Positions 1 to 43,440 of a stretch of DNA of 43,440 nucleotides are shown piece after piece (positions within the stretch are counted from its first letter, which is position 1; every line of letters starts with the position of its first letter). The stretch is from IMG/VR virus record IMGVR_UViG_3300043496_000162, positions 1-43,440 of that record; one strand, written 5' to 3'. Origin of the DNA: a virus. Position numbers and translations under genes: made by a program. The notes beneath the pieces are model-generated. The model was not told where the DNA came from, ran no database searches, and was given only the letters and a program-made list of their open reading frames with translations.

Positions 1-363
1 GCCGTGGGCTTGCCCGATCTCTTGCCCCTGTCGGTGTGGCCGGGCATCGCCGGTGCGCACGCCGAGCTCGCGCCCGGTGCCGAGGTGCTCGTCGGTTTCA
101 TCGAGGGCGATCGCACTCAGCCCGTCGTGCTCGCGTTTGCAGGCCGTGAGGGGCCGGGCTTTGTCCCGGTGCGGCTCACCCTCGGCGGCGTGAACGGCGC
201 CCCCGTAGCGCGACAGGGTGACGTCGTGGAGGTGCAGTTACCGCCCGCGCAGTTCACCGGCACGATCAACGGTGCGCCGGCCGCGGGTGCGGTGGTGTTT
301 GCCGGCGTCAAGGCGCTCGGGCTCATCACGAGCGGCTCGAGCAAGGTGAGGGCCGCCACATGA
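1..363 (+). CDS. Baseplate hub/spike protein, C-terminal part (gene crosses the circular join)
   Basis: This is the last 120 residues of a 393-residue protein that begins at 42495. The first 127 bases of the window repeat the last 127, and the reading frame is continuous through the join. The segment contains VLVGFIEGDRTQPVVLAF, the typical strand-turn-strand of the OB-fold that follows the hub domain in gpV/gp5/Mu gp45-type baseplate spike proteins. It would sit at the centre of the baseplate and lead the contractile tail tip into the cell envelope. The tail after the OB-fold is short, with no long beta-helix visible, so a separate spike tip may exist. The stop overlaps the ATG of the next gene. 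The hub/OB assignment is inferred from the motif and from the position between baseplate genes. Confidence 0.75.
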   Translation, partial: AVGLPDLLPLSVWPGIAGAHAELAPGAEVLVGFIEGDRTQPVVLAFAGREGPGFVPVRLTLGGVNGAPVARQGDVVEVQLPPAQFTGTINGAPAAGAVVFAGVKALGLITSGSSKVRAAT

Positions 364-890
364 GCACGACGTACCTCGGCTCACTTACCGTCGGCGGCGT
401 ACTCCCGGGCGGTGTCGCGCTCGGTGCGGCCGGTGTCGCCGGCATCAATGCCGCGTTGCCGTCGCTGCTCGAGCAGCTCGAGGGCTTGCTTTCGTTCGCG
501 CCGACGCCGATCAGTCTCACCGCGCAGATCTCGACGCTCGAGGCGATGATCACCGGCCTCAACGCCGCGATCACCCTCGGCGTGATGCCCCCGTCGCTCG
601 ACACTCAGATCGCCGGCATCGCCGCACTCATCGCCGCACTGAGCAGCGTCGTCGGTGGCATCAATGCTCAGCTCGCGCTCATCACGAGCTTTCAAGCCGC
701 ACTCGGTGCCGCGGGCGTTCACGCGATCGCGTTCGAGGGGCCGGTTGCAAACCTCGGTGTCGAGCTCACGGGACGGCTCGCCGCGGTGCCGGGCCTGTCG
801 CCGGGTGACGCCGCGCACGCGCTCACGCTGCTCACCACCGTGCCGGCGACGTGGGCCGCACTCGCTCAGCTCATGAAGGTGACGCCGTGA
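360..890 (+). CDS. Hydrophobic Ala/Gly/Leu-rich baseplate-region protein, function unknown
   Basis: I do not recognise a family in this 176-residue protein. It has almost no charged residues between 10 and 120 and is rich in Ala, Leu, Ile and Gly. Helix-like stretches such as TLEAMITGLNAAITLG and GIAALIAALSSVVGGI repeat with similar spacing, suggesting a helical bundle or membrane-active protein. It lies between the hub/spike gene (ATGA overlap) and the gp25-like gene (GTGA overlap), so it is part of the baseplate block and is probably a virion or assembly protein. A spike-tip or membrane-interacting role is possible but unsupported by any motif. Confidence 0.6.
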   Translation: MSTTYLGSLTVGGVLPGGVALGAAGVAGINAALPSLLEQLEGLLSFAPTPISLTAQISTLEAMITGLNAAITLGVMPPSLDTQIAGIAALIAALSSVVGGINAQLALITSFQAALGAAGVHAIAFEGPVANLGVELTGRLAAVPGLSPGDAAHALTLLTTVPATWAALAQLMKVTP

Positions 891-1357
891 GCAAAACCGT
901 ACTCGACGCGATCGACGCTGAGCTCGCGAGCCTCACCCCCGTCACGCCGCGCACCGGTGCGCTCGGGTTTGGGACCGACCTCGCGTGCGTGACGGATCTG
1001 TCGGCGAGCCTCGACGAGGTGGATCCGCTCTCGCCCGTCGGCATCGGCGAGGCCGCGCTACGTCGGCTCATGACACCGCGCGGCGGGCTGCTCGATGATC
1101 CCGACTATGGGATCGACGTGCGCTCGTTTTGCAGTCGCGGCGTTGCCGTCGACGAGCTGAGAGATCTCGCCGGCACGATCAAGCTCGAGCTCGTGAAAGA
1201 CGATCGCATTGAGACCGTGCTCGTCGGTGTGACGATGCCCGCGCCGAGCACCTTGCGGATCAGCATTCTGATCACCGCGGCCCTCCCGGCGCTCACGCCG
1301 TTCTCACTCATCTTCGTCGCGACACCTGAGACTCTGACCGTTGAGGTGATCGGCTAA
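887..1357 (+). CDS. Baseplate wedge protein, gp25/gpW/Mu gp46-like
   Basis: The start is taken as the GTG that overlaps the previous stop (GTGA), giving 156 residues. Around residues 62-80 it reads LMTPRGGLLDDPDYGIDVR, matching the 'TPRGELFYDPDYG' signature of GPW_gp25-family baseplate proteins. The following DELRDLAGTIKLELVKDDRI segment matches the family's helix preceding the 'D.RI' strand. The protein would join the sheath initiator/wedge to the central hub. The next gene is a baseplate J protein, the usual partner of this family (W-J order in P2, gp46-gp47 in Mu). Start overlap and family order both support the call. Confidence 0.85.
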   Translation: MSKTVLDAIDAELASLTPVTPRTGALGFGTDLACVTDLSASLDEVDPLSPVGIGEAALRRLMTPRGGLLDDPDYGIDVRSFCSRGVAVDELRDLAGTIKLELVKDDRIETVLVGVTMPAPSTLRISILITAALPALTPFSLIFVATPETLTVEVIG

Positions 1358-2541
1358 TGGCACTCATTCCCCTCGACGAGCTCGTCACGCCGCTCACGCG
1401 CGAGCAGGTGCAGGCGCGCATCTATAGCGTGCTGACACTGCTCGGCGTCACCACCACCACGTGGAAGCCCGGCGCCGTCGTGCGCACGATGATCTTCGCG
1501 GTGGCGATCATCGCGTCGGCTTTCTCGAGGTTGCAGGCGCTCATCGCACGCTCAGGTTTCCTCGAGCTCGCCGAGGATGCGTGGCTCTCGATCGTGGCGA
1601 AGTACGTGTACAACGTCGAGCGCGTGTACGCGACTTTCGCCGAGGGCACGCTCACGCTCGTCAATACCGGGGGCGGCATCTTCACGCTCGACGCCGACGA
1701 CCTGACGGTTCGCAATCCGACCACCGGCAAGAGCTATCGCAACACGGTGGGCTTTACGCTCGAGGCGCTCGCGACGCTCTCGATCCCCATTCGAGCCGTC
1801 GAGGCCGGGAGTGCGAGCACGTCGGGAGCGGGCACGATCACCGCGTTTGACACCCCCTTGCTCGGCGTCACGTGCTCGAACGCGCTCGCCGTCGTCGGCC
1901 TCGATGCCGAGTCGGATCCGGCACTGCGCGCTCGGTGTGGCGAGAAGCTCGGGAGCCTGAGCCCGTTCGGGCCGTGGGATGCGTACTCGTTTGCCGCACG
2001 CAACGCTCGACGCGTCGACGGCTCGCTTGTCGGCGTGACGCGGGTGCGCAACGTCAAAGACGGCTTCGGCAATCTGACTACCTACGTCGCGACGAGCTCG
2101 GGAACCGTCACCGGCACCGCCGACAACCTCGCGACGGATCTCGGGATCGTGAACGAGGCGATACAGCGGCTCGCCGCACCGCTCGCCGTCACCGCGCACA
2201 CCGCGAGCGCCACCGCGTTCACGCTCGCCGTTACCTACAAAGTTTGGATGTACAACACGAGCGGTTTGAGCCCGGCTCAGATCGAGGATGCCATCGAGGC
2301 GCGGCTCGTGCTGTTCATGTCGGGACAGCCCATCGGGGGCAACGTCATAGGCGCGGATCCCGGCAAGGTCTTCGTCGACGCGATCCGCACGACGATCGGC
2401 GCCACGCTCCCGCAGATCTTCCACGTCGAGGTTACGGCACCCGCGGCCGACGTCGTGCTCAGCGTGGCTCAGGTGCCGGTGCTCGGCGCCGTCACCGCGA
2501 CGACGATCACTCAGGTGCCGCCGAGCGAGGGGGCACCCTAG
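1357..2541 (+). CDS. Baseplate J-like protein (Mu gp47/P2 gpJ family)
   Basis: This 394-residue protein has the organisation of the Baseplate_J family. An N-terminal helical part (to about residue 85, with ALIARSGFLELAEDAWL) is followed by beta-rich repeats with TLTLVNTGGGIFTL. The central signature DAESDPALRARCGEKLGS...PWDAY then appears, as in family members reading 'DEESDEALRAR...P.G...Y'. It forms the wedge arms of the baseplate. The ATG overlaps the preceding gp25-like stop (TAATG), and the next gene, encoding the I-like protein, follows without a gap. Length is within the family range (about 300-400 residues). No defect is visible. Confidence 0.88.
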   Translation: MALIPLDELVTPLTREQVQARIYSVLTLLGVTTTTWKPGAVVRTMIFAVAIIASAFSRLQALIARSGFLELAEDAWLSIVAKYVYNVERVYATFAEGTLTLVNTGGGIFTLDADDLTVRNPTTGKSYRNTVGFTLEALATLSIPIRAVEAGSASTSGAGTITAFDTPLLGVTCSNALAVVGLDAESDPALRARCGEKLGSLSPFGPWDAYSFAARNARRVDGSLVGVTRVRNVKDGFGNLTTYVATSSGTVTGTADNLATDLGIVNEAIQRLAAPLAVTAHTASATAFTLAVTYKVWMYNTSGLSPAQIEDAIEARLVLFMSGQPIGGNVIGADPGKVFVDAIRTTIGATLPQIFHVEVTAPAADVVLSVAQVPVLGAVTATTITQVPPSEGAP

Positions 2542-4506
2542 ATGGCAAAGGGCACCAAGTACCCGAACGGCTCGCCGGTAACGATCACTCTGCCCCTAAC
2601 GCCGGCAACGTCGGTGCAGGGAAACCCGGCGGTGATCACCGACGGCGCCGTGCCCGATGAACTGGAGGAAGGCGAAACGATCCCGTCGTCGGGCGATTGG
2701 GTGCTCGACCCAGACCTTGGTTATGAGGTTTGGGTGTACGACGATCCGCGCATCGCCGAATACGTCAAGATCGGCGGTCACCCGGACTGGCCGTTTTCGA
2801 GCAGCAACTACGCGACGGTTCAACTCGAGTTTTCTGAGCCTCGATGGGTGCGCGGGCTGGCCTTCGTCGAAGGTGGCACCATCGCGGGCGAGGTTGCTCA
2901 GATCAACCGCCCGAAAGAGATCCAGATCGGGTACCGCGAGCCCGTGCACGGTTCCATCATTCCGCTTTCGACAGGCGGCGAGTGGTCGTGGGACGTCGCC
3001 TATCCCGCGGTAAGCGGCGCCGGGGGCAAGTCGCGCTTTCGCCGGTGGCACCTTACTTTTACAGCGCCGCGGCGTGTCGATCGGATTCTCTTTGGCGCTA
3101 CGCCTGCATACAACGGCGGTTCCGCCACCGCGTGGACGATCGCTGAGCTCGAGGTGTACCGCGAGACGCCGACGCCGCCGTCATTCGTGATCGATTTCGT
3201 CGCCGCGCTCGATGCCACGCACGTCGAGGTTACTTTCAGCAAAGCGGCTCGTGCGTCGGTTTGGGATGAGACAGAGCTCACGTGGCAGGCCGCGCACTTC
3301 ACGTTCGACAACGGGCTCACGCGCGTCGGCGCCTCGACCGGCGATTGGATCACGACGACGATCGAGACGTCGCCGCAAACGCCCGGCGAGCTGTACACGC
3401 TCACCGTCGCCGACACGCTCACGAGCTCGCCTTACGGTGACGTGCTCGAGGGCAATACGTACGAGTTCACGGGATACGAGGAGCCCGCCGCGCCCGAGCT
3501 CTTGCTCATCGAGGTGCAGGCGCAAGACGAGCTAACGCTCATCCTGTTTTTCAACACGACGCTCGACACTGGTTTCGCCGGCACCACGGATCCCGCGAAC
3601 TACTCGAGCGTCCCGGCAATCTCGATCGATACCGTCGACGTCGGCGGGCCGGATCATCTCTATGTGCACCTGTCGGCGCCGCTCTCGCCCGGCGTTGAGC
3701 ACGTGCTCACGATCGCCGAGCTGCTCGCCGAAGATGGCTCAGTGCTCGAGGCCGGCGTCGGGAGCTTTACGTGGGGTGATCCGCCACCGCCACCACCGCC
3801 ACCACCGATCCCGGGCGGCCCGCCGTCGCTCCCGAACGAGCCTCGCCGCACATTCCGCGATGCGATGCGCGAGATCTCGACGCCGTGGTTGCGCGGCATC
3901 GTCGGTGGCGGCGTGCTCTATGCGATCGGGTATCAGTTCGACATGCTCACCGATGCTCTGCTCGCGGGCGTCAAGGCGAGGTTCCCGGGCCTGTACACGT
4001 ACGAGTCGCTCGCGCTGCTCGGCCGTGAGCGTCGGATCCGTCGAGGCCGCACCGAGAGCGACGAGGTGTATGCGTCGAGGATGTTGCCGTGGCTCGACCA
4101 CCACCGGATCCGCGGCGGTCCGTACGCGATGCTCGCTCAGATCCACGCGCACTACGCGCCTGCAAACTTTCTCGTCGAGCTCAGGTACACGTCGAGTCGG
4201 CGCTACTCGATGGCTCTCGACGGCACCGTCACACGCTCAGAGGTTGCGTGGACACCCCCCGGCAATCCCGCGCAGTGGGCTCGGTGGTGGCTCTATTACG
4301 AGTGGCCGACGCCGATCGACGACGACGGCATATGGTCCGATCCCGGCACATGGGATGACGGCGGCGTGTGGGATAGCAATCTCTCGCCGACAGAGGTGCG
4401 AGACGCGCGGCTCGTGCCGAGAGAATGGAACGCCGCACATGCGATCGGTCGTGTTGTGCTCGTGAGCCCGCTCGAAACTGTGTCGCTCTCAGTCGAAGGT
4501 GCGTGA
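2542..4506 (+). CDS. Tail protein I-like with N-terminal discoidin/Ig-like extensions
   Basis: This 654-residue protein looks composite. Residues 1-215 are beta-rich with a discoidin-like pattern (VQLEFSEPRWVRGLAFVEGG, ending in IAELEVYRE). Two Ig/bacterial-surface-like units follow (about 216-315, DATHVEVTFSKAA; and about 320-410, DELTLILFFNTTLD). A run of nine prolines starts at residue 414. The C-terminal 220 residues resemble P2 gpI/Mu gp48 proteins: FRDAMREISTPWLRG, LLGRERRIRRGRTESDEVYA and a conserved R-M-LPWLDHH region, followed by a WSDPGTWDD turn. The I-like part should anchor fibres to the baseplate, and the extra beta domains could bind a receptor. The gene sits directly after J, the expected I position. 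The domain fusion is unusual for gpI proteins, which are normally about 200 residues. Confidence 0.75.
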   Translation: MAKGTKYPNGSPVTITLPLTPATSVQGNPAVITDGAVPDELEEGETIPSSGDWVLDPDLGYEVWVYDDPRIAEYVKIGGHPDWPFSSSNYATVQLEFSEPRWVRGLAFVEGGTIAGEVAQINRPKEIQIGYREPVHGSIIPLSTGGEWSWDVAYPAVSGAGGKSRFRRWHLTFTAPRRVDRILFGATPAYNGGSATAWTIAELEVYRETPTPPSFVIDFVAALDATHVEVTFSKAARASVWDETELTWQAAHFTFDNGLTRVGASTGDWITTTIETSPQTPGELYTLTVADTLTSSPYGDVLEGNTYEFTGYEEPAAPELLLIEVQAQDELTLILFFNTTLDTGFAGTTDPANYSSVPAISIDTVDVGGPDHLYVHLSAPLSPGVEHVLTIAELLAEDGSVLEAGVGSFTWGDPPPPPPPPPIPGGPPSLPNEPRRTFRDAMREISTPWLRGIVGGGVLYAIGYQFDMLTDALLAGVKARFPGLYTYESLALLGRERRIRRGRTESDEVYASRMLPWLDHHRIRGGPYAMLAQIHAHYAPANFLVELRYTSSRRYSMALDGTVTRSEVAWTPPGNPAQWARWWLYYEWPTPIDDDGIWSDPGTWDDGGVWDSNLSPTEVRDARLVPREWNAAHAIGRVVLVSPLETVSLSVEGA

Positions 4507-4910
4507 TGACAAACAGAGACAAACACGCGAGTTACGATCAGGCCGTGGTGGGAGCCGCGAGCTTGCGCGGTGCAGTGCGCGGCGAGATCTTGCCGATCAC
4601 CGTCACCACCTCGAGTAAGCCTTTTCTCGTGCCTGAGTCGTGGAAGGGCTTGCACATTCGGATGATCGCCGACGGTGGCGACGTCTACTATCAGATCTCG
4701 ACGACCACCACCGTCGCTTGCGATATCGCCGCGCGAGCCGTCGAGACAGGGGGACCGCCCGCGGCTCTCACGCCGAGCGCGTCGGGCAACGGGTGCATAC
4801 CCATCTTCAACAAAACGCCCGTCGACGTGCCTTTCGGCACCGACGCCGTTTCGTTCGCACTCATCGGCTCGGCGCCGTGCGTGTTGCGTTGCCACATTGC
4901 GGAGACCTGA
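4506..4910 (+). CDS. Small beta-rich tail protein, possible fibre-associated protein
   Basis: The start is the ATG that overlaps the stop of the I-like gene (TGATG), giving 134 residues. The protein is predicted beta-rich, with ILPITVTTSSKPFLVPESW near the start and a C-terminal VPFGTDAVSFALIGSAPCVL. The pattern resembles small virion-associated beta-sandwich proteins found next to tail fibres, but I do not recognise a named family. Five cysteines are absent from the N-terminal half and grouped at the C-terminal half. Its place between the I-like gene and the LamG-type fibre suggests a fibre or fibre-attachment component. Function is inferred from context only. Confidence 0.65.
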   Translation: MTNRDKHASYDQAVVGAASLRGAVRGEILPITVTTSSKPFLVPESWKGLHIRMIADGGDVYYQISTTTTVACDIAARAVETGGPPAALTPSASGNGCIPIFNKTPVDVPFGTDAVSFALIGSAPCVLRCHIAET

Positions 4911-4913
4911 GTG

Positions 4914-7226
4914 ATGCGCCGTTGCGTCGACGAGATGGATCTGAGTGTGTGCGAGCTCGAGCTCACCGCGCGCGCACTCGAGCGCGTCAACCGACGCGGC
5001 GGCCCGCTCATGCGACGCGGGGGGCGTAGCGGTGGCAATGGTGAGAGTGCGCCGGGTGGCGAGGTGTTGCCGCTTTATGGGATCCGTGACCTGTCGACGG
5101 CCAACAGATACGACACGCCGAGCCCGGGCGGCGAGGCCGGCACCGCGAGCGGCTTTGGCATCGTCGAGTTTTTGTCGATCGACAAGCTCGGTGTGGCGCG
5201 CTTTCTCAAAAACCGCGCGAATTCGAGTTTGAGTGCGGGGTACGGTTTCTACATCACCGCGGCAAACGTGTTGTCTTTCGTGTGCGGCTCAGGCACGCCG
5301 GCCGCGGTTTACTCGCCGGGTTACACGGTGCAGCCGAGCGACGTCGGCAAGATACTTTGTCTCGTGGGGTGGTTTGACGCCTCGGTGCCGGCGGCACTCA
5401 AAGTAAGGTTGCTCGTTTCGAGGATGCAGGTCGGCGCCGGCACCGCGATCGTCGGGTACACCGCGCTTGCCAACAAAACCACGATCAGTTCAACGGCCGG
5501 CACTGCCGGATCAAACCCTGCCACCGACACGACGTTTTACGCGTCGGCAACCTTTCTCGGCACGCCGAGCGAGGCTCAGGTGCTCGCGTACGTAGATGCC
5601 GCGCGCGCGCTCGGCGATATGCCGGCCACCATGGACGGCGCCACGATCGCGCACCGGTGGAGCTTGCGTGCCGCGCTTGCTGGTCTGACTGTCGTGAGCG
5701 GGCAAGTCGGCCCGGCCGAGATTGCCGACACGGTGACGAGCGCGGCGGCCGATGCGCTCGGCCGCGTGGGCTCGCCGATCGTCGTCGCGCGCGACACGTC
5801 GATCGACGGGCGCAAGAGCTACGGTGCGCAGGGCTTCAGCGCGACGTCGCATTTTCGCGCTCAAACGGCCGGCATACGCGGGAGCGCGGCCGGTCTGACA
5901 GTCTTTCTGGACTTCACGCTCAACGCGCTTTCGCCCACCGGGGGGCGCATCTACTCGAGCTATAACGACGCGATCGGCGCAGGCTGCTCGCTGCATTTAG
6001 ATAGCGGGCCGACGCTGAGCATGTACGCTTTTGGCGGCCCCTCGCTTTTGTTGCGCGCGTTCGGCGTGTCTGACGTGGGGCAGCGGGTTACCGGCGCCGT
6101 CACGTGGGACGGCACGACGTGGACACCTTACTTCAATGGGGTGGCGGGTACGCCTGTCGCGGGCGGATTCGCGCGTAACACGAGCTCCCCAATGTGGGTC
6201 GGCTATGGGCCTGACAACACACCGGCAAGCATCATCTCTTTGCACGGTTTAGCAGGGTGCGATCAGGCGTTGACGGCCGCCGAGGTGGCTCAGGTTCACG
6301 CCACCTTGCGCGCTACCGGCGTGCTCGATCTGCCCGCGGGCAAGACAAACCCGCATACCTATGATCTCACGCGCGACATTGCGCCCGCGCCTGAGCTCGG
6401 CGTGCCTGCACAGGTGCTCGATCGCGCGGGCACCGACCACCTCACGCGCGTCGGCACCGGCCTGACTGTCGCGCAGCGCGTCGAGCGCGTGTACAGCTAC
6501 GAAACGACGCCGGTGCTAAACGGCGCGAGCGGTTTCACGCCGACGGCACGACTCGAAAGAGCGGGCGACGGATTCGGCGGCGATGCGTCCGGCATGTTCT
6601 GGCAACTCTTACTGCGTTTCGATTCTCAGGGTGTACCCGCACGCACGCGCCAACTTCTCGGCAACTACATTGGCGCGACAGACGGCGGTTTTCTTCTCTA
6701 TAGCTACGGCTCACACAGCTCGATTCAGCCTGTTTTCGTGCACGCCGGTGGCTCAGTCACAGGTCTCACCACGACGGCTATATCCGCTTCTGACGTCGGC
6801 CGGCTCATGCTGCTCACCGCGGTGATCGACAACGGTGCGACGAAGGCGAAGCTGTACCTACGCCGCGCAATGGTCGGTCTCGGGACTGACATTGCAGGCT
6901 ATCGGCCGCGCGTCGGCGGCACGCTGCTAATCGGCGAGGCGAACAGCGGTGGCGCGTCGGATGGCATCACGATCTTTGGTGCTCAGTTTGGGATCAGTCC
7001 GCCGTCGGCCGCGGAGATCTGGGCCAATCACGACGCGACGATGGCCGAAAACGATATCGTGGCCATTCCGGGCCGCACGACAAACCTCTACTCAATCAAG
7101 CGATCCGTTGCGGAGAACGGCGGCGTCATGCCTGCCACGATCGCCGATCGCGTCGGCTCGGCGCATCTCACGCGCACGGGGAGTCTGACTGTTTCGCCTC
7201 AACACGCACACGCCTACGCATGGTGA
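4914..7226 (+). CDS. Tail fibre/adhesin with repeated LamG/concanavalin-like modules
   Basis: The ATG at 4914 is chosen because GGAGA lies eight bases upstream; a GTG at 4911 also overlaps the previous stop. The product is about 770 residues. Three lectin-type (LamG/ConA-like jelly roll) modules can be seen at about residues 60-230, 300-460 and 525-715. Modules 1 and 3 share SDVG(K/R) followed by RxMVGxGT-type strands (MQVGAGTAIVGYT, MVGLGTDIAGYR). Each module ends in an 'AEI/AEV...' helix, and linkers repeat a 'I-DRVG-xHLTR-G-LTV' theme (twice near 495 and 755). Such modules commonly bind glycans, so this is the best candidate for the receptor-binding protein. It closes the tail block just upstream of the lysis genes. 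Confidence 0.75.
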   Translation: MRRCVDEMDLSVCELELTARALERVNRRGGPLMRRGGRSGGNGESAPGGEVLPLYGIRDLSTANRYDTPSPGGEAGTASGFGIVEFLSIDKLGVARFLKNRANSSLSAGYGFYITAANVLSFVCGSGTPAAVYSPGYTVQPSDVGKILCLVGWFDASVPAALKVRLLVSRMQVGAGTAIVGYTALANKTTISSTAGTAGSNPATDTTFYASATFLGTPSEAQVLAYVDAARALGDMPATMDGATIAHRWSLRAALAGLTVVSGQVGPAEIADTVTSAAADALGRVGSPIVVARDTSIDGRKSYGAQGFSATSHFRAQTAGIRGSAAGLTVFLDFTLNALSPTGGRIYSSYNDAIGAGCSLHLDSGPTLSMYAFGGPSLLLRAFGVSDVGQRVTGAVTWDGTTWTPYFNGVAGTPVAGGFARNTSSPMWVGYGPDNTPASIISLHGLAGCDQALTAAEVAQVHATLRATGVLDLPAGKTNPHTYDLTRDIAPAPELGVPAQVLDRAGTDHLTRVGTGLTVAQRVERVYSYETTPVLNGASGFTPTARLERAGDGFGGDASGMFWQLLLRFDSQGVPARTRQLLGNYIGATDGGFLLYSYGSHSSIQPVFVHAGGSVTGLTTTAISASDVGRLMLLTAVIDNGATKAKLYLRRAMVGLGTDIAGYRPRVGGTLLIGEANSGGASDGITIFGAQFGISPPSAAEIWANHDATMAENDIVAIPGRTTNLYSIKRSVAENGGVMPATIADRVGSAHLTRTGSLTVSPQHAHAYAW

Positions 7227-7230
7227 TAAA

Positions 7231-7713
7231 ATGAATCGTCTAGTTCTGACACCTGAAGAGCAAGCGGCCGTCGACGACTACCGCACCGTCAACAATGTCC
7301 AGCCGACCGACACGGTCGTGGATGGCACGAACCTCGTGATCGACGATCACTTGCGCGTCGACAACGCGTGGGACGTCGCGATCGTGGGCGGCACCGGGAT
7401 GTTCGTGATCGCGATCATTCCGGCATGGGGTGGCATGATCCTCGAAATCGATCTGCTCAACTTCGTCACGGATCGTGCCGGCCCCAACGGGCAGACGATG
7501 CCGATCTATGATCCACAGCAAGAGCTAGCACGCGCGGCGAAGGTGGCGCCCCCCGTGGACCCTAAGCTAGCGGCGAAGGATGAACGCACCGATCGCCGCG
7601 GACTACGCAAGGCGCTACGGGATGCCATCGAGCGTTTGCCCGCCGATCAGCAGAAACACGCGCGGCAAGTGATCCGCGCGGCCGGTGCACTCGGCAAGGA
7701 TGACGACGCATGA
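7231..7713 (+). CDS. Hypothetical protein with a central hydrophobic segment, lysis-region
   Basis: This 160-residue protein begins five bases after the fibre gene and overlaps the next gene by ATGA. Residues 50-75 contain WDVAIVGGTGMFVIAIIPAWGG, a hydrophobic segment long enough for a membrane span or a buried strand-helix. The C-terminal third is charged and helical (DERTDRRGLRKALRDAIERL). I do not recognise the family. It may be the last fibre-associated protein or the first gene of the lysis cassette that follows (two small membrane proteins and an amidase). The context favours lysis or host-envelope interaction but does not prove it. Confidence 0.6.
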   Translation: MNRLVLTPEEQAAVDDYRTVNNVQPTDTVVDGTNLVIDDHLRVDNAWDVAIVGGTGMFVIAIIPAWGGMILEIDLLNFVTDRAGPNGQTMPIYDPQQELARAAKVAPPVDPKLAAKDERTDRRGLRKALRDAIERLPADQQKHARQVIRAAGALGKDDDA

Positions 7714-8195
7714 CGCTACTCGGCGCGCTCATGCATTTCTGCACCACCGTCGAGACTGCACTCGGCCCCATGCTGAGCGAGCTGATCGGCATCGCCGGCA
7801 TAGCTGCGTTCACGTGGTGGCGAGCGAAAAAGGCGATCAGTAAGGTTGAGGCGAAAGCCGATGCCGGGATCGCCGCCGCGAACGAGCGCGCGAGCGTGGC
7901 CAAAGCCGAGGCGCGCGGCACAAAGGTGCAGCTCGCGCGCATCGAGGGCTCACTCAGGCCGGCGTCACTCGCAACACCGCTGCTCCCGAGCGTCGGCCCG
8001 ACACCCGGCACGAGCTCGAGCTCGAGCGGGCACTTCGAGCCCGTCGTGTTTCCCGAGCTCCCGCAAGGTGCGCCCGGTGCGCGGCCGGCGATGCCCGATC
8101 CATCCATCAACGGCGATCACCCGCTCCCGGCACCGTCGCGTGTGCCGCGAGACATCCACGCGACACCGCCTGAGCGCCCGAGCGGCAAGTCATGA
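7710..8195 (+). CDS. Single-span membrane protein with coiled coil and Pro-rich tail (spanin/holin-like)
   Basis: The 161-residue product has one N-terminal membrane span (about residues 18-38, PMLSELIGIAGIAAFTWW), then a basic/alanine-rich heptad-like helix (about 40-78, KAISKVEAKADAGIAAANE), then a low-complexity Ser/Pro/Gly tail. A membrane anchor followed by a coiled coil is the layout of inner-membrane spanins, and it also fits a few holins. It is encoded in a block of overlapping small genes that ends in an amidase, which supports a lysis role. No second overlapping outer-membrane spanin with a lipobox was found nearby. The ATG overlaps the preceding stop and its own stop overlaps the 32-residue gene that follows. 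Confidence 0.6.
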   Translation: MTLLGALMHFCTTVETALGPMLSELIGIAGIAAFTWWRAKKAISKVEAKADAGIAAANERASVAKAEARGTKVQLARIEGSLRPASLATPLLPSVGPTPGTSSSSSGHFEPVVFPELPQGAPGARPAMPDPSINGDHPLPAPSRVPRDIHATPPERPSGKS

Positions 8196-8290
8196 TCGAG
8201 CCGCACGATCGTGAGCCGTTGGCGCTCGTGTTGCTGCTCGCCGGCCTCGGCGTTGTCATCGGCCTGATCCTCGGTGGGGTGATCTTGTGA
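8192..8290 (+). CDS. 32-residue single-span membrane peptide (holin-like candidate)
   Basis: This very short gene starts with ATG overlapping the previous stop (ATGA) and ends with a TGA inside the GTGA that starts the next gene. The peptide is MIEPHDREPL followed by one uninterrupted hydrophobic span, LALVLLLAGLGVVIGLILGG, to the end. Charges are confined to the first nine residues. Short single-span peptides just upstream of an endolysin act as holins or pinholins in several phages, and the perfect stop/start coupling on both sides argues that it is translated. The gene is too short for routine gene calling. The holin role is inferred. Confidence 0.6.
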   Translation: MIEPHDREPLALVLLLAGLGVVIGLILGGVIL

Positions 8291-8502
8291 GCAAGGTGAT
8301 CGACACCGCGAAGAAGGTGGTGGGCGCCGTCGGCACCGCGGCGACGATCGCGAGCCTCGTCGGTTTCAAGGTCGAGGGCCGGCCCGTCAAAGACAAGAGC
8401 AAGCCCGCCAAGGTCAAGGCACTCGGGCTGCCGTGGTTCGAGCGCGACGTCGACGGCAAACAGTACGTGCTCTGGTTTCGCATTCGGGACGTGCGGCGGT
8501 GA
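8287..8502 (+). CDS. Small basic protein with hydrophobic helix, lysis cassette
   Basis: The GTG start overlaps the stop of the 32-residue membrane peptide and the stop overlaps the GTG of the amidase. The 71-residue product has an N-terminal amphipathic-to-hydrophobic helix (VIDTAKKVVGAVGTAATIAS) and a basic, lysine-rich middle, then a WF-containing beta-like end (YVLWFRIRDVRR). It might associate with membranes and assist lysis, but no family is recognised. Location and translational coupling support it being a real gene. Confidence 0.6.
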   Translation: MSKVIDTAKKVVGAVGTAATIASLVGFKVEGRPVKDKSKPAKVKALGLPWFERDVDGKQYVLWFRIRDVRR

Positions 8503-9182
8503 TACAGCGCGGCGAGCCGACGCAAGAGATCGTCGCGCACGGCAAGGCGTACCGGTGTCTCGCGCCTGTTCGCACGTGGTCGGCAACCGGCATGCACTTT
8601 TTGACTCGCATGCGGCTCGCGGAAACGCGGTGGATCGTCAACCACTGGACAGGTGCAGAGAACAGCGCCGAGCAGTGTTTCGACAACATGCGCCGGCACG
8701 TCGACAAAGACGGCAAGCCCGAGCCGCTCTCGGTGCACTTCATCGTCGATCAACTCGGCGAGGTTTATCAGTGCGCCGACGTCGCCGCGCGCTGCTCGCA
8801 CGCGCGAGAGAACGGGGGGAATTCATGGGGTGTCGGGATCGAGATCATCAATCGCGGGCACGGCACGACCCCCTCGAAAGGTTTCGAAAGGCCGCGGCGC
8901 ACCGAGCGGATCCACAGGCGCGAGGTTACTTACGGCGAGTTCTATCCCGCTCAGATCTCGAGTGTCATCGCGCTCAACGCCGCGCTTTGCGCTGCTCTCG
9001 AGCTCCCGCTACGGGTGCCCATGAAAGACGGCGACGTTTACCCCACCGTGCTTCCCCCCGGGTACCTCGGCGCGTACCGCGGCGTGCTCGGGCACCTGCA
9101 CCTCGATCGAGGCAAACCCGATCCCGGGCTCGAGCTGCTCAGGCGGATCCACGCGGCCGGGCTGAGCCTTGGGAACGTGTAG
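8499..9182 (+). CDS. Endolysin: N-acetylmuramoyl-L-alanine amidase (Amidase_2/PGRP fold)
   Basis: The start is the GTG overlapping the previous stop, giving 227 residues. The motifs are those of zinc amidases of the AmpD/T7 lysozyme/PGRP fold. WIVNHWTG supplies the first zinc histidine (His49). HFIVDQLGEVYQ (about 80-91) is the conserved central strand pair. SHARENGGNSWGVGIEI (about 100-116) is the substrate-groove region. GHLHLDRGKPDPG (about 198-210) gives the second histidine and the K-x-DPG loop with the third ligand. It cleaves the amide bond between MurNAc and L-Ala to lyse the host. There is no signal peptide, so release should need the small membrane proteins encoded just upstream. 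It is the last gene of the rightward late operon. Confidence 0.93.
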   Translation: MIQRGEPTQEIVAHGKAYRCLAPVRTWSATGMHFLTRMRLAETRWIVNHWTGAENSAEQCFDNMRRHVDKDGKPEPLSVHFIVDQLGEVYQCADVAARCSHARENGGNSWGVGIEIINRGHGTTPSKGFERPRRTERIHRREVTYGEFYPAQISSVIALNAALCAALELPLRVPMKDGDVYPTVLPPGYLGAYRGVLGHLHLDRGKPDPGLELLRRIHAAGLSLGNV

Positions 9183-9217
9183 ACATGTCTAGGTGTCTAC
9201 ATGTATCGGTGTAGACA
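9178..9217. repeat. Octamer array 1 (convergent gap): candidate partition site
   Basis: Five contiguous 8-bp units in perfect register: TGTAGACA (9178), TGTCTAGG (9186), TGTCTACA (9194), TGTATCGG (9202, degenerate) and TGTAGACA (9210). TGTAGACA is the reverse complement of TGTCTACA. The same element, consensus TGTCTASR, forms arrays at 14330-14369 and 28302-28349. Here the array lies in the 59-bp gap between two converging genes (the amidase and a leftward gene) and overlaps the end of the amidase gene by 5 bp, so a promoter-operator role is unlikely. Ribbon-helix-helix partition proteins such as omega of pSM19035 bind arrays of short direct and inverted repeats of this kind. The binding protein is inferred to be the 13252-13614 product. 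Confidence 0.8.
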
Positions 9218-9241
9218 TATGATCGTCAGACGATCGCGCGA

Positions 9242-9877
9242 TCAAACGCCGTAGCGCGCTCTCATCGTCCGGCGAGCATCGCGCATGCGTCGAGCTCGGG
9301 CCTCGGCGTGTGGCAAGCGGCGGTGCATCCGGCGCTGAGCAAGCCCGATGTACACCGCGGCTCGAGCGAGTTGGCTCTCGGTGCGTGCGCGATCGACGCG
9401 CTCGAGGTACTCGCACCATGCCGGCTCGGCCGCCACCTGCTCAGCTAGGTCGCACACCTCTCGCCGCACGTACTCAACGCCGCGATACCGCCAGTCCGCA
9501 AAGAGCCGTCGTGACTCGTCGCTCTCTTGCCAGTCACGATCGATGAGCGGGAGGCGATCGCCCGCATGCCCGCAGTCGAAACCGAGCCACCACACCCGGT
9601 CGGGCTCGCCCGGCCGCGGCACGTGGCAGATATCGCCGACGCACTCGCCCGAGTAGTTGAGCCCGCCGTGCGCGCTCGCCGGGCAATCGTCGGCGGCGAG
9701 GGCGTACCACGGGTGCGGCCATGGCACCGCCACGTACCCGCAGAACACGCCGACCGGCACCCGCCGCACGAGACATGGCAAGCCCTCGTGCCGCCACTCG
9801 ACGCGATCGGGCTCGTCAACCCACGGGCCGTCGCCGAACAGTTCGAGTTTCGACTCGCGCGTAAACTCTTGCTTCAT
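9242..9877 (-). CDS. Conserved phage hypothetical protein
   Basis: The start is placed at the ATG at 9877 because GGAGG lies upstream on the minus strand; this gives 211 residues. The N-terminal half contains EWRHEGLPCLVRRVPVGVFC followed by GYVAVPWPHPWY, a pattern I associate with hypothetical proteins of phages and actinobacteria that read 'GYV.VP..HP.yG'. An NYSGECVGDICHV segment and WWLGFDCGHAGDRLP follow, also typical of those proteins. The C-terminal part is helical and arginine-rich. The function is not known. It is the last gene of the leftward block that starts with parA, and it converges on the amidase gene across octamer array 1. Confidence 0.7.
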   Translation of the reverse strand: MKQEFTRESKLELFGDGPWVDEPDRVEWRHEGLPCLVRRVPVGVFCGYVAVPWPHPWYALAADDCPASAHGGLNYSGECVGDICHVPRPGEPDRVWWLGFDCGHAGDRLPLIDRDWQESDESRRLFADWRYRGVEYVRREVCDLAEQVAAEPAWCEYLERVDRARTESQLARAAVYIGLAQRRMHRRLPHAEARARRMRDARRTMRARYGV

Positions 9878-10161
9878 CACTCGACCTCCGCTGCTAGCGC
9901 GTAAATAGCGCAACTCTCGAACGGTGCCCGGCGTGCGAATCCGGCGAGCTCGCGCGGGCTGAGCGCGATCGGCCGGCCGGCCGCGACGGCTCTCAGCTCG
10001 CGTAGCAACACGACGACAAACGCCGTGCCCATGGCCGTCGTCGCGAGCCTGGCGCCCTCGATCGGGCCGAGGCTATCCGTGTGCGCGATGGCGACGCGTA
10101 CGAGGTCGTTCACGAGCTCTCGAATGCGCGCGATGTGCTCATCTCTTGCGTTTGCTGGCAT
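9877..10161 (-). CDS. Small helical hypothetical protein
   Basis: The ATG at 10161 is preceded by a G-rich ribosome binding site (GGGGG) on the minus strand and gives 94 residues. The product is mostly helical (ARIRELVNDLVRVAIAHTDS, TAFVVVLLRELRAVAAG) with one mildly hydrophobic helix around residues 40-58. Its stop overlaps the ATG of the following leftward gene (TGATG). No family is recognised. An upstream extension of the frame lacks a ribosome binding site and reads as shadow of the preceding gene, so it was not used. Confidence 0.65.
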   Translation of the reverse strand: MPANARDEHIARIRELVNDLVRVAIAHTDSLGPIEGARLATTAMGTAFVVVLLRELRAVAAGRPIALSPRELAGFARRAPFESCAIYALAAEVE

Positions 10162-10181
10162 CTCATCCCCCCTCTGTGGGT

Positions 10182-11219
10182 TCATTCGCGGCACAGATCC
10201 TCCCGCACGTCTGGTTTGAGCATGCTGAGAAAGCGTGACGCCGCGGCCGACGTCGGCGCGGGCTTGCGGCACCGACGGATCCATTCGAGCCACGCACGCA
10301 CCGCCCGCTCGAGCGCGAGCCGCTTGCGTACGAGTGCCTCGGCCGGATCCTCGACGTGCACCTCGAGCTCGCGCGCGTCGGTGGGCCACTCCCAATGCGT
10401 CGACGGATCATCGGGATCGTACGCATACGCCGCCCGAGCTGCATTCTCGGCGTCGTCGCGCCGTTTTTCCTCGAGCTTGCCCTCGATGAGCAGATCGCCC
10501 GCGATCGCGAGGTTGAGCAGGTGGCGAAACAGCCTGAGCGGCGCGTCGGTTTGGCGCACTAGGAGCGTTTTTGCGGCGAGCTCGCACTCGGCCGGGTGAT
10601 CGTGGCACCGCTGCTTTCTAAGCTCTTTGAGCACGAGTCTCGCGGCCTCGGCGCCGTGCGTGAGCGCGAGCTCGTCGAGCACCGCGGCCTCGATGCGCAC
10701 GGGATGCTCGAGCAGCGGGGTGCGATCCACCTCGAGCCGACGCGCCTTTCGCCGCTCGAATGGTTCGGGAATTCGAGGTTGACGAGGGGCACTCTCACGA
10801 GCGCGTGCGCGCGCGCGATCTGCGTTTGCCTGTAATTCTAGATCCGCCTGTCTAAGATCTAATTCGTGGTCAGTAAGAGAGAGACGCAGTCGGCCATCCC
10901 CCCCGGGCTTTTCAATCCACCGCGCGAACGGGAGGGTGATCGGCCCGTACGCTTGTGGCCGCTCGCGGAACCGCGGCCCGTACGTGTGCCGGATCCGTTT
11001 GTTCGCGCGCCTGATCTGTCGCTCGTCGACGGTGCGCGTGAACCGTCGGGCGAGCTCGCGCGTCGAGAGCGTGCACGGGCTCCCCTCGTCGTGCTCGGCG
11101 TAGTGAGCGCGCAAGCGGGCGTCGAGGGTGGCGTCGTCGAGCTCGTCGAGCGCGCAAGAATGCTGGTCGCGTGAGCAACGATGTTGCACACGGCCGGGGG
11201 CCGAAGTAGTTTGTTCCAT
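10182..11219 (-). CDS. Hypothetical protein with possible N-terminal HTH; candidate regulatory or replication protein
   Basis: This 345-residue protein stands alone, preceded by the largest non-coding gap in the window. Residues about 50-85 (LSTRELARRFTRTVDERQIR, then RANKRIRHTYGP) look like a winged-helix/HTH unit, and YGP...RFRERPQAYGPI follows. The middle (about 130-170) is very Arg/Glu-rich; the C-terminal half is helical with LLEHPVRIEAAVLDELAL and a WEWPTDARELEVHVEDPAE stretch. I do not recognise a family. Its isolated position in a region with partition genes would fit a plasmid replication initiator or a regulator, but no diagnostic motif is seen. The ATG at 11219 has no clear ribosome binding site and sits directly behind an inverted repeat; a GTG ten codons later is the alternative start. 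Confidence 0.6.
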   Translation of the reverse strand: MEQTTSAPGRVQHRCSRDQHSCALDELDDATLDARLRAHYAEHDEGSPCTLSTRELARRFTRTVDERQIRRANKRIRHTYGPRFRERPQAYGPITLPFARWIEKPGGDGRLRLSLTDHELDLRQADLELQANADRARARARESAPRQPRIPEPFERRKARRLEVDRTPLLEHPVRIEAAVLDELALTHGAEAARLVLKELRKQRCHDHPAECELAAKTLLVRQTDAPLRLFRHLLNLAIAGDLLIEGKLEEKRRDDAENAARAAYAYDPDDPSTHWEWPTDARELEVHVEDPAEALVRKRLALERAVRAWLEWIRRCRKPAPTSAAASRFLSMLKPDVREDLCRE

Positions 11220-11594
11220 CGATCGAGACCCGCGGGGAGCCTGCCAGGGCTGTGATCCGCGGGTTTTCCTTTCCGTCGTCGTGCTAGTGCGTTTCGGTCG
11301 TGACGGATCAACTACGCTAGCTCACGTGTGGTGCGCAACCTTTCGGACACCCCGCGCCACGAAACCACGCACTTTTTCGACAACCAAACTTGCAGGGACG
11401 CCACATTGCGGCGATCTCCCGCGATCCGTCGGCCCCCCCCCGAACCGCCTGTTCGGGTGCAAGCGCATGGTACAGGTCACCGACCTAGACCCGATCGACG
11501 CGCGAAAATCGCCACCTGGCACGCTTTTATTTCGTGGGGTGAGGGCCGCACCCGGCCATAAGAGTGAGGGTGTCGCCGAGCGCGATACAACCGC
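11220..11594. other. 375-bp non-coding region with two inverted repeats
   Basis: No convincing gene is seen in this gap between two leftward genes. Two structures stand out. Near 11229-11270, ACCCGCGG pairs with CCGCGGGT across a 21-base loop that holds a smaller AGCC/GGCT stem; on the minus strand this hairpin forms the 5' leader immediately before the ATG at 11219. At 11439-11457, CCCGAAC pairs with GTTCGGG across a 5-base loop and could act as a terminator for the leftward gene ending at 11595, although no T-run follows. The base composition is less biased than in the neighbouring genes, as expected for a control region. A replication or transcription control function is possible. Confidence 0.5.
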
Positions 11595-12221
11595 TCAGCG
11601 CCGTCGACGTAGCGCGAGCAGCACGAGTTGCGGGAGCGTGCCGAACTGCAACGGCGCACCCGGGGGGCGCTCGTGCATCAAGCTCCGCACGAGGGCTTCG
11701 GGCGCTTTCAGGCGCGTGCCCTTGTCGAGCGTGACGTGCCGCGGGTTTGCCTCCATGGCGCTGCACTCAGCGGGCTCGCTCAGCACGAAGTGCGTGCGGC
11801 ACGGGATCGGCCTGTCGCGGTAGATCGTGCACACCTGCTCGGCGCTCAGGAACGGGCACGGGATGCCGAGCGCGTGATACTCGTGCGCAACGCGCAGCTC
11901 GGCCGCTTTGTCGCTGAACATGCCGGCGACGTCGGCCGGGCTGATCCGCGATCGGATGCGCTCGTCGGCCTCGAGCAGTGCGGGTAGGGTGCGCTCGACG
12001 TGCTCACGGTTGCGATCGACGATGTACTCGGCCTCGGCGAGCTCGATCAGCACGATCGTGCTGCAACACCCCGTCGCCGCGTGCGCGCACCCCTCCCGGC
12101 ACTGCACCCCCGCGTGTTGTTTCTCGGGCCGCTCGTGCTCAGCGTCGACGAGCGCGTGCACCGAGCCGACCACCTGTCGGATCCGCGCGTTCGCGCGCTC
12201 GAGGCTCGGGCGCTTTGTCAC
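11595..12221 (-). CDS. YkgJ-like cysteine-cluster protein
   Basis: The start is the GTG at 12221 that overlaps the stop of the upstream gene (GTGA), giving 208 residues. The protein has the cysteine pattern of YkgJ-family (CxxxCxxCC; Fe/Zn-binding, FliB-like) proteins: CREGCAHAATGCCS with a following helix, then CPFLSAEQVCTIYRDRPIPC with RTHF. These cysteines would hold a metal ion or Fe-S cluster. The family's biochemical role is poorly defined; some members are linked to lysine N-methylation. The gene is the last of the parA-led leftward operon, all of whose junctions are overlaps. Such genes are unusual in phage genomes. Confidence 0.7.
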   Translation of the reverse strand: MTKRPSLERANARIRQVVGSVHALVDAEHERPEKQHAGVQCREGCAHAATGCCSTIVLIELAEAEYIVDRNREHVERTLPALLEADERIRSRISPADVAGMFSDKAAELRVAHEYHALGIPCPFLSAEQVCTIYRDRPIPCRTHFVLSEPAECSAMEANPRHVTLDKGTRLKAPEALVRSLMHERPPGAPLQFGTLPQLVLLALRRRR

Positions 12222-12574
12222 GGATCCTCGTCGACGATCGGGCGGCCAGTCCACGGCAACATCCCCCGCTCACGTCTCGCCGCGTTGCACGCCGCGCACA
12301 AGATCACGAGGTTGCCGACGGCTCCCGGTGGAATGCGGGCCGGATCGAGTTGCGCAACGCCGGTGAGCTCGTGACACCCGATGCAGCGCACCGACTGATC
12401 TCGAGCGGCCCACCACTCGGCGATGGCTCGGGCACCGGCATCGAACGCCGCCGAACGAGTCGCCCACCCGCTCGAGCTCGCCACATAGGCGCCGTCGACA
12501 TACGCGTGCATTTCAAATGAGTCGGCGCACCGAGCCACCTGCACAATCGAAAGCGTGTCGTCGCCGCGGCTCAT
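12218..12574 (-). CDS. HNH-like zinc-binding protein, degenerate catalytic motif
   Basis: Starting at the ATG that overlaps the preceding stop (12574), the product has 118 residues. The C-terminal half reads CIGCHELTGVAQLDP, then P...GNLVILCAACNAARRE, which matches the HNH zinc scaffold (CxxC ... DH ... N ... LC..CN). The usual D-H pair is replaced by D-P, so nuclease activity may be lost unless another histidine (in CIGCH) substitutes. The N-terminal half (about 60 residues) is beta-like and not recognised. The protein could bind DNA without cutting. It is translationally coupled to both neighbours in the parA operon. Confidence 0.6.
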   Translation of the reverse strand: MSRGDDTLSIVQVARCADSFEMHAYVDGAYVASSSGWATRSAAFDAGARAIAEWWAARDQSVRCIGCHELTGVAQLDPARIPPGAVGNLVILCAACNAARRERGMLPWTGRPIVDEDP

Positions 12575-12828
12575 GACGCTCGGCCCCTCCCGTACCACAC
12601 GAGCCGATCGACGGCCGGATCGGGATTGACGAGTCGCCACGCTGAGTCAATCCCGCGCAGCCCGAGCGCGTGCGAGGCCGCGAGCAGCGCCGCAAACCGA
12701 GTGCGATAGGGGCCGTGTTCGATGTTGGGAGACCACCTCAACCACGTGACGCCGTTGCGCGCGCGCCTGAGCTCGACGCACGCCGAGCGGCGAAGATCGA
12801 TCCACTGCTCTGTTACGGTGCGGCTCAT
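12571..12828 (-). CDS. Small hypothetical protein
   Basis: The ATG at 12828 overlaps the previous stop (ATGA) and gives 85 residues; an in-frame upstream extension would overlap the preceding gene more deeply. The protein is basic and rich in Trp and Arg (WIDLRRSACVELRRARNGVT, WLRWSPNIEHGPY), with a mixed alpha/beta look and a helix AALLAASHALG. It begins like several small phage proteins that carry a two-strand sheet followed by a helix, but no family can be named. It is one of a run of short genes following parA. Confidence 0.6.
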   Translation of the reverse strand: MSRTVTEQWIDLRRSACVELRRARNGVTWLRWSPNIEHGPYRTRFAALLAASHALGLRGIDSAWRLVNPDPAVDRLVWYGRGRAS

Positions 12829-13046
12829 TCGACAGGCTCGGTGTACACGGTGGCGATCAGCACGCCGCACATTTCGAGCAGCTCGGCATCACTGAAACCC
12901 TGCTCTTTGAGCTCGGCAATGGCGGCGATCAGGATGGCCGTCGCCGTCACGCGATCAGGCTGCTCGTCGCATTCCTCGTACACGAGCTCGCGTATGCGCT
13001 GAGAGAGCTCGACGGCTACGTCGGCGAGGGGCGTTGCGGCCGTCAT
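12825..13046 (-). CDS. Small acidic helical protein
   Basis: This 73-residue acidic protein is almost entirely helical: PLADVAVELSQRIRELVYEE, then ATAILIAAIAELKEQGFSDA and ELLEMCGVLIATVY. It is followed by an ATGA overlap with the next gene. No family is recognised. The size, charge and helical content would fit a regulatory partner or dimerising accessory protein, but that is a guess. Confidence 0.6.
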   Translation of the reverse strand: MTAATPLADVAVELSQRIRELVYEECDEQPDRVTATAILIAAIAELKEQGFSDAELLEMCGVLIATVYTEPVE

Positions 13047-13255
13047 GTCAAACCGCCCGAAAACTCAGAACGCGACAGATAGCCGATGAGCCGGCCGGTG
13101 CAGAGTGCGCACAGCTTCATCGAGTCGGGACCGGTGACATACCGGTAATCGTCCTGAACGTTGGCGACGACGGTGGTGAGGTCGACCGTGTGCAGGTGCT
13201 CGAGCTCGCCGCGCTCGATGTGCACGCACTGCTCGCGCATGACTCGGTTTGTCAT
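13043..13255 (-). CDS. Small hypothetical protein with CxxC
   Basis: The ATG at 13255 overlaps the stop of the ribbon-helix-helix gene (ATGA), giving 70 residues. It contains EQCVHIERGELEHLHTVDLT near the start and a KLCALCTGRLIGYL motif toward the end; the CxxC with His residues could hold zinc. It is translationally coupled to the partition genes and to the next small gene. The function is unknown. Confidence 0.6.
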   Translation of the reverse strand: MTNRVMREQCVHIERGELEHLHTVDLTTVVANVQDDYRYVTGPDSMKLCALCTGRLIGYLSRSEFSGGLT

Positions 13256-13614
13256 CCGACGGCCTCGAGCGTGATGGCCCAATGCTCGGCGAGCGCCTCG
13301 GCCGCGACGTTGCTCAGCGACATGCCGCGTTTGCGCGCGAGTGCGTCGAGCTCGTCGGCCACCTCGAGCGGCAAAAACAGGGTGAGCCGTCGAGTGATGC
13401 GTGCCCCCTTGCGTGTGCCGTCGGGCTGCACCCGGCCCTTCATCGCCACGATCCCGCGGCCGGTGCGCTGCTCGAGCGCGTCACCCGTCGGCGCTCGCTC
13501 GTGCTTTTGCCCGATGCGCGCGAGCTCGCGTTTGAGCGCCTGAGTGTCGCCGGTCGGCTTTGAGCGCCCGACAGGTGCGGTGCGCATGGTGGTGGTCGGC
13601 TTCTTAGGTGGCAC
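13252..13614 (-). CDS. Ribbon-helix-helix DNA-binding protein, candidate ParB-type partner of ParA
   Basis: The GTG at 13614 follows AAAGGA on the minus strand and lies inside the last codons of parA (11-bp overlap), giving 120 residues. The C-terminal 45 residues form a classic ribbon-helix-helix unit: RRLTLFLPLEVADELDALAR (strand and helix 1), then KRGMSLSNVAAEALAEHW (turn and helix 2). The first 70 residues are basic and disordered-looking (PPKKPTTTMRTAPVGRSKPT). A flexible basic N-terminus with a C-terminal RHH is the layout of ParG/omega-type centromere-binding proteins of type Ib partition systems, which contact ParA through the tail. The gene order parA-RHH and the octamer array upstream of parA match this system. 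It likely also represses the operon. The role is inferred. Confidence 0.8.
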   Translation of the reverse strand: MPPKKPTTTMRTAPVGRSKPTGDTQALKRELARIGQKHERAPTGDALEQRTGRGIVAMKGRVQPDGTRKGARITRRLTLFLPLEVADELDALARKRGMSLSNVAAEALAEHWAITLEAVG

Positions 13615-14308
13615 GTGCTGTCCTTTTTTTCGTCGGTGTGGTGATGCCGAGTCGGCGCTCGAGCTCTCGTGCAAGTGCGCGCAGCTCGGTTGCCGCCATG
13701 CTGAGCGGTGCATAGGTGGTGGGGCCGAGGCCGGCCGCGAGCGCCTCGCCATACGTGACGCGGTAAAACAGCTCGGTGCTCAGTACGTCGATCTCGCTCT
13801 CGTCGAGCGCTTGCCGCGCTTGCCGGCCGATCACACTGTTGGCGATCTTTTGCGTCACGAGGATCGCCGCGTCGAGGGGGGGCGCTCGATGTTTGCGCCG
13901 GGCTTGCTGCACCTCGCGCACCTGCTTTAGCGATCGCTCCATGGCCCATATCTGAGGCGCCGTCGGGCCGCACGGCAAGATCGCGAGCGTGCTCAGGCCG
14001 AGCGCGAACGAGACGCGTCGGCCGTTGCGGCCCGGGCAATCAACGATCGTGATCTCGTGGTCGGCCGCGTACACCTCGAGCTCTTTGAGCAGCAACGCAT
14101 CGTCCATGGCTTCGACGTCGGGGGTGCCGAGTACGAGGTCGAGCTCGCGCTCGAGCGCCACCTCGCACCACGTGAAAGCCGTACGCTGCTCGTCGTCGGC
14201 GTCGACGAGCCCCACCCGAAAGCCTCGCGACTGCCACTCGGCGGCAAGGCTTACCGCAAGGGTGCTCTTGCCGTTGCCCCCCTTGCCGCCGCAAAACGTG
14301 ATGATCAT
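13604..14308 (-). CDS. parA: ParA-family partition ATPase (small, type Ib)
   Basis: With the ATG at 14308 the product is 234 residues and starts MIITFCGGKGG, the normal N-terminus of this family; an upstream ATG at 14332 lies inside an array unit. It has the deviant Walker A motif KGGNGKST (residues 9-16, with the signature lysine), the A' motif VGLVDADD (about 32-39) and Walker B ITIVDCPG (about 86-93). The lack of an N-terminal HTH places it with type Ib ParA proteins, which act with a small RHH protein. ATP-bound dimers bind the nucleoid and move DNA carrying the centromere. The array at 14330-14369 begins 22 bp upstream. It heads a seven-gene leftward operon. Its presence in a phage with no integrase suggests an extrachromosomal prophage. 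Confidence 0.9.
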   Translation of the reverse strand: MIITFCGGKGGNGKSTLAVSLAAEWQSRGFRVGLVDADDEQRTAFTWCEVALERELDLVLGTPDVEAMDDALLLKELEVYAADHEITIVDCPGRNGRRVSFALGLSTLAILPCGPTAPQIWAMERSLKQVREVQQARRKHRAPPLDAAILVTQKIANSVIGRQARQALDESEIDVLSTELFYRVTYGEALAAGLGPTTYAPLSMAATELRALARELERRLGITTPTKKRTARAT

Positions 14309-14329
14309 CGCCGAGTGGTAGCGCGCTCG

Positions 14330-14369
14330 CATCTAGGTGTCTACACCTAGACACGTCTACACCTAGACA
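14330..14369. repeat. Octamer array 2 (upstream of parA): candidate centromere/operator
   Basis: Five contiguous 8-bp units in perfect register: CATCTAGG (14330), TGTCTACA (14338), CCTAGACA (14346), CGTCTACA (14354) and CCTAGACA (14362). CCTAGACA is the inverse of TGTCTAGG, so the units alternate in direction. The array lies between parA (leftward) and a rightward operon starting after 14500, and it should cover the parA promoter region. In type Ib systems the RHH protein binds such arrays both to partition the replicon and to repress parA. The first unit contains an alternative parA ATG (14332). Confidence 0.85.
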
Positions 14370-14472
14370 TGCCGGCGAGATCATCCCCCTTCTCAGCTCA
14401 CACGCTTTCGGCGATCCCCCTCACGCGAGCGTTGAATCGAGCGAGCTCTCGGGAGCAGTACCACGGCACCCC

Positions 14473-14503
14473 TTGCAGACCGCGAGAGCGCTCGCGGTAC
14501 AAT
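14473..14503 (+). promoter_or_regulatory. Rightward promoter with palindrome in its spacer
   Basis: TTGCAG (14473-14478) and TACAAT (14498-14503) resemble -35 and -10 boxes with a long 19-bp spacing. The spacer is almost filled by an inverted repeat, CCGCGAG-AGCG-CTCGCGG (14480-14497), a likely operator. The promoter would drive the rightward small-gene operon that begins at 14571. The spacing is longer than the sigma-70 optimum, as seen in promoters activated by DNA-twisting regulators, but this is inference. Confidence 0.5.
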
Positions 14504-14510
14504 AGCGAAA

Positions 14511-14542
14511 GCGGCGACGCGCTTCCCACAACGCATCGCCGC
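14511..14542 (+). promoter_or_regulatory. Leader hairpin upstream of small-gene operon
   Basis: GCGGCGACGC pairs with GCATCGCCGC (one mismatch) across a 12-base loop, starting about 8 bases after the -10 box of the preceding promoter. The transcript would therefore begin at or just before this stem. It could stabilise the mRNA or act as an attenuator; no T-run follows. It ends 28 bases before the ATG at 14571. Confidence 0.4.
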
Positions 14543-14570
14543 TCTCTCACCCGAAATGGAGTCATCGCCC

Positions 14571-14711
14571 ATGTCGAGCTGTTCAAACGGTATCACGCTC
14601 TCTCGCGCCCGCGCAGCCATCCGCCACACGTACACCGGCCTCGGGTACAGCGCGCGGTGGGCTCGTTTCCTCGTCGTCATGCTCGTCGCCGAGGTGCGCA
14701 CGTGCCGATGA
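14571..14711 (+). CDS. Small basic peptide, first gene of rightward operon
   Basis: This 46-residue gene is too short for routine calling. The ATG at 14571 is preceded by GGAG (14558-14561) at a good distance; an in-frame ATG at 14556 is the alternative. The stop overlaps the ATG of the next gene (ATGA), the same coupling used throughout this genome, which is the best sign that it is real. The peptide is basic (SRARAAIRHTYTGLGYSARW) with a short hydrophobic stretch ARFLVVMLVAEV near the end. Function unknown; a small DNA-binding or membrane-associated peptide is possible. Confidence 0.55.
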   Translation: MSSCSNGITLSRARAAIRHTYTGLGYSARWARFLVVMLVAEVRTCR

Positions 14712-15211
14712 GCGGCCATCGATTCACGCCGACGGCACAAGAGCTCGCCGCGCTTGCCGTGGTGTTCGAGGCCGCCGAGTGGCATAGCGGCACGGGCTTG
14801 CGCATGCGGCGCTTGCTGTGTTCATGGTGGAACGCGAGCGAGCTTGGCGGCTTCCACCTGAACGATCTTTGGCAATTCGATGACATACGCTTGCCCGCGG
14901 CACTGACCGTGATCGCGATGATCGGCCGTGCACCGGGCGGCACGTACGCCGACGCGATCGAGGGCTATGGCGATCGCATGCGCGCGATCGCGACACGTCA
15001 CGCGCGCGAACTCGAGCTCGGTGCCCGCTTCACGTTCGCGCGATGGAACGAGCCGCGGCAAGACTGGCAACGCATCCACGGTGCGCCCGAGCATGAGACT
15101 CGCGCCGAGGCCGAGCGCGAGCGGTACAGCTACGCGCGCAAGCTCGGGAGCAAGTCAGACGATCTGCAAGTCATCGCGTTTTGGCGTGACGACGACGAGG
15201 GCGAGTCGTGA
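14708..15211 (+). CDS. DUF7673-like hypothetical protein
   Basis: From the coupled ATG the product is 167 residues. The N-terminal 90 residues closely follow a pattern I recall for DUF7673 proteins: a helix, then LLCSWWNASELGGFHLNDLW, then a 'D-x(5)-A-V-x-M-I-x-R' helix and a GxTYADAIEGYG turn. The C-terminal 70 residues are charged and helical (ETRAEAERERYSYARKLGSK). The family has no assigned function. Its stop overlaps the GTG of the next gene. It lies in an operon of short genes downstream of the array-flanked promoter. Confidence 0.7.
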   Translation: MSGHRFTPTAQELAALAVVFEAAEWHSGTGLRMRRLLCSWWNASELGGFHLNDLWQFDDIRLPAALTVIAMIGRAPGGTYADAIEGYGDRMRAIATRHARELELGARFTFARWNEPRQDWQRIHGAPEHETRAEAERERYSYARKLGSKSDDLQVIAFWRDDDEGES

Positions 15212-15441
15212 GGCGCGCGACGCTTGAGACCTGCGATACGTTTGTCGAGTTCGGCCACTGTACTTGCTGGCCGAAGTGCGAGCCCAATGCCGACGACGAC
15301 GACGGCACCGACGACGCCGACGCTGACGACGCATGCAAGCTCTGCCACGTCGTGCACTGCACCGACGCCGACGATGATCTTTGCGCCGAGCTCGAACACG
15401 CGCGTCAAGAAGTCGCGCGCGGCGGGAGTGGCGAGCTGTGA
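15208..15441 (+). CDS. Acidic cysteine-rich small protein
   Basis: The GTG start overlaps the preceding stop (GTGA). The 77-residue product has six or more cysteines and a striking acidic centre: CTCWPKCEPNADDDDGTDDA, followed by CKLCHVVHCTD. The CxCxxxC and CxxCxxxHC groupings suggest one or two metal sites flanking a poly-Asp loop. The function is unknown. The next gene is coupled by another GTGA. Confidence 0.6.
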   Translation: MRRATLETCDTFVEFGHCTCWPKCEPNADDDDGTDDADADDACKLCHVVHCTDADDDLCAELEHARQEVARGGSGEL

Positions 15442-15599
15442 GCCGCGCGGCCCTCGCTCTCGCCTTGCTCGCGGCCGGGTACGTCGCCGGCACGCTCATG
15501 CCGCACGCAAGCGCGGCCGACGCGCTGAGCGGCGTTGTCGCCGAGCTGCGCGGCATTCGAGGCGAGCTCGCTCAGATACGTCGGGCGGTGGAGCGGTGA
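15438..15599 (+). CDS. Small membrane-anchored or exported protein
   Basis: The GTG at 15438 overlaps the previous stop and gives 53 residues. The first 22 residues are hydrophobic (MSRAALALALLAAGYVAGTL), consistent with a membrane anchor or signal peptide; an MPHASAADA stretch follows that could be a signal peptidase site. The rest is a helix with heptad character (LRGIRGELAQIRRAVE). Its stop overlaps the next GTG. It may be a small inner-membrane or periplasmic protein, possibly acting on the envelope during lysogeny; this is inference. Confidence 0.6.
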   Translation: MSRAALALALLAAGYVAGTLMPHASAADALSGVVAELRGIRGELAQIRRAVER

Positions 15600-15859
15600 G
15601 CGAGCCAGCCCGTTGCGGCCGGTGCCGGCACACCGCGCGAAGCCACCTGCTCGGCCAGATCGTCGGCTGCTCGCTCGGCATGCCCGATCCCGGGTGCGAG
15701 TGTTGCCTCGGCCTCGTCGAGCCGTTGTGCGCATGGTGCGGCGATCCGATCGAGGGTGAGCCGCGCGTGTTTTGCGACGTCATTTGCGATGAGCATTGGG
15801 AGCTCGAGCAACCGCGACTCAGGCAAGCGCGGCTCGACGCGGCCCGGGTGAGGCGCTGA
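15596..15859 (+). CDS. Zinc-finger-like cysteine-rich protein
   Basis: The GTG start overlaps the preceding stop, giving 87 residues. Three cysteine groups are seen: CGRCRHTARSHLLG, then CECCLG, and CAWCGDPIEGEPRVFCDVIC. The last resembles the C4 knuckle found in small zinc-ribbon proteins ('CxxCG..........FCS..C'). It probably binds two zinc ions and could bind nucleic acid. No closer assignment can be made. Confidence 0.65.
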   Translation: MSEPARCGRCRHTARSHLLGQIVGCSLGMPDPGCECCLGLVEPLCAWCGDPIEGEPRVFCDVICDEHWELEQPRLRQARLDAARVRR

Positions 15860-15884
15860 GCATCGCGCATGCTAGAAGCGCTAG

Positions 15885-16157
15885 GTGCCTGCACCGAGCC
15901 CTATCGCCCGCATTATCAGCGACGCAACCGAGGCCGCGATCGTCGGCGCGGGGTGGCGCGAGTACAAGATCGACGTCGAGCACGGCGACTCACCCGCGCC
16001 GATCGTGCGGGTGCGAGTTCGGGTGCCGTGGTGGCGCGGGCTGTGGTTTGATCCGCTCGCCCTCGAGACGCGGGTGCTACGGCTGCTCGAGATGCTCGCG
16101 ACGACGGATCGACGACGGCTCACCTATCGCGTGCACGTCGAGCGGCTCGCGGCCTGA
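15885..16157 (+). CDS. Small hypothetical protein, last gene of rightward operon
   Basis: The GTG at 15885 gives 90 residues; the ribosome binding site is weak. The sequence is a helix-strand-helix arrangement, IARIISDATEAAIVGAGWRE then IVRVRVRVPWWRGLWF and a helix with TRVLRLLEMLATTDRRRL. The alternating Val/Arg strand followed by WW is distinctive, but I know no family. It ends 5 bp before the end of the leftward lipoprotein gene (convergent). Confidence 0.55.
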   Translation: MPAPSPIARIISDATEAAIVGAGWREYKIDVEHGDSPAPIVRVRVRVPWWRGLWFDPLALETRVLRLLEMLATTDRRRLTYRVHVERLAA

Positions 16158-16161
16158 GCTC

Positions 16162-16770
16162 TCACCCGCACGCGACGTGGTGCATAGGGATCGGGCTCAG
16201 CATGTAGAGCGGCCCGGTGCACATGTCCGGCCCGGTGCACTCGACGAAGAGCGGATTGCCGCACACCGAGCCGACGCCGACGAGCGGTGAGCCCGTGCAT
16301 ACGTGCGTCGTCGAGCGCCCGGCGCCGGTGCTCATGATCGTGAACCGCGCGCGCTCGAGCTGAGCCACCGAGGCCGTGAGGTGCACGCGGCCCATGATCG
16401 CCTCGCTCGCGAGGATGCAGCCCGCCGCGCTGAGCTCGGCCGCGGTGACGCACCGATGCTCGAACAGGGTGCCCGTCACCGTGCCGGGCGAGGCGCATGA
16501 GCCCGCGGTGCGCACCTGCACCACCTCACGGCCCGCGTCACCGCGCCCGGCGTCGGCCACCGCGACGGGCGCTCGAGCGTCGGGTGCGTTGAGCGGTTGC
16601 CCGGCGTCGACGGCCGGCAAGGCCACCACCGCGCGCGTGTCGACGACGGCCTCGCCCGCGTCGGCGAGCTCGAGGATCGCGGCGTCGTCGTCGGGTTCGG
16701 GGTAGTGGGCTCCCGACTCGTCGCCGCACGCGGAAAGGATGAGCAGCAAGGCGAGTGAGTGTCGACGCAT
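16162..16770 (-). CDS. Predicted lipoprotein (moron-type, possible exclusion or host-surface factor)
   Basis: The 202-residue product starts MRRHSLALLLILSACGDESG. A basic n-region, a hydrophobic h-region and the lipobox LSAC (cleavage before Cys15) indicate export and lipidation. Residues 20-85 are a disordered Asp/Ala-rich linker (DADAG-type words). The C-terminal 115 residues hold eight cysteines (SCASPGTVTG, HRCVTAAE, GCILAS, VCTGSPLVGVGSVCG, ECTGPDMCTGP), suggesting a disulphide-stabilised domain outside the cytoplasm. This layout is frequent in Myxococcota lipoproteins. Standing at the end of an early leftward operon, it is a candidate for a lysogenic conversion or superinfection-exclusion protein. 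The function is inferred. Confidence 0.7.
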   Translation of the reverse strand: MRRHSLALLLILSACGDESGAHYPEPDDDAAILELADAGEAVVDTRAVVALPAVDAGQPLNAPDARAPVAVADAGRGDAGREVVQVRTAGSCASPGTVTGTLFEHRCVTAAELSAAGCILASEAIMGRVHLTASVAQLERARFTIMSTGAGRSTTHVCTGSPLVGVGSVCGNPLFVECTGPDMCTGPLYMLSPIPMHHVACG

Positions 16771-16806
16771 GACGAGGTTATCGGCCGGCGCTCGCGCGAA
16801 CTGAAA

Positions 16807-17541
16807 TCAGAACGTGCGAACGCCGCCTTCGGTGTACTGCGCCTCGACAAAGACAACCGCCGAGCCGATGCCGGTGATCGTGCACTCGGCGGTGTAGTAG
16901 CGGGCCGCACGGTCAGCGGTCTCAGACATCCCGACTGAGAGTATGTCGCCGGTTGAGGTGCCCGTTCCCGTGTCGCCCGCGCCGATCTCTGTCACCGTCG
17001 GCCAACCTCCCGCGAGATCCGCAACGTGTTTGAACACGCGCAGATCGACGGTGCCGCCACCACCACCGCCGAACCGCACACCCGCGCGAACGTTGAGCAG
17101 CGTCGCCGTGCTCGGGATGGGTAGTGGGAACATGACAACCGCGGGCGAGGCGCTGTTCGAAAAAAGCCGGCCGCCCGTGCCGCCCGTGCCATCCGTAAGA
17201 CTGATCTCCGACGAGCTACCGTAGTCCGGCACTCCCATGTGTAGCGGCACGAGCACCGTGCGCACGCGGTTTGAGCCGTAGTTGTACTCGCTCGACGCAT
17301 CGTTGATCACGACACCTTGCGAGCAGTACAGCGGCTCGAGATCGTCTGAGTTGAATTCGACTGAGCCCGTGAACACGTGGTCGGCCGCGTCGCTCCCGTC
17401 GAGTCTGTTTTTCAGGTTGAACGTGCGGTCGGCGAGCGCTTGAAATGCACCCTCGACGCTCGACGCTTTGCGATCGTCGCCGGGCTCGGGCACCGTCACG
17501 GGTGAGGTAAACGCGTCTACATCGGTCAAGTCGCTTGGCAT
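16807..17541 (-). CDS. Phage hypothetical protein, beta-rich, structural-like
   Basis: This 244-residue protein starts MPSDLTDVDAFTSPVTVPEP, followed by a helix (GAFQALADRTFNLKNRLDG) that resembles the N-terminus of oligomerising phage fibre-type or virion-associated proteins. The remainder is Gly/Ser/Thr-rich and beta (SSEISLTDGTGGTGGRLF, VRAGVRFGGGGGGTVDLRVF, YYTAECTITGIGSAVVFVEA), like a jelly-roll. It lies in an early operon between the exonuclease (16-bp overlap) and the lipoprotein, far from the tail genes. It may be an accessory or moron-type adhesin. No family name can be given. Confidence 0.6.
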   Translation of the reverse strand: MPSDLTDVDAFTSPVTVPEPGDDRKASSVEGAFQALADRTFNLKNRLDGSDAADHVFTGSVEFNSDDLEPLYCSQGVVINDASSEYNYGSNRVRTVLVPLHMGVPDYGSSSEISLTDGTGGTGGRLFSNSASPAVVMFPLPIPSTATLLNVRAGVRFGGGGGGTVDLRVFKHVADLAGGWPTVTEIGAGDTGTGTSTGDILSVGMSETADRAARYYTAECTITGIGSAVVFVEAQYTEGGVRTF

Positions 17542-18242
17542 GGTTTCCCCTCGTCGAAGTTGAGCTCGCGTTGCGCCTCTTTCGCCGCCACTCGAGCGCG
17601 AAACTTTTCGTAGTCTCGATCCTGCTCAGCCCGCTTTTGCTCGATGTACCCGAGCATGCGCCCGAGCGTGACGTCGGCCCGCACCTTGTCGAGCCGCACG
17701 AGCTCGGTGAGCAGGCGGCCGACGGCTCGCACGTCGCCGAGCGCGTTGTGTGCCTCGCCCTCGAGCATCGGCACACCCCACCGCTCGCACACGCGCGCGA
17801 GCTTGTGACGGCCTGAGCCTTTCTCGTACCGGTCAAGCGAGCGGATGATCACAAGCGGATCGATCCACCGCTGCTCGGGCTCGAACAACGGGCAATCGGT
17901 GCCGACGATGAAACGATGCAGGATCGGCTTATCGTACGTGCCGCCGTTGTACCCGCACGGCAACGCACCGTCGGCGAGGCGCCACAGCTCGTGCGCGACG
18001 TCGACGAGCTCGGGCGCGTCGGCCACCTGCTCGTCAGTGATGCCGTGGATCTCGGCGGCCGACGACGGGATCGGGATGCCCGGCCGGATGAGCGAGTAAA
18101 AGAGCCCTCGCTCGATGCCCTGCTCGAGCCTGAGTGCCGCGACGCTCACCGGCATCGCCTCGAGCGGATCAACGCCGGTTGTCTCGAAATCGAGGATCAC
18201 GAGCGGGTAAGACCACCACTCGCGCAACGGATCGAGCAACAC
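17526..18242 (-). CDS. DnaQ-like 3'-5' exonuclease (DEDDh)
   Basis: The 238-residue product carries the three exonuclease motifs: LVILDFETTG (Exo I, Asp18 and Glu20), YNGGTYDKPIL (Exo II, Asp) and GEAHNALGDVRA (Exo III, His and Asp with H-x4-D spacing). It is a DEDDh-type 3'-5' exonuclease related to DnaQ/RNase T. In this setting it most likely trims DNA ends during replication or recombination. A charged C-terminal helix follows (YIEQKRAEQDRDYEKFRARV). It overlaps the next leftward gene by 16 bp. No polymerase gene is found in the window, so it should serve host polymerase or recombination. Confidence 0.9.
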   Translation of the reverse strand: MLLDPLREWWSYPLVILDFETTGVDPLEAMPVSVAALRLEQGIERGLFYSLIRPGIPIPSSAAEIHGITDEQVADAPELVDVAHELWRLADGALPCGYNGGTYDKPILHRFIVGTDCPLFEPEQRWIDPLVIIRSLDRYEKGSGRHKLARVCERWGVPMLEGEAHNALGDVRAVGRLLTELVRLDKVRADVTLGRMLGYIEQKRAEQDRDYEKFRARVAAKEAQRELNFDEGKPCQAT

Positions 18243-18251
18243 GGCTGAGCC

Positions 18252-18524
18252 TCACACGTTCGTTTCGCCGCGGCCGTAGAAGAGCGGCGGCACGTAGTCA
18301 GCGGCCGGCACCTGTTCGCGCAACGGCGGATCGAGCTCGCTGGCATTCTCGAGCAGCTCGAGCAGCTGTATTACCGCGAACAGCTCGATCCCCTCGGCCT
18401 TCATGGCGCGCACGAGCGCGATCGCGTGATGCTTGCTACCCGCCTCGAGCATCACGCCGCACGCGTGAAGGGCGCTCGCGATCTCAACGCAGTGCGGGCA
18501 CAACTTGACGGTCGATCTCGACAT
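18252..18524 (-). CDS. Small hypothetical protein
   Basis: The ATG at 18524 is preceded by AGAGGA on the minus strand. The 90-residue product begins with a CPHC motif (KLCPHCVEIASALHACGVML), then helices HHAIALVRAMKAEGIELFAV and IQLLELLENASELDPP. The CxxC may be structural or metal-binding. It is separated from the preceding gene by 60 bp, so it may have its own translation signal but probably no separate promoter. The function is unknown. Confidence 0.65.
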   Translation of the reverse strand: MSRSTVKLCPHCVEIASALHACGVMLEAGSKHHAIALVRAMKAEGIELFAVIQLLELLENASELDPPLREQVPAADYVPPLFYGRGETNV

Positions 18525-18584
18525 TCTCGATCCTCTCTTTCTCGGGCGCGAGTCTCACCCGCACTCGATCGCGTACGCAAGCGA

Positions 18585-19106
18585 CTAACCGTTGCTCGGT
18601 GGGCGAGCCGCACCTTGCCCCTCGGTGGGGTGCCGCTCGATCTCGGGTTTGCGCTGCTCAACCGCGCGCACGGCGTGCAACGTCATTTGCATTGGACGCT
18701 TACGAGGCAACTTCACCTCGACGACGCGATCCTCTTTGAGCTCGGGCGATCCCCATATGCGCACCGCGGGCTCGCCTTTCTGTGAGCCGCTCTCGACGGT
18801 GCCCCTGTACAGGGTGATCTTGCGGCCGGCCCACTGCTCGAGCGTGCGGCCGAACATCTCGCGCAAACACAGGCCGTTCGTTTTGTTGAGTGCGAGCTGA
18901 TAGGGCACCTCGACGAAGACGATCACCCCTTTGACCTTCTCGATACCCTTATCGTCTTGCAGACGATCGACCGTTACCTCTTTGATCGTGAGCGTCGGGC
19001 GCTTGTCGCCGAGCTGTCCCGCTTTCAAAAACCGGCCCGGGTACAGCTCATCCCAATCGAGCGGCTTTTTCATCGGCGGGCCGTTGCCGGGTGGTGGCTG
19101 GTTCAC
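18585..19106 (-). CDS. Conserved phage protein of the recombination module, OB-like
   Basis: The GTG start overlaps the stop of the nuclease gene (GTGA). The 173-residue protein contains WDELYPGRFLKAGQLGDKRP, then TLTIKEVTVDRLQDD, LNKTNGLCLREMFG and WAGRKITLYRGTVES. I know this pattern from phage proteins encoded beside RecE/Cas4-like nucleases or recombinases. The alternating beta strands of the first 130 residues suggest a nucleic-acid-binding OB fold. Together with the upstream PD-(D/E)XK nuclease it likely takes part in recombination or replication. The C-terminus is basic and disordered. Function inferred. Confidence 0.75.
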   Translation of the reverse strand: MNQPPPGNGPPMKKPLDWDELYPGRFLKAGQLGDKRPTLTIKEVTVDRLQDDKGIEKVKGVIVFVEVPYQLALNKTNGLCLREMFGRTLEQWAGRKITLYRGTVESGSQKGEPAVRIWGSPELKEDRVVEVKLPRKRPMQMTLHAVRAVEQRKPEIERHPTEGQGAARPPSNG

Positions 19107-19963
19107 GGTGCATCTCCCATTTCGAGCCCGAGATCCGTCAGATCGTTTTGCTCATCGGGATCACGCCATTTCGGCAACCTGAGTGTGCGCTCGCTCGTCG
19201 GCGATTGCCCGAGCCACAGTCCCGACTTGCGACAGTCGGCGAGCTTGCCGAGCATCTCGCGGTAAATCTCGCGGCCGGTGTCGAGCACCTCGGCGAGGTC
19301 GTAAACAATGACGTCGTGCGGCTCGACGTTCTCAACCGCGATGCACTTGCCATAGAGCGTGCGGCCGGTGATCGCCTCATACCCGTCGCTGTAAAACGCG
19401 GCCTGTACATCGTACTCGCGCTTGGCAAACGCCGACTCGAAAGCCCACGGGCTCACGTCGCGCGCGGTCTTGATCTCGATGAGCACGTCGGGCACCGAGA
19501 GCGACAGGCCGTCGAGCCGCGCTTTGCACAGGATGCCCGTCACCTTGTCTCGCCACACGAGGATCGGCTCGGTGACGCACTTGGCGAGGTAGCGCATTGC
19601 CAAGCGGCTCGCGTGGATCGCTTGCCGGATGCGCACGGCCGCGTCGACGTCGCGTTGCTTGACGATCTGACGGTTTGAGTGCAGCTCGAGGAATTCGTCG
19701 AACGCTTTGCCCTTGAAATCGTCCTTCTTGCCCTCGGGTGCCCACACCGCGAAATCAAGCTCGAGGCGCTCAGGCTCGAGCAAGAGACAATGCGCGAGCG
19801 AGCCGAGGCGCATCGGCTCACTGCTCTCAGTGTTGTCGCTCTCGAGCTTGTGTTTGTAGTGCAGCGGGCTCTTGCCGATGGCTTTGAGCGTCGACTGATT
19901 CACGGCCTCGATCGCGTCATAGTCGACGTCGGCGCGTTTGTAGATGCCGGGCTCGAGGATCAT
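19103..19963 (-). CDS. PD-(D/E)XK nuclease (RecE/Cas4-like exonuclease)
   Basis: The 286-residue product fits the exodeoxyribonuclease VIII/PDDEXK-like phage family. It begins VNQSTLKAIGKSPLHYKHKL (family N-terminal helix), then GSLAHCLLLEPERLE (about 53-67, the G-x-x-x-H motif), CKARLDGLSLSVPDVLIEIK (Asp and E-x-K catalytic core), followed by KTARD and AFYSDGYEAI (the Q/Y helix region). It would resect double-stranded DNA ends for recombination by annealing. The coupled downstream gene (18585-19106) may bind the exposed strand; no RecT/Redbeta-type annealing protein is otherwise recognised. Both ends overlap neighbouring genes by 4 bp. Confidence 0.88.
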   Translation of the reverse strand: MILEPGIYKRADVDYDAIEAVNQSTLKAIGKSPLHYKHKLESDNTESSEPMRLGSLAHCLLLEPERLELDFAVWAPEGKKDDFKGKAFDEFLELHSNRQIVKQRDVDAAVRIRQAIHASRLAMRYLAKCVTEPILVWRDKVTGILCKARLDGLSLSVPDVLIEIKTARDVSPWAFESAFAKREYDVQAAFYSDGYEAITGRTLYGKCIAVENVEPHDVIVYDLAEVLDTGREIYREMLGKLADCRKSGLWLGQSPTSERTLRLPKWRDPDEQNDLTDLGLEMGDAP

Positions 19964-20154
19964 GCGCGCCTCTCGATCGCCGCGCTGAGCTCGTCGAGGT
20001 GGTCACCCTTGATCGAGAAACAGTGCGGCATGTGCTCGAGCCACACCATGGTGAGCGGCTCATCACTCGGGTAAGAGAGATCGAGGCGATACGCGCGCAC
20101 GTGCTCGATGAGCAGCACGGTATCGCCGAGCCTGAGTGTGCGGCCCGTCGTCAT
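19960..20154 (-). CDS. Small hypothetical protein upstream of nuclease gene
   Basis: This 64-residue protein overlaps its neighbours on both sides by 4 bp. It is beta-rich (TLRLGDTVLLIEHVRAYRLD, MVWLEHMPHCFSIKG) with a short C-terminal helix ELSAAIERR. No family is recognised. The conserved coupling supports a real gene; a role in the recombination module is possible. Confidence 0.6.
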   Translation of the reverse strand: MTTGRTLRLGDTVLLIEHVRAYRLDLSYPSDEPLTMVWLEHMPHCFSIKGDHLDELSAAIERRA

Positions 20155-20780
20155 ACCGCGTACTCACGCAAGTCGCGCGGGTGCACGTGGTGCTCAGTGC
20201 CGTCGTCGGCTTTGACGAGCACCTCGCCGCATACCTGCTCTTCCTCGACGGTGCCGAGCCATGACGTGCACTCTTCTTCGTCGGCGACGATGACGCGATC
20301 ACCCGGGCGTAGCGCCCTCGGTGCCGCCGCGTCGATCGCGAGATAGTCGAGATGCAGGCGGGCATAGTCGAGCGCGTTTTCGGCGCATCGGATGAGCTCG
20401 AGCGCCTCGTGCCGTTTGAGCTGCTGATCGGCCGGGAGTGCCGAGGCCGGCGTGTAGTAAGAGCCCGACGGCCTGCACTTGTCGCGGCCCATGCTCCCGA
20501 TGCGCTCGAGCTGCTCGAACACATCGCCGATCGCGCGTTGCGCGAGGTGTTGCAGTGGTATCGGTTCCGGCATCTTCCCCCCCTTGCCATCGAGCCCGAG
20601 CCATCCGGCGCCGAGCAGTGTGTGTGCCACTGGAAACAGGCCACCGCCGAGCGATTGCGCCTCGTGCGTGAGCGCGCGCTCGTCGGCCCCCGCGTACCAC
20701 CGCTCGCACGCCTCACACGTGCACGTCGGATCGTCGTGCAAGTCGGCGAGCCACTCATCACAGTCGATCGAGATGCTCAC
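20151..20780 (-). CDS. Hypothetical protein with CxC-C motif and C-terminal SH3-like domain
   Basis: The 209-residue product has an N-terminal DDPTCTCEACERWY cluster (CxCxxC, possible zinc site), a helical middle (LKRHEALELIRCAENALDY), and a C-terminal small barrel-like unit: LRPGDRVIVADEEECTSWLG, then EVLVKADDGTEHHVHPRDLR. The end resembles KOW/SH3-type modules that bind nucleic acid or protein. It is coupled by 4-bp overlaps to genes on both sides in the leftward early operon. No named family. Confidence 0.6.
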   Translation of the reverse strand: MSISIDCDEWLADLHDDPTCTCEACERWYAGADERALTHEAQSLGGGLFPVAHTLLGAGWLGLDGKGGKMPEPIPLQHLAQRAIGDVFEQLERIGSMGRDKCRPSGSYYTPASALPADQQLKRHEALELIRCAENALDYARLHLDYLAIDAAAPRALRPGDRVIVADEEECTSWLGTVEEEQVCGEVLVKADDGTEHHVHPRDLREYAV

Positions 20781-21025
20781 GACGCACCCTCACGAGCCGC
20801 GGCGATGCGCTTCAAGATCGTCGCGTACACCGAGCGCACAAAGCCCTCGAGCTCGCGCCCGTGGAACGTCGCGGCCTCGATGCCGTCGATCTCGCGCTCG
20901 AATGTGAGGCCGATCGTGACAGTCACGCGCTCGATGCGCGCGGTCTCAGTCTCGAGCACCTCGAGCTCGACGGTGGCTTGCGCGTCGTCGAGCTGAGCTA
21001 CGGTGGCGCCGATGAGCGTGAACAC
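20777..21025 (-). CDS. Small protein, first gene of leftward early operon (leaderless candidate)
   Basis: The 82-residue product starts at a GTG at 21025, only 7 bases after the putative -10 box of the leftward promoter, so the mRNA should have little or no leader. It contains two beta stretches (ATVELEVLETETARIERVTV, TIGLTFEREIDGIEA) and a C-terminal helix FVRSVYATILKRIAAA. No family is recognised. Being the first product of the early leftward promoter, it may be a regulator or a recombination accessory. Confidence 0.6.
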   Translation of the reverse strand: MFTLIGATVAQLDDAQATVELEVLETETARIERVTVTIGLTFEREIDGIEAATFHGRELEGFVRSVYATILKRIAAAREGAS

Positions 21026-21030
21026 GCTTG

Positions 21031-21062
21031 GCGTTATAACGCCGCGTTACAACGCGTCGCAA
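21031..21062 (-). promoter_or_regulatory. Leftward early promoter with tandem operators (OL-like)
   Basis: Two 12-bp operators lie 13 bp apart: GCGTTATAACGC (21031-21042, perfect palindrome) and GCGTTACAACGC (21044-21055, one change). On the minus strand a -35-like TTGCGA (21062-21057) is 18 bp from TATAAC (21038-21033), which lies inside the perfect operator. The leftward gene starts at 21025, close to the expected start of transcription. The same operator pair occurs at 22119-22143. Repressor bound here would cover the -10 box. The arrangement corresponds to lambda OL/PL. Confidence 0.7.
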
Positions 21063-21068
21063 GCGCTC

Positions 21069-21305
21069 TTACAACGGCGCGGCGAAACTTGTGCCCGCAA
21101 GAGCCGACGCGGCGACGCGCGCACTCGCCGGCATGATGAGCGAGCGGTGCGCGATGCGCGCGATCTCGAGCTCAGTTGCGGCCGGGCCGAGCTCGAGCAC
21201 GCGGCCGAAAGGGTACTCGCGCACGACGGCACCGCCAGTCTTGACTGCGCGCAACGAAAACCCGGCCGCACGAGCGAGCTCGCGTGCGGTGTAAGCATGC
21301 AACAT
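21069..21305 (-). CDS. Small protein with MerR/HTH-like N-terminus
   Basis: The ATG at 21305 follows AGAGGGG on the minus strand and gives 78 residues; a GTG two codons earlier is the alternative. YTARELARAAGFSLRAVKTG near the start looks like a MerR/excisionase-type helix-turn-helix. The remainder (VVREYPFGRVLELGPAATEL) could form the wing. It sits between the repressor gene and the leftward operator pair and is transcribed leftward. It may be a second regulator of the switch (CII/Cox-like in position), but this is inference. Confidence 0.6.
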   Translation of the reverse strand: MLHAYTARELARAAGFSLRAVKTGGAVVREYPFGRVLELGPAATELEIARIAHRSLIMPASARVAASALAGTSFAAPL

Positions 21306-21331
21306 GGCCACCCCTCTTACTTTCGCGCCTT

Positions 21332-21351
21332 CTGACTCCCCCCGGAGTCAG
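21332..21351. terminator. Perfect hairpin between switch genes, possible terminator or operator
   Basis: CTGACTCC (21332-21339) pairs perfectly with GGAGTCAG (21344-21351) across CCCC. Two further GTCAG/TCAG repeats follow on the plus strand. It lies between the end of the repressor gene (21426) and the next leftward gene (21305). No T-run follows in either direction, so it may instead act as a factor-dependent terminator or as an operator for the small HTH protein. Confidence 0.4.
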
Positions 21352-21425
21352 TCAGTCAGATTGCAGCACGGTAGCGATCGTGGGGCACACCTCGCAAGCG
21401 CGAAAGCGGACTGAGCGCACACGCA

Positions 21426-22055
21426 TCACCGGCGTCGAAGTGGTGGTTTCAGCGCGAGTGTGCGGTCGAGCTCGGCGTTGAGCTCGGCGACGTCGACGAT
21501 CTCGTCAAGCGGGATTGCACCTAGCAGCGCGAGCGCAACGGCCTCGTACAACGCGACGCTCGGCCGTATCGCCGCGTCTATGAAGCGAATTGAGCGGATC
21601 AGATTCCAATGCTCAGGCGTGAGGTGCGCGGCGATGGGCCGTTGCTTGAACAGCTCGAGCACCGCGCGCGCCTCGGTGTCGCGGCGTTGCACGCTCACCC
21701 TGACCGGCCTCGTCGTCGGCCGCGGTGACGCCGTGTCGAGCGGGTGTCGCTCAGGATGCGCGTGCGTGAGCGCGTCGGGCTCGAGGCCGAGGGCCGCACA
21801 CGCAATGGCTTGATTGTCCGGCGTGAATTCGAAGCCAGCGCACCACCGGTACACGTTGTGATACCCGACGCCACACCAGATCGCGAAATCGGTGCGCCCG
21901 ATCTTGCGCGACTTGAGCAGTGCCGCGAGCCGCTTGCCCTCTTTGAGCCACCCGGGCTGACGTGGCTCGCGTTTCGGCTGTTTTCTAGGCGTTTTCGTAG
22001 CTCGTGAAACGACCGATCGGGGCATGGCGCGCATTGTGATCGCACGGCGGCACAC
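21426..22055 (-). CDS. HTH repressor of the lysogeny switch (Cro/CI-type N-terminus)
   Basis: The GTG at 22055 is chosen because AAAGGGA lies nine bases upstream; an ATG at 22034 and a GTG at 22115 also exist. The product is about 209 residues. Residues about 30-80 (KEGKRLAALLKSRKIGRTDF, then AIWCGVGYHNVYRWCAGFEF, then AIACAALGLEPDAL) fit an XRE/Cro-type HTH. The N-terminus is basic and disordered. The C-terminal 100 residues are helical and lack the Ser-Lys protease domain of lambda/LexA-type repressors, so induction by RecA-driven self-cleavage is not expected. The gene faces the Cro/YdaS-like gene across an operator pair and is the most likely prophage repressor. Binding to the 12-mer operators is inferred. 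Confidence 0.65.
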   Translation of the reverse strand: MCRRAITMRAMPRSVVSRATKTPRKQPKREPRQPGWLKEGKRLAALLKSRKIGRTDFAIWCGVGYHNVYRWCAGFEFTPDNQAIACAALGLEPDALTHAHPERHPLDTASPRPTTRPVRVSVQRRDTEARAVLELFKQRPIAAHLTPEHWNLIRSIRFIDAAIRPSVALYEAVALALLGAIPLDEIVDVAELNAELDRTLALKPPLRRR

Positions 22056-22099
22056 CGGGCAAGATCCCTTTGCATTGCGTATGGGATCTCTCGTCGCGC

Positions 22100-22143
22100 T
22101 TGTGGTGCGTCGCACGTGGCGTTATAACGCCGCGTTATGACGC
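22100..22143 (+). promoter_or_regulatory. Rightward early promoter with tandem operators (OR-like)
   Basis: Operators GCGTTATAACGC (22119-22130) and GCGTTATGACGC (22132-22143) repeat the spacing (13 bp) and sequence of the pair at 21031-21055. A -35-like TTGTGG (22100-22105) is 17 bp from TATAAC (22123-22128), inside the first operator. The second operator covers the ATG at 22137 of the downstream gene, so repressor would block both the -10 box and the start of transcription. The repressor gene begins leftward of this site. Confidence 0.7.
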
Positions 22144-22376
22144 TCGAGCAATGGCTCACCGCCAACGGCGCCGGTGCAGCACATAGACTGCATCTCAGCG
22201 CGGGCGTTTCACTCCCGGTGATCGGTCGAGCTCGAGCGGGCCGCGCCAACCTCGCGAGCGCGACAAAGATCCATGTCGCGACGGGTGGGCGAGTGTCGAT
22301 CTCGAGCATGACGGCCGACGACGTGCCCGAGCGCCTCGAGACGCCGACGCGTGAACGCAAGCGAGCTCGCCGATGA
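22137..22376 (+). CDS. Cro/YdaS-like HTH protein, leaderless candidate
   Basis: The 79-residue product begins MTLEQWLTANGAGAAHRLHL, then SAGVSLPVIGRARAGRANLA and TKIHVATGGRVSISSM. This follows the YdaS/Cro-like pattern (helix, short HTH 'VSLPVIGRAR.G', then an ATG-GRVS end) of small phage regulators. The ATG lies only 8 bases after the -10 box and inside an operator, with no ribosome binding site, so translation probably starts from the 5' end of the mRNA. It is divergent from the repressor gene and first in the rightward early operon, the position of cro. The role is inferred. Confidence 0.7.
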   Translation: MTLEQWLTANGAGAAHRLHLSAGVSLPVIGRARAGRANLASATKIHVATGGRVSISSMTADDVPERLETPTRERKRARR

Positions 22377-22543
22377 GCCGCGGTGATCGCGTTGCCGTGT
22401 ACGTGCCCGAAGATGGCCGTTGGCGATGCGCCGAGGTTGTCTCGTTCACGCCGCGCACGGCTTTCGTCGTCATGCCGGCGACGTCGCGGTGGGCTTTCAT
22501 CGAGCGCGAGCGGGTGCGCGAGATCTCGGTGGTGCGCGCATGA
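22373..22543 (+). CDS. Small SH3-like protein, coupled between Cro-like and methyltransferase genes
   Basis: This 56-residue gene begins with ATG overlapping the Cro-like stop and ends with a TGA inside the ATG of the methyltransferase gene (both ATGA). The peptide MSRGDRVAVYVPEDGRWRCA, then EVVSFTPRTAFVVMP, ends in ERVREISVVRA. The 'GDRV.VYVPEDGRW' start and alternating strands look like a small SH3/KOW-type barrel. It is short, but the double coupling makes it likely to be real. Function unknown. Confidence 0.6.
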   Translation: MSRGDRVAVYVPEDGRWRCAEVVSFTPRTAFVVMPATSRWAFIERERVREISVVRA

Positions 22544-23250
22544 CGAGCTCGATCGAGTTGCGGCTCGGCCGGTGGCAAGATGTACTCGGCGACGTCGAGC
22601 CCGACGCGCTCATCACCGACGCGCCTTACTCATCGCGCACGCACTCGGGTCACGACAACACGACGCGCAACGATGGCCACCACGATCCGGCGTACGGCCA
22701 TCGCAAGGTCACGCGCCCGATCAACTATCCCGCGTGGACACCCGACGACGTGCGCGAGCTCGTGCGCGGTTTTTCCGATCGCACGCGCGGATGGTTTGTC
22801 AGTCTGACGGATCACACGCTTGCGCCGTGTTGGGCCGATGAGCTCAGCGCGGCCGGGCGCTACGTGTTCGCACCGCTCCCGCTCGTCGAGATCGGCTCGC
22901 GCGTGCGGCTCACGGGTGACGGGCCGTCGAGCTGGTCTTGCTGGCTCATCGTCGCTCGGCCGCGCGAGCTGAGCGGGTGGGGCACGCTCCCGGGCGCGTA
23001 CGTGTACACCGGCAAGGGTGATCGCGTCGTCATGGGCGGCAAGCGCACCGATGCCATGCGCGCGATCGTGCGTGACTACTCGCGCCCGGGACAGCTCGTG
23101 TGCGATCCGTGCGCGGGCGGTGCGACGACGCTGATCGCGGCCTCGATCGAGAAACGTCGTGCCGTCGGCGCCGAGATGCAGCCCGATCAGTTCGAGGTTG
23201 CTCAGACACGCGTTGCGCTCGGCCACACGCCGTCACTATTCGCCGAATAG
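22540..23250 (+). CDS. DNA (N4/N6-type) methyltransferase
   Basis: Starting at the coupled ATG, the product is 236 residues. Motif IV is DAPYSSRTHSGH (Asp27-Tyr30; the common form is DPPY) and motif I is VCDPCAGGATTL near residue 193. Motif IV before motif I is the beta-group order. A GAEMQPDQFEVAQTR segment near the C-terminus matches the 'GaE.dp.y...A..R' region after motif I. It should methylate adenine or N4-cytosine in a short target sequence. No restriction partner is seen, so it is an orphan, perhaps protecting phage DNA or regulating early genes. The early rightward operon position is common for such enzymes. Confidence 0.88.
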   Translation: MTSSIELRLGRWQDVLGDVEPDALITDAPYSSRTHSGHDNTTRNDGHHDPAYGHRKVTRPINYPAWTPDDVRELVRGFSDRTRGWFVSLTDHTLAPCWADELSAAGRYVFAPLPLVEIGSRVRLTGDGPSSWSCWLIVARPRELSGWGTLPGAYVYTGKGDRVVMGGKRTDAMRAIVRDYSRPGQLVCDPCAGGATTLIAASIEKRRAVGAEMQPDQFEVAQTRVALGHTPSLFAE

Positions 23251-23296
23251 GTAGCAGACAGTCAGATCGGCCGCGGGCCGAAGGGTGGGGTGCGTC

Positions 23297-23701
23297 ATGG
23301 TGCAAGGGGCGTTCGAAAAACTGCCGTGCAAGCTCACGGCCGCTGAAAAGGCCGCGAAATCCGATGAGCTCGCCGCCGAGTTGCAACGGCGTGCTGAGCT
23401 CGAGCTCGAAAAGCAGCTGCTCTCTCAGCGCCTTGCCAAGTCGATCAAACAGTCGGCACGCAAGGTCAGCAACCTCGCCGAGGAAGTGCGCACCGGCATC
23501 GAGTACCGCGAGATCGGTGTGGTTGAGCGTGTCGCCGGTCAACGCATGGAAACGTTACGCGTCGACACGCGCGCGGTGGTGCACTCCCGGCCGCTCGAGG
23601 CGCATGAGCGGCAACGCAGTCTGTTCGATGCCGATGGTGTCGTGACTGACGACGACGAGGTCGACGACGACGAGAGCGCTGAGACCGGCGACAAACACTG
23701 A
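23297..23701 (+). CDS. Conserved phage protein with coiled coil
   Basis: The ATG at 23297 gives 134 residues. A long helix (DELAAELQRRAELELEKQLL, then SQRLAKSIKQSARKVSNLAE) is followed by EYREIGVVERVAGQRMETLR and VDTRAVVHSRPLEAHERQ. The second half matches a pattern I know from phage proteins near replication genes ('R.DTGEVV..RPM...E.Q'). It ends in an acidic Asp/Glu tail. The function is unknown; the location just before the helicase suggests a replication or recombination accessory. Confidence 0.7.
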   Translation: MVQGAFEKLPCKLTAAEKAAKSDELAAELQRRAELELEKQLLSQRLAKSIKQSARKVSNLAEEVRTGIEYREIGVVERVAGQRMETLRVDTRAVVHSRPLEAHERQRSLFDADGVVTDDDEVDDDESAETGDKH

Positions 23702-23747
23702 GCACGTGCGAGGGGGATGCCGTGCTCGATGAGCAGACAAAGCAGGG

Positions 23748-25295
23748 GTGCCGGTGCGAGCCGTGAAGGCGCCACCGACGCAAACCGGGGGCGGGCGCGT
23801 CGGGCGGCTCTCGCGTGACGACGTAAAGCCGGATCTGTTTGATCTTACGCTCGAGCGCGACTTTCTTGCCGCGTGCACGATGTTTTCTGAGCTCGTGCTC
23901 TCGAGCAGCGTCACCGAGAGCGACTTTTACTCGGGTCAAAACGCCGTGATCTTCGCGGCACTCTTGCACCTCGTCGCCAACGGCGAGCCGACCACGACCT
24001 TGTCGCTGCGCGGTCATTTGCACGACACCGGGCGGCTCGCGGGTGTTGGCGGCGATGAGTACCTGCTCTCGCTCACCGACACGATCCCGATCCGCAACGT
24101 CGACTCAGTGCGGTTGCGGCGACTCGCGCGGCGTCGGCGTTTGCAGGACTGCGCGCGCAACGTCGCCGGGTACGCCGGCACCGACGAGCTACCGCGTGCG
24201 ATGGCCGCTTTTGAGGCCGCGCGCGTCGAGCTCGAGGCGCTCGCGACGGTGGGCCGGCGTGTGCCGCTGCTCGCCGACTGCATCTCGTCGATCGGTGCGG
24301 TGGGGCCGCGCTTGCCGATCGGACTGCCACAGCTCGACGCGGCGACACGGGGGGGAATTCCGATGGGCAAATTCGTGGCGCTGCTCGGTGCACCGGGCGC
24401 GAATAAGACAAACCTCACGACGTGGCTCGCCGACGGGTGGGAGCGAGCAGGATGCGCCGTTGCCTTCGTGGCGGCCGACGAGTCGCGCGAAAGCGTGGTG
24501 GTGCGGCTCGGGCAACTCGACGGCTTTGATCGCACGCTGCTCGAGGGGGCCGACGGGGGCCGGCGTGCGGCTTTCGCGCGACAGGCTCACGCGCGCGCAA
24601 TCGCGGTGATCGATCCGTTCGAGGATCGCGTTTCGCTCGAGGCGACTGAGCAGCTGCTCATCGAGCTCGCCGCGGGCAAACCTCGCGTGCTGATCGTCGA
24701 CTCGGTGCAGACCGTGCCATGCGACGCGGCGGCCGGCGTCGAGACAAAGCGAGAGCAGATCGAGGCCGTCGTCGAGGTGCTCAAAGGGATCGCCAAGCGC
24801 GGCACGCTTGTGATCGCGATTTCGGAGATGAGCCGCGCGGGGTATCGCACGGGCAAGCGCGAGCACGATATCAGTGCGCTCGCGGCCGGCGCTGAGTCGC
24901 GGGCGCTCGAGTACGCCGCACACTTGCTGCTCGGCCTCAAACCGGTGCGCGGCGAGACCGGCATCGTCGACATTGAGGTTGCGAAAAACAGACTCGGCCC
25001 GGGCAAGCCTGAGATCCGCGTGTCGCTCAACTTCGAGACCTTGTGCTTTCGCGAGATCGACAGGCCGCTCGACGACGAGGTTGATCGCGAGGTGCATAAG
25101 AGCGACGCGCTACGCACGCGCATCCTGTCGGCGATCGCCAAGGATCACGAGCTGCGCACGGTCAACGCCGTCACGCGCGCGGCCGGTGCACGCAAACGAG
25201 ACGCGGGCTCGATGTTGCGCGAGCTCATCGAGGAAGGCGCGATCGCTCGCGTCGACGGCGTGTACCGCGTTGCCGCCGCGCGGGTGCTCTCGTGA
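23748..25295 (+). CDS. DnaB-like replicative helicase
   Basis: The product is about 515 residues; the first possible start is the GTG at 23748, but the GTG at 23754 has a better-placed AGCAGGGG. Residues 35-155 resemble the DnaB N-terminal domain (ERDFLAACTMF, TTTLSLRGHLHDTGRLAGVG, EYLLSLTDTIP). Residues 190-420 are a RecA-like ATPase: LGAPGANKTNLTTW (Walker A), VAFVAADESRESVVVR, and RVLIVDSVQTV (Walker B). A C-terminal winged-helix-like tail of 75 residues (NAVTRAAGARKRDAGSMLRE) is extra to DnaB. It would unwind DNA at the phage origin and could load host replication proteins. No separate helicase loader or primase was recognised. A repeat cluster follows immediately. Confidence 0.88.
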   Translation: MPVRAVKAPPTQTGGGRVGRLSRDDVKPDLFDLTLERDFLAACTMFSELVLSSSVTESDFYSGQNAVIFAALLHLVANGEPTTTLSLRGHLHDTGRLAGVGGDEYLLSLTDTIPIRNVDSVRLRRLARRRRLQDCARNVAGYAGTDELPRAMAAFEAARVELEALATVGRRVPLLADCISSIGAVGPRLPIGLPQLDAATRGGIPMGKFVALLGAPGANKTNLTTWLADGWERAGCAVAFVAADESRESVVVRLGQLDGFDRTLLEGADGGRRAAFARQAHARAIAVIDPFEDRVSLEATEQLLIELAAGKPRVLIVDSVQTVPCDAAAGVETKREQIEAVVEVLKGIAKRGTLVIAISEMSRAGYRTGKREHDISALAAGAESRALEYAAHLLLGLKPVRGETGIVDIEVAKNRLGPGKPEIRVSLNFETLCFREIDRPLDDEVDREVHKSDALRTRILSAIAKDHELRTVNAVTRAAGARKRDAGSMLRELIEEGAIARVDGVYRVAAARVLS

Positions 25296-25699
25296 TTGTC
25301 ACTCCCTGCAAGCGTGCATTGCGGTTCCCGTGGTTCCCGTTGGTTCCCGTGGTTCCCGGAACCGGAACCGAGGTATGGTTCCCGTGGTTCCCACCACCCT
25401 ATAGGGGTGGGGAACCGCGGAACCACCGCAGAATACGATCCGAAAGAGGGTCGATCGTTCCGCCCCCGGGGGGGGTGCACGTCGCGGTGTCGCTCAGCGG
25501 TGCCCGTTTGGGCCGCTTTCGAGTGGGCGAGGGGGGTAGTGGCTCCGACGAGCTCGCGGCCCTTCTAACCGGCACCGCGGCGAGGGCCGTTGGTTCCCGG
25601 GCGGCCTGCTTTCGAGGGGGCGTTTCGAGGCCGTTTTTGTGTGCAGGCGGAACCACCACCGAGCGCAAGAGAATGGGCACCCGGGGGGGCGTCTCGTGA
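25292..25699 (+). CDS. Doubtful ORF spanning the GGTTCCC repeat region
   Basis: An open frame of 135 codons starts with a GTG overlapping the helicase stop and ends in a TGA overlapping the GTG of the RuvC-like gene, the same coupling as its neighbours. However, its sequence is low-complexity where it crosses the repeats (FPWFPLVPVVPGTGTE) and otherwise lacks recognisable features, and no family is known. It may be a real but poorly conserved gene, or the coupling may be a coincidence over a non-coding origin region. Confidence 0.35.
   Translation: MIVTPCKRALRFPWFPLVPVVPGTGTEVWFPWFPPPYRGGEPRNHRRIRSERGSIVPPPGGVHVAVSLSGARLGRFRVGEGGSGSDELAALLTGTAARAVGSRAACFRGGVSRPFLCAGGTTTERKRMGTRGGVS
25323..25426. 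repeat. GGTTCCCGT repeat cluster, candidate replication origin
   Basis: Six copies of a 9-bp element occur on the plus strand: GGTTCCCGT at 25323, 25332, 25342 and 25377, GGTTCCCGG at 25351 and GGTTCCCAC at 25386. GGAACC in the opposite orientation follows at 25358, 25364, 25411 and 25419. CCACCCTA-TAGGGGTGG between the last two groups is a further inverted repeat. The cluster follows the helicase gene and precedes the RuvC-like gene, as expected for iterons of a phage or plasmid origin. More copies occur near 25590 and 25653. The origin role is inferred. Confidence 0.6.
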
Positions 25700-26325
25700 G
25701 CGGCGCTCGAGTCATCGTCGGGCTCGATCAGGCGAGCCGATCGGGGTGGGGCATCGCGCTCGAGCGGGGGCGCGTGCTGCACCACGGGCTCGCTCGAAAC
25801 CACAAAGAGCGCGTCGAGGTGATCGCTCGCGCGGTGCAGCTCGCGGGCGGTGATCCTCGTCGCGTGTTCGTGATGTTCGAGCAACACGATCACATGCCGC
25901 TCTCGAGACTCACCTCGAGCGATCACACGACGACGCGCACGACGAGCGGCCGACGCGGCGGTGTCGAGCGAGGGCCAAAGCAGATCTATGGGATGGGCAA
26001 GGCGTACGGCCGATGGGAGGCCGCGTGCGATCAGTGTGATCAACCTGAGTCGATGCGCGGCGAGGTGAAGCCGGCCGTATGGCGCTCGAGGATCCACGGC
26101 GTGCTGAGCGGGCCGAACCTGAAACAGGCCGCGATCGATTGGGCCTCGAGAGATGCACGCAAGCCGATCACTCAGCCCGACGAGGCCGAGGGGTATTGCA
26201 TCACGAGCTTCGCGGCGCTCGACGGCATCGCGCGGCACGACGCTGAGAAAGCGCTCACGCGCGTCAAAGCACGTGGTGAGCGCGAGCTGAAACGACAGGG
26301 CACGCTCACGTTCGAGGGCGAGTGA
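25696..26325 (+). CDS. RuvC-like/RNase H-fold Holliday-junction nuclease
   Basis: The GTG start gives 209 residues beginning VIVGLDQASRSGWGIAL, the RuvC-type first acidic strand (Asp11 with GLDQAS.SGWG). VFVMFEQHDH (about 54-63) supplies the conserved glutamate, and ITQPDEAEGYCITSFAAL (about 170-187) gives the C-terminal acidic pair. These are the hallmarks of phage RuvC/crossover-junction resolvases. It likely removes branches before packaging. It lies directly after the repeat cluster and helicase. The sequence between residues 75 and 110 (SDHTTTRTTSGRRGGVERGP) is a basic loop typical of junction binding. Confidence 0.82.
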   Translation: MSGARVIVGLDQASRSGWGIALERGRVLHHGLARNHKERVEVIARAVQLAGGDPRRVFVMFEQHDHMPLSRLTSSDHTTTRTTSGRRGGVERGPKQIYGMGKAYGRWEAACDQCDQPESMRGEVKPAVWRSRIHGVLSGPNLKQAAIDWASRDARKPITQPDEAEGYCITSFAALDGIARHDAEKALTRVKARGERELKRQGTLTFEGE

Positions 26326-26576
26326 TGGATCCGCGCCTCGAGCCCACCGCTTGTGAGTATCAGCTCGCGTATGAGCTGATCCGGCCCGCACCGTGGCTCA
26401 AGTCGCCGGTGCAGCACGCCGCCGAGATCGTCGTCGGGTATCGCGAGGGCTTGATCGTCCGGCTGCTCGAGCCGCTCGCCGCTCGCTTGCCCGATGCACA
26501 CGCAAAAGAGCTTCGCGCCGTGATCAAGGTGATCCGCGGCGAGTTGAAACCGTCAGACATGGAGCGACAGACATGA
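26325..26576 (+). CDS. Small hypothetical protein
   Basis: The ATG at 26325 (TGATG with the preceding stop) gives 83 residues; a GTG three bases earlier is the alternative. The product is mostly helical: PTACEYQLAYELIRPAPWL, then VQHAAEIVVGYREGLIVRLL and a final ELRAVIKVIRGELKPSDME. No family is recognised. It is coupled by 4-bp overlap to the next gene. Confidence 0.6.
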   Translation: MDPRLEPTACEYQLAYELIRPAPWLKSPVQHAAEIVVGYREGLIVRLLEPLAARLPDAHAKELRAVIKVIRGELKPSDMERQT

Positions 26577-26938
26577 GCGACGTATCCGCACGCAAGAAAC
26601 AACCGCGCACTGAGCTCAAAGCCGTCGAGAGCGAGGCGAAACCAAAGCGCCCGCGTAAGACAGGCGCTCGCCCGAGCACGTTCGCGGGTGAGCTGAGAGA
26701 GCTCGCGATCAAACACAGGTCAAAGCTCGGCAAGCTCACGTCGGCCGAGGCAAAGCTCGAGCAAAAGCTACGCGTCGTGCGCGCTCAGCGCGAGGCCGCC
26801 GAGGGGCCGCTTCGTGACGTCGAGGTGATGCTCGGCAACCATCCCGAGCTACCCGGCCTCGAGCAGCACAACGCCGAGGTCGAGGCTCAGATCGCAACCG
26901 CCGAGGTGCACACCGCGGCCGACGAGGTGAACCAATGA
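26573..26938 (+). CDS. Coiled-coil protein of the replication module
   Basis: The coupled ATG gives 121 residues. The first 45 are basic and disordered (SDVSARKKQPRTELKAVE, KPKRPRKTGARPS). The rest is a long helix with heptad features: GKLTSAEAKLEQKLRVVRAQ, REAAEGPLRDVEVML and EVEAQIATAEVHTAADEV. It may be a DNA-binding or oligomerising accessory. No family is recognised. Confidence 0.6.
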   Translation: MSDVSARKKQPRTELKAVESEAKPKRPRKTGARPSTFAGELRELAIKHRSKLGKLTSAEAKLEQKLRVVRAQREAAEGPLRDVEVMLGNHPELPGLEQHNAEVEAQIATAEVHTAADEVNQ

Positions 26939-27426
26939 TCGGCACCGATCAAGAGCCCTCACGCAAGGTGCTCGACAAGCTCAACGAAACGCTCGGCGAG
27001 GGCACGTACACGGTCTCTTACGCTCAGGACGCGCACGGCATCACGGGCGTCGTGCGCACGCGCGAGCAACCGCCGCGCGAGTACACCACGCGCTTCACGT
27101 CGGGACAGTCACCCGAGCAGGTTGAGGCCGTGTGGCTCGAGCTCGCCGATCGAGCGAGCAAGTCGATCCGTTTCGAGCGCGAGCAAGAGCAGGCGCGCGC
27201 GAGCGCGTACCGCGAGCCACCTCGGCCCGCACCCGGTGAGCAGACACCGCCACCGGCTGAGCCCTCAACCGAGCAGCCGAAAGCGGAAGCCACCGACGAC
27301 GAGCTCGCCGCGCGCATCGCCGCCCGGCCCAACGCCGAGGGTACGCCCGACGAGGGCACCACCTTTAACGAAGCAAGCGACGACGGCGATCGGAGTGCGG
27401 CCGGCGACAGAGCCCGCACAACCTAA
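26935..27426 (+). CDS. Hypothetical protein, last gene of early rightward operon
   Basis: The ATG at 26935 overlaps the preceding stop. The 163-residue product has an N-terminal globular part (SRKVLDKLNETLGEGTYTVS, QSPEQVEAVWLELADRAS) and a disordered, Pro/Glu-rich C-terminal half (PAPGEQTPPPAEPSTEQP). The N-terminal part has a TYTVSYAQD...TGVVRTREQ strand pair. No family is recognised. It precedes a 200-bp control region and is therefore the probable end of the early operon. Confidence 0.6.
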   Translation: MIGTDQEPSRKVLDKLNETLGEGTYTVSYAQDAHGITGVVRTREQPPREYTTRFTSGQSPEQVEAVWLELADRASKSIRFEREQEQARASAYREPPRPAPGEQTPPPAEPSTEQPKAEATDDELAARIAARPNAEGTPDEGTTFNEASDDGDRSAAGDRARTT

Positions 27427-27457
27427 TGAGATCCATGCGTTACGACGTACACCCGGG

Positions 27458-27495
27458 CCTCATTTAGTCCGTCAGTTAGTCGGGACTAAGTGAGG
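27458..27495 (+). terminator. Long hairpin after the early rightward operon
   Basis: CCTCATTTAGTCC (27458-27470) pairs with GGACTAAGTGAGG (27483-27495) over 13 positions with one mismatch, around a 12-base loop. It lies 32 bp after the last early gene and is not followed by a T-run, so it may be a factor-dependent terminator, an mRNA 3' stabiliser or an operator. The remaining gap to 27630 is a likely late promoter region, with TTGTAAAT and TTGACG-like stretches close to the next start. Confidence 0.5.
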
Positions 27496-27630
27496 TGCCG
27501 CGGTGCCGGGAATCGTGCCGGGCGCGATCTTTTCCACCCCCGGGGTAACAGTGCCGGGGGCGCCAAGGCCGGGGGGCGTCGCGCGTGTGATACGGGCACA
27601 GTTTTGTAAATCTCAACCGTTGACGTTGTA

Positions 27631-28308
27631 ATGGCCAGTAAAAACGCCACGAAATCAGCCGTTCGCGCGCGCGAGTCAACATCGGGAACGGACGGCGACG
27701 ACACGTCAACGCCGCTCGAGCCCGACGTTGACAAGCGGCCGGCGAAAAAGGTGCGGTCGGAGGGGCAACGCCTGCTCATGCTTGTGCCCGGATCGCTGCA
27801 ACAGATCGGCGACTCGATCGGCGCCACGAAACAGGCCGTAGCGTTGTGGCGTGACGGTGCGCGCGTGCCGGAAGAAAAGTGGCGGCGCAAGTTGCACGCG
27901 CTCTATGACATCTTGCCCGACGCGTGGGGGTACGGCCCGGGCGAGGCCCCTGTCGACGAGCCCGACGAGCCACCCGCCGAGCCACAGCTCGAGCGCGAGC
28001 CGACGGCCCTCGAGGATGTGAGCCGACTGCTCAGCTTGCTCAGAACGCAGCTCAACCGGCCGAACCTGCTCGCCCGAGAGCGCGCTCAGCTCGGCGACGC
28101 GTTCGCACGCGCGCTCACACAGAAAGAACGGCTCGAGCGTGCGCGCGAGATGCTCGAGGACCGCGTGATCCGCGAGCACCCGCAGTGGCAACGCCTGAAA
28201 AACGAGATTATCGCGGCGCTCATCCCGCACCCGGAAGCCGCTCGAGACGTCGAGGCCGCGATCGCCCGCGTGCTCGCCGCCGACGCCGCGGCCGACGATG
28301 TACCCTAG
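27631..28308 (+). CDS. Candidate terminase small subunit / HTH DNA-binding protein
   Basis: The 225-residue product has a basic N-terminus, an HTH at about residues 45-85 (RLLMLVPGSLQQIGDSIGAT, then KQAVALWRDGARVPEEKWRR), a Pro/Glu-rich linker and a helical C-terminus (LTQKERLERAREMLEDRVIR, then EHPQWQRLKNEIIAALIPHP). DNA-binding N-terminus, central coiled coil and C-terminal oligomerisation part is the layout of small terminases, and 'HP.W..L...I..AL.P.PEA' recalls them. It is the first gene of the late region, upstream of the large terminase. It could alternatively be a late regulator. The stop codon lies inside the first unit of octamer array 3. Confidence 0.55.
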   Translation: MASKNATKSAVRARESTSGTDGDDTSTPLEPDVDKRPAKKVRSEGQRLLMLVPGSLQQIGDSIGATKQAVALWRDGARVPEEKWRRKLHALYDILPDAWGYGPGEAPVDEPDEPPAEPQLEREPTALEDVSRLLSLLRTQLNRPNLLARERAQLGDAFARALTQKERLERAREMLEDRVIREHPQWQRLKNEIIAALIPHPEAARDVEAAIARVLAADAAADDVP

Positions 28309-28349
28309 GTGTAGATGCATCTAGGTGTCTACGTGTCTACACGTCTACA
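28302..28349. repeat. Octamer array 3 (inside packaging operon): candidate centromere/operator
   Basis: Six contiguous 8-bp units in perfect register: ACCCTAGG (28302, degenerate), TGTAGATG (28310), CATCTAGG (28318), TGTCTACG (28326), TGTCTACA (28334) and CGTCTACA (28342). The last four run in the same direction. The array fills the gap between the candidate small terminase and the next gene and ends 17 bp before its ATG, so bound protein could block read-through into the late genes. It repeats the element found at 9178-9217 and 14330-14369. Confidence 0.85.
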
Positions 28350-28366
28350 CGAGAAAGGATCGAGCT

Positions 28367-28576
28367 ATGAAAGGTCACAACTCCCGCTCGCTCACCGGCG
28401 AGCAGATCGACGAGGTTGCGCGACGCTACCGGGCCGGCGAGACAGTCGACGAGCTCGCCCTCGCATTCAAGGTGTCGACGGCACCGATCCGCAACGCGCT
28501 CAGGATCCGCGCGGTGCGCATGCGCGTCGGCGCCGGCCGCTCGTCGAGCCGCGTCGGCGGGTGGGGCATCTCGTGA
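28367..28576 (+). CDS. Small HTH protein downstream of array 3
   Basis: AGAAAGGA precedes the ATG at 28367, giving 69 residues. LTGEQIDEVARRYRAGETVD, ELALAFKVSTAPIRNALR is a helix-turn-helix of the resolvase/Hin-type ('I...Y..GET...LA..F.VS...I...L'). The C-terminus is basic with Arg/Ser. It could be a regulator of late genes or a DNA-packaging accessory, as it is adjacent to the array and to packaging genes. The stop overlaps the next GTG. Confidence 0.7.
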   Translation: MKGHNSRSLTGEQIDEVARRYRAGETVDELALAFKVSTAPIRNALRIRAVRMRVGAGRSSSRVGGWGIS

Positions 28577-28899
28577 CGCTGAGCGAGCCCACACCGTTCG
28601 AGCTCGAGCTCGCCGCGAGCGTGGCCGAGGTGGCCGAGCAGAGTGCGAGCGCCGATCTCGCACCGCTCATCGCCGGTGCGCTCGCCAGCCACCGCACGCG
28701 CCTCGCCGGGCTCGCGGTGGCCATGCTCCCGGCCTCGAGCTGCACCGTGTCCGACGAGGTGCTCGAGCACATGGCCGAGGGGTGGACACCACAGCAAGTG
28801 CGCGCGCTGATCGCCGATCACCGTGCGCTCAGGTCGCAACTCGCCCGCGCCCGCGAGCTCATGCCCGCGGTGCTCGAGGATGATCGGGGGGAACCGTGA
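28573..28899 (+). CDS. Small helical hypothetical protein
   Basis: The GTG at 28573 overlaps the preceding stop. The 108-residue product is almost all helix: ELELAASVAEVAEQSASADL, LIAGALASHRTRLAGLAVAM, EHMAEGWTPQQVRALIADHR. It could contribute to terminase or a packaging motor, but no family is recognised. The stop overlaps the next gene. Confidence 0.6.
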   Translation: MTLSEPTPFELELAASVAEVAEQSASADLAPLIAGALASHRTRLAGLAVAMLPASSCTVSDEVLEHMAEGWTPQQVRALIADHRALRSQLARARELMPAVLEDDRGEP

Positions 28900-29171
28900 T
28901 GGAAATAAGCCAAGAGAACAAAGCGCGAGTCGAGCGGGTGTTGCGTGCCGACGCGATCACGTACGTGAGCGACGCAACGGCGCGCGAGCACGGGCTCGTC
29001 GGCCTCGAGTTGCGCGGAGAGGGCAAGGTTTTCGCGGCGACATACGCGGTTGAAGCCGGTCAATCCCACGGCGACGCGTGGAGTGTTTTTCTGAGCGAGC
29101 TTCTCGACGGCATCGAGAGGGGCACGGTCGACGTCCCTCGCTGGGCGCGTGCCGAGCCCGCGAAAGACTGA
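28899..29171 (+). CDS. Small alpha/beta hypothetical protein upstream of large terminase
   Basis: The ATG at 28899 (TGATG overlap) gives 90 residues; a GTG at 28896 is the alternative. The product looks alpha/beta: ISQENKARVERVLRADAITY, GLVGLELRGEGKVFAATYAV, then a helix AWSVFLSELLDGIERGTVD. Six bases separate it from the terminase gene. No family is recognised. Confidence 0.6.
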   Translation: MEISQENKARVERVLRADAITYVSDATAREHGLVGLELRGEGKVFAATYAVEAGQSHGDAWSVFLSELLDGIERGTVDVPRWARAEPAKD

Positions 29172-29177
29172 GAGCCC

Positions 29178-30848
29178 ATGGCCACACCCTCGATCGCAAG
29201 CGAGGTGAAGCGGCGCATGGGCCGCCCGAGCAAGCGTGACGGGGGGCCGCTCACGTTCGCGGGCGATTTCGCGGCCTCGTTTTTTCCGGCGCTTCATGCC
29301 TCGTTCGGCGTGACGTTCCCGTCGACGATGTACCGCGACGATCCGGTGCGGCACTCGCGCGAGATCCTCGGCGTCGAGCCGTGGTCGGAACAGGTGCGCA
29401 TTCTCGAGGCCGTGCGCGATCACCCGCGCGTCGCCGTCAAGAGTGGCCACAAGATCGGCAAGAGCTCGAGCGCTGCACAGATCGCACTCTGGTTTTACGA
29501 CTCGTTCGAGGCCGCGCGCGTCGTCATGACGAGCACGACGGCCCGACAGGTTGACGAGATCCTATGGCGTGAGTTGCGCATGATGCACGCGCGCTCGGGC
29601 CGGTGTGTCGCCTGCAAGCGCGAGCTCGAGCGGGCGCCGGGAGCGCGCATCCCGCGGCCGTGCCCGCACTCGAGTCTCATCGGCGGCGATCTCGGCGACC
29701 TTGCGCGTACCGGTTTGCGTAGTGACGACTTTCGCGAAATCACCGGGTTTACCGCAAAAAGCGCCGAGGCCGTCGCCGGCATCTCGGGCGAAAATGTCCT
29801 GTACATCGTCGACGAGGCGAGCGGCGTTGCTCAGGAGATCTACGAAGCGATCGAGGGCAATCGCGCGGGCTCGGCGCGGCTCGTGCTGTTCGGCAATCCC
29901 ACCAAAAACGAGGGCGAGTTTTACGACGCGTTCAACTCGAAATCGCGCCTGTATCACGGGATCACAGTCTCGAGCGAGTCGACGCCGAACGTCGTCACCG
30001 GCAAACGCGTCGTGCCGGGCCTCGCGACGAGAGAGTGGGTCGAGGAAAAAGCCGACGAGTGGGGCCGCAAGTCGGCGCTGTTCAAAGTGCGCGTACTCGG
30101 TGAATTCGCCGAGCATGAGGAAGGTAAGATCTTCAGCCTGCACACGATCGAGCAAGCCGAGCAACGGTGGGATGAGACGCCGGCCGCGGGCCGCTTGTAC
30201 ATCGGGCTCGATCCCGCGGGTGAGAAGGGCCGCGGCGACGACATTGTGTATGCGCCTCGACGTGGGCTCAAAGCGCTCGAGATGCGCGTCACCCGCGGCC
30301 TCGATGAGCAAGGGCACCTCGTCGAGCTCTTGCGGCTCTTGCAGGTGCACAAACACCCGCGCGAAACGCCCGTCGTCGTCGTCGATCGCGAGGGTAGCGT
30401 CGGCTCGAAGGTGTACCTCGCGCTACGCAACTATGCCGACGAGCACCCGGGCGAAATGGAGGTGGTCGGCGTGCGCGCGAGCGACAGAGCCATGCGCCAG
30501 CCTGAGCTTTACGATCGCATGCGCGATGCACTCGCCGCGTCGCTCTCAGCGTGGATCGACGCCGGGGGTGCCATCGCCGAAGATGCCAAGCTCGCGAAAG
30601 AGTTGCACGCGCTCGAGTGGAAACAGCGGGCCGACGGGCGCGTCAAGGTCACCGACAAAGAGACGTTGCGCAAGATGCTCGGCCGCTCGCCCGATCGATA
30701 CGACGCGCTCGCGCTCTCGACGTGGGAGCCGCTCTCATTGCGTGACGACGGCACCGGCACCGGCGCTGCACCTCGACCAGACCTCGATCGCCACTCGCGC
30801 GGCGGGCTCGATCCCTACGCCGCCGCGCGTAAGTGGGAGCGGCGGTAG
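29178..30848 (+). CDS. Terminase large subunit
   Basis: This 556-residue protein shows the ATPase and nuclease motifs of large terminases: VKSGHKIGKSSSA (Walker A-like, about 87-99), VLYIVDEASGV (Walker B and catalytic Glu, about 207-217), FGNPTKNEGEFYDAF (coupling region) and YIGLDPAGEKGRGDD (nuclease Asp, about 342-356), with further acidic sites (VVVVDREGSVG). It translocates DNA into the procapsid and cuts it. Residues about 144-167 hold a CVAC...CPH cluster, an apparent zinc-ribbon insertion between Walker A and B not usual in the family. It is encoded upstream of the portal, as expected. Confidence 0.95.
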   Translation: MATPSIASEVKRRMGRPSKRDGGPLTFAGDFAASFFPALHASFGVTFPSTMYRDDPVRHSREILGVEPWSEQVRILEAVRDHPRVAVKSGHKIGKSSSAAQIALWFYDSFEAARVVMTSTTARQVDEILWRELRMMHARSGRCVACKRELERAPGARIPRPCPHSSLIGGDLGDLARTGLRSDDFREITGFTAKSAEAVAGISGENVLYIVDEASGVAQEIYEAIEGNRAGSARLVLFGNPTKNEGEFYDAFNSKSRLYHGITVSSESTPNVVTGKRVVPGLATREWVEEKADEWGRKSALFKVRVLGEFAEHEEGKIFSLHTIEQAEQRWDETPAAGRLYIGLDPAGEKGRGDDIVYAPRRGLKALEMRVTRGLDEQGHLVELLRLLQVHKHPRETPVVVVDREGSVGSKVYLALRNYADEHPGEMEVVGVRASDRAMRQPELYDRMRDALAASLSAWIDAGGAIAEDAKLAKELHALEWKQRADGRVKVTDKETLRKMLGRSPDRYDALALSTWEPLSLRDDGTGTGAAPRPDLDRHSRGGLDPYAAARKWERR

Positions 30849-30853
30849 GGGCC

Positions 30854-31069
30854 GTGACAGAGGGCCGGCGAGCTCTCTTGCGCGTGTTGCAGATCATCCA
30901 AGCGCGCGAGGTTGCCGCACGTGTGCGCGTACACAAGTCGAACGTAAGTCGGTGGGCTTCGGGCGCGTGGGCACCGTCAAAACGCGCTCGACGCATGCTC
31001 GAGCTGCATTGCCGGATCCCGGCCGAGCTCTGGACAGTCAACGGCCGACGCTCAGATCGCACACGCTAG
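30854..31069 (+). CDS. Small HTH (Cro/YdaS-type) protein
   Basis: The GTG at 30854 follows AGGGGCC and gives 71 residues. LLRVLQIIQAREVAARVRVH, then KSNVSRWASGAWAPSKRARR, then MLELHCRIPAELW is a Cro/YdaS-like HTH ending in the typical '...IPAELW' tail. Finding it between terminase and portal is unusual, since the rest of this block is structural; it may regulate late genes or act on host transcription. Function inferred. Confidence 0.65.
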   Translation: MTEGRRALLRVLQIIQAREVAARVRVHKSNVSRWASGAWAPSKRARRMLELHCRIPAELWTVNGRRSDRTR

Positions 31070-31111
31070 TTGCGATCGCGACAGGCTCGCTCGTGACACT
31101 CATGAGTCGCG

Positions 31112-32470
31112 ATGAGCTCACGCGATCTGCTACGCAAAACGGCCGCCGCGCTGCTCGGTATCTCGACGTACGAGGCACCGGGCGCGTTTGCCACCGGGCC
31201 GAGCGAAGCTGATCTCGAACGTATGCGCCGAACCATGGGCGGCAACTTACAGCCGATCCCATTCTCTCGCCCGCGGTGGTACCTGAGCGATCTCGAGTCG
31301 GCCGAGTTCATGGCCAACGGCGGCGATCTGTCATGGGCCGGCGAGCTCATGAACGCCGCCAAGAAAGACGGCGTGCTCTCGGGCGTACTGAGCACGCGCA
31401 CGAGCGGCCTCGTTCGCTTGCCCAAACGCTTTCGCGGTGACGCGGTGATGATCGAGGCGCTCGAGCTCGGGCACGACGCACCGCGATCCGTGTTCGATGA
31501 GATGTTTCCGCCGACCGACCTTGCACAGTTGGCGGCCGACGGTGAGTTGCTCGGTGTCGGCGTCGGCGAGCTCGTCGAGGTGCCCGGCCGCGACTATCCC
31601 GTTTTCTGCAGACTCGACCCGCAGTTTCTCACGTACCGGTGGAACGAAAGTCAGTGGTACTTCCGCTCGAACGTCGGGCCGATCCCGATCACCCCCGGTG
31701 ATGGCCGGTGGATCCTGCACACGCCGGGAGGCCGTACGTCGCCGTGGATGCACGGATCGTGGCGAGCCGTCGGGCGCGCGTACATTCGCAAGGATCACGC
31801 GGCGCTGTACAAAGACGAGTGGGAAGCGAAACTAGCAAACCCGGCACGTGTTGCATACGCGCCGAATGGTAGTGTCGAGGCTCAGAAAGACACCTTCTTT
31901 CGCCAAGTAATGTCGTGGGGTGTCAACACGGTTTTCGGCCTCACCCCCGGGTATGAGATCAAGTTGCTCGAGAGCAACGGGCGCGGGTATGAGTCTTTCA
32001 TCAAGACGATCGAGGCTCAGAACAACGAGCTGATCATATGCATCGCCGGTCAGACTGTTACGACTGACGGTGGCGCCGGGTTCCAAAACTCAGACATACA
32101 CAAGAGCATTCGCGCCGACTTGATCAAGGCCACCGCCGACGCGCTCGCCTTCACGATCAACACGCAAGGCCTCCCGGCGTTTGTGGTGCAGCGGTGGGGC
32201 ATCGAGGCGCTCGCGCGTTGCCCGGTGATCGAGTGGGACGTCACGCCGCCGAAGGATCGCATTGCCGAGGCAACCGCGATGGCCACCGCGGCTCAGGCGA
32301 TCACTCAGCTCGGCGACGCGCTCACGGCACGCGGGCGCGAGCTCGACATTGACGCGATGTGTTTGAAGTTCGGCATCCCGGTCAAGGGTGACGCCGACGG
32401 CAACGGCATACCCGACGTCGAGCAGGCGCCGGCACCGACGCCACTGCGCGTCGTGCGAGAGGTGGCGTGA
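31112..32470 (+). CDS. Portal protein (Mu gp29/DUF935-like)
   Basis: The 452-residue product matches portals of Mu-like phages in overall pattern: RTSGLVRLPKRFRGDAVMIE, VEVPGRDYPVFCRLDPQFLT, an AYIRKDHAALYKDEWEAKLA stem helix, and AGQTVTTDGGAGFQNSDIHK with SIRADLIKATADALAFTINT (the DUF935 signature region). It forms the dodecameric ring at the capsid vertex. It follows the terminase and precedes the protease, the conserved order. Length is in the usual range. Confidence 0.9.
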   Translation: MSSRDLLRKTAAALLGISTYEAPGAFATGPSEADLERMRRTMGGNLQPIPFSRPRWYLSDLESAEFMANGGDLSWAGELMNAAKKDGVLSGVLSTRTSGLVRLPKRFRGDAVMIEALELGHDAPRSVFDEMFPPTDLAQLAADGELLGVGVGELVEVPGRDYPVFCRLDPQFLTYRWNESQWYFRSNVGPIPITPGDGRWILHTPGGRTSPWMHGSWRAVGRAYIRKDHAALYKDEWEAKLANPARVAYAPNGSVEAQKDTFFRQVMSWGVNTVFGLTPGYEIKLLESNGRGYESFIKTIEAQNNELIICIAGQTVTTDGGAGFQNSDIHKSIRADLIKATADALAFTINTQGLPAFVVQRWGIEALARCPVIEWDVTPPKDRIAEATAMATAAQAITQLGDALTARGRELDIDAMCLKFGIPVKGDADGNGIPDVEQAPAPTPLRVVREVA

Positions 32471-33936
32471 TGCGTCGACGTTACGACCGGCAAGGTATCC
32501 TCGCGCTGTACCCGCAAGCGTTCTTTGATCTCTTCGTCGAGGTGGACAGCCCGACAAACGAAACCGTCGGCGAGTGTGCCATCGTCGCGATCCGCGGGCC
32601 GCTCGAGCATCATGACGGGTGGTGGGCCGACTCGTACGAGGCGATCCTCGATCGCGTCACCGCGGCGTGCGCGAGCTCGAGCTCGACGATCGTGCTCAAG
32701 ATCGACTCACCCGGTGGCGAGCTGTTCGGCTGCTTTGACGCGGCCCGCACCATTCGCTCGCGCTGCAAGGCGGCCGGCAAGCGCCTCGTCGCGTACGTCG
32801 AGGGGTGCGCGTGCTCAGCGGCTTACGCGCTCGCGTGTGCGGCCGAGCAGATCGTCACGAGCGACACGGCCTTCACGGGCTCGATCGGCGTGCTGATCAC
32901 CCGCGTCGACGTGAGCGCGCGCGACGATGCGATGGGCACGCGGTTCGCGCTCGTCGCGAGCGGCAAGCGGAAGATCGACGGGCACCCGCACGCGTCGCTC
33001 ACCGAGGGCGAGCTCACGGCGATGCAGGCTCAGTGCGACTCGCTCGCGAGCCTGTTCTTTGAGCTCGTCGCCTCACTGCGCGGGATCGACGCCGAGGCGA
33101 TCGCCGCACTCGAGGCCGGGGTGTTCCACGGTGCCGCGGCCGTCGAGGCCGGGCTCGCGGATCGTGTGCAGTCATTCGACGAGATGCTCGCGGCGATCGC
33201 GAGTGGAGAGGGCGATCCCATGGCAGGCGAAGACAAAGACAAAGAGAGCGACGACGAGACGCCGAAGGCATCGGCCGAGGTTGACGAGGCTCGCGCGCTG
33301 CTCGAGAAAGCGGCCGAGGGCGAGGGGCCGGAAGCCGAACGCGCTCGCGCTGCACTCAAAGCGCTCGACGCGGGCGGCGACGACGACGAGGAAGAAGACG
33401 ACGAGAGCGACGCGGCGGCCTCGGCCTCGCGCTCGAGCGCTGCACCGTCGGCTCGCCGTGGTGCGCCTCGCGTCGACGCATCCTCGGCCATCGATCTCGC
33501 AAAGACTGTCGATCGCCTGAGCAAAGACATGGCGTCGATCAAGGCTGAGAAAGAGGGCCTCGAGCGCGCGACACTGCTCGCCGGCCGGCCCGACCTCGGC
33601 AAGGATCTCGTCGCTCAGCTGCAAACGATGCCGCTCGCCGACGCTCGCAAGATCGTCGACGCGATCCCCAAGCCCGACGCACCTGCACCGCGCAAGCCCG
33701 CCGCAACCGCCACCGTGCCGAGCACGCGCGGATCGGGACAGGGTGACGCGCCTCGCGCCGAGCCGTCGGCCGCGACGTCTGAGCTCGATCGCGCGTTCGG
33801 CCTGAGCAACGGCCAAACGGGCGTACGTCGCGAGGGCAACGCGATGATCTTCGAAACCACGCCGCGCACCACCGCGGCACGCAAACCGGCCGCGCCTGCA
33901 ACCGCGCCTGAGCCCGCGAAAGGACCCGCGCAATGA
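32470..33936 (+). CDS. Prohead protease (S49/ClpP-fold) fused to scaffold domain
   Basis: The ATG at 32470 gives 488 residues. Residues 35-240 are an SppA/S49 peptidase: TIVLKIDSPGGELFGCFDAA, EGCACSAAYALACAAEQIVT (catalytic Ser near 116), TGSIGVLITRVD and SGKRKIDGHPHASL (Lys near 165). The next 70 residues are acidic (KDKESDDETPKASAEVDE, DDDEEEDDESDAAAS) and the C-terminal 180 form coiled-coil scaffold (LSKDMASIKAEKEGLERATL). Protease and scaffold in one polypeptide is known in Mu (I/Z) and lambda C/Nu3-type systems. It should guide capsid assembly and then cleave itself. The stop overlaps the decoration gene. Confidence 0.88.
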   Translation: MRRRYDRQGILALYPQAFFDLFVEVDSPTNETVGECAIVAIRGPLEHHDGWWADSYEAILDRVTAACASSSSTIVLKIDSPGGELFGCFDAARTIRSRCKAAGKRLVAYVEGCACSAAYALACAAEQIVTSDTAFTGSIGVLITRVDVSARDDAMGTRFALVASGKRKIDGHPHASLTEGELTAMQAQCDSLASLFFELVASLRGIDAEAIAALEAGVFHGAAAVEAGLADRVQSFDEMLAAIASGEGDPMAGEDKDKESDDETPKASAEVDEARALLEKAAEGEGPEAERARAALKALDAGGDDDEEEDDESDAAASASRSSAAPSARRGAPRVDASSAIDLAKTVDRLSKDMASIKAEKEGLERATLLAGRPDLGKDLVAQLQTMPLADARKIVDAIPKPDAPAPRKPAATATVPSTRGSGQGDAPRAEPSAATSELDRAFGLSNGQTGVRREGNAMIFETTPRTTAARKPAAPATAPEPAKGPAQ

Positions 33937-34667
33937 CTGCTCTCATCATGGAACGTCAGAACACCATGGAGCGGTGGACACACCACCTGTTCACGCTCGC
34001 GGCCGGTAACAAGGCATGGAAAAACGGCAAGTGCGGCCTCGACATGTCGACGGGCCGCGTCGAGCCGATGCACGCCGAAACCGACTTGCTGTACATCGGG
34101 ATCTTCGACGAGACGATCGACGCCGCCGCGGGCGAGCAGCTCGTCAACGTCAATCTCGGCATGGAGATCGAGATCCGATGGTGGAACAACGACACGGTCG
34201 CGCCCATCGCCGCCACCGCGATCGGCTCGATCTGCTACTCGCTCGACGATCAAACCGTCACGGCGGATCCGACTGCGCGCTCGGTGGCCGGCCGCGTGTG
34301 GGCCGTCGACAGTGCGCTCGGCGTCGGCGTGCAAAAGCTCGAGGCGCTCTCGCCGCGCAGTCGCACGCTCAGTAAGGCGACGCTCCCGGCGTACGTCGCA
34401 AACGACGCGGCCCTCGCCGGCCTGATCGCGAGCGGCTCGTCGTATGACATCCCGGCGACGACGGGAGCCACCACGGTTTCACTCGGCGCGGGTGACGACG
34501 GCGACATTCTCTATTTCAGCGCCGACGGCGTTGCGAATGGACACACCGTCCAATACCGGGACGGCGTGACGCCGATCACCACCGCTCTCACCGCGAGCAA
34601 ACGGCATCTCGTCGTGTGCCTGTACCTCAATGGCAAATGGCGCGCGAATGCGTACGTGAGCCCGTGA
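33933..34667 (+). CDS. Capsid decoration-like protein
   Basis: The 244-residue product starts 4 bp inside the protease gene. Residues 15-145 follow the pattern of head decoration/DUF2190-type proteins: GNKAWKNGKCGLDMSTGRVE, LLYIGIFDETIDAAAGEQLV, and ICYSLDDQTVTADPTARSVA with GRVWAVDSALGVGVQ. The C-terminal part (STTVSLGAGDDG, ILYFSADGVANGHTVQY) is an added beta domain. It is located between scaffold and major capsid genes, the expected place of a decoration protein. It stabilises the capsid surface. The extra C-terminal domain may be exposed on the head. Confidence 0.75.
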   Translation: MTALIMERQNTMERWTHHLFTLAAGNKAWKNGKCGLDMSTGRVEPMHAETDLLYIGIFDETIDAAAGEQLVNVNLGMEIEIRWWNNDTVAPIAATAIGSICYSLDDQTVTADPTARSVAGRVWAVDSALGVGVQKLEALSPRSRTLSKATLPAYVANDAALAGLIASGSSYDIPATTGATTVSLGAGDDGDILYFSADGVANGHTVQYRDGVTPITTALTASKRHLVVCLYLNGKWRANAYVSP

Positions 34668-34692
34668 CGGGCACGAAGGAAAGGGAATAGAC

Positions 34693-35730
34693 ATGCCCGC
34701 ACTCACACCACAGTTTCTGATGGATCTCGAAAGCCGGATGCAGCTCGTCACCGAGAACGAGTACAGCCGACTCACGCAAGGTCTATGGTGGCAGTCGATC
34801 ACCAAGGTTCGGCAGACTCAGGCCGGCAAAGAGATCCTCGCATGGCTGCTCTCGACGGCTCAGATCCGCGACGAGGGCAAGGGTGGCAACATCGCGTTCG
34901 ACGACCTCGTGTCGACGTACACGACGATGGAGCCGAAAATGTCCGGCGCCGGGCTCAAGTTGTTCCGTCCGCAGTTCGAGGATACTGACGGGCAAGGCCT
35001 CAACCTCGCCGCCGAGTGGTCGAGTCAGATCGGCGCTCAAATGGCTTACTGGCCACAAGAGCAGGCCGCTTACTTTCTGAAAAACGGGCACGACGTCGCG
35101 CGGTTCACCGGGTACGACAAAAAAGCCTTTTTCGCGACGGATCACCCGGTCAATCCGTATCGCACCACCGTCACATTCGCCAACCTGTTCACGGGTGCGG
35201 CGTCGGGCCCGTACCCGGGAGCGTTGCCGATCGACGAGTCTGTCACCGCCGAGAAGGCGCTCGAGAATCTGCAAAAGCTGTTCGCGTACATCGCCTCGAT
35301 CAGGATGCCGAACGGCGCTCAACCGCGTCGCTTGCGCCCGCGCTTTTTGCTCGTGCCGCCGCGGCTCATCTTCCGCGCGGTGCAACTCACGCAAGCGAAG
35401 TTCATCGCTCAGGCCGTTGCGGGTGGTGGTGCCGCGTCGGCCGACGTCGAGGCGCTCATCTCGGCGCTCGGTTTCGCGATGCCCCAGCAAGTCGACGAGC
35501 TCGCCGGGTTCGAGGACGACCGCACGTACTTCGTCGCGTGCGAGCAGATCACCTCGAGTCAGCTCGGCGCCCTCGTGTACCTCGAGCGCGAGGCATACAA
35601 GATCAACTACTACGGGCCGCAAACCGACGCCGAGTTGAGCCGAAAGGATGAGCTCGAGTGGCACTGCAAGGGGCGTAACGGCCTCGGCGCAGGTCACCCG
35701 TTCTTACTCTTCAAGGTCAAGGCAGTCTGA
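34693..35730 (+). CDS. Major capsid protein (Mu gpT-like)
   Basis: AGGAAAGGGA precedes the ATG, as expected for a highly expressed gene. The 345-residue product resembles Mu gpT head proteins: YSRLTQGLWWQSITKVRQTQ, a LAYWPQEQAAYFLKNGHDVA-like axial region (QMAYWPQEQAAYFL), FTGYDKKAFFATDHPVNPYR, and a C-terminal RKDELEWHCKGRNGLGAGHP ending. The FFAT-HPVN-Y segment is diagnostic for gpT-like proteins. It forms the HK97-fold shell. The position after scaffold and decoration genes fits. This family supports the Mu-like head assignment. Confidence 0.9.
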   Translation: MPALTPQFLMDLESRMQLVTENEYSRLTQGLWWQSITKVRQTQAGKEILAWLLSTAQIRDEGKGGNIAFDDLVSTYTTMEPKMSGAGLKLFRPQFEDTDGQGLNLAAEWSSQIGAQMAYWPQEQAAYFLKNGHDVARFTGYDKKAFFATDHPVNPYRTTVTFANLFTGAASGPYPGALPIDESVTAEKALENLQKLFAYIASIRMPNGAQPRRLRPRFLLVPPRLIFRAVQLTQAKFIAQAVAGGGAASADVEALISALGFAMPQQVDELAGFEDDRTYFVACEQITSSQLGALVYLEREAYKINYYGPQTDAELSRKDELEWHCKGRNGLGAGHPFLLFKVKAV

Positions 35731-35759
35731 CGGTCTGATCCAACGGCGGGAGGTGCAGC

Positions 35760-35969
35760 GTGTACTTGCTCCAATTCTTTGAATACGCGCACCTCCCGCC
35801 GCACTTGCAGGTTGTGAGCAAAGAGTTTCACGCGCTCGCGCACTCGCTCGTCGCGACGTTGCCCGAGAATCCCGAGCGCACCGCGGCCGTGCGCAAGCTG
35901 CTCGAGGCGAAAGACTGCGCGGTGCGAGCCGCGATCTTCCACATGGAGCCACCTTGTCGGCCTATCTGA
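35760..35969 (+). CDS. Small conserved phage protein near head genes
   Basis: The GTG at 35760 follows GGGAGG and gives 69 residues. EYAHLPPHLQVVSKEFHALA with LPENPERTAAVRKLLEAKDC and AVRA matches a small protein seen in many phages, especially actinophages ('YAHLP.HLQ..S..F..LA......P.NPER...LRKLLEAKDAAVRA'). The function is not known to me; it is usually near head or packaging genes. Its end overlaps the next gene by 16 bp. Confidence 0.8.
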   Translation: MYLLQFFEYAHLPPHLQVVSKEFHALAHSLVATLPENPERTAAVRKLLEAKDCAVRAAIFHMEPPCRPI

Positions 35970-36433
35970 CAGTCGCCGAGTTCAAACCTCGCACGATCAT
36001 GCCCGACGCTCAGATCGATCGCATCGAGCAGAAAACGCCCGGGTGGCTCGACGCTCAGCTCGAGTCGTCGTCGCGGTGGGCCGATATGTGGCTCGCCAAG
36101 CGCTACCCGGTGCCGTTCGCGGCGCCGTATCCCGAGGCCGTCAAGTCATGGGTCGCCCGCATGGTGACTCAGCGGGCGTACCTGCATCACGGCATCCCGT
36201 CGAGTGACGCTCAGCAAGCGCTCGTCGCGGCCGACGCTCAGAAGGCCGAGGATGAGATCAAGCAAGCGGCCGACGGGCAACTCGGCCTGATCGACTTGCC
36301 GGGCGGTGCCGCGAACGTGAGCGGGGTGATGTTCGGCGGCACGCGCGTGTACAGCGAGTCGTCACCGTACGTCGGCAAGGATGTACAGCGCACCCGCGCG
36401 CGCGGTGAGGATCGCAATCGGAGGGGCACGTAA
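35954..36433 (+). CDS. Head-tail connector protein (DUF1320/Mu gp36-like)
   Basis: The TTG at 35954 gives 159 residues and overlaps the small upstream gene by 16 bp; no better start is seen. SAYLTVAEFKPRTIMPDAQI, then GWLDAQLESSSRWADMWLAK and RYPVPFAAPYPEAVKSWVAR is the helical connector signature ('L..a...id.yl..RY..P......l......a.y'). The protein would extend the portal channel at the head-tail joint. It is followed by neck and tail-completion genes in the normal order. Confidence 0.8.
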   Translation: MSAYLTVAEFKPRTIMPDAQIDRIEQKTPGWLDAQLESSSRWADMWLAKRYPVPFAAPYPEAVKSWVARMVTQRAYLHHGIPSSDAQQALVAADAQKAEDEIKQAADGQLGLIDLPGGAANVSGVMFGGTRVYSESSPYVGKDVQRTRARGEDRNRRGT

Positions 36434-36837
36434 TGCCGCGCGACGGCAACGCCGAGCTCGAGGCGATGATCGCCAAGATCCGGTCGATCCCGGGCCTCGC
36501 ACGTCGAGCAGCGCCCGACGTTGCGGACGCGGTGCGTGCCGAGCTCGTGCGTACCATCGAGGCCGGCACCACCCCCGCGGGCGTACCGTGGCAACCGCGA
36601 CAGGATGACGGCGGCAAGCCGCTCGCCGAGGCCGTCAAAGCCTTGCGTGTGGCGCCGATCGGTACCCGCATCTTTTGCCTCGTGCGCGGGCACATTGCTC
36701 GCCACCACCTCGGCCGCGCGCGCGGGGGCATCTACCGCAACGTGCTGCCGATCAAGGGGATCCCGGCGCCGATGGTGAAAGCGATCCGCGGGGTGCTCGT
36801 CGAACACTTCAACGGCACCGTGCAAGGGGGTGGGTAG
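36433..36837 (+). CDS. Neck/tail-completion protein (gpS or virion morphogenesis-like)
   Basis: The 134-residue product begins with helices (AELEAMIAKIRSIPGLARRA, DVADAVRAELVRTIEAG) and then GTTPAGVPWQPRQDDGGKPL, matching the 'G..PdG.pW.pl...G..L' of gpS/HK97 gp10-type neck proteins. A basic RVAPIGTRIFCLVRGHIARH region and RNVLPIKGIPAPMVKAIRGV follow. It would link connector and tail. Overlaps of 1-4 bp join it to both neighbours. Confidence 0.75.
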   Translation: MPRDGNAELEAMIAKIRSIPGLARRAAPDVADAVRAELVRTIEAGTTPAGVPWQPRQDDGGKPLAEAVKALRVAPIGTRIFCLVRGHIARHHLGRARGGIYRNVLPIKGIPAPMVKAIRGVLVEHFNGTVQGGG

Positions 36838-37394
36838 TGGCGATCGTGTTCGCACTCCCGCGCCTGTTCGATGCCATCGTCGAGCGGTTCGACGCCGAGG
36901 GCACCGACGTGCCCCAGCTGTTCGGGTGGCTCGCGGTGAACGAGCAGATCCACACGACGGCCCGGATCGTTTGGTCGCCCGGCGATCCGGGCGGCAACCT
37001 CGGCGCGATCGGGCCGGGCAAGTATCCCGGGCAAAACCCGAGACAGCTCGCGACGCTCGAGGAGCTCTGCACCGTCGAGATCTTCGCGAGCAATCTCGAG
37101 GTGCGCGACGACGAGCGCGCTCAGTATCAGGCCGCGCGCGAGCTGTTCGATGCGTGGTTGCGCGCGGTGTACCTCGCCGCGCACGGCACCTTCAAGATCC
37201 TGAGCGCGTCATGGGTGGGCGGTGATCGCGCGCATCGGATGGGAGCGACGTTGCGCGTCGTCTTCTCCATTCAAGCGCCCGTCACCGACGAGCCCATCAC
37301 GATCACTCAGATCCAGGCCGACGCCGCGGTGCTCAGCGTGGCCGAGCTCGACGTCACAGAGTCTCTGACTGTTACACCCGCACCCGCTGCATAG
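36837..37394 (+). CDS. Tail terminator/completion-like protein
   Basis: The GTG at 36837 overlaps the TAG of the neck gene and gives 185 residues. FALPRLFDAIVERFDAEGTD, NPRQLATLEELCTVEIFASN, QAARELFDAWLRAVYLAA and KILSASWVGGDRAHRMGATL form an alpha/beta unit like tail terminator proteins (gpU/lambda-type), which cap the tube before joining to the head. The gene precedes the sheath, consistent with this. The family assignment is from pattern and place only. Confidence 0.7.
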   Translation: MAIVFALPRLFDAIVERFDAEGTDVPQLFGWLAVNEQIHTTARIVWSPGDPGGNLGAIGPGKYPGQNPRQLATLEELCTVEIFASNLEVRDDERAQYQAARELFDAWLRAVYLAAHGTFKILSASWVGGDRAHRMGATLRVVFSIQAPVTDEPITITQIQADAAVLSVAELDVTESLTVTPAPAA

Positions 37395-37405
37395 GAGATC
37401 GTTCC

Positions 37406-38854
37406 ATGTCTCAACCAAGTGTCGCGATCACCGAGCTTGACGGCGCTCTCGGTGTCTTACCGCCAAGCGCCGGCCGACTCTATGCGCTCGTCGGGCCGTC
37501 GAGCTCGGGCGCGTTCAACGTGCCGGCGACGTTCGCACGCACGAAAGATGTGATCGCGACGTTCGGCGCCGGGCCGCTCGTCGAGGCCGCGTGCCACTAC
37601 CTCGAGCGCTACGCGAAGCCGATCGTGCTCGTGCGCACCGCGACGACGACGGCCGGCCTCCCGGGAACGCTCGTCACCACGGGCAAGACCGGCACGAGCG
37701 TAGTCACGCTCACGGGGGTGCCGCACGACGATTACGAGGCCGTGTGGAAAGCCATCACGGGCGGCACGATCGGCGCGGCCGGCATCACCTTTCAATGGAG
37801 CCTCGACGGTGGCCGTACGTGGTCGGCCGTCACGAGTCTCGGCACCGCGACGACGTTTGCGATCCCGGGCTCGGGTGGGCTCACGCTCAACTTCGCGGCC
37901 GGTACCATCGTTGCCGGCGACGTCGTTACCACGCGCACCACGGCGCCGGCATGGAACGCAACCGACCTCGGCACCGCACTCGATGCGCTCGCGGCCTCGT
38001 CGGTGCAGTGGGAGATCGTGCACCCCGTCGGCCCGGTCGACAGTGCGGCGTTTGACCTGCTCGAGCTCAGGCTCGCCGCACTGCAAGCGGCCGGCAAGTA
38101 CCGGTCATGGAGCGGCAACACGCGCATGCCGACGCTCGGCGAGAGTGAGGCCGCCTATCGCACGGCGCTCGACGCGATCTTTGCCTCGAAGGCCTCGATG
38201 TTCGGCGACTTGTGCGCGGGCGCGTGCAAGCTCACGTCGAGCGTCACCGGCCGCAAGTACAAGCGGCCTGTCTCGTTTGTCGTCGCCGCGCGTCACGCCT
38301 CGGTGAGCGAAGAAGTGAACATCGCCGATCTCAACCTCGGCCCGCTCGCGGGGGTGTCGATCCGCGATGCCAACGGCAATCCCGACGAGCATGACGAGTC
38401 GATCAATCCCGGCCTCGACGACTCGCGCTTCACTGTGTTGCGCACGTGGGATGACGTGCCCGGCGTGTACGTGAACCGGCCGCGCATGTTCTCGCCGTCG
38501 GGCTCTGACTTTCAGTTGCTCCCGCACCGCCGCGTCATGAACCTCGCGCACGCCGCGTTGCGATCTTACTTCTCGAGGCGCCTCAATCGGGCCGTGCTCG
38601 TCGACGCGACGACAGGGTTTATCTACGAAGAGGAAGCACTCGAGATCGAGTCGGGGGCGATGGCCGTACTGCGCTCGGCGCTGCTCGCAAAGCCGAAAGC
38701 AAGCGGCGTGCGGTTCGCGCTCTCGCGCACCGACAACCTGCTCAGCACAAAAACCATGACGGGTGACGCGCGCGTGATCCCGCTCTCGTACCCGGAATTC
38801 ATCAACCTTACGGTCGGGTTTTACAACCCGGCCCTTCAAGTGCAGGCGGTGTGA
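37406..38854 (+). CDS. Tail sheath protein
   Basis: AGGAG precedes the ATG at 37406. The 482-residue product starts SVAITELDGALGVLPPSAGR, RLYALVGPSSSGAFNVP (N-terminal sheath strands, ending in the 'GP...G.l...a..hy' pattern), has an inserted Ig-like domain (about 110-180, TFQWSLDGGRTWSAVTSLG), and ends in LNRAVLVDATTGFIYEEEAL and YPEFINLTVGFYNPALQVQ, the C-terminal sheath fold. It is of the DUF2586/contractile-sheath kind. It makes the virus a myovirus. The following tube gene confirms the pair. Confidence 0.9.
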   Translation: MSQPSVAITELDGALGVLPPSAGRLYALVGPSSSGAFNVPATFARTKDVIATFGAGPLVEAACHYLERYAKPIVLVRTATTTAGLPGTLVTTGKTGTSVVTLTGVPHDDYEAVWKAITGGTIGAAGITFQWSLDGGRTWSAVTSLGTATTFAIPGSGGLTLNFAAGTIVAGDVVTTRTTAPAWNATDLGTALDALAASSVQWEIVHPVGPVDSAAFDLLELRLAALQAAGKYRSWSGNTRMPTLGESEAAYRTALDAIFASKASMFGDLCAGACKLTSSVTGRKYKRPVSFVVAARHASVSEEVNIADLNLGPLAGVSIRDANGNPDEHDESINPGLDDSRFTVLRTWDDVPGVYVNRPRMFSPSGSDFQLLPHRRVMNLAHAALRSYFSRRLNRAVLVDATTGFIYEEEALEIESGAMAVLRSALLAKPKASGVRFALSRTDNLLSTKTMTGDARVIPLSYPEFINLTVGFYNPALQVQAV

Positions 38855-38856
38855 TC

Positions 38857-39336
38857 ATGGCTGACCAGATCCGGGTAAACGGCAACCTGTACTCATGGGG
38901 CTCGATCAAGTGCAAGGTCGCGGGCGAGCTCTTTCATGGGTTCACCACGATCAGCTACGCCGACAAGCGCGAGCGCGTGAAAGCCTACGGGATGGGCCGC
39001 CACCACGCGCCGAGGGGCCGCTCGAGCGGCAAGTACAGTACCGATCCGGTCAAGCTCGCCGGCCCTAAGTCGACGATGCAGGCACTGCGCGCGAGCCTCG
39101 CCCTACTCGCACCCGATCGCGTCTCGTACGGCAACGTCGAGTTTCAGTTGATCATCCAATACGTCGAGCCCGGTGAGGTGCCGATGAACGTCGAGATCGA
39201 GGGGTGCGTGATCACCGGCAACTCGACGAGCGACGAGGAAAACGCCGATCCCAAAAACGAAGAGTGCGAGATCGATTGCATGCTCATCCGGCGCAACGGC
39301 CTCACCCTCTTTGACTCGAGTCGAGGTGCGCCGTGA
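38857..39336 (+). CDS. Tail tube protein
   Basis: The ATG at 38857 gives 159 residues. RVNGNLYSWGSIKCKVAGEL, FHGFTTISYADKRERVKAYG, KSTMQALRASLALLAPDRVS and NVEFQLIIQYVEPGEVPM, with a final VEIEGCVITGNSTSDEEN, fit the phage tube beta-sandwich ('NG....W..I.....G......i.y....e....yG'). Its position just after the sheath is typical. It forms the inner tube through which DNA passes. Confidence 0.88.
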   Translation: MADQIRVNGNLYSWGSIKCKVAGELFHGFTTISYADKRERVKAYGMGRHHAPRGRSSGKYSTDPVKLAGPKSTMQALRASLALLAPDRVSYGNVEFQLIIQYVEPGEVPMNVEIEGCVITGNSTSDEENADPKNEECEIDCMLIRRNGLTLFDSSRGAP

Positions 39337-39845
39337 TCGACGACAACGCGCTGAGCGGCCGGCCGTCGCCGCATTTCGAGCAGGCGACGACCGATCCGAA
39401 TCACGAGCTCAAACAGCGGCTCGAGGTTGCCAAGCTCGAGCGGGCACGGCTCGCGGCCGAGCGGGAGGCACGCGAGGAAGCTCGTGCGCTCGCCGAGCAG
39501 CTCGAGGCCGAAGAGCTCGCCGTGCGCAACGCGCAAGCCATCGAGAAAGCTGAGAGCGAGCACGGGCCGCTCGGCAAGAAGATCGCCGCGATGCACACGA
39601 CGAGCGGGATCGTCATTCTGAAACGCCCGAATCACGTCATTTTCAAGCGCTTTCAAGAGCGCTCCATGTCCGACAAGGGGCTCAAGATCGACGAGTGCGA
39701 GGCGCTCGTGCGGCCGAGTCTCGTGCATCCCGACAAGGCGACTTTCGAGCGCTACGCCGAGGAAGAGCCCGCGATCATCTTGCGCGCGGCGAACGTGTGC
39801 GCGGCCCTCGCCGGGAGCCGTGCCGAAGAGGTGTCGGGAAAATAG
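39333..39845 (+). CDS. Tail assembly chaperone, short product (gpG-like)
   Basis: The GTG at 39333 overlaps the tube stop and gives 170 residues. The N-terminal half is a charged helix (KQRLEVAKLERARLAAEREA), the rest contains GPLGKKIAAMHTTSGIVILK and RPNHVIFKRFQERSMSD, a globular part like gpG/gp41-type chaperones. The stop TAG at 39843 follows a GGGAAAA slippery site, so a fraction of ribosomes should continue into the -1 frame (39842-40039). The chaperone coats the tape measure and recruits tube protein. Its place between tube and tape measure is conserved. Confidence 0.88.
   Translation: MIDDNALSGRPSPHFEQATTDPNHELKQRLEVAKLERARLAAEREAREEARALAEQLEAEELAVRNAQAIEKAESEHGPLGKKIAAMHTTSGIVILKRPNHVIFKRFQERSMSDKGLKIDECEALVRPSLVHPDKATFERYAEEEPAIILRAANVCAALAGSRAEEVSGK
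39836..39842 (+). promoter_or_regulatory. Programmed -1 frameshift site GGGAAAA
   Basis: The heptamer is in the correct phase (G GGA AAA) immediately before the TAG stop of the short chaperone. Slipping back one base changes the next codons to ATA GTC GAG, entering an open frame that runs to 40039. GGGAAAA is a canonical X XXY YYZ slippery site, and the location (tail chaperone, before the tape measure) matches many phages. The stop immediately downstream would increase pausing. Confidence 0.9.
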
Positions 39846-40039
39846 TCGAGCTGAGGGCCGAGGCGTTGCGCGATCAGGGTGTCGCCGCCGCGTGTCTGCT
39901 CTCAGCTCTCGGCAATGACGACGACGAGACACAGACTGAGCCCGCTTTGATCCGTAGCTACGTCGGCGCGTTACTCGTCGTCGGCGCGTTTCGCGAGCTC
40001 ACTCAGATCCGCAAGTTGCTCACCACGAAAGAGAGTTGA
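39842..40039 (+). CDS. Tail chaperone frameshift extension (gpT part of gpG-T)
   Basis: This 65-residue extension has no separate start; it is joined to the short chaperone by the -1 frameshift, making a 235-residue fusion. It reads KIVELRAEALRDQGVAAACL, then LSALGNDDDETQTEPALIRS and YVGALLVVGAFRELTQIRKL. Helices flanking an acidic loop are typical of gpT-type extensions that bind the tube protein. It stops 3 bp before the tape measure gene. Confidence 0.85.
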   Translation: MVELRAEALRDQGVAAACLLSALGNDDDETQTEPALIRSYVGALLVVGAFRELTQIRKLLTTKES

Positions 40040-40042
40040 CGC

Positions 40043-41968
40043 ATGGCCGGCGAGAAAGCAGACGCACAAGCGACATTCTCGATCGACTTGCTCGACGGCA
40101 CGTCGGGGGCCGCTGAGTCGGCCGGCTCGGCGTTGAAGAAGCTGCAAAAGCAGATCGGCGACGACACCTCGGCGCTCGCCGCGATGCAACGCGCGATGAA
40201 AAACCTGCAAGGCGGCACGAGCGTCAACATCGAGCAATTCAGGCACCTGAAAGCGGCGATCGACGCCAAGAAACAGTCGATCGCGCAAGCTCAGTCGTCG
40301 TACATGGCGCTCGGCGGCACGTTCGGCGGTGTCAAACGCAGCGGCAAGCCCGCGATCGACACACTCAATCAGCTCGGGCAGACCGCGAAAGGCTTGCCCG
40401 GCCCGCTCGGCGGGATCGTCTCGAGCCTGTCGAACCTGAAAGGCATGCTCGGCGGTGGTGTCATGGCGCTCGGCGTCGTCGCGATTGCGGCGGCCGTCGT
40501 CGCGCTCACCGTCGCCGCCGTCGCTGCAACCGCGGCGCTGCTCAGGTACGGGATCGCTCAGGCCGGCGCTCGACGCTCAGAGCTCTTGCGGCTCGAGGGC
40601 CTCACGAAAATGCGATCGTGGTCGGGCATCGCGGCCGGGAGCGCGAGCGAGATGCAGGCCGCGATCGACAAGGTGAGCGAGTCGACGGCGCTCGGGCGCG
40701 ACAAGGTCGAGTCATACGCCGCGCAGCTCTACAAGATGGGACTGCGCGGTAACAACCTGAGCGAGGCACTCGACGGCACCGCGATGAAGGCATCGGTGCT
40801 CGGCGACGAGGCCGCGAGCGGTTTCATGGGTATGGCTGCGGGTGCCAACTTTGCCGGGCAATCGGTCAAGCGGCTCAGCGACGACGTGCGTGCGCGTCTC
40901 GGTGGTGTCGCCGCCGCGCAAATGCTCGATCTCGATGTACAGGCCGCCAAGCTCAAAGAGTCTTTCGGCAAGCTGTGGGCCGGCATCAAGCTCGACGGCC
41001 TGCTCAAAGCGGTCAAGTCGGTGACGTCGCTGTTCTCTCAGAGCACGCGCTCAGGACAGGCACTCAAAGTGATCGTCACGACTGTCTTTCAGCCGATGAT
41101 CAACGCGATCGAGTACCTCGGCCCGGTGGTCAAACGATTCTTCCAGGGCCTGATCATCGGCGCACTGCTCATGGCGATCGCCGTACTCAAGTTGCGCAAC
41201 TGGTTTCGCAAAACGTTCGGCGACAGTGAGGTGCTCAAAGGGCTCGATCTGCAGAAGGCGGCCCTCTATGTCGGCGTCGTCGCCGTCGCCGCGATCACCA
41301 CGGCTTTCGTGTTGCTCGGCGTGACGATGGTTGGCGCGATGGTGATGGCGCTCCCGTGGATCTGGGCCGCGGTAACGGCCGTCGGTGCGCTCGCCGTCGA
41401 GGCATTGATCCTCGCCGCACCCTTCATCCTCGGCGCGGTTGCGATCGGTGCGCTCATCGCCGCGGGGTATCAGCTCTATAAGCTGTGGCAAGAGATCGAC
41501 TGGACTGCACTCGGCACCTCGATTGTCGAGGGCATCGTCGACGGCCTCAACAACGCCGCGATCTGGCTCACCGACGCGGTCAAGGATCTCGCCGGTAGCG
41601 CGATGAAAGCGCTCAAAGACACGCTCGGCATCGCCTCGCCCTCGAAAGCGTTCGCGCGGCTCGGCCTCGCCATTCCGCAAGGCATCGAGGCCGGCGTCGA
41701 GACAGGCACGCCGAGCGCTCGAGCGGCCGTTGCGGGCATCGTCGACGCACCGCGCATCCCGGATCGCGGCGGTGAGCCGACCGGCGACGGGCAAGCGCGC
41801 TCAGTCGTGTCGAGCGGCGGCGTGACGATCCACGTGGGCGGCGTGACGGTGCAAAGCGCGGGCGAAAAGCCGGCCGAGTTCATGGTCGACCTCGAGCGCG
41901 AGGTTACGGCCATGTTCGAGCGCGTTGCAGTGCAGATCGGCGCCGTGTTGCCGGGCGGTGCGGCGTGA
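40043..41968 (+). CDS. Tail tape measure protein
   Basis: This 641-residue protein is helical, with an N-terminal coiled region (GAAESAGSALKKLQKQIG, NIEQFRHLKAAIDAKKQSIA), a hydrophobic region (about 138-170, GVMALGVVAIAAAVVALTVA) and several membrane-like segments in the second half (about 365-385 and 410-480, AAITTAFVLLGVTMVGAMVM). The C-terminus has the GIASPSKAFARLGLAIPQGI motif common to tape measures. It sets tail length and enters the host membrane. It is fairly short, suggesting a short tail. The gene is coupled to the baseplate gene downstream. Confidence 0.92.
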   Translation: MAGEKADAQATFSIDLLDGTSGAAESAGSALKKLQKQIGDDTSALAAMQRAMKNLQGGTSVNIEQFRHLKAAIDAKKQSIAQAQSSYMALGGTFGGVKRSGKPAIDTLNQLGQTAKGLPGPLGGIVSSLSNLKGMLGGGVMALGVVAIAAAVVALTVAAVAATAALLRYGIAQAGARRSELLRLEGLTKMRSWSGIAAGSASEMQAAIDKVSESTALGRDKVESYAAQLYKMGLRGNNLSEALDGTAMKASVLGDEAASGFMGMAAGANFAGQSVKRLSDDVRARLGGVAAAQMLDLDVQAAKLKESFGKLWAGIKLDGLLKAVKSVTSLFSQSTRSGQALKVIVTTVFQPMINAIEYLGPVVKRFFQGLIIGALLMAIAVLKLRNWFRKTFGDSEVLKGLDLQKAALYVGVVAVAAITTAFVLLGVTMVGAMVMALPWIWAAVTAVGALAVEALILAAPFILGAVAIGALIAAGYQLYKLWQEIDWTALGTSIVEGIVDGLNNAAIWLTDAVKDLAGSAMKALKDTLGIASPSKAFARLGLAIPQGIEAGVETGTPSARAAVAGIVDAPRIPDRGGEPTGDGQARSVVSSGGVTIHVGGVTVQSAGEKPAEFMVDLEREVTAMFERVAVQIGAVLPGGAA

Positions 41969-42498
41969 GTTGGGATCCGATCAGCTCGCCGTGCGATTAC
42001 ATCCTGCTCGCCGGCAAGAAGTCGCCCGGGTATGCCGAGATCGTCGGCGCCTCGAGCTTGCGCAAGTGGGATGAGCGCGAGGGCTTCGGCCTTTCGGGCG
42101 CGTTTTGCGTGTTCAAAGGCCGCGGGCTCGCGAAATTCAGCGTGCGCGTGCGCCTGTACACCGTCGAGCAGTGGGCCGAGTGGCATGAGTGGCGCCCGCT
42201 CGTCGACAAGCTCCCGACCAAGCGCGCGGGCACGGGCAAAGACTCAGGCACGCTCGACATTTGGCACCCGCTGCTCGAGCTGCTCGACATCAAGGCCGTC
42301 GCCGTCGAGGAAGTGGTGCAGCCCGAGCAGACCGATAGCGGCGAATGGACGATCGAGATCAAATTCATCGAGTTTCGCCGGCCAAAGATCGCGCTCGCGA
42401 AACCTGAAGGTGCCGCCGCGGCGCCTCCCGTCGATCCGATCGAAGAGCTGTACATCAAACCGCTCACTGAGCAGCTGCAACGCTTGGCGGCCGAATGA
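41965..42498 (+). CDS. Baseplate/tail-associated protein after tape measure
   Basis: The GTG start overlaps the tape measure stop. The 177-residue product begins SPCDYILLAGKKSPGYAEIV, then GASSLRKWDEREGFGLSGAF and CVFKGRGLAKFSVRVRLYT, with WHPLLELLDIKAVAVEEVVQ later. This beta-rich pattern is typical of a protein that binds under the tube at the top of the baseplate, a place occupied by LysM-type or gp43/gp53-like proteins in Mu/T4; I saw no LysM repeat. It is coupled to the hub gene by ATGA. Family assignment is inferred from position. Confidence 0.7.
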   Translation: MSWDPISSPCDYILLAGKKSPGYAEIVGASSLRKWDEREGFGLSGAFCVFKGRGLAKFSVRVRLYTVEQWAEWHEWRPLVDKLPTKRAGTGKDSGTLDIWHPLLELLDIKAVAVEEVVQPEQTDSGEWTIEIKFIEFRRPKIALAKPEGAAAAPPVDPIEELYIKPLTEQLQRLAAE

Positions 42499-43440
42499 CG
42501 ACGGACCTCTATGCCGGCGTGAACGGCCATCGGCTCACCGCGGTGCGTCTCACCGTGGGCAACGCCGGGCCGTGGATCGCCGACGTCGATTTCGAGGGCG
42601 AGCCCGACGTATCGGGCCGGGTGACGCTCTCGATCGGCCCGCTCGAGCTCTCGGGAACGATCGTGGCGAGCGCGTCGGGTACGTTCGGCCTGCAACGTCG
42701 CGCGCGCATCATTGCCGGCGCCGGTGCGTGGGCGAATGAGGTGCCCGCCAAGGCGTATCACAACGATGCCGGCGTGAAGGCGCTCAGCGTCGCCGAGGAT
42801 GCAGCGCGAGCCGTCGGCGAGACGCTCGGCACGTTTGTGCCGGCCGCTGAGCGCGTGTGGCGAGACTACGCTCGGCAGGTGGGGCCGGCCTCGCGCGCGC
42901 TCGAGGATGTACTCGGCGGCGTGCCGTGGTGGGTCGACTATGCCGGCGTGACGCATGCCGGGCCGAGGCCGGCGACGGCCGTTGAGCCCAAAGCGTACAC
43001 GGTGCTCGCGTACGATCCGCGCGACAGGATCGCGACGCTCGCCGTCGACGATCCGGGAGCCGTGCGCATCGGCTCGATCCTCACCGAGCGGCTCGACGGC
43101 TCGCATACGGTGCGCTCGCTCGAGCTGCGCGTCACGGCCGGCGAGCTGCGCGTACTCGCGTGGGTAGGTGGCACCGAAAGCGGCCTCGGCAACTTGGCGG
43201 CGATCCTCAAAGCGATCGTGCACCGCTCGACGGACGGGCACCTGTTCGGGCACTACCGTTACCGCGTCGTGCGCATGGCCGGCGAGCGCGTCGAGCTGCA
43301 AGCGGTGCGGCGGGCCGTGGGCTTGCCCGATCTCTTGCCCCTGTCGGTGTGGCCGGGCATCGCCGGTGCGCACGCCGAGCTCGCGCCCGGTGCCGAGGTG
43401 CTCGTCGGTTTCATCGAGGGCGATCGCACTCAGCCCGTCG
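42495..43440 (+). CDS. Baseplate hub/spike protein, N-terminal part (gene continues at position 1)
   Basis: The ATG at 42495 overlaps the preceding stop (ATGA). The frame is open to the window end and, through the exact 127-bp overlap, continues to 363, giving 393 residues in all. The N-terminal 280 residues are hub-like (P2 gpD/Mu gp44-type beta-barrels): TTDLYAGVNGHRLTAVRLTV, ADVDFEGEPDVSGRVTLSIG, a central ALEDVLGGVPWWVDYAGVTH region, and GHLFGHYRYRVVRMAGERVE near the join. They are followed by the OB-fold described for 1-363. The hub nucleates baseplate assembly. Hub plus OB in one chain, as in gp27-gp5-like fusions, is seen in some simple baseplates. Confidence 0.8.
   Translation, partial: MTTDLYAGVNGHRLTAVRLTVGNAGPWIADVDFEGEPDVSGRVTLSIGPLELSGTIVASASGTFGLQRRARIIAGAGAWANEVPAKAYHNDAGVKALSVAEDAARAVGETLGTFVPAAERVWRDYARQVGPASRALEDVLGGVPWWVDYAGVTHAGPRPATAVEPKAYTVLAYDPRDRIATLAVDDPGAVRIGSILTERLDGSHTVRSLELRVTAGELRVLAWVGGTESGLGNLAAILKAIVHRSTDGHLFGHYRYRVVRMAGERVELQAVRRAVGLPDLLPLSVWPGIAGAHAELAPGAEVLVGFIEGDRTQPV
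43314..43440. repeat. Terminal direct repeat (copy of 1-127): circular molecule
   Basis: The last 127 bases are identical to the first 127, and a gene reads through the join in frame. This indicates a circular or circularly permuted genome of 43,313 bp. A repeat of 127 bp is the usual leftover of assembly with a k-mer of 127, not a biological terminal repeat. Confidence 0.95.

Follow-up and report, generated by a model that had tools for sequence, protein, structure and literature searches.

An 8-bp repeat array in the packaging operon of a Mu-like phage is very probably a dispersed partition site

The stretch of DNA analyzed here (the window) is the whole of the 43,440-nucleotide viral record IMGVR_UViG_3300043496_000162 of IMG/VR. 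A nucleotide search of phage records with the window gave no match; its virion genes are Mu-like (portal, PF06074; Baseplate_J). The packaging cluster contains a candidate gene for the small terminase (TerS), a small HTH gene and the gene for the large terminase (TerL), in that order (Table 1). The TerS candidate belongs to no Pfam family and had no significant PHROG match, and its identity is based on its place beside TerL, which is kept in relatives, and on an HTH-like stretch recognized by eye. Among the relatives searched, the HTH gene was present only in loci with a TerL about 74% identical or more, and most of these loci have an adjoining repeat array. Just upstream of the TerS candidate (27537-27582, + strand) there is a conserved element made up of a C-run, ACAGTGC, GGGGG and then CCAAGGCCGGGGGG. 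Seven genomes or loci that match this pattern have one copy each, whether or not they bear arrays, and diverged forms are found in G005 and G007. An Rfam search with the element gave no match; it is possibly a cos or pac site or a late leader.

The gap from the TerS candidate to the HTH gene holds six 8-bp units (array 3). In direct reading, they run head-to-tail in the order CCTAGGTG TAGATGCA TCTAGGTG TCTACGTG TCTACACG TCTACACG, and Tandem Repeats Finder assigned the array a period of 8. The first unit contains the TAG stop codon (28306-28308) of the TerS candidate. There are 15 nt from the end of the array to the ATG (28367) of the HTH gene, with a Shine-Dalgarno-like AGAAAGGA between them. 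A first-pass annotation of this DNA had placed six units at 28302-28349, with the first beginning in the stop codon of the candidate small terminase. The array is real, and the interval given differs from ours only by a register offset of 2. When shifted by 4, the unit consensus, TMKASRYG, nearly equals its reverse complement, which puts a two-fold axis at every 4 bp of the array.

Table 1. Positions of the repeat arrays and of the partition, packaging and amidase genes in the window.
Feature	Coordinates	Strand	Evidence and remarks
N-acetylmuramoyl-L-alanine amidase gene	8433..9182 (start may be 8499)	+	Pfam Amidase_2 5.5e-18; stop codon in array 1
Array 1, five units, predicted parS	9180..9219	+	starts in amidase stop codon, between convergent genes
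parB, 120 aa, C-terminal ribbon-helix-helix (RHH) domain	13252..13614	-	GTG start is a choice
parA, type Ib partition ATPase, 234 aa	13604..14308	-	Pfam CbiA 1.2e-11; PHROG ParA-like partition protein 1.6e-34
Array 2, five units, predicted par operator and parS	14332..14371	-	23 nt upstream of parA start
Candidate small terminase (TerS) gene	27631..28308	+	synteny with TerL in relatives
Array 3, predicted ParB-binding parS site in packaging operon	28304..28351	+	six 8-bp units
Small HTH gene, 69 aa, directly downstream of array 3	28367..28576	+	PHROG DNA binding protein 1.5e-6
Large terminase (TerL) gene	29178..30848	+	PHROG terminase large subunit 4.7e-31

We found that a motif is common to all three arrays of the window, as assessed by leave-one-out scoring. 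With a motif made from arrays 1 and 2 alone, array 3 scored 31.8 bits (best three units), and the highest score outside the arrays in the window with the leave-one-out motif was 8.6 bits. Arrays in relatives were identified with a motif-free detector (period 8, an axis every 4 bp), followed by the construction of one motif per genome. Because this unsupervised detector is insensitive (window array 2 fell within the shuffle range, and arrays 1 and 3 were missed at the threshold), the window arrays rest on the leave-one-out test. Units that are partly self-complementary might also form a leader RNA hairpin or attenuator, or the array might be a neutral tandem repeat. However, the predicted RNA folding did not surpass that of shuffled sequences (z -0.67 to -0.01, four sequences), and Rfam gave no match at the gathering score and only implausible ones at lax E-values. 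The sharing of the motif with two other arrays and the conservation of position described below argue against a hairpin and against a neutral repeat alike, and we regard both readings as barely credible.

Array 2 lies upstream of a pair of putative partition genes. ParA has a Walker-type KGGNGKST sequence at its N-terminus and no N-terminal HTH. Its best named tblastn matches were in plasmids, namely Sandaracinus pSa001 (44%) and Myxococcus fulvus pMF1 (35%), and as the sole query it found no match in viral contigs. The parB gene overlaps the 3' end of parA. Its product matched RHH_1 with an E-value of 0.0016, which is under the Pfam cut-off, and an alignment served as further evidence for the domain. 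An AlphaFold model of ParB has a strand-helix-helix arrangement with a pLDDT of about 90 over the RHH part, and Foldseek with this model returned CdbA, CopG and Arc among the first matches, all with weak E-values. No credible relative of ParB was recovered from plasmids (tblastn) or from PDB sequences. ParA proteins of type Ib range from 192 to 308 aa (PMC3235114), and for an RHH ParB of this type we used a size range of 46-131 aa. The window has a ParA of such a size without an N-terminal DNA-binding domain, a small adjoining RHH ParB, and repeats upstream of the par operon, as in type Ib ParABS systems. Because array 3 is the same element as the array at the parA promoter, the RHH partition protein would very probably bind there as well, and the sequence thus lends support to the binding that the first-pass annotation had proposed. 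We take array 3 to be, very probably, a parS (centromere) site in a dispersed set that belongs to a type Ib ParABS system.

Other properties of the window indicate how such a phage might be maintained. There was no match in the window to a tyrosine or serine recombinase (PF00589, PF00239). The ends of the window are identical over 127 nt (1-127 and 43314-43440), giving a circular map, whereas IMG/VR seems to class the record as linear. Identical ends of this kind are also present in G002, G004, G005 and G008; 127 nt is perhaps an assembly k-mer length. From the par genes, the circular map and the lack of an integrase match, we infer that the prophage is a plasmid. We gathered relatives by a TerL search of contigs and found ParA in six genomes, the window (G000), G001, G004, G005, G006 and G008. 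A tyrosine integrase was found in none of these six, compared to 9 of the 11 par-less genomes (hypergeometric P about 0.002, calculated by hand and ignoring kinship and incomplete contigs). Four further loci (G007, G028, L027 and L028) are fragments and may or may not carry par genes. Of the 379 genomes in the phylum to which G034, a deltaproteobacterial MAG, belongs, 7 had TerL relatives, and one TerL relative was in an actinobacterial MAG (L100). Judging from the relatives in the phylum of G034 and from the myxobacterial plasmids that gave the best named ParA matches, the host is likely to be one of the Myxococcota. Two other sets of repeats were seen in the window. Units of GGTTCCCGT, direct and inverted, occur at 25323-25391, just after a DnaB-like helicase gene, and are possible replication iterons. 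Boxes of GCGTTRYAACGCC (21031-21055 and 22119-22143) flank a gene at 21426-22115 (- strand) with a weak PHROG match to a transcriptional repressor; the gene and the boxes may be a classical repressor and its operators.

Each of the six genomes with par genes has an array upstream of its parA. There were five arrays in G001 and in G004, four in G005, three in G008 and in the window, and at least three, plus weaker ones, in G006. We detected no arrays in the ParA-less genomes G002, G003, G012 and G016 (G003 and G012 are partial contigs); one borderline place in G003 scored 24.7, compared to a shuffle maximum of 23.6, and had no par context. The motif was common to the arrays within one genome but different between genomes (ACATGTNN in G005, CACYRGTG in G001, GACWWGTC in G006, and a TAC-TTGG type in G004), as would follow if a separate ParB recognized each of them. 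The leave-one-out test held in all but G006, where other array-like places scored about the same as the array left out. Motifs of some genomes partly overlap, and the specificity of ParB may overlap between genomes as well.

The placement of an array in the packaging cluster is kept across several relatives, in agreement with its earlier description as an element inside the packaging operon. The window, G005, G007 and G028 all have an array in the gap that separates the TerS candidate from the HTH gene. Where this gap holds an insert, as in L028 and G006, the array still adjoins the HTH gene (just upstream of it in G006). The insert in L028, of about 1.3 kb (L028:709-1982), separates the TerS candidate from the array and has a QueC-like start (LFSGGMDSTAC, by eye). 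The packaging array of G004 is just upstream of TerS, and that of G008 is between two later ORFs. The packaging-cluster arrays of G006 and G008 have only three units. Arrays also recur at or beyond the 3' end of the amidase gene (the window, G005, G008 and G004). With the rough gene calls that underlie all our array-to-gene distances, 19 of 28 arrays were no more than 20 nt from the 3' end of a gene, compared to about 11% expected.

We compared the window arrays with the partition sites of pMF1. ParB of this plasmid binds six dispersed iterons with units like AGATGTCT, as determined by footprint and EMSA; two of the iterons are beside the par genes and the others are dispersed, and par expression goes up at least 200-fold without parA and parB (PMC3235114). 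The window motif, unchanged and built without pMF1, picked out six places in pMF1 (EU137666; 0-based 13512, 14108, 14951, 15867, 17352 and 18601) with scores of 12.4-32.3 bits, and the seventh place scored -1.1. By coordinates, two of the six are ItA and ItB, and by gene, two others are those in pMF1.14 and pMF1.16 (PMC3235114). In a control with reversed pMF1, the score of 16.2 at position 0 was that of the reversed end repeat ItB itself, and the next value was 6.7. The window has three dispersed sites with a unit close to that of the pMF1 iterons. A pMF1 par locus, with ParB homologous over its full length and parC upstream of parA, was not found in the window, and the likeness of the two ParB proteins does not extend beyond the RHH part (hhalign probability 19%).

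Array 3 could also be an operator for some dedicated repressor that is not ParB, such as the neighboring HTH protein, the gene for which is directly downstream and, in the relatives searched, occurs mostly in array-bearing loci. We consider this very improbable: units with the same motif make up arrays 1 and 2, which lie at the amidase end and the parA promoter, respectively, G004 and G008 have arrays although no HTH homologue was found in them, and the motif matches the iterons of pMF1, whose ParB is RHH-like.

The first-pass annotation had further proposed that the RHH protein at array 3 represses terminase and all downstream head and tail genes in the lysogen, as a second lysogeny lock, and such repression might act by covering a promoter or by a roadblock to polymerase. 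RHH ParB proteins do repress promoters that they overlap (PMC9499535; pMF1, PMC3235114). In addition, array 3 takes up the whole gap as far as the ribosome site of the HTH gene, its place recurs in relatives, and in L028 and G006 the array is beside the HTH gene despite other sequence between TerS and HTH. However, a scan with an E. coli-type consensus, which may miss host promoters, found no sigma-70-like promoter at 27350-28700; a terminator scan of the site gave two weak terminator-like matches, on the other strand and near chance. The TerS candidate is upstream of array 3 and so could not be blocked by it. Comparison of L027 with L058, which are 92-95% identical, revealed that the junction in L027 is missing a stretch of about 27 nt that contains most of the array, with an unchanged ribosome site and 23 nt from stop to start. 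Given this array-less junction of 23 nt, the HTH gene of L027 is probably read through from upstream, and an effect in the array-bearing form would then need a roadblock rather than promoter occlusion. Moreover, about ten of the 22 arrays that are not at parA have no gene start to control within 60 nt downstream (rough gene calls); array 1, between convergent genes, is an example in the window. The same core packaging genes are also found in relatives without arrays, including G002 and G016. The silencing of packaging genes by array 3 therefore has little support, and a second lysogeny lock is unlikely.

Another effect on transcription can be envisioned from N15. The Sop system of this phage-plasmid has dispersed partition sites (IR1-IR4), some of them reportedly near late regulatory elements. 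Ravin, Rech and Lane (2008) reportedly found that these partition sites help late expression. By analogy, array 3 might serve in partition and also tune, possibly help, the expression of late or packaging genes during lytic growth. The conservation of position despite the divergence of motifs and the packaging array just upstream of TerS in G004 are consistent with a dual role, but the lack of the array at the TerS/HTH junction of L027 and the different class (HTH) of the N15 ParB count against it, and we think it doubtful. There are hints, in the position of array 3, which most of the relatives searched have kept, and in the array beside the HTH gene in G006 and L028, that it is more than a freely placed centromere. 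Also doubtful is the idea of a phage family of myxobacteria in which a centromere is fixed in the packaging operon and ParB occupancy in the plasmid state would change expression of the HTH gene, TerL and genes downstream, tying maintenance to the lytic programme.

We consider it highly likely that the window has a type Ib ParABS system with three dispersed parS sites, of which array 3 is one, and that this system keeps a Mu-like myovirus, probably with a myxobacterial host, as a plasmid prophage. This interpretation brings together the arrays and their shared motif, the par genes, the conserved position in relatives and the lack of an integrase match in the window. Dimers of the RHH ParB would bind side by side on the 8-bp units, and the ParB-parS complex would stimulate the ATPase of nucleoid-bound ParA, such that copies of the prophage would be segregated. 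At array 2, the same binding by ParB would also repress the parAB promoter. Array 3 separates two packaging genes of the same orientation, and there partition would be the main role and any effect on transcription a side effect.

This metagenome phage family, with relatives in genomes of the Myxococcota, appears to live as a plasmid by means of pMF1-like partition instead of an integrase. It provides natural pairs of ParB and parS whose specificities differ, every pair being read from more than one array in its genome, and such pairs should be useful for learning how RHH proteins choose their sites. A conserved centromere in the packaging operon also makes the influence of a partition protein on the lytic switch directly testable.

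Several known systems resemble that of the window in part. N15 is a linear prophage with a type Ia system and an HTH-type ParB (SopB), whereas the window has a type Ib system, an RHH ParB and a circular map. The delta/omega system of pSM19035 from Streptococcus pyogenes has an RHH ParB, and its short units form arrays at several places that act both as centromere and as operator, but it is from a Firmicutes plasmid, its units are of 7 bp (WATCACW), and its arrays are over known promoters (copS, delta, omega) (PMC9499535). At least four contiguous repeats are needed in that system (PMC9499535), a number reached by the window arrays, with five or six units each, but not by the three-unit packaging-cluster arrays of G006 and G008. 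RedRock and other cluster A mycobacteriophages are temperate, integrase-less and extrachromosomal, as is predicted for the phage described here, with repeated 8-bp parS units (eight direct repeats in the RedRock sites) (PMC7157519). They are distant phages, and their described parS sites are beside parAB or repA, outside the packaging operon (PMC7157519). The ParA of the pMF1 parCAB system is of type Ib and shares 36% identity with that of the window over the hhalign alignment, and the system also has a small RHH-like ParB, a unit (TCTAGATG) nearly identical to TCTAGGTG and TCTACACG of the window, and dispersed sites, one of them upstream of the par genes. In contrast to the window, pMF1 is a plasmid rather than a phage, has no sites in a packaging operon, and has an extra parC upstream of parA, where the window has array 2 directly upstream. 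Most likely, the window represents a known type, a phage-plasmid with pMF1-like ParABS, and what is unusual in it, and conserved, is the place of a parS site in the packaging operon.
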